DNA of 15,196 nucleotides from Paraclostridium ghonii (GTDB lineage: Bacteria > Bacillota > Clostridia > Peptostreptococcales > Peptostreptococcaceae), in assembly GCF_023653455.1 (NCBI RefSeq), contig NZ_JAKEDR010000075.1, forward strand, positions 1 to 15,196. The letters are read 5' to 3'. Below are positions 1 to 15,196 of the stretch, in pieces. Every line of letters begins with the position of its first letter. The stretch's first letter is position 1. Both the position numbers and the translations under genes were made by a program. The notes beneath the pieces were generated by a model that was not told the DNA's origin, did not search any database, and saw nothing but the letters and a program-made list of their open reading frames with translations.

Positions 1-65
1 ATATAATTCCATATATTCTTTTGATAGGTATTTATTCCTAATTTTTACATTTAATTGTTTAATCT

Positions 66-97
66 AAAAAGGCATCTATAAACCTTTATAGATACCT
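66..97 (-). terminator. Intrinsic terminator after upp
   Basis: An inverted repeat with arms at about 70-82 and 85-97 pairs 12 of 13 positions (one C/A mismatch). In the minus-strand transcript it is followed by five U (A-run at 66-70). It begins 15 bp past the upp stop codon, so it closes the rpiB-upp transcript. The A-rich stretch before the hairpin (99-113 on the plus strand is T-rich) is typical of clostridial terminators. Positions 1-65 show nothing else that can be named. Confidence 0.85.
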
Positions 98-111
98 CTT
101 TTATATTTTTT

Positions 112-753
<642 letters not shown>

Positions 754-1200
754 CTAATTATTTTGTTCTATGTCATTTAACATATTTACTCTTCTTAAGT
801 GTCTTTCACCTTCAAATTCAGTGTTTATCCATGTATCAACAATCTCAATAGCCAATCCTTTTCCTATTACTCTCTCTCCTAAAGAAAGCATATTTGCATT
901 ATTATGTGCTTTTGACATTTTTGCAGAGAATGTATCTGAAACAACTGCACATCTAATACCTTTAACTTTATTAGCTGCTAATGAGATTCCTATACCTGTT
1001 CCGCAACATAATATCCCATAGTCTACGCCCTTACTAACAACAGCGTTAGCAACCTTTTCTCCATATATAGGATAGTCTACTGAGTCTACACCATTTTCAG
1101 TTCCAAAGTCTACGCATTCAATTCCTTTTGATTCTAAGTGTTTTTTTATTTCTTCTTTTAAATTATATCCACCGTGATCACTACCTAAACCTATTTTCAT
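754..1200 (-). CDS. rpiB: Ribose-5-phosphate isomerase B
   Basis: The enzyme interconverts ribose 5-phosphate and ribulose 5-phosphate in the non-oxidative pentose phosphate pathway. The product is 148 aa, normal for RpiB/LacAB-type isomerases. Visible family signatures are SDHGGY at 7-12, the CCGTGIG loop at 65-71 (C66 matches the catalytic cysteine), H99 in AHNNANMLSLGERVIG, and the phosphate-binding GERHLRR at 131-137. It resembles RpiB more than LacA/LacB, and there are no lac genes nearby. The ATG is preceded by TGGAGG (1210-1215) at a 9-base spacing. It forms a pair with upp, a logical partner because ribose 5-phosphate is the precursor of the PRPP used by Upp. Confidence 0.95.
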   Translation of the reverse strand: MKIGLGSDHGGYNLKEEIKKHLESKGIECVDFGTENGVDSVDYPIYGEKVANAVVSKGVDYGILCCGTGIGISLAANKVKGIRCAVVSDTFSAKMSKAHNNANMLSLGERVIGKGLAIEIVDTWINTEFEGERHLRRVNMLNDIEQNN

Positions 1201-1251
1201 GGTACAATACCTCCAGTACTTTTATATAAATGGATTTATACTTAATTTTAT

Positions 1252-1257
1252 ATTATA
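1252..1257 (-). promoter_or_regulatory. Candidate -10 box for rpiB-upp
   Basis: A perfect TATAAT lies 52-57 bases upstream of the rpiB start, in the 108-bp gap after sua5. No good -35 is seen at 16-18 bases, so this is only a candidate. No terminator is visible between sua5 and rpiB, so read-through from sua5 is also possible. Confidence 0.4.
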
Positions 1258-1308
1258 CTAAACTTTAAACTTTTTTGCATCATTTCCTCTTAATTATTTT
1301 ATATATTA

Positions 1309-2352
1309 TTATAAATCTATTGTTTTATATCCAGCTGACTTCATTAATCTATTCATTATAGCTCTACCTACTCCTTGATTTGAAAAAGCCTCAGAATATA
1401 TAATATCTATTTCCTTTTTATCCATTTCTATTAAAGAGTTAAAAAGGTTGCTTCCAACTTCATCTAAATTATTTCCAAGACCTATTACTTCACCTTTATA
1501 ATTTCCTTTGTTTTTGTTTAGACAAATAACTCCGCATTTTAACCCTTTTTCTTCATTCTCTTCTATTAGAGAATTTATCTTCTCTATTACTTTATAATCT
1601 TCACCTCTTACTATATAAACATCTCCATTTGGAGAATAGTGAGTATATTTCATCCCTGGAGCTTTAGCTTTTTTTGCATCTGCTTTACCTTCAATCGATG
1701 GGTCTATAAGAATTTCTCCAATTATCTCTTCCATTTGCTCTTTTGTTACGCTTCCCGGTCTTAATATCATAGGCTTTTCAGATGTCATATCTATAACTGT
1801 AGATTCTAATCCAAAGTCGCAATCTCCTCCAACTATAATTCCATATACTCTTCCACTCATTTCATCGCATACATGCTCCCCTTTAGTTGGAGATGGTCTT
1901 CCCGATATATTTGCTGACGGAGCTGCTATAGGAACCCCTGATTGTCTTATAATTTCTCTGGCAACAGGGTTAGAAGGCATTCTTATTGCAACTGTGTTTA
2001 ATCCTCCGCTAGTTCTTTGTGGAACTATTTCTTTCTTTTTAAATATCATAGTAAGTGGGCCAGGCCAAAATTCATTCATTAATTTTTTAGCTTTTTCATT
2101 TATGTCTGTTGCTAATGTGTTGACTTCATCTTTTTCACATATATGTACAATTAAAGGGTTATCACTTGGTCTTCCTTTTGCTTCATAGATTTTTTTTACA
2201 GCATCTTCATCTAAAGCATTTGCGCCTAAACCATAAACTGTTTCTGTAGGAAAAATAACGGTCTTTCCTTCTGATAAAAAGCTTGCATGCTTTTTTATCT
2301 CTTCCTTGTCTATATTCGCTTCATCAATTTTACTTATTTTTGTATTTATCAT
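1309..2352 (-). CDS. sua5: Sua5/YwlC/YrdC-type threonylcarbamoyl-AMP synthase
   Basis: The enzyme makes L-threonylcarbamoyladenylate from threonine, bicarbonate and ATP, the first step of the t6A modification at position 37 of ANN-decoding tRNAs; TsaD with TsaB/TsaE does the transfer. The start chosen gives 347 aa, the long (Sua5) form. The YrdC domain (about 1-205) shows FPTETVYGLG (34-43), KGRPSDNPL (59-67) and SAN (146-148). The linker APGMKYTHYSP (231-241) leads to the C-terminal Sua5 domain. The open frame extends six codons further upstream to an ATG at 2370, but only the ATG at 2352 has a ribosome site (GGAAGG, 7 bases ahead). It starts 25 bp after the ZIP gene stop, so the two are probably cotranscribed. 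Confidence 0.94.
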   Translation of the reverse strand: MINTKISKIDEANIDKEEIKKHASFLSEGKTVIFPTETVYGLGANALDEDAVKKIYEAKGRPSDNPLIVHICEKDEVNTLATDINEKAKKLMNEFWPGPLTMIFKKKEIVPQRTSGGLNTVAIRMPSNPVAREIIRQSGVPIAAPSANISGRPSPTKGEHVCDEMSGRVYGIIVGGDCDFGLESTVIDMTSEKPMILRPGSVTKEQMEEIIGEILIDPSIEGKADAKKAKAPGMKYTHYSPNGDVYIVRGEDYKVIEKINSLIEENEEKGLKCGVICLNKNKGNYKGEVIGLGNNLDEVGSNLFNSLIEMDKKEIDIIYSEAFSNQGVGRAIMNRLMKSAGYKTIDL

Positions 2353-2377
2353 TAGTATACCTTCCTTCATATTTAGT

Positions 2378-3055
2378 TTATATATAGCTCACTACTAAAA
2401 TCCCAATTAAAAAACCTATTATAGAATGCATAGATTTTGCTGATGGAAATATTTCTTCTAAAACTACATACATCATAGTTCCTGCTGCTATAGCTAAAAA
2501 ACCTCCTATTAAAGAAGTACACATACCTGCAAAATATGCTCCAAGAAAACTGCCTACCCCCATAGGAATACCTGCTATTAAAGTTAACAACACCACTTTA
2601 AATGTGTTCATTTTACTGCAAACTAAGCTGAGTCCCATAGCTAGCCCTTCTGGTACATTATGAATACCTATTACAATTGCCAAAGTTATACCCAAATTTT
2701 TAGTTGCTATAAATGAAGATCCTATAGCTAACCCTTCTGGTAAGTTATGCAACAATATACTTAAAAATATTAAGTATCCAGATTTAAGATTAGTCTCTAT
2801 TTCTAACTTATTTTTTATTAGCATGGTTAATAAAGCTCCAGCAAATACAAATAGTGATGTATAAATAACTCCAATTTGGTTCATGGATTCTTTAAGAAGA
2901 TCGAATACTACAACAGCTAACATTACTCCACCTGATATTCCCATACAAAAACTTAAATACTTTTTCACATTTTTCCTAAAAATAATGGATATAATCCCTC
3001 CAATTCCTGTCCCTAAAACTCCAGATATTAACCCAATCAATGTTATTTGAAACAA
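2378..3055 (-). CDS. ZIP-family divalent metal transporter (ZupT-like)
   Basis: This is a predicted inner-membrane carrier of 225 aa that imports zinc and possibly iron or manganese. About eight hydrophobic segments are visible. The two ZIP signatures that form the binuclear metal site are intact: HNLPEG at 103-108 and HNVPEG at 132-137, each followed by a small-residue helix. EEIFPSA follows at 200-206. There is no long His-rich loop. The start codon is TTG, preceded by AGGGGG at 3065-3070; no other good start exists before residue 38. It stands between the prfA terminator and sua5. Substrate is not readable from sequence. The family call is firm; the ZupT comparison is by motif only. Confidence 0.9.
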   Translation of the reverse strand: MFQITLIGLISGVLGTGIGGIISIIFRKNVKKYLSFCMGISGGVMLAVVVFDLLKESMNQIGVIYTSLFVFAGALLTMLIKNKLEIETNLKSGYLIFLSILLHNLPEGLAIGSSFIATKNLGITLAIVIGIHNVPEGLAMGLSLVCSKMNTFKVVLLTLIAGIPMGVGSFLGAYFAGMCTSLIGGFLAIAAGTMMYVVLEEIFPSAKSMHSIIGFLIGILVVSYI

Positions 3056-3152
3056 TGTACGTTACCCCCTAGTACTATTTAACTTGTTCTAAATTTTATG
3101 TTCTACAAATTACTATTATTACAATACTAGAGAATAACTATTTTTATTTACA

Positions 3153-3181
3153 AAAAATCCCTATTTTAAATAGGGATTTTT
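3153..3181 (-). terminator. Intrinsic terminator after prfA
   Basis: A near-perfect palindrome (arms 3153-3166 and 3168-3181, core TCCCTATTT/AAATAGGGA) is flanked by A5 and T5. It begins 11 bp past the prfA stop and should work in either direction. The remaining gap to the ZIP gene (3056-3152) holds the ZIP ribosome site but no promoter I can call with confidence. Confidence 0.92.
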
Positions 3182-3191
3182 CATATTCTAA

Positions 3192-4256
3192 CTATAAAGA
3201 CATCATCTTTTCTGTTTGATCTACAGTTATTAATGCATCTATCATTTCAGTTAAATCTCCATCTAAGAATGCATCTAATTTATATAGAGTTAAGTTTATT
3301 CTGTGATCACTTACTCTTCCTTGAGGGAAGTTATAAGTTCTTATTCTTTCAGATCTATCCCCTGTTCCAACCTGACTTTTTCTTTCTGCTGCTATATCTT
3401 TGTGTTGTTCAGCAACTGCTTTATCATATAGTCTCGCTTTTAATATTTTTAATGCTTGTTCTTTATTCTTTAATTGAGATTTTCCATCTTGGCAAGATAC
3501 TACTTCACCTGTAGGTATATGTGTAACCCTTACAGCAGAGTCTGTAGTATTAACACTTTGTCCTCCATTTCCTGAAGAACGGAAAACGTCTATTCTTAAA
3601 TCATTTGGATTTATTTCTACTTCAACATCTTCTACCTCTGGTAAAACCGCAACTGTTGCTGTTGATGTATGTATTCTTCCTCCTGATTCAGTAGATGGTA
3701 TTCTTTGAACTCTATGAACCCCTGATTCATATTTAAGAACTGAGTATGCGCCTTTACCTTTTATCATGAAAGATACTTCTTTGTATCCTCCAACACCAGT
3801 TTCACTAGAACTTAATAATTCTACTTTCCATCTTTTTCTCTCTGCATATCTACAATACATTCTGAATAAGCTTCCAGCAAATAGAGCTGCTTCATCCCCT
3901 CCAGCTCCACCTCTGATTTCAACTATAACGTTTTTATCATCATTAGGGTCCTTTGGTAATAGTAATATTTTTATTTCTTCCTCTATAGGCTCAACTTTTT
4001 CTTCCATTTCAGCTAATTCCATTTTAGCTAACTCTCTTAATTCTTCATCTGATTCTTCTTGCAATATAGTTTTAGATTCAGATATAGCGTTCATAACATC
4101 TTTGTATTCTCTAAACTTCATTATAATTGGTTCTAAATCAGAATGCTCTTTTATAAATTTTTGCCATACTTTTTGATCATTTATTATTTCCGGGTCTGCT
4201 ATCTTTTCACTTAATTCTTTATATTTATCTTCTAATACTTCTAATTTGTTTAGCAT
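3192..4256 (-). CDS. prfA: Peptide chain release factor 1 (RF1)
   Basis: RF1 recognises UAA and UAG in the ribosomal A site and triggers peptide release. The product is 354 aa, typical. Visible are the N-terminal helical domain (1-105), the conserved RGGAGGDEA at 115-123, the codon-recognition tripeptide in the [10 protein letters not shown] region (P187-S188-T189; usually P-A/V-T), and the catalytic GGQ at 231-233 within [14 protein letters not shown] three codons upstream (4265) is open, but it lies inside the AGAGGTG ribosome site, so ATG at 4256 is the start. It follows prmC by 43 bp; PrmC methylates Q233. A separate promoter sits at the end of prmC. Confidence 0.97.
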
Positions 4257-4293
4257 ACTTTTCACCTCTTTAATTGTAAAATATCAATAGTTG

Positions 4294-4322
4294 ATTATAT
4301 CATAGTTTATAGCCTATAACAA
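4294..4322 (-). promoter_or_regulatory. SigA-type promoter for prfA inside the end of prmC
   Basis: On the minus strand a TTGTTA -35 (4317-4322), a 17-base spacer and a perfect TATAAT -10 (4294-4299) with an extended TGA before it are seen. The -35 and spacer lie within the last codons of prmC. This would give prfA its own transcript of about 30 nt leader in addition to read-through from yqhQ-prmC. Confidence 0.65.
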
Positions 4323-5151
4323 CTCTATCGATTCCTTGTAAATCTTTCTTTGTATATATTTTAGAATAACCATTATCCTTCATAATACCACATACATCTT
4401 TAGCTTGATCATGGCCAACTTCAAAAGCTAATATTCCTCCATCCTTTAAATAACAAACAGATTCTTTAGTTATAGCTCTATAAAAATCCAATCCATCTTC
4501 TCCGCCTTCAAGAGCGATGTATGGTTCATAGTCCTTAACTTGAGTATGAAGTGTCTCTATATCTTTTTTTCTTATATATGGAGGGTTGGAAACTATTAAA
4601 TCTAATTTTATGTTTTTATCTTTAATTCCACTGAATAGATTCGACTCTATAAAATCAATTTTACTATCAACCTCATTACTTATAGCATTCTTTTTACCTA
4701 TACTTAAAGCCTTATCAGATATATCTAATGAATAGACATGACAATCATCTATATAATTAGCTAGACTCACTGATATAGCTCCCGACCCCGTTCCAACATC
4801 TACTATGCTTAATCTTTTTTTACCTTTGGCTAATTCTATTATTTCTTCAACTAGAACTTCAGTGTCTGGTCTTGGAATCAACACCCCTTCCTCTACAAAA
4901 AAATTTAATCCCATAAATTCTCTATTGTTAACTATATACGCAATAGGTCTACCATTTAATCTTCCTTTTACCATTTTATTAAATTCTTTCATTTGATCAT
5001 CAGAAAGTTGTTTATTTAAGTTCAATTGAATGTATAATCTATCAACATCTCCTAAAACCTTTTGTAATATTATTTCAGTATCTAACTTAGGAGTATCACT
5101 AATGTTAGATAGTTCTTCCATGTATTTAATTAAAATTTCTTTTATTGTCAT
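4300..5151 (-). CDS. prmC: Release factor glutamine methyltransferase
   Basis: PrmC transfers a methyl group from S-adenosylmethionine to the side-chain amide of the GGQ glutamine in RF1 and RF2, raising release efficiency. The product is 283 aa. The N-terminal helical substrate domain covers about 1-85. The Rossmann-fold methyltransferase domain shows VDVGTGSGAI (117-126), an acidic strand end at D143, and the glutamine-binding NPPYI at 189-193. An upstream in-frame GTG (5169) is open but lacks a ribosome site; AAAGGAG sits 6 bases ahead of the ATG at 5151. It follows yqhQ by 14 bp and leads into prfA, its substrate's gene. Confidence 0.96.
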   Translation of the reverse strand: MTIKEILIKYMEELSNISDTPKLDTEIILQKVLGDVDRLYIQLNLNKQLSDDQMKEFNKMVKGRLNGRPIAYIVNNREFMGLNFFVEEGVLIPRPDTEVLVEEIIELAKGKKRLSIVDVGTGSGAISVSLANYIDDCHVYSLDISDKALSIGKKNAISNEVDSKIDFIESNLFSGIKDKNIKLDLIVSNPPYIRKKDIETLHTQVKDYEPYIALEGGEDGLDFYRAITKESVCYLKDGGILAFEVGHDQAKDVCGIMKDNGYSKIYTKKDLQGIDRVVIGYKL

Positions 5152-5165
5152 ACAGTTCTCCTTTA

Positions 5166-6062
5166 TCACTTTATAACAGCACTTAATGCTTTTAATGCAA
5201 CTTCAAGTTGTTCATCATCTGGTTCCTTAGTCGTAAGTTTTTGCAACATCATGCCAGGATAAGATATAATTCTTGTCAAAATATTATTATATTTCCCAAG
5301 CAATTTTATAATTTCATATGATATCCCAGCAACAATAGGAACGCATATTATTCGCATAAAAATTCTTATAATTGGATTTGGCCATCCAAAAAAGGAAAAA
5401 AGTATTATAGAAGTAAACATTACTATAAATAAAAAGTTAGTTCCACATCTTGGATGTTGCGTCTTAAATTCCCTTGCATTTTCAACTGTTAAATCCAGAT
5501 TATTTTCATAGCAATAAATAACCTTGTGTTCAGCTCCATGATATTCAAATACTCTTTTAACATCTTTATTCATTGATATTAAAAGTATATAAATAAATAA
5601 AATACATATTCTAGTAAATCCTTCTATTAAATTCAACATCAAATTCCTATTTATAAAGCTTGAAAACAATCCGCCTATCATAGTTGGTGTAACCACAAAT
5701 ATCAATGTTGATAAAAACAATCCTATAAGTAAGGACATTATTATTATTACATCATTCGCTTTATCTTTAAATATTTTATTTATGAATTTATCAAATCCTG
5801 ACTCTTCTTCATCTTCTTCTAAAAAAAACTCCGATGAAAAATTCATACTATTTATTCCTTCAATCATAGTTTCTATTAATATAAAGGCGCCTCTTATAAA
5901 AGGAATCTTGTCTATATTTTTATCAGATATCCAACTTTTTATATTCCTTTTTCTAATTATAATTTCTCCATCATTTTTTCTAACAGCTACAGCTCTTTTA
6001 TTTTTAGATTGCATCATAACGCCTTCTATTACAGCTTGGCCTCCTACGGCTTGCTTTTTCAT
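5166..6062 (-). CDS. yqhQ: DUF1385 membrane protein (YqhQ family)
   Basis: The product is 298 aa and belongs to the DUF1385/YqhQ family (COG3872), often labelled a predicted metal-dependent enzyme, though no activity is established to my knowledge. The N-terminal signature VGGQAVIEGVMM (6-17) is followed by an acidic patch (EEDEEE, 82-87), then hydrophobic segments at about 104-133, 145-164, 207-226 and 231-255. Between the second and third lie EYHGAEHK (173-180) and HPRCGTNF (203-210), whose His, Glu and Cys residues could bind metal near the membrane face. The ribosome site is AGAGGTG, 5 bases ahead of the ATG. Its position just upstream of prmC-prfA, with a 14-bp gap, suggests cotranscription rather than a proven link to translation. 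The upstream region is A+T-rich, with a possible TATAAT near the ribosome site but no clear -35. Confidence 0.9.
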   Translation of the reverse strand: MKKQAVGGQAVIEGVMMQSKNKRAVAVRKNDGEIIIRKRNIKSWISDKNIDKIPFIRGAFILIETMIEGINSMNFSSEFFLEEDEEESGFDKFINKIFKDKANDVIIIMSLLIGLFLSTLIFVVTPTMIGGLFSSFINRNLMLNLIEGFTRICILFIYILLISMNKDVKRVFEYHGAEHKVIYCYENNLDLTVENAREFKTQHPRCGTNFLFIVMFTSIILFSFFGWPNPIIRIFMRIICVPIVAGISYEIIKLLGKYNNILTRIISYPGMMLQKLTTKEPDDEQLEVALKALSAVIK

Positions 6063-6114
6063 ATATTCACCTCTACTCCTAATTATATATATAATATTAC
6101 TATATTAGGTAAAG

Positions 6115-6136
6115 AAAAAACACCTAAAAGGTGTTT
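6115..6136 (-). terminator. Intrinsic terminator after tdk
   Basis: The hairpin AACACCT-AAA-AGGTGTT (6119-6135) is followed on the minus strand by U6 (A-run 6115-6120). It starts about 14 bp past the tdk stop, separating the rpmE-tdk transcript from the yqhQ-prmC-prfA block. Confidence 0.88.
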
Positions 6137-6149
6137 GTTATAAATAAAT

Positions 6150-6725
6150 TTATTTTTCAACTACATGACACTTTCTGCATCTAGCCTCATAACTTTCAAC
6201 AGCTCCAACTTGTATTATAGGTTCATCATACTTAGCTGGTTTTCCATTTATAAGTCTTTGTGATCTAGTTGCAGGCTGTCCACATACTGAACATATGGCT
6301 TGAATTTTATCTACAAACTCAGCCACAGCTAATAACCTAGGTGTAGGTCCAAAAGGTTCCCCTTTAAAGTCCATATCTAATCCAGCTGCAATAACTCTTA
6401 TCCCTCTATCTGCTAACTCTATAGCCATATCAACTACTTTATTATCAAAAAATTGTACTTCATCTATTCCAACTACCTGTGTTTCTTCATTTATGTATTT
6501 TCCTATGTCAGAAGAACCTTTTATTGGAATAGCATTTATTGCATATCCACTGTGAGATACTACATCTTCTTTACTATATCTATCATCTATAAGAGGTTTA
6601 AAAACAACTACATTTTGCTTAGCAATCTTAGCTCTTTTTAATCTTCTTATAAGCTCTTCACTTTTACCACTGTACATAGGACCTATGACAACTTCTATAT
6701 ATCCATGATTTATCGGTCTATACAT
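6150..6725 (-). CDS. tdk: Thymidine kinase (type II)
   Basis: The enzyme phosphorylates thymidine (and deoxyuridine) with ATP, feeding dTTP salvage. The product is 191 aa, typical for bacterial/human TK1-like enzymes. The P-loop GPMYSGKS is at 15-22, the DEVQF strand with the catalytic glutamate E89 is at 88-92, and the zinc-binding lasso cysteines are C145/C148 and C183/C186. The C-terminal [11 protein letters not shown] substrate loop is present. The ribosome site AGGAGG (6733-6738) sits 7 bases ahead of the ATG. It follows rpmE, separated by a stable hairpin that may reduce its expression relative to L31. Confidence 0.97.
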
Positions 6726-6742
6726 ACTTAATCCTCCTAGAT

Positions 6743-6772
6743 AAATAAAATAGGAGTTGGCAAGCCAACTCC
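6743..6772 (-). terminator. Hairpin between rpmE and tdk (partial terminator)
   Basis: A perfect 8-bp GC-rich stem, GGAGTTGG/CCAACTCC, closes a CUUG tetraloop in the minus-strand RNA (plus positions 6753-6772). It is followed by an interrupted U-rich run (TATTTTATTTAT) and then directly by the tdk ribosome site. The imperfect U-tract suggests leaky termination or mRNA-end stabilisation rather than a full stop, since tdk has no other visible promoter. Confidence 0.7.
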
Positions 6773-6782
6773 GTATTTACTA

Positions 6783-6983
6783 TTAGTCGATTTTGAATCT
6801 CTTCTTGAACTTGTCTATTCTTCCACCAGCTTCTATATTCTTTTGCTTTCCAGTATAAAAAGGATGGCATTCTGAACATATCTCAACTTTTATTTCATCT
6901 TTAGTTGATCCAGCAGCAAATGTGTTTCCACAAGCGCAACGTACTTCAACTTCTCCGTATTTTGGTTGTATATCTTTTTGCAT
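6783..6983 (-). CDS. rpmE: 50S ribosomal protein L31 (zinc-binding, C+ type)
   Basis: L31 bridges the 50S and 30S subunits. The product is 66 aa. It keeps the zinc ligands of the C+ form: C16 and C18 in CACG, and C36 and C39 in CSECH. The family segment HPFYTGKQK is at 40-48. Because the cysteines are present, this is the zinc-replete paralogue rather than YtiA-like RpmE2. The frame is open to a GTG three codons earlier (6992), but that GTG is part of the AGAGGTG ribosome site, so ATG at 6983 is the start. A strong promoter lies about 75 bp upstream, so it is transcribed separately from rho as well as possibly by read-through. Confidence 0.97.
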
Positions 6984-7009
6984 ATTTGTCACCTCTTCTC
7001 CTTACTTTT

Positions 7010-7034
7010 CGAAATTAATTATATTAACTTTTCG
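7010..7034 (-). promoter_or_regulatory. Small hairpin in the rpmE leader
   Basis: Within the roughly 65-nt rpmE 5' leader, CGAAA and TTTCG arms (7030-7034 / 7010-7014) and inner TTAAT/ATTAA arms can pair, with a 2-nt bulge and a 3-nt loop. It sits about 10 nt before the ribosome site. Ribosomal leaders that bind L31 have been described in Firmicutes; whether this is one cannot be told from a single A+T-rich hairpin. Confidence 0.3.
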
Positions 7035-7056
7035 TTTTTCATTATTCAACTACACC

Positions 7057-7085
7057 ATTATAACACAAGATTATTTAGGGTACAA
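7057..7085 (-). promoter_or_regulatory. Strong SigA-type promoter for rpmE-tdk
   Basis: On the minus strand: TTGTAC (-35, 7080-7085), a 17-base spacer, and TATAAT (-10, 7057-7062) with an extended -10 TG (TGTTATAAT). It lies just after the rho stop codon. No terminator is seen between rho and this promoter. Confidence 0.85.
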
Positions 7086-7096
7086 GAGTTTTCTAA

Positions 7097-8548
7097 TTAG
7101 TTTAAAGCCTCTTTTAGATACTTTACAAACGTCTTATTATCCTTAGTTCTCTTTAGTAATTCTAACACTTTATCAGTAACTTCATAGACAGAGTTATTAC
7201 TCATATCTTTTCTAAGTTTCCAAAGTGCAGCCTTCTCTTCTTCTGTTAATAATAGATCTTCTCTTCTTGTTCCTGATTTATATATATCAACAGCAGGGAA
7301 CACTCTCTTCTCAGCTAATTTTCTATCTAAGTGTAATTCCATATTTCCAGTTCCTTTGAACTCTTCAAATATAACATCATCCATTCTAGATCCCGTTTCA
7401 ACTAGAGCTGTAGCTAAGATAGTTAAAGACCCACCTTGTCTAATATTTCTTGCAGCACCAAAGAATTTTTTAGGTCCATGAAGCGCTCCAGGATCTAAAC
7501 CTCCTGATAACGTTCTTCCAGTAGGTGATATACTTAAGTTGTACGCCCTTGCAAGTCTTGTAATACTATCTAGTAATATAACAACATCTTTGCCATGTTC
7601 TACTAATCTTTGAGCTCTGTTTAAAACCATTTCTGCAACTTTAACGTGGTGACTTGATACTTGGTCAAAAGTAGAGTAGATAACATCCGCATCTATTGAT
7701 TCTTGAATATCTGTAACCTCTTCTGGTCTTTCATCTATAAGAAGAACTATTAATTCTACGTCTGGATGGTTTTTAACTATACTATTAGCTACACTTTTTA
7801 AAAGTATAGTTTTCCCAGCTTTAGGAGGAGCTACTATTAAACCTCTTTGACCTTTTCCAATAGGAGAAATTAAATCAATTAGTCTTGTTGATATTTCATT
7901 TTGATACTTCTCTAATGTAAGTTTCTCTTGTGGGTATATAGGTGTAAGAGTTTCAAATGCTCTTCTTTGTGTCGCAGTTTCAGGATGTTCATCATTTATT
8001 TTTTGAACATATAATAATGCTCTAAACTTTTCGCCACTTTTTGGGTGTCTAGTTATACCTTTAACTTTATCCCCTGTTTTCATGTTAAATCTTCTAATTT
8101 GGGATGGTGAAACATATACATCATGTTCTGTCGATAAGTAATTAGGACCTCTTAAAAATCCAAATCCATCTGGCAGTATCTCTAAAACCCCCATTACCTC
8201 ATCATCTTTAGATGTATTAAACTCATCAACAATCTTAGCTTCATTAACTTCTTTAACATTGTACGAATTTCTGTTGTAATTTTGATTGTATCTTTGAGTT
8301 CGATTTTCATAAACCTTAGTTTCTTGCTTATTTACACTTTGTTTTTGTTCACTTTTAATTTCTTCTTTTTTTTCGATTTGTTTATTATTATCTATCATGT
8401 TTTTATTTTTATACTCATTTATTATTTGTATTAACTCATTTTTCTTATACTTGCTTATAGACTTGATCTCTAATTTTTTAGCTAATTCTTTTAGTTGCAT
8501 TAGAGTCATGTCATTTAAATTATCTAAAGTTATATCTTTTGTATTCAA
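7097..8548 (-). CDS. rho: Transcription termination factor Rho
   Basis: Rho is a hexameric RNA-dependent ATPase that ends transcription of untranslated RNA. The chosen start gives 483 aa, longer than E. coli Rho (419). Order of parts: Rho_N helical domain (about 6-43), an insertion rich in Asn, Gln, Lys and Glu (about 45-105), a cold-shock-type RNA-binding domain (118-185, with DGFGFLR), then the RecA-like motor with Walker A PPKAGKT (241-247), Walker B VVILLDS (322-328) and the [22 protein letters not shown]-loop region (347-366). The start is TTG at 8548, 6 bases after AGGAGG; an open TTG six codons upstream (8566) overlaps that ribosome site and is rejected. The gene has its own promoter region after the glpX terminator. 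Confidence 0.96.
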
Positions 8549-8623
8549 AAAAGTCCTCCTATCCAATAATTAAATTACAATTTTACTCGGAAATTAAAGG
8601 CGTGCAAATGAGAAGCTAACATT

Positions 8624-8632
8624 ATTATAGCA
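8624..8632 (-). promoter_or_regulatory. Extended -10 promoter for rho
   Basis: The minus strand reads TGCTATAAT (extended -10), 76 bp ahead of the rho start, with no good -35. A second candidate overlaps upstream: TTGACC (8671-8676), an 18-base spacer, TAGTAT (8647-8652). The resulting leader would be about 70 or 95 nt. Confidence 0.55.
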
Positions 8633-8681
8633 AACAGTTAATTTTAATACTATCACTATTTATGCATTATGGTCAACAAAT

Positions 8682-8718
8682 AAAAAAATAAAACTATTTA
8701 AACAAAAATAGTTTTATT
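8682..8718 (-). terminator. Intrinsic terminator after glpX
   Basis: A perfect 13-bp A+T-rich stem (arms 8687-8699 and 8706-8718, 6-nt loop) starts 12 bp past the glpX stop. On the minus strand it is followed by a run of U (A7 at 8682-8688). Confidence 0.85.
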
Positions 8719-8730
8719 CTTAACGCCTTT

Positions 8731-9729
8731 TTATACGCTATATTTAACCATTAAATCAGTTAATATATCATTTTTATCAACTGAGTGTATTGCATCAATA
8801 AATCTTATTGTTCCTGTTTTTGCTCTCATAACAACAGAGTTTGTTGTTACTTTTCCGTTTCCTAAGCTAACTACACCTTTTATTAAATCTCCATCTGTTA
8901 TCCCTGTGGCTGCAAAGAAAAGTTCATCTCCTTTAGCTAAATCTTCTAGTGATAATATCTTTTCTATATCTTCATCTTCTATTCCCATTTCATGGCATCT
9001 AACTCTTTCTTCATCACTTAGAGGATATATTTGAGCTTGCATATCTCCTCCCATACATTTTATAGCAGCAGCTGTTATAACACCCTCAGGTCCTCCACCA
9101 ATTCCCATAAGCATGTCTATCCCTGTATCTTCAAAACAAGTTGCAATACCTGCAGCAACGTCTCCATCTCCGAACATTTTTATTCTTGTTCCTAATTTTC
9201 TCGCTGCTTCAAATATATAGTTATGTCTATCTCTGTCTTGAACTATTATTGTCATTTCTGTAGTTTTTTTATTTAAGGCTTTAGCTACATTTTTTATATT
9301 TTCCTCAACACTAGTATTTAAATTTATACATCCTTTTGCTTTTGGCCCAACAATTATTTTTTTCATATACGTATCTGGAGCTTTAAGTAAGCTTCCTTTT
9401 TTACCCATAGCTATTACAGATATAACATTCGGTAATCCTTTAGCTATTAGTGTAGTCCCATCTAACGGATCTACTGCTATATCAACTTTCATGCTGTCTT
9501 CTGTCCCCATACCAACTTTTTCACCAATGTATAACATAGGTGCTTCATCTAATTCTCCCTCACCTATTACAACTTCACCATCGATTTTTACTGTTTCAAA
9601 AGCTCTTCTCATTGCCTCTACTGCAGCTCCATCAGCTCCGTTTTTGTCTCCTCGTCCCATAAATTGCGATGAAACTAAAGCTGCTGCTTCCGTTACTCTA
9701 ACTAACTCTAATGCTAAATTTCTATCCAT
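8731..9729 (-). CDS. glpX: Fructose-1,6-bisphosphatase class II
   Basis: The enzyme hydrolyses fructose 1,6-bisphosphate to fructose 6-phosphate in gluconeogenesis. The product is 332 aa. It starts with the characteristic MDRNLALELVRVTEAAAL segment. The metal and phosphate site shows GEGELDEAPMLYIGE (56-70) and DPLDGTT (87-93), and FGDGDVAAGIATC and IGGGPEGVITAAA follow, all typical of GlpX. The frame is open three codons further up (9738), but AAGGGAG fits only the ATG at 9729. It has its own promoter and terminator. Neighbouring transaldolase and RpiB act on the same sugar-phosphate pool. Confidence 0.96.
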   Translation of the reverse strand: MDRNLALELVRVTEAAALVSSQFMGRGDKNGADGAAVEAMRRAFETVKIDGEVVIGEGELDEAPMLYIGEKVGMGTEDSMKVDIAVDPLDGTTLIAKGLPNVISVIAMGKKGSLLKAPDTYMKKIIVGPKAKGCINLNTSVEENIKNVAKALNKKTTEMTIIVQDRDRHNYIFEAARKLGTRIKMFGDGDVAAGIATCFEDTGIDMLMGIGGGPEGVITAAAIKCMGGDMQAQIYPLSDEERVRCHEMGIEDEDIEKILSLEDLAKGDELFFAATGITDGDLIKGVVSLGNGKVTTNSVVMRAKTGTIRFIDAIHSVDKNDILTDLMVKYSV

Positions 9730-9767
9730 AAAATTCATCTCCCTTGGTTCGTTAATCTCTCTTCAAA

Positions 9768-9796
9768 ATTATATATCACATTTATTAAATAGTAAA
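9768..9796 (-). promoter_or_regulatory. SigA-type promoter for glpX, with overlapping inverted repeat
   Basis: On the minus strand: TTTACT (-35, 9791-9796), a 17-base spacer, and TATAAT (-10, 9768-9773). A 6-bp inverted repeat AACATT-TATT-AATGTT (9795-9810) overlaps the upstream edge of the -35 and could be an operator. An 8-bp direct repeat ATCACATT occurs at 9775-9782 and 9843-9850. No catabolite-response element is recognisable. Confidence 0.6.
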
Positions 9797-9850
9797 CATT
9801 TATTAATGTTAAATATACTTTTAGTGTGGTATATAATTAAAAATCACATT

Positions 9851-9885
9851 AAAAAAAGGCGATAATTTTTAATTATCGCCTTTTT
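9851..9885 (-). terminator. Intrinsic terminator after the transaldolase gene
   Basis: The strong stem GGCGATAATT/AATTATCGCC (9858-9867 / 9871-9880) has a 3-nt loop and is flanked by A and T runs, so it is probably bidirectional. It starts 2 bp past the stop codon. Confidence 0.95.
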
Positions 9886-9886
9886 A

Positions 9887-10534
9887 TTAATTTTTAGGTA
9901 CACTTTCCCAATCTTTAAGGAATTTTTCTATTCCTATATCTGTCATTGGATGACCCAACATTTGTTTGAAAACTTTATATGGAACAGTTGATATATCTGC
10001 ACCCGCTTTAGCTGAAGTTAAAACATGTTGAGGATGTCTTATACTAGCTGATATTATTTCTGTCTCTATTCCATGTATGCTGAATATTTCAGCAACTTCT
10101 TCTATTAACATTATTCCTTCTTGACCTATATCATCCAATCTACCAACAAAAGGACTTACATAAGAAGCACCTGCTTTAGCTGCTAATAAAGCTTGGTTTG
10201 CTGAGAATATTAGTGTTACATTAGTTTTTATACCTTTTTTGGCTAAAGCCGCTACAGCTTTTAATCCTTCTGCACACATAGGAATTTTTATTACTATATT
10301 TTGATGAATTTTACTTAATTCTTCACCTTCTTTTATCATTCCTTCGCTATCCATTGAAATAACTTCTGCAGATATTGGCCCATCTACAATTTGAGTTATT
10401 TCCTTTACTACATTTTCAAAAACTCTTCCTTCTTTAGCTATTAGTGAAGGGTTTGTTGTAACGCCTTCTATAACGCCCCATGAATTTATTTCTTTTATTT
10501 CATCAACATTTGCAGTATCTATAAATAGTTTCAT
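9887..10534 (-). CDS. tal: Small transaldolase / fructose-6-phosphate aldolase family
   Basis: The product is 215 aa and belongs to the short, decameric FSA/TalC class I aldolase family. The Schiff-base lysine is K83 in [14 protein letters not shown] (24-32) and [11 protein letters not shown] (127-137) are intact. By motif comparison with E. coli FSA, the positions that separate the two activities read E57 (FSA has Gln59) and F129 (FSA has Tyr131). Glu and Phe are the transaldolase combination, so I favour sedoheptulose-7-P/glyceraldehyde-3-P transaldolase over aldolase. The ribosome site is AAGGAGG, 6 bases ahead of the ATG. It is 18 bp downstream of a small membrane-protein gene and ends at a strong terminator. 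Confidence 0.93.
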
Positions 10535-10552
10535 GTTTTTACCTCCTTGGAT

Positions 10553-10663
10553 TTACATTCCTATAAATAAGCTTAATACACCTGCAACACTAGAAAGAAC
10601 TAATAATCCTATAATAGCTAATGCTATTACTCTTGTAGATTTTTTACTTCTAGCTTTTGCCAT
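10553..10663 (-). CDS. 36-aa single-TM small protein
   Basis: A complete short gene lies just ahead of the transaldolase gene. The ATG at 10661-10663 is preceded by GAGGTG with a 6-base gap, and the frame ends in TAA at 10553-10555. The product has a basic N-terminus (MAKARSKKSTR) followed by one hydrophobic helix (about residues 12-34, starting VIALAIIGLLVL and ending in FIGM), so it should insert with the N-terminus inside. It resembles the DUF4044 group of tiny Firmicutes membrane proteins in length and layout, but I cannot confirm that without a profile search. It is probably cotranscribed with the transaldolase gene. A TTGACT at 10705-10710 could be part of a promoter, but no matching -10 is clear. 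Confidence 0.75.
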   Translation of the reverse strand: MAKARSKKSTRVIALAIIGLLVLSSVAGVLSLFIGM

Positions 10664-10720
10664 GTTATCACCTCGTTAATTTTAAACATTATGTATTACT
10701 TATAAGTCAATCTATTTAAT

Positions 10721-10753
10721 ATAAAAAGCCCTTATTTCATAAGGACTTTTTAT
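10721..10753 (-). terminator. Intrinsic terminator after pepF
   Basis: The hairpin has arms AAAAAGCCCTTAT (10723-10735) and ATAAGGACTTTTT (10739-10751), 12 of 13 paired (one C/A mismatch), with a 3-nt loop and a U-run on the minus strand. It begins 35 bp past the pepF stop. Confidence 0.9.
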
Positions 10754-10787
10754 ATATTTTACCACTATTTCTAAATTACTTCTATCA

Positions 10788-12704
10788 TTAATTTATTAAT
10801 AGCTTTTCTAATTCGCTTACCAATGAGTTAAACTTCTCTGTTGTTTGCTCTATAGGTTTAGTGCTATAAAGATTTATTCCACTTTCTTTTAATAACTCTA
10901 TAGGATAGTTAGACCCGCCTTTTTTAAGAAAAGATAAATAATTTTCAGGTCCATTTTTAATTATATCTTGAGAAAATGCTATACCTGTACTACATCCTGT
11001 AGCATACTTATATACATAAAAACTGTTGTAAAAATGAGGTATTTTTGACCACCCTACTTTAGATAGTTGGTCTACTTCAAAATCTTTCCCATAATATTTT
11101 TGTAAAAGTTCTCCCCATACATCATTTAATACTAATACATTTACAACTTCTCCACTTTCAAGTTTTTGATGTACTTTATCTTCAAATTCAGCATACATTG
11201 TTTGTACAAATAATGTATTTTTTATCAAATCTAAATATTGAGTTATATAATAAGCTTTTTCATCATTGTTTTGTGTGTTTTTTATTAACATTTCATATAA
11301 TAAAGCTTCGTTAGTTATAGATGCAACTTCATGAGTAAATATACTTGGTTTAGAATTTAAATAATTTTGATTCTTAGAACTTATATAACCATATACTGCA
11401 TGACCTAATTCATGAGATAATGTAGATACCGAATCTAAATTTCCACTATAGTTCATTAAAACATATGGATGATTATCATATACTGATAGGCAATAAGCTC
11501 CACTGACTTTATTTTCATCTGAATATACATCTACCCATCTCTCATTAAAAGCCTTATAAAGTATATCTCCGTATTCTTTTCCTAAAGGATTTAGTGCCGA
11601 ATATACAATATTTTGAGCTTTACCATATGGAATATGCTCATCTACCGGATTAATAATAGGAGCATGCATATCGTATGAATAAACTTTATCTAAATTTAGT
11701 ACTTTTTTTCTTAAAGCTATATATTTATGCAAACTTCCTAAATTATTATCTACTGTATTTACTAGTTCATCATAGACCTTAGGATCTATATCATCACCTG
11801 ACATGTACATTTCTCTTGAATTTTTATACCCTCTAGCATTTGAATAAAATATATTTTTCTTAACTTGTCCTATAAATAAACCTGATAACATATTTATGTT
11901 ATTGTTATATTTTAGAGATTCATTCTCATAAGCTTTTTTTCTAGTCTCTCTATTTGTACTTTCTACTGCTAATGAATACTCTGAAGGATTTAAGCTTGAT
12001 TTTTTATCCATATTCAAAAACAATTCATATATGTCTTTAGGTAAAGATGATATATCACTTATATTACTTAACAGTTCTTCTTCTTTAGGATTAAGATAAT
12101 GCTTTTTATTTCTTCTTATATCACTCAAATACATACTATATTTGTTTGATATCTTTTCATCTTTCATAATCTCTTTAAAATCTTTGTTAGATAATTTTAA
12201 AATTTCTAATTCTAAATCAGAACATATAGAACTGTATTCTTTATATACTTTGTTTAAGTCTTCATTCATATTTAAATATTTATATGAGTTTTTATTAACG
12301 TCACTATTTAAAGATACATAAGCATATAATTTTTCTAGTTTTGAGTCCAAATCTTCTTTTATATTTAGAGCATATAGTAAATGTTTTTGAGACTTAGTTA
12401 CTTTACCTACATAATTTTCTAACTCTTTAGTTTGTTCTTTAAATTTATCTAAATTTTGTTTCCAATATTCATCACTCTTATACAATTTAGTTATATCCCA
12501 AGTAGTGTATTTAGTAGCTTTTTTTGATTCTTCTTTAGAATTTTCTTCCTTAGAAGAATCTTTTTTACTAGTATCATTTATAGTTTGAAGTGTATTTTCA
12601 TTTAAAGCTTCTCTATGTCCACTTATATCTTTCTGTAATAAAATAGATGCAAATAATATAACAACAATTACAATAGTTATTAACTTATACATATTTTTCC
12701 CCAT
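10788..12704 (-). CDS. pepF: Membrane-anchored oligoendopeptidase F homologue (M3B)
   Basis: The product is 638 aa and is a zinc metallopeptidase of the M3 family, which cuts short peptides. The HELGH motif (431-435) supplies two zinc histidines and the catalytic E432; E459 in THEVASITNE is the expected third ligand. The substrate-binding PHFYNSFYVYKYATG is at 556-570. Unlike ordinary cytosolic PepF (about 600 aa), it begins with a basic stretch and a hydrophobic helix (7-23, LITIVIVVILFASILL), then a Ser/Lys/Glu-rich linker to about residue 65. There is no cysteine for a lipobox, so a signal anchor or cleaved signal peptide is likely, placing the enzyme outside the membrane. The start at 12704 has AAAGGA 9 bases ahead, within a hairpin; the ATG four codons later is a weaker alternative. 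No convincing SigA promoter is seen. Confidence 0.9.
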   Translation of the reverse strand: MGKNMYKLITIVIVVILFASILLQKDISGHREALNENTLQTINDTSKKDSSKEENSKEESKKATKYTTWDITKLYKSDEYWKQNLDKFKEQTKELENYVGKVTKSQKHLLYALNIKEDLDSKLEKLYAYVSLNSDVNKNSYKYLNMNEDLNKVYKEYSSICSDLELEILKLSNKDFKEIMKDEKISNKYSMYLSDIRRNKKHYLNPKEEELLSNISDISSLPKDIYELFLNMDKKSSLNPSEYSLAVESTNRETRKKAYENESLKYNNNINMLSGLFIGQVKKNIFYSNARGYKNSREMYMSGDDIDPKVYDELVNTVDNNLGSLHKYIALRKKVLNLDKVYSYDMHAPIINPVDEHIPYGKAQNIVYSALNPLGKEYGDILYKAFNERWVDVYSDENKVSGAYCLSVYDNHPYVLMNYSGNLDSVSTLSHELGHAVYGYISSKNQNYLNSKPSIFTHEVASITNEALLYEMLIKNTQNNDEKAYYITQYLDLIKNTLFVQTMYAEFEDKVHQKLESGEVVNVLVLNDVWGELLQKYYGKDFEVDQLSKVGWSKIPHFYNSFYVYKYATGCSTGIAFSQDIIKNGPENYLSFLKKGGSNYPIELLKESGINLYSTKPIEQTTEKFNSLVSELEKLLIN

Positions 12705-12751
12705 AAAAAGCCATCCTTTCTCTAAGATTATTAGTATTAGGATGGCTTTTT
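12705..12751 (-). promoter_or_regulatory. Hairpin covering the pepF ribosome-binding site
   Basis: A perfect 13-bp inverted repeat (12705-12717 and 12739-12751, AAAAAGCCATCCT and its complement) has a 21-nt loop. The loop itself can form a 4-bp CTAA/TTAG stem. In the minus-strand RNA the 3' arm contains the AAAGGA ribosome site, and its U5 ends exactly at the pepF ATG. It could hide the ribosome site, or act as a terminator of read-through from spoIIE. On the plus strand it is also terminator-like, but no plus-strand gene leads into it. Confidence 0.75.
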
Positions 12752-12778
12752 GTATCTATATTATTCAGTTTTTGGAAA

Positions 12779-12797
12779 ATAAGTATCGTTTACTTAT
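12779..12797. repeat. Inverted repeat overlapping the first DnaA box
   Basis: ATAAGTA (12779-12785) and TACTTAT (12791-12797) form a perfect 7-bp inverted repeat around a 5-base centre. Its right arm overlaps the DnaA box at 12794-12802 by four bases. It lies 75-93 bp ahead of the pepF start and could be an operator. Confidence 0.45.
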
Positions 12798-13012
12798 CCA
12801 CATATTTATCAACATATCAACACTTTTAAAATGTTAAATTTCCAATATTTATTATGCATATTTTTTCATATTTATATATTATATTTACATATTATCCACA
12901 TATTATAAATACTTATTAACATTTTTTTTATTTTCATGTTGATATTACTCTATTTTCATAAATTTATTTTATATTTTAAAATTTTTAATTTTTCTTAATT
13001 TTTCACATATTT

Positions 13013-13019
13013 TGTCGAA
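13013..13019 (+). promoter_or_regulatory. Consensus Spo0A box
   Basis: TGTCGAA is an exact match to the Spo0A binding core. It sits inside the DnaA-box cluster, about 310 bp upstream of the pepF start and 100 bp after the end of spoIIE. It is a single site, so it is suggestive only. Confidence 0.45.
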
Positions 13020-13120
13020 TATTGTAATTCCAATGTGTACATAAATAAATAACCATTTTATATGTCCACATTTTATCCACATTTAATTAACATTTTGTGT
13101 ATAACTTGTGGATTTTAAAA

Positions 13121-15196
13121 TTAATCCTTAAATACTTTGCTTACAAGAACCGTCATATCATCATGTATATTATTATTTTGTATGTCTAATGCTCTATTTA
13201 AAATTTCATTTGTTATTTCTTTTGGATTAGTTGTTTCTAATCCTTTTAAAAAGTATATCAACCAATTGTCGCCTAGGTTTTTATTCTTACCAGCATCTAC
13301 AATCCCATCTGAAACCATAATTATATAGTCCCCATCTTTTATTTTCCTACTATCTCTTTCTATATTTATATCCGCCAGTATACCTACAGGCAATGAAGCG
13401 CTAGATATAAGATCTATATCACCATTGCTTCTTTTTATATATGTTGAGCATGCACCCATTTTTATTGTATTTAATACCCCCTTATTTAAATCAATAATAC
13501 CTAAATCTAATGTTGAGAACATCTCGTCAGATGATTTAAGCATTAATATATTATTTATAGTGTCAATTATTATTTCTTCATCTATATTCGAGTCCATCAT
13601 ATTTTCTAATATATCTATGGTTATAGACGATTCTTCGTAAGCCTTTCTTCCTTTTCCCATCCCATCACTTATAGCTATCATATATTTTCCATCAGATACT
13701 TCCATATAAGTATAGTTATCCCCTGAAATTAAATACCCATCTTTAGACATATTAGAAACCTCTGTTGCAACTTTAAATTCTTGTCTTTTTGTTAGTTTTA
13801 TTTTGCATTGACCTCCTGTGCATATACATCCTACTTTTCTAGCAACTAATTCTTGACCTAATACATTTGATATAATATTAGTTATCTTACTTTCACACAA
13901 TTTATTATCACTACAAGTTTCTCTTTCTATTAAAACTTCAAAATCATTGCTATCTGTAGATATGTAATTTAATTTTTTTATACTTATATTATTTCTGTCT
14001 AGTTCAACAAGTAAATTTTTTTCCATTTCCATATCAAATATTATATCTTTATCTAATTCTTTTGCCATGCATTCAATAGAGTTGGACATATATCTTATTT
14101 GATTAGCTACTAACTTTCTATTTTCCGAAAATCTTTGCTCCCAACTGTAGTCTAATGCAAACATTTTATAATAATAATTCGATGCCTTAACAATACTCTC
14201 AGGCTTTATACAATCTTTCTTAAAATCAATAGGTATATTTTCTAAATAAACTTCTCCACTATCCTCTAGTTCTTCTAGTATTCTATTCATCATTGTATAT
14301 GTGTAATTAAATTTTGAGTCCCAACATCTCCTTCTCATTCCACAATTTTTACATTCATCATTATGTATCATATCTATTATATGTGCTATATCTTTTTGAT
14401 CTAAAATCTTTTCTTTTTCTCTTATCCTATCAAAAGTATTCGCTAAATCTGAATATGTTTTATACATACCTCTTAATCTGTTATTAGTTATTTCCCTACT
14501 CCTAGCTAAATAATCTTCTACTCCATCTTTTAATCCACCGTTTCCCTTTATAATTTTCTCTATATTTTTTATTACCTTATCCGGTATAAGTATTACCAAC
14601 ACACTAGCTATTAGTATATCTCTAACTTCCATAATGTTTGAACCTATCCCAGAGGTATAAATGTAAATTAAACTCCAACCCACTACATATCCTGCTACAC
14701 TTAAATATTTATTAACTTTATTAAATCCACCACAAATCAATCCTGCAAATGCATAAATTCCCATATACATACTAGACACTAAATTATTTATAAAATAAAC
14801 CAATCCAATTATAACTCCACTAGATGCTCCTAAAGCTGAACCACCTGTAATAGATAATATTAATATAGTCATAGTTGTTAAAACATTTCTAATCGATATG
14901 CCAAGTACAGAAACTCCCCCTATTCCCATTATGCTAAATATTATGATAATTGTTAAAGCTACAATTTCTTCATTAGAGGTGACTGTTCTAGAAGCCCTTT
15001 TATTTATAACTGCAACTCCATAAGAAAATATATAAGTCCCAACAAACATAAGTATACACTCAACTAAAGCTATGCTTAAATTATATACGTAGCTTCCAAA
15101 TATTAAAGCTTGTCCCATAGCTATAGGAATCATTACCAAGGTTCCTATAATAGATATTTTATTTATTGATTTTATATTTTTTATATAACTAGATAT
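13121..15196 (-). CDS. spoIIE: Stage II sporulation protein E (partial, 5' end off the window)
   Basis: SpoIIE is a membrane PP2C-type phosphatase that dephosphorylates SpoIIAA to release sigma-F in the forespore, and it also helps the polar septum form. The frame is open through the right edge, giving 691 codons without the true start; the first in-window TTG (15139) is not a start, since residues upstream continue the membrane domain. Visible parts, numbered from that TTG: membrane helices to about 187, a cytoplasmic regulatory region with CKNCGMRRRC (263-272) and CICTGGQC (438-445), then the phosphatase domain with SGDN (472-475), SDGMGKG (491-497), SDG (610-612) and HDDMTV (659-664), which hold the metal-binding aspartates. 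Full-length homologues are about 800-830 aa, so roughly 100-140 residues are missing. Its promoter is outside the window. Confidence 0.96.
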   Translation of the reverse strand: MSSYIKNIKSINKISIIGTLVMIPIAMGQALIFGSYVYNLSIALVECILMFVGTYIFSYGVAVINKRASRTVTSNEEIVALTIIIIFSIMGIGGVSVLGISIRNVLTTMTILILSITGGSALGASSGVIIGLVYFINNLVSSMYMGIYAFAGLICGGFNKVNKYLSVAGYVVGWSLIYIYTSGIGSNIMEVRDILIASVLVILIPDKVIKNIEKIIKGNGGLKDGVEDYLARSREITNNRLRGMYKTYSDLANTFDRIREKEKILDQKDIAHIIDMIHNDECKNCGMRRRCWDSKFNYTYTMMNRILEELEDSGEVYLENIPIDFKKDCIKPESIVKASNYYYKMFALDYSWEQRFSENRKLVANQIRYMSNSIECMAKELDKDIIFDMEMEKNLLVELDRNNISIKKLNYISTDSNDFEVLIERETCSDNKLCESKITNIISNVLGQELVARKVGCICTGGQCKIKLTKRQEFKVATEVSNMSKDGYLISGDNYTYMEVSDGKYMIAISDGMGKGRKAYEESSITIDILENMMDSNIDEEIIIDTINNILMLKSSDEMFSTLDLGIIDLNKGVLNTIKMGACSTYIKRSNGDIDLISSASLPVGILADINIERDSRKIKDGDYIIMVSDGIVDAGKNKNLGDNWLIYFLKGLETTNPKEITNEILNRALDIQNNNIHDDMTVLVSKVFKD

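Follow-up and report, generated by a model that had tools for sequence, protein, structure and literature searches.

In Bacillus subtilis, DnaA-box clusters (DBCs), that of ywlB-ywlC in particular, pack several consensus boxes into some 300 bp of non-coding sequence outside the replication origin oriC. According to the available part of PMC5295017, cells without the six DBCs initiate replication early, and restoring a single DBC partly relieves this. The titration model thus comes from a species in which DnaA clusters regulate genes too (PMC4447404, available part). In Escherichia coli, datA, DARS1 and DARS2 are non-coding, DnaA-controlling loci outside oriC as well, and the accessible text of PMC5010248 reports that their relative distance to oriC is conserved among E. 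coli. Here we describe a locus from the Peptostreptococcaceae, the spacer between spoIIE and a pepF-like gene of Paraclostridium ghonii, which is probably an extra-oriC DnaA-box cluster of the B. subtilis DBC kind that limits free DnaA.

The window (the whole stretch of DNA analysed, 15,196 nucleotides) carries this cluster at 12705..13120 (no strand assigned), where it takes up the entire non-coding spacer of 416 bp between the spoIIE stop codon (13121-13123) and the start codon of the pepF-like gene (12702-12704), both genes being on the minus strand among the open reading frames of the window; the reading frames, the box statistics and the conservation in the family define the element. The original prediction had placed four exact DnaA boxes, several near-match relatives and an A/T core in this spacer. 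A motif scan of the window found all four exact TTATNCACA sites, namely three copies of TTATCCACA on the plus strand (box 1, 12794..12802; box 3, 12892..12900; box 5, 13073..13081) and one TTATACACA in the opposite orientation on the minus strand (box 6, 13096..13104), each with 8/9 columns identical across five species of the genus. The relatives fared unevenly. Two plus-strand sites with one mismatch, box 2 (TTATCAACA, 12806..12814, 12 bp from box 1) and box 4 (TTATTAACA, 12913..12921, 21 bp from box 3), are identical at 9/9 columns, which puts conservation at 8/9 or 9/9 columns for all six boxes. The near matches at 12852, 12999 and 13036 (0-2/9 columns identical in the same five species) look like chance; among the spacer's five one-mismatch sites, conservation within the genus is thus limited to two. 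Near-match columns as a whole are identical at 53/81 positions versus 89/207 for the rest of the cluster, and boxes 1 and 3 have a mismatch in L004 and L005, two of the five species. The AT-rich core amid the boxes (12900..13003, no strand assigned) was borne out, with 91% A+T per 100 bp, and the AT-richest 100 bp of the whole window begins at 12900-12904.

The exact boxes of the window are widely spaced, and one near box takes part in each close pair (12 and 21 bp). Across the family, 131 of 142 exact boxes have the same orientation relative to spoIIE, and the distances between same-strand neighbours (n = 77) include 11 bp (18 cases), 12 bp (10), 9 bp (5), 21 bp (4) and 22 bp (3), with 33/77 at 9, 11 or 12 bp. 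Eight near-identical Clostridioides loci supply 32/142 boxes and 16/18 of the 11-bp distances, which makes the cross-genus support for 11 bp alone thin; several genera contribute to the distances of 9, 12 and 21-22 bp. This orientation and the close, near-helical spacing would fit cooperative DnaA binding.

On the pepF side, beside the start codon, we observe a hairpin (AAAAAGCCATCCT...AGGATGGCTTTTT, 12705..12751, minus strand) that is likely a terminator of spoIIE transcripts and a neighbour of the DnaA array that lies outside it. A 67-base piece folds at -19.6 kcal/mol and the hairpin arms are conserved in alignments; no terminator came out of a simple scan for loops of at most 8. A putative SigmaG-like promoter of pepF occupies 12738..12766 on the minus strand (GAATA at 12762-12766, 17 bp, CATCCTA at 12738-12744), as judged by the sigmaG consensus; it was read directly from sequence in L001-L003, and most family loci that have pepF show the -35/-10 motif. 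The sigmaG-like -10 of pepF thus lies in the 5' arm of the terminator-like hairpin (window 12702-12766, minus strand), and the likely ribosome-binding site of pepF falls in the 3' arm; a spoIIE transcript would carry the whole hairpin, and a transcript from the sigmaG promoter would lack the 5' arm. The available part of PMC3789822 lists C. difficile CD3489, a putative oligoendopeptidase F, among the genes of the sigmaG regulon.

A SpoIIE search of 71 family genomes gave matches in 58, of which 54 are true SpoIIE by score, and 53 spacers were read, the one in G050 being cut by a contig end. The genera include Paraclostridium (g1), Asaccharospora (g3), Clostridioides difficile (g4), Faecalimicrobium (g5), Metaclostridioides (g9), Romboutsia (g14, g18 and g20) and Terrisporobacter (g23). 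In the 480 bp that follow spoIIE, 50 of the 53 loci have one exact TTATNCACA or more, 42 have at least two and 35 at least three. Loss of the boxes in relatives that keep the spacer had been named as a finding that would speak against the cluster; relatives that keep the spacer mostly keep the boxes too. By these counts, the spacer is a conserved element of the Peptostreptococcaceae, and the observation of a cluster between spoIIE and pepF is confirmed. Three loci, all from small genomes (G018, G019 and G025), are without any exact box, and eight more have a single one, indicating that the element can be lost.

Outside the family, at least two exact boxes within 500 bp after spoIIE occur in 0/61 named loci and, within the same order, in 0/20 loci chosen from 45 outside-family genomes with SpoIIE; these controls are weak, the 61 being for the most part kin of Paenibacillus or Bacillus, and many loci in either set being GC-richer. 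Single exact boxes appear in one of the 61 (L110) and in one of the 20 (L173). L186, also from outside the family, has two exact boxes, but these lie 616 and 1128 bp after spoIIE.

The boxes do not depend on either flanking gene. The gene after spoIIE is not pepF in g2, g21 and one genome of g22 (G061; loci L054-L058), where two to three exact boxes remain, and the main frames that come next in L055, L057 and L058 are on the other strand from spoIIE. In genus g10 the search finds no SpoIIE, and both spoIIE and pepF are gone from this place: the gene order is rho, galU, boxes, ppx (ppx was seen in G031 and G032, and the G033 contig ends there), compared with rho, galU, pepF, boxes, spoIIE, ppx in the spore-former G011. 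All three g10 genomes hold two exact boxes each, together with 7, 7 and 10 near boxes; among 1000 shuffles for each genome, the exact count was reached by 0, 9 and 11 and the near count by 0, 1 and 0. Since g10 keeps the boxes without spoIIE and pepF, the element is independent of those genes. Spo0A is absent in G032; in G031 and G033, which are without SpoIIE, we observe a weak Spo0A C-terminal domain in frames of 160-166 aa (G031:C1:981409-981717 and G033:C15:42881-43189), perhaps a remnant or a reused DNA-binding domain.

Altogether 17 of the 71 genomes are without full SpoIIE by score; 16 of them were searched with Rho (G030, 75% complete, was omitted), and 15 Rho-anchored upstream regions were read (G037 was omitted, its rho lying at a contig edge). 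In genus g13, with SpoIIE in 0/9 and Spo0A in 0/9 genomes, no cluster follows galU in any of the eight genomes read at this site, G044 having one lone exact box there, and galU and ppx nearly touch in the five genomes with both anchors found. The four genomes of g8, g11 and g12 have no box pair at the Rho-anchored site.

With respect to density, the spacer (12705-13120) holds four exact boxes and nine sites with at most one mismatch, compared with means of 0.083 and 1.49 in dinucleotide-preserving shuffles, and neither count was reached in any shuffle (0/2000), in agreement with the earlier expectation that so many boxes would be rare by chance in such DNA. Near matches in the whole window show no clear enrichment (33 versus 27.08 expected), nor is the motif enriched in the whole P. 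ghonii genome (208 TTATNCACA versus 228 of a reversed control pattern); with neither window nor genome enriched, the excess of boxes is local. Ranking within this genome used all 70 TTATCCACA sites (100 of the 208 TTATNCACA were listed), and three within 330 bp occur solely here and at oriC (contig C361). Per 330 bp, the spacer has 4 exact and 9 near boxes, a density comparable with that of the genome's own oriC halves (5 and 14, and 3 and 7). A complete ranking of TTATMCACA (M = A or C, with G and T variants outside it) comes from the single-contig genome G011 only: among all 156 sites, four per 330 bp are found at just two non-oriC places, the spoIIE cluster and a purA-dnaB site 22 kb from oriC, and 0/5000 trials of random placement give four in 330 bp. 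The high box density that, if widespread in intergenic regions, was to count against the cluster is thus confined to very few places in this genome. With one genome per genus, 44 exact boxes fall in 17 spacers versus 1.27 expected. The AT-richness of the DNA and the lack of genome-wide enrichment would be in keeping with chance matches, but the shuffles leave this explanation with practically no credence, as do the 17 genera whose spoIIE spacer could be read, 16 of which have one exact box or more, and we regard a chance origin as refuted by conservation.

The boxes around a 91% AT core would also suit a secondary or ancestral replication origin, the alternative raised in the original prediction. 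The GC skew, however, shows no sign change at the locus, having the same sign on both sides in 5/5 sequences, and a DnaA-trio, sought with one regular expression, is absent from the spacer and present in the genome's own dnaA-dnaN region, which is the sole positive control (a G011 slice, which probably ended short, gave no trio). Contig C361, moreover, has a bipartite oriC-like region in which boxes flank dnaA on either side. As far as skew sign and trio can say, the locus is not an origin; both disfavour this idea, which we hold to be very improbable. A phage origin was likewise rejected, with no match among 50,697 phage records. DnaA could instead act here as a transcription factor, the boxes controlling a neighbouring promoter (that of pepF or of a spacer transcript) as at ywlC and sda. 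The cluster lies upstream of pepF, sigma-70-like hexamers occur in the spacer, and B. subtilis DnaA represses ywlC and activates sda (PMC4447404, in the part available). Yet the downstream gene varies in the family while the boxes stay, and they also stay in g10, where both neighbours are gone; these changes of neighbour make gene regulation less likely. Promoter-like sites show no excess (7 versus 7.7 in shuffles), no Rfam family reaches the cut-off, and pepF, which the available part of PMC3789822 places in the C. difficile forespore sigmaG regulon, is an unlikely DnaA target, so that we consider a regulatory role unlikely. A non-coding RNA in the spacer was rejected, the one Rfam match scoring 21.6 bits versus a cut-off of 49.

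A site that alters the nucleotide state of DnaA, by hydrolysis like datA or by exchange like DARS, would differ from plain titration. The close, mostly co-oriented boxes in a non-coding spacer and the similar distance to oriC in two genomes are compatible with such a site, and C. difficile, which according to the available part of PMC7561715 has no homologue of YabA, Rok or Hda, could make use of another DnaA control. The box architecture, on the other hand, differs between genera, which argues against it. Features specific to datA and DARS are IHF or Fis sites and a fixed box trio. Dependence on IHF or Fis, ATP hydrolysis and nucleotide exchange are features of the E. coli loci, whereas the present cluster is known from its sequence, and we judge a datA- or DARS-like activity improbable.

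The reading that we prefer, a cluster that limits free DnaA, is closest to the B. subtilis extra-oriC clusters, a likeness that the original prediction had drawn and that density, conservation and the non-oriC location support. In P. ghonii the dnaA region lies on contig C361 and the cluster on C348; the distance to dnaA is 177 kb in G027 (contig of 3.30 Mb) and 189 kb in G011 (3.93 Mb, a contig taken as closed). We infer that DnaA would bind the consensus boxes as a cooperative complex, and that the cluster would thereby hold DnaA away from oriC and lower free DnaA by titration. Lying about 5% of the chromosome from oriC, it would be copied soon after initiation and so delay re-initiation. 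The cluster thus probably helps to time DNA replication; by analogy with B. subtilis, it should hold DnaA and damp re-initiation.

The likeness to the DBCs is one of sequence, from which alone the present cluster is known, and the gene context differs: the B. subtilis cluster lies upstream of ywlC (PMC4447404, available part), whereas the one described here follows spoIIE, about 10.4 kb from a ywlC-like gene. This ywlC (Sua5)-like gene (window 1309-2370, named by eye) belongs to the same gene block, and the window scan finds no exact DnaA box near it. The block itself presumably matches the B. subtilis ywlC block (upp, rpiB, ywlC, prfA, prmC, tdk, rho, glpX, fsa). Among the titles and abstract starts listed from openly licensed literature, none mentions the cluster, which is weak evidence of its absence from print.

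Other box groups are present in family genomes, so the cluster may be redundant, as in B. subtilis. A second conserved TTATCCACA pair with 54-bp spacing lies past the 3' end of an nrdG-like gene (G000:C142:298-360 in L034; also L079 and L086) and is possibly another DnaA-box cluster; this position was seen in the three genomes read, the spaced pattern occurs in 20/71 family genomes, and 15 of these 20 share the same first letters after the first box. Abutting boxes, TTATCCACATTATCCACA, are found upstream of an hpf-like gene (G000:C309:24776-24793 in L033; also L080) in the two genomes read, the 18-mer being present in 18/71 family genomes and its hpf-like position seen in two. In G011, five exact DnaA boxes lie between purA- and dnaB-like genes (L078, 4767-5087), two of them within a small frame, and G027 has one exact box at the same place.

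The array in P. ghonii also contains a predicted Spo0A-box element (13010..13035, plus strand), made up of TTTTGTCGAA (13010-13019) with the core TGTCGAA (13013-13019), followed by a TTGNAATTNCAA-like palindrome. The exact core occurs only once in the 15-kb window. A motif, TTGNAAttNCAANNTTCGACAaa, is common to eight genera (g1, g5, g14 and g16-g20), starts about 75-125 bp after spoIIE and on the other strand contains TTTTGTCGAA, whose ten letters are all present in 13/19 loci. The core is found in 18/19 loci of these eight genera, in 0/34 loci of the other nine genera and in 0/3 of g10, and the exact core was not found in the oriC regions of P. ghonii, G011 and G027. The TTGNAATTNCAA palindrome beside it (window 13024-13035) is conserved in the same eight genera. 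TGTCGAA is the published 0A box core; in the available part of PMC3485338, the C. difficile Spo0A DNA-binding domain binds several fragments carrying it, and the C. difficile 630 genome has 102 perfect cores, about one in 40 kb. At this frequency, a position-conserved core would be unlikely to arise by chance. Clostridioides and eight other genera do without the core, which therefore does not belong to the basic function.

In a midpoint-rooted SpoIIE tree of 30 rows (30/53 loci, lacking g2, g6, g7, g17 and g21-g23), the Spo0A-box genus label needs one change (support 94/91); as the tree is labelled by genus, L027 is scored as positive for the box despite having no exact core. Of the genera not in the tree, only g17 has the core, so that a single gain is the simplest reading. 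One-mismatch versions of TTTTGTCGAA occur elsewhere in the spacer in L022, L027, L029 and L040, as well as in L023, whose genus is outside the clade, and by eye there is no convincing second 0A box 10 bp away that would make a tandem Spo0A dimer. G026, a Paraclostridium genome in 370 contigs, has the core and no Spo0A match, perhaps owing to an assembly gap. A conserved, predicted Spo0A box within an extra-oriC array is new, and no such box within the array is described for the B. subtilis DBCs in the available parts of the cited papers.

These observations change the proposed link between spoIIE, sporulation and the boxes: as a link through spoIIE it is weak, the boxes persisting without spoIIE and pepF in g10, and what stands is the conserved Spo0A box of one clade. 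The Spo0A boxes of B. subtilis oriC likewise lie within DnaA-box DNA and are tied to chromosome copy number at sporulation (PMC5295017, available part), but they partly overlap the oriC DnaA boxes, whereas the predicted box here lies between DnaA boxes and outside oriC. With the box inside the array, Spo0A~P, if it binds there as we infer, may change the DnaA complex as cells of the Paraclostridium-Romboutsia branch enter sporulation. Only tentatively do we extend this to a two-input switch in that branch, in which Spo0A~P on the 0A box would alter the amount of DnaA held and thereby fix the chromosome number at entry into sporulation. Acting from about 5% of the chromosome off oriC, such a switch might, just as tentatively, replace SirA, which is above the Pfam cut-off in 0/71 family genomes, genus g2 alone giving two weak matches beneath it.

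For the biology of the family, the cluster is an element kept from Paraclostridium to Clostridioides difficile, and also where spoIIE has gone. No YabA, Rok or Hda is reported for C. difficile in the available part of PMC7561715, and SirA is not above the cut-off in the family; for the restraint of DnaA in clostridia, the 416-bp spacer provides a defined target for testing titration. The Spo0A box is confined to one branch, and a coupling of replication to sporulation would thus be testable by comparing branches.
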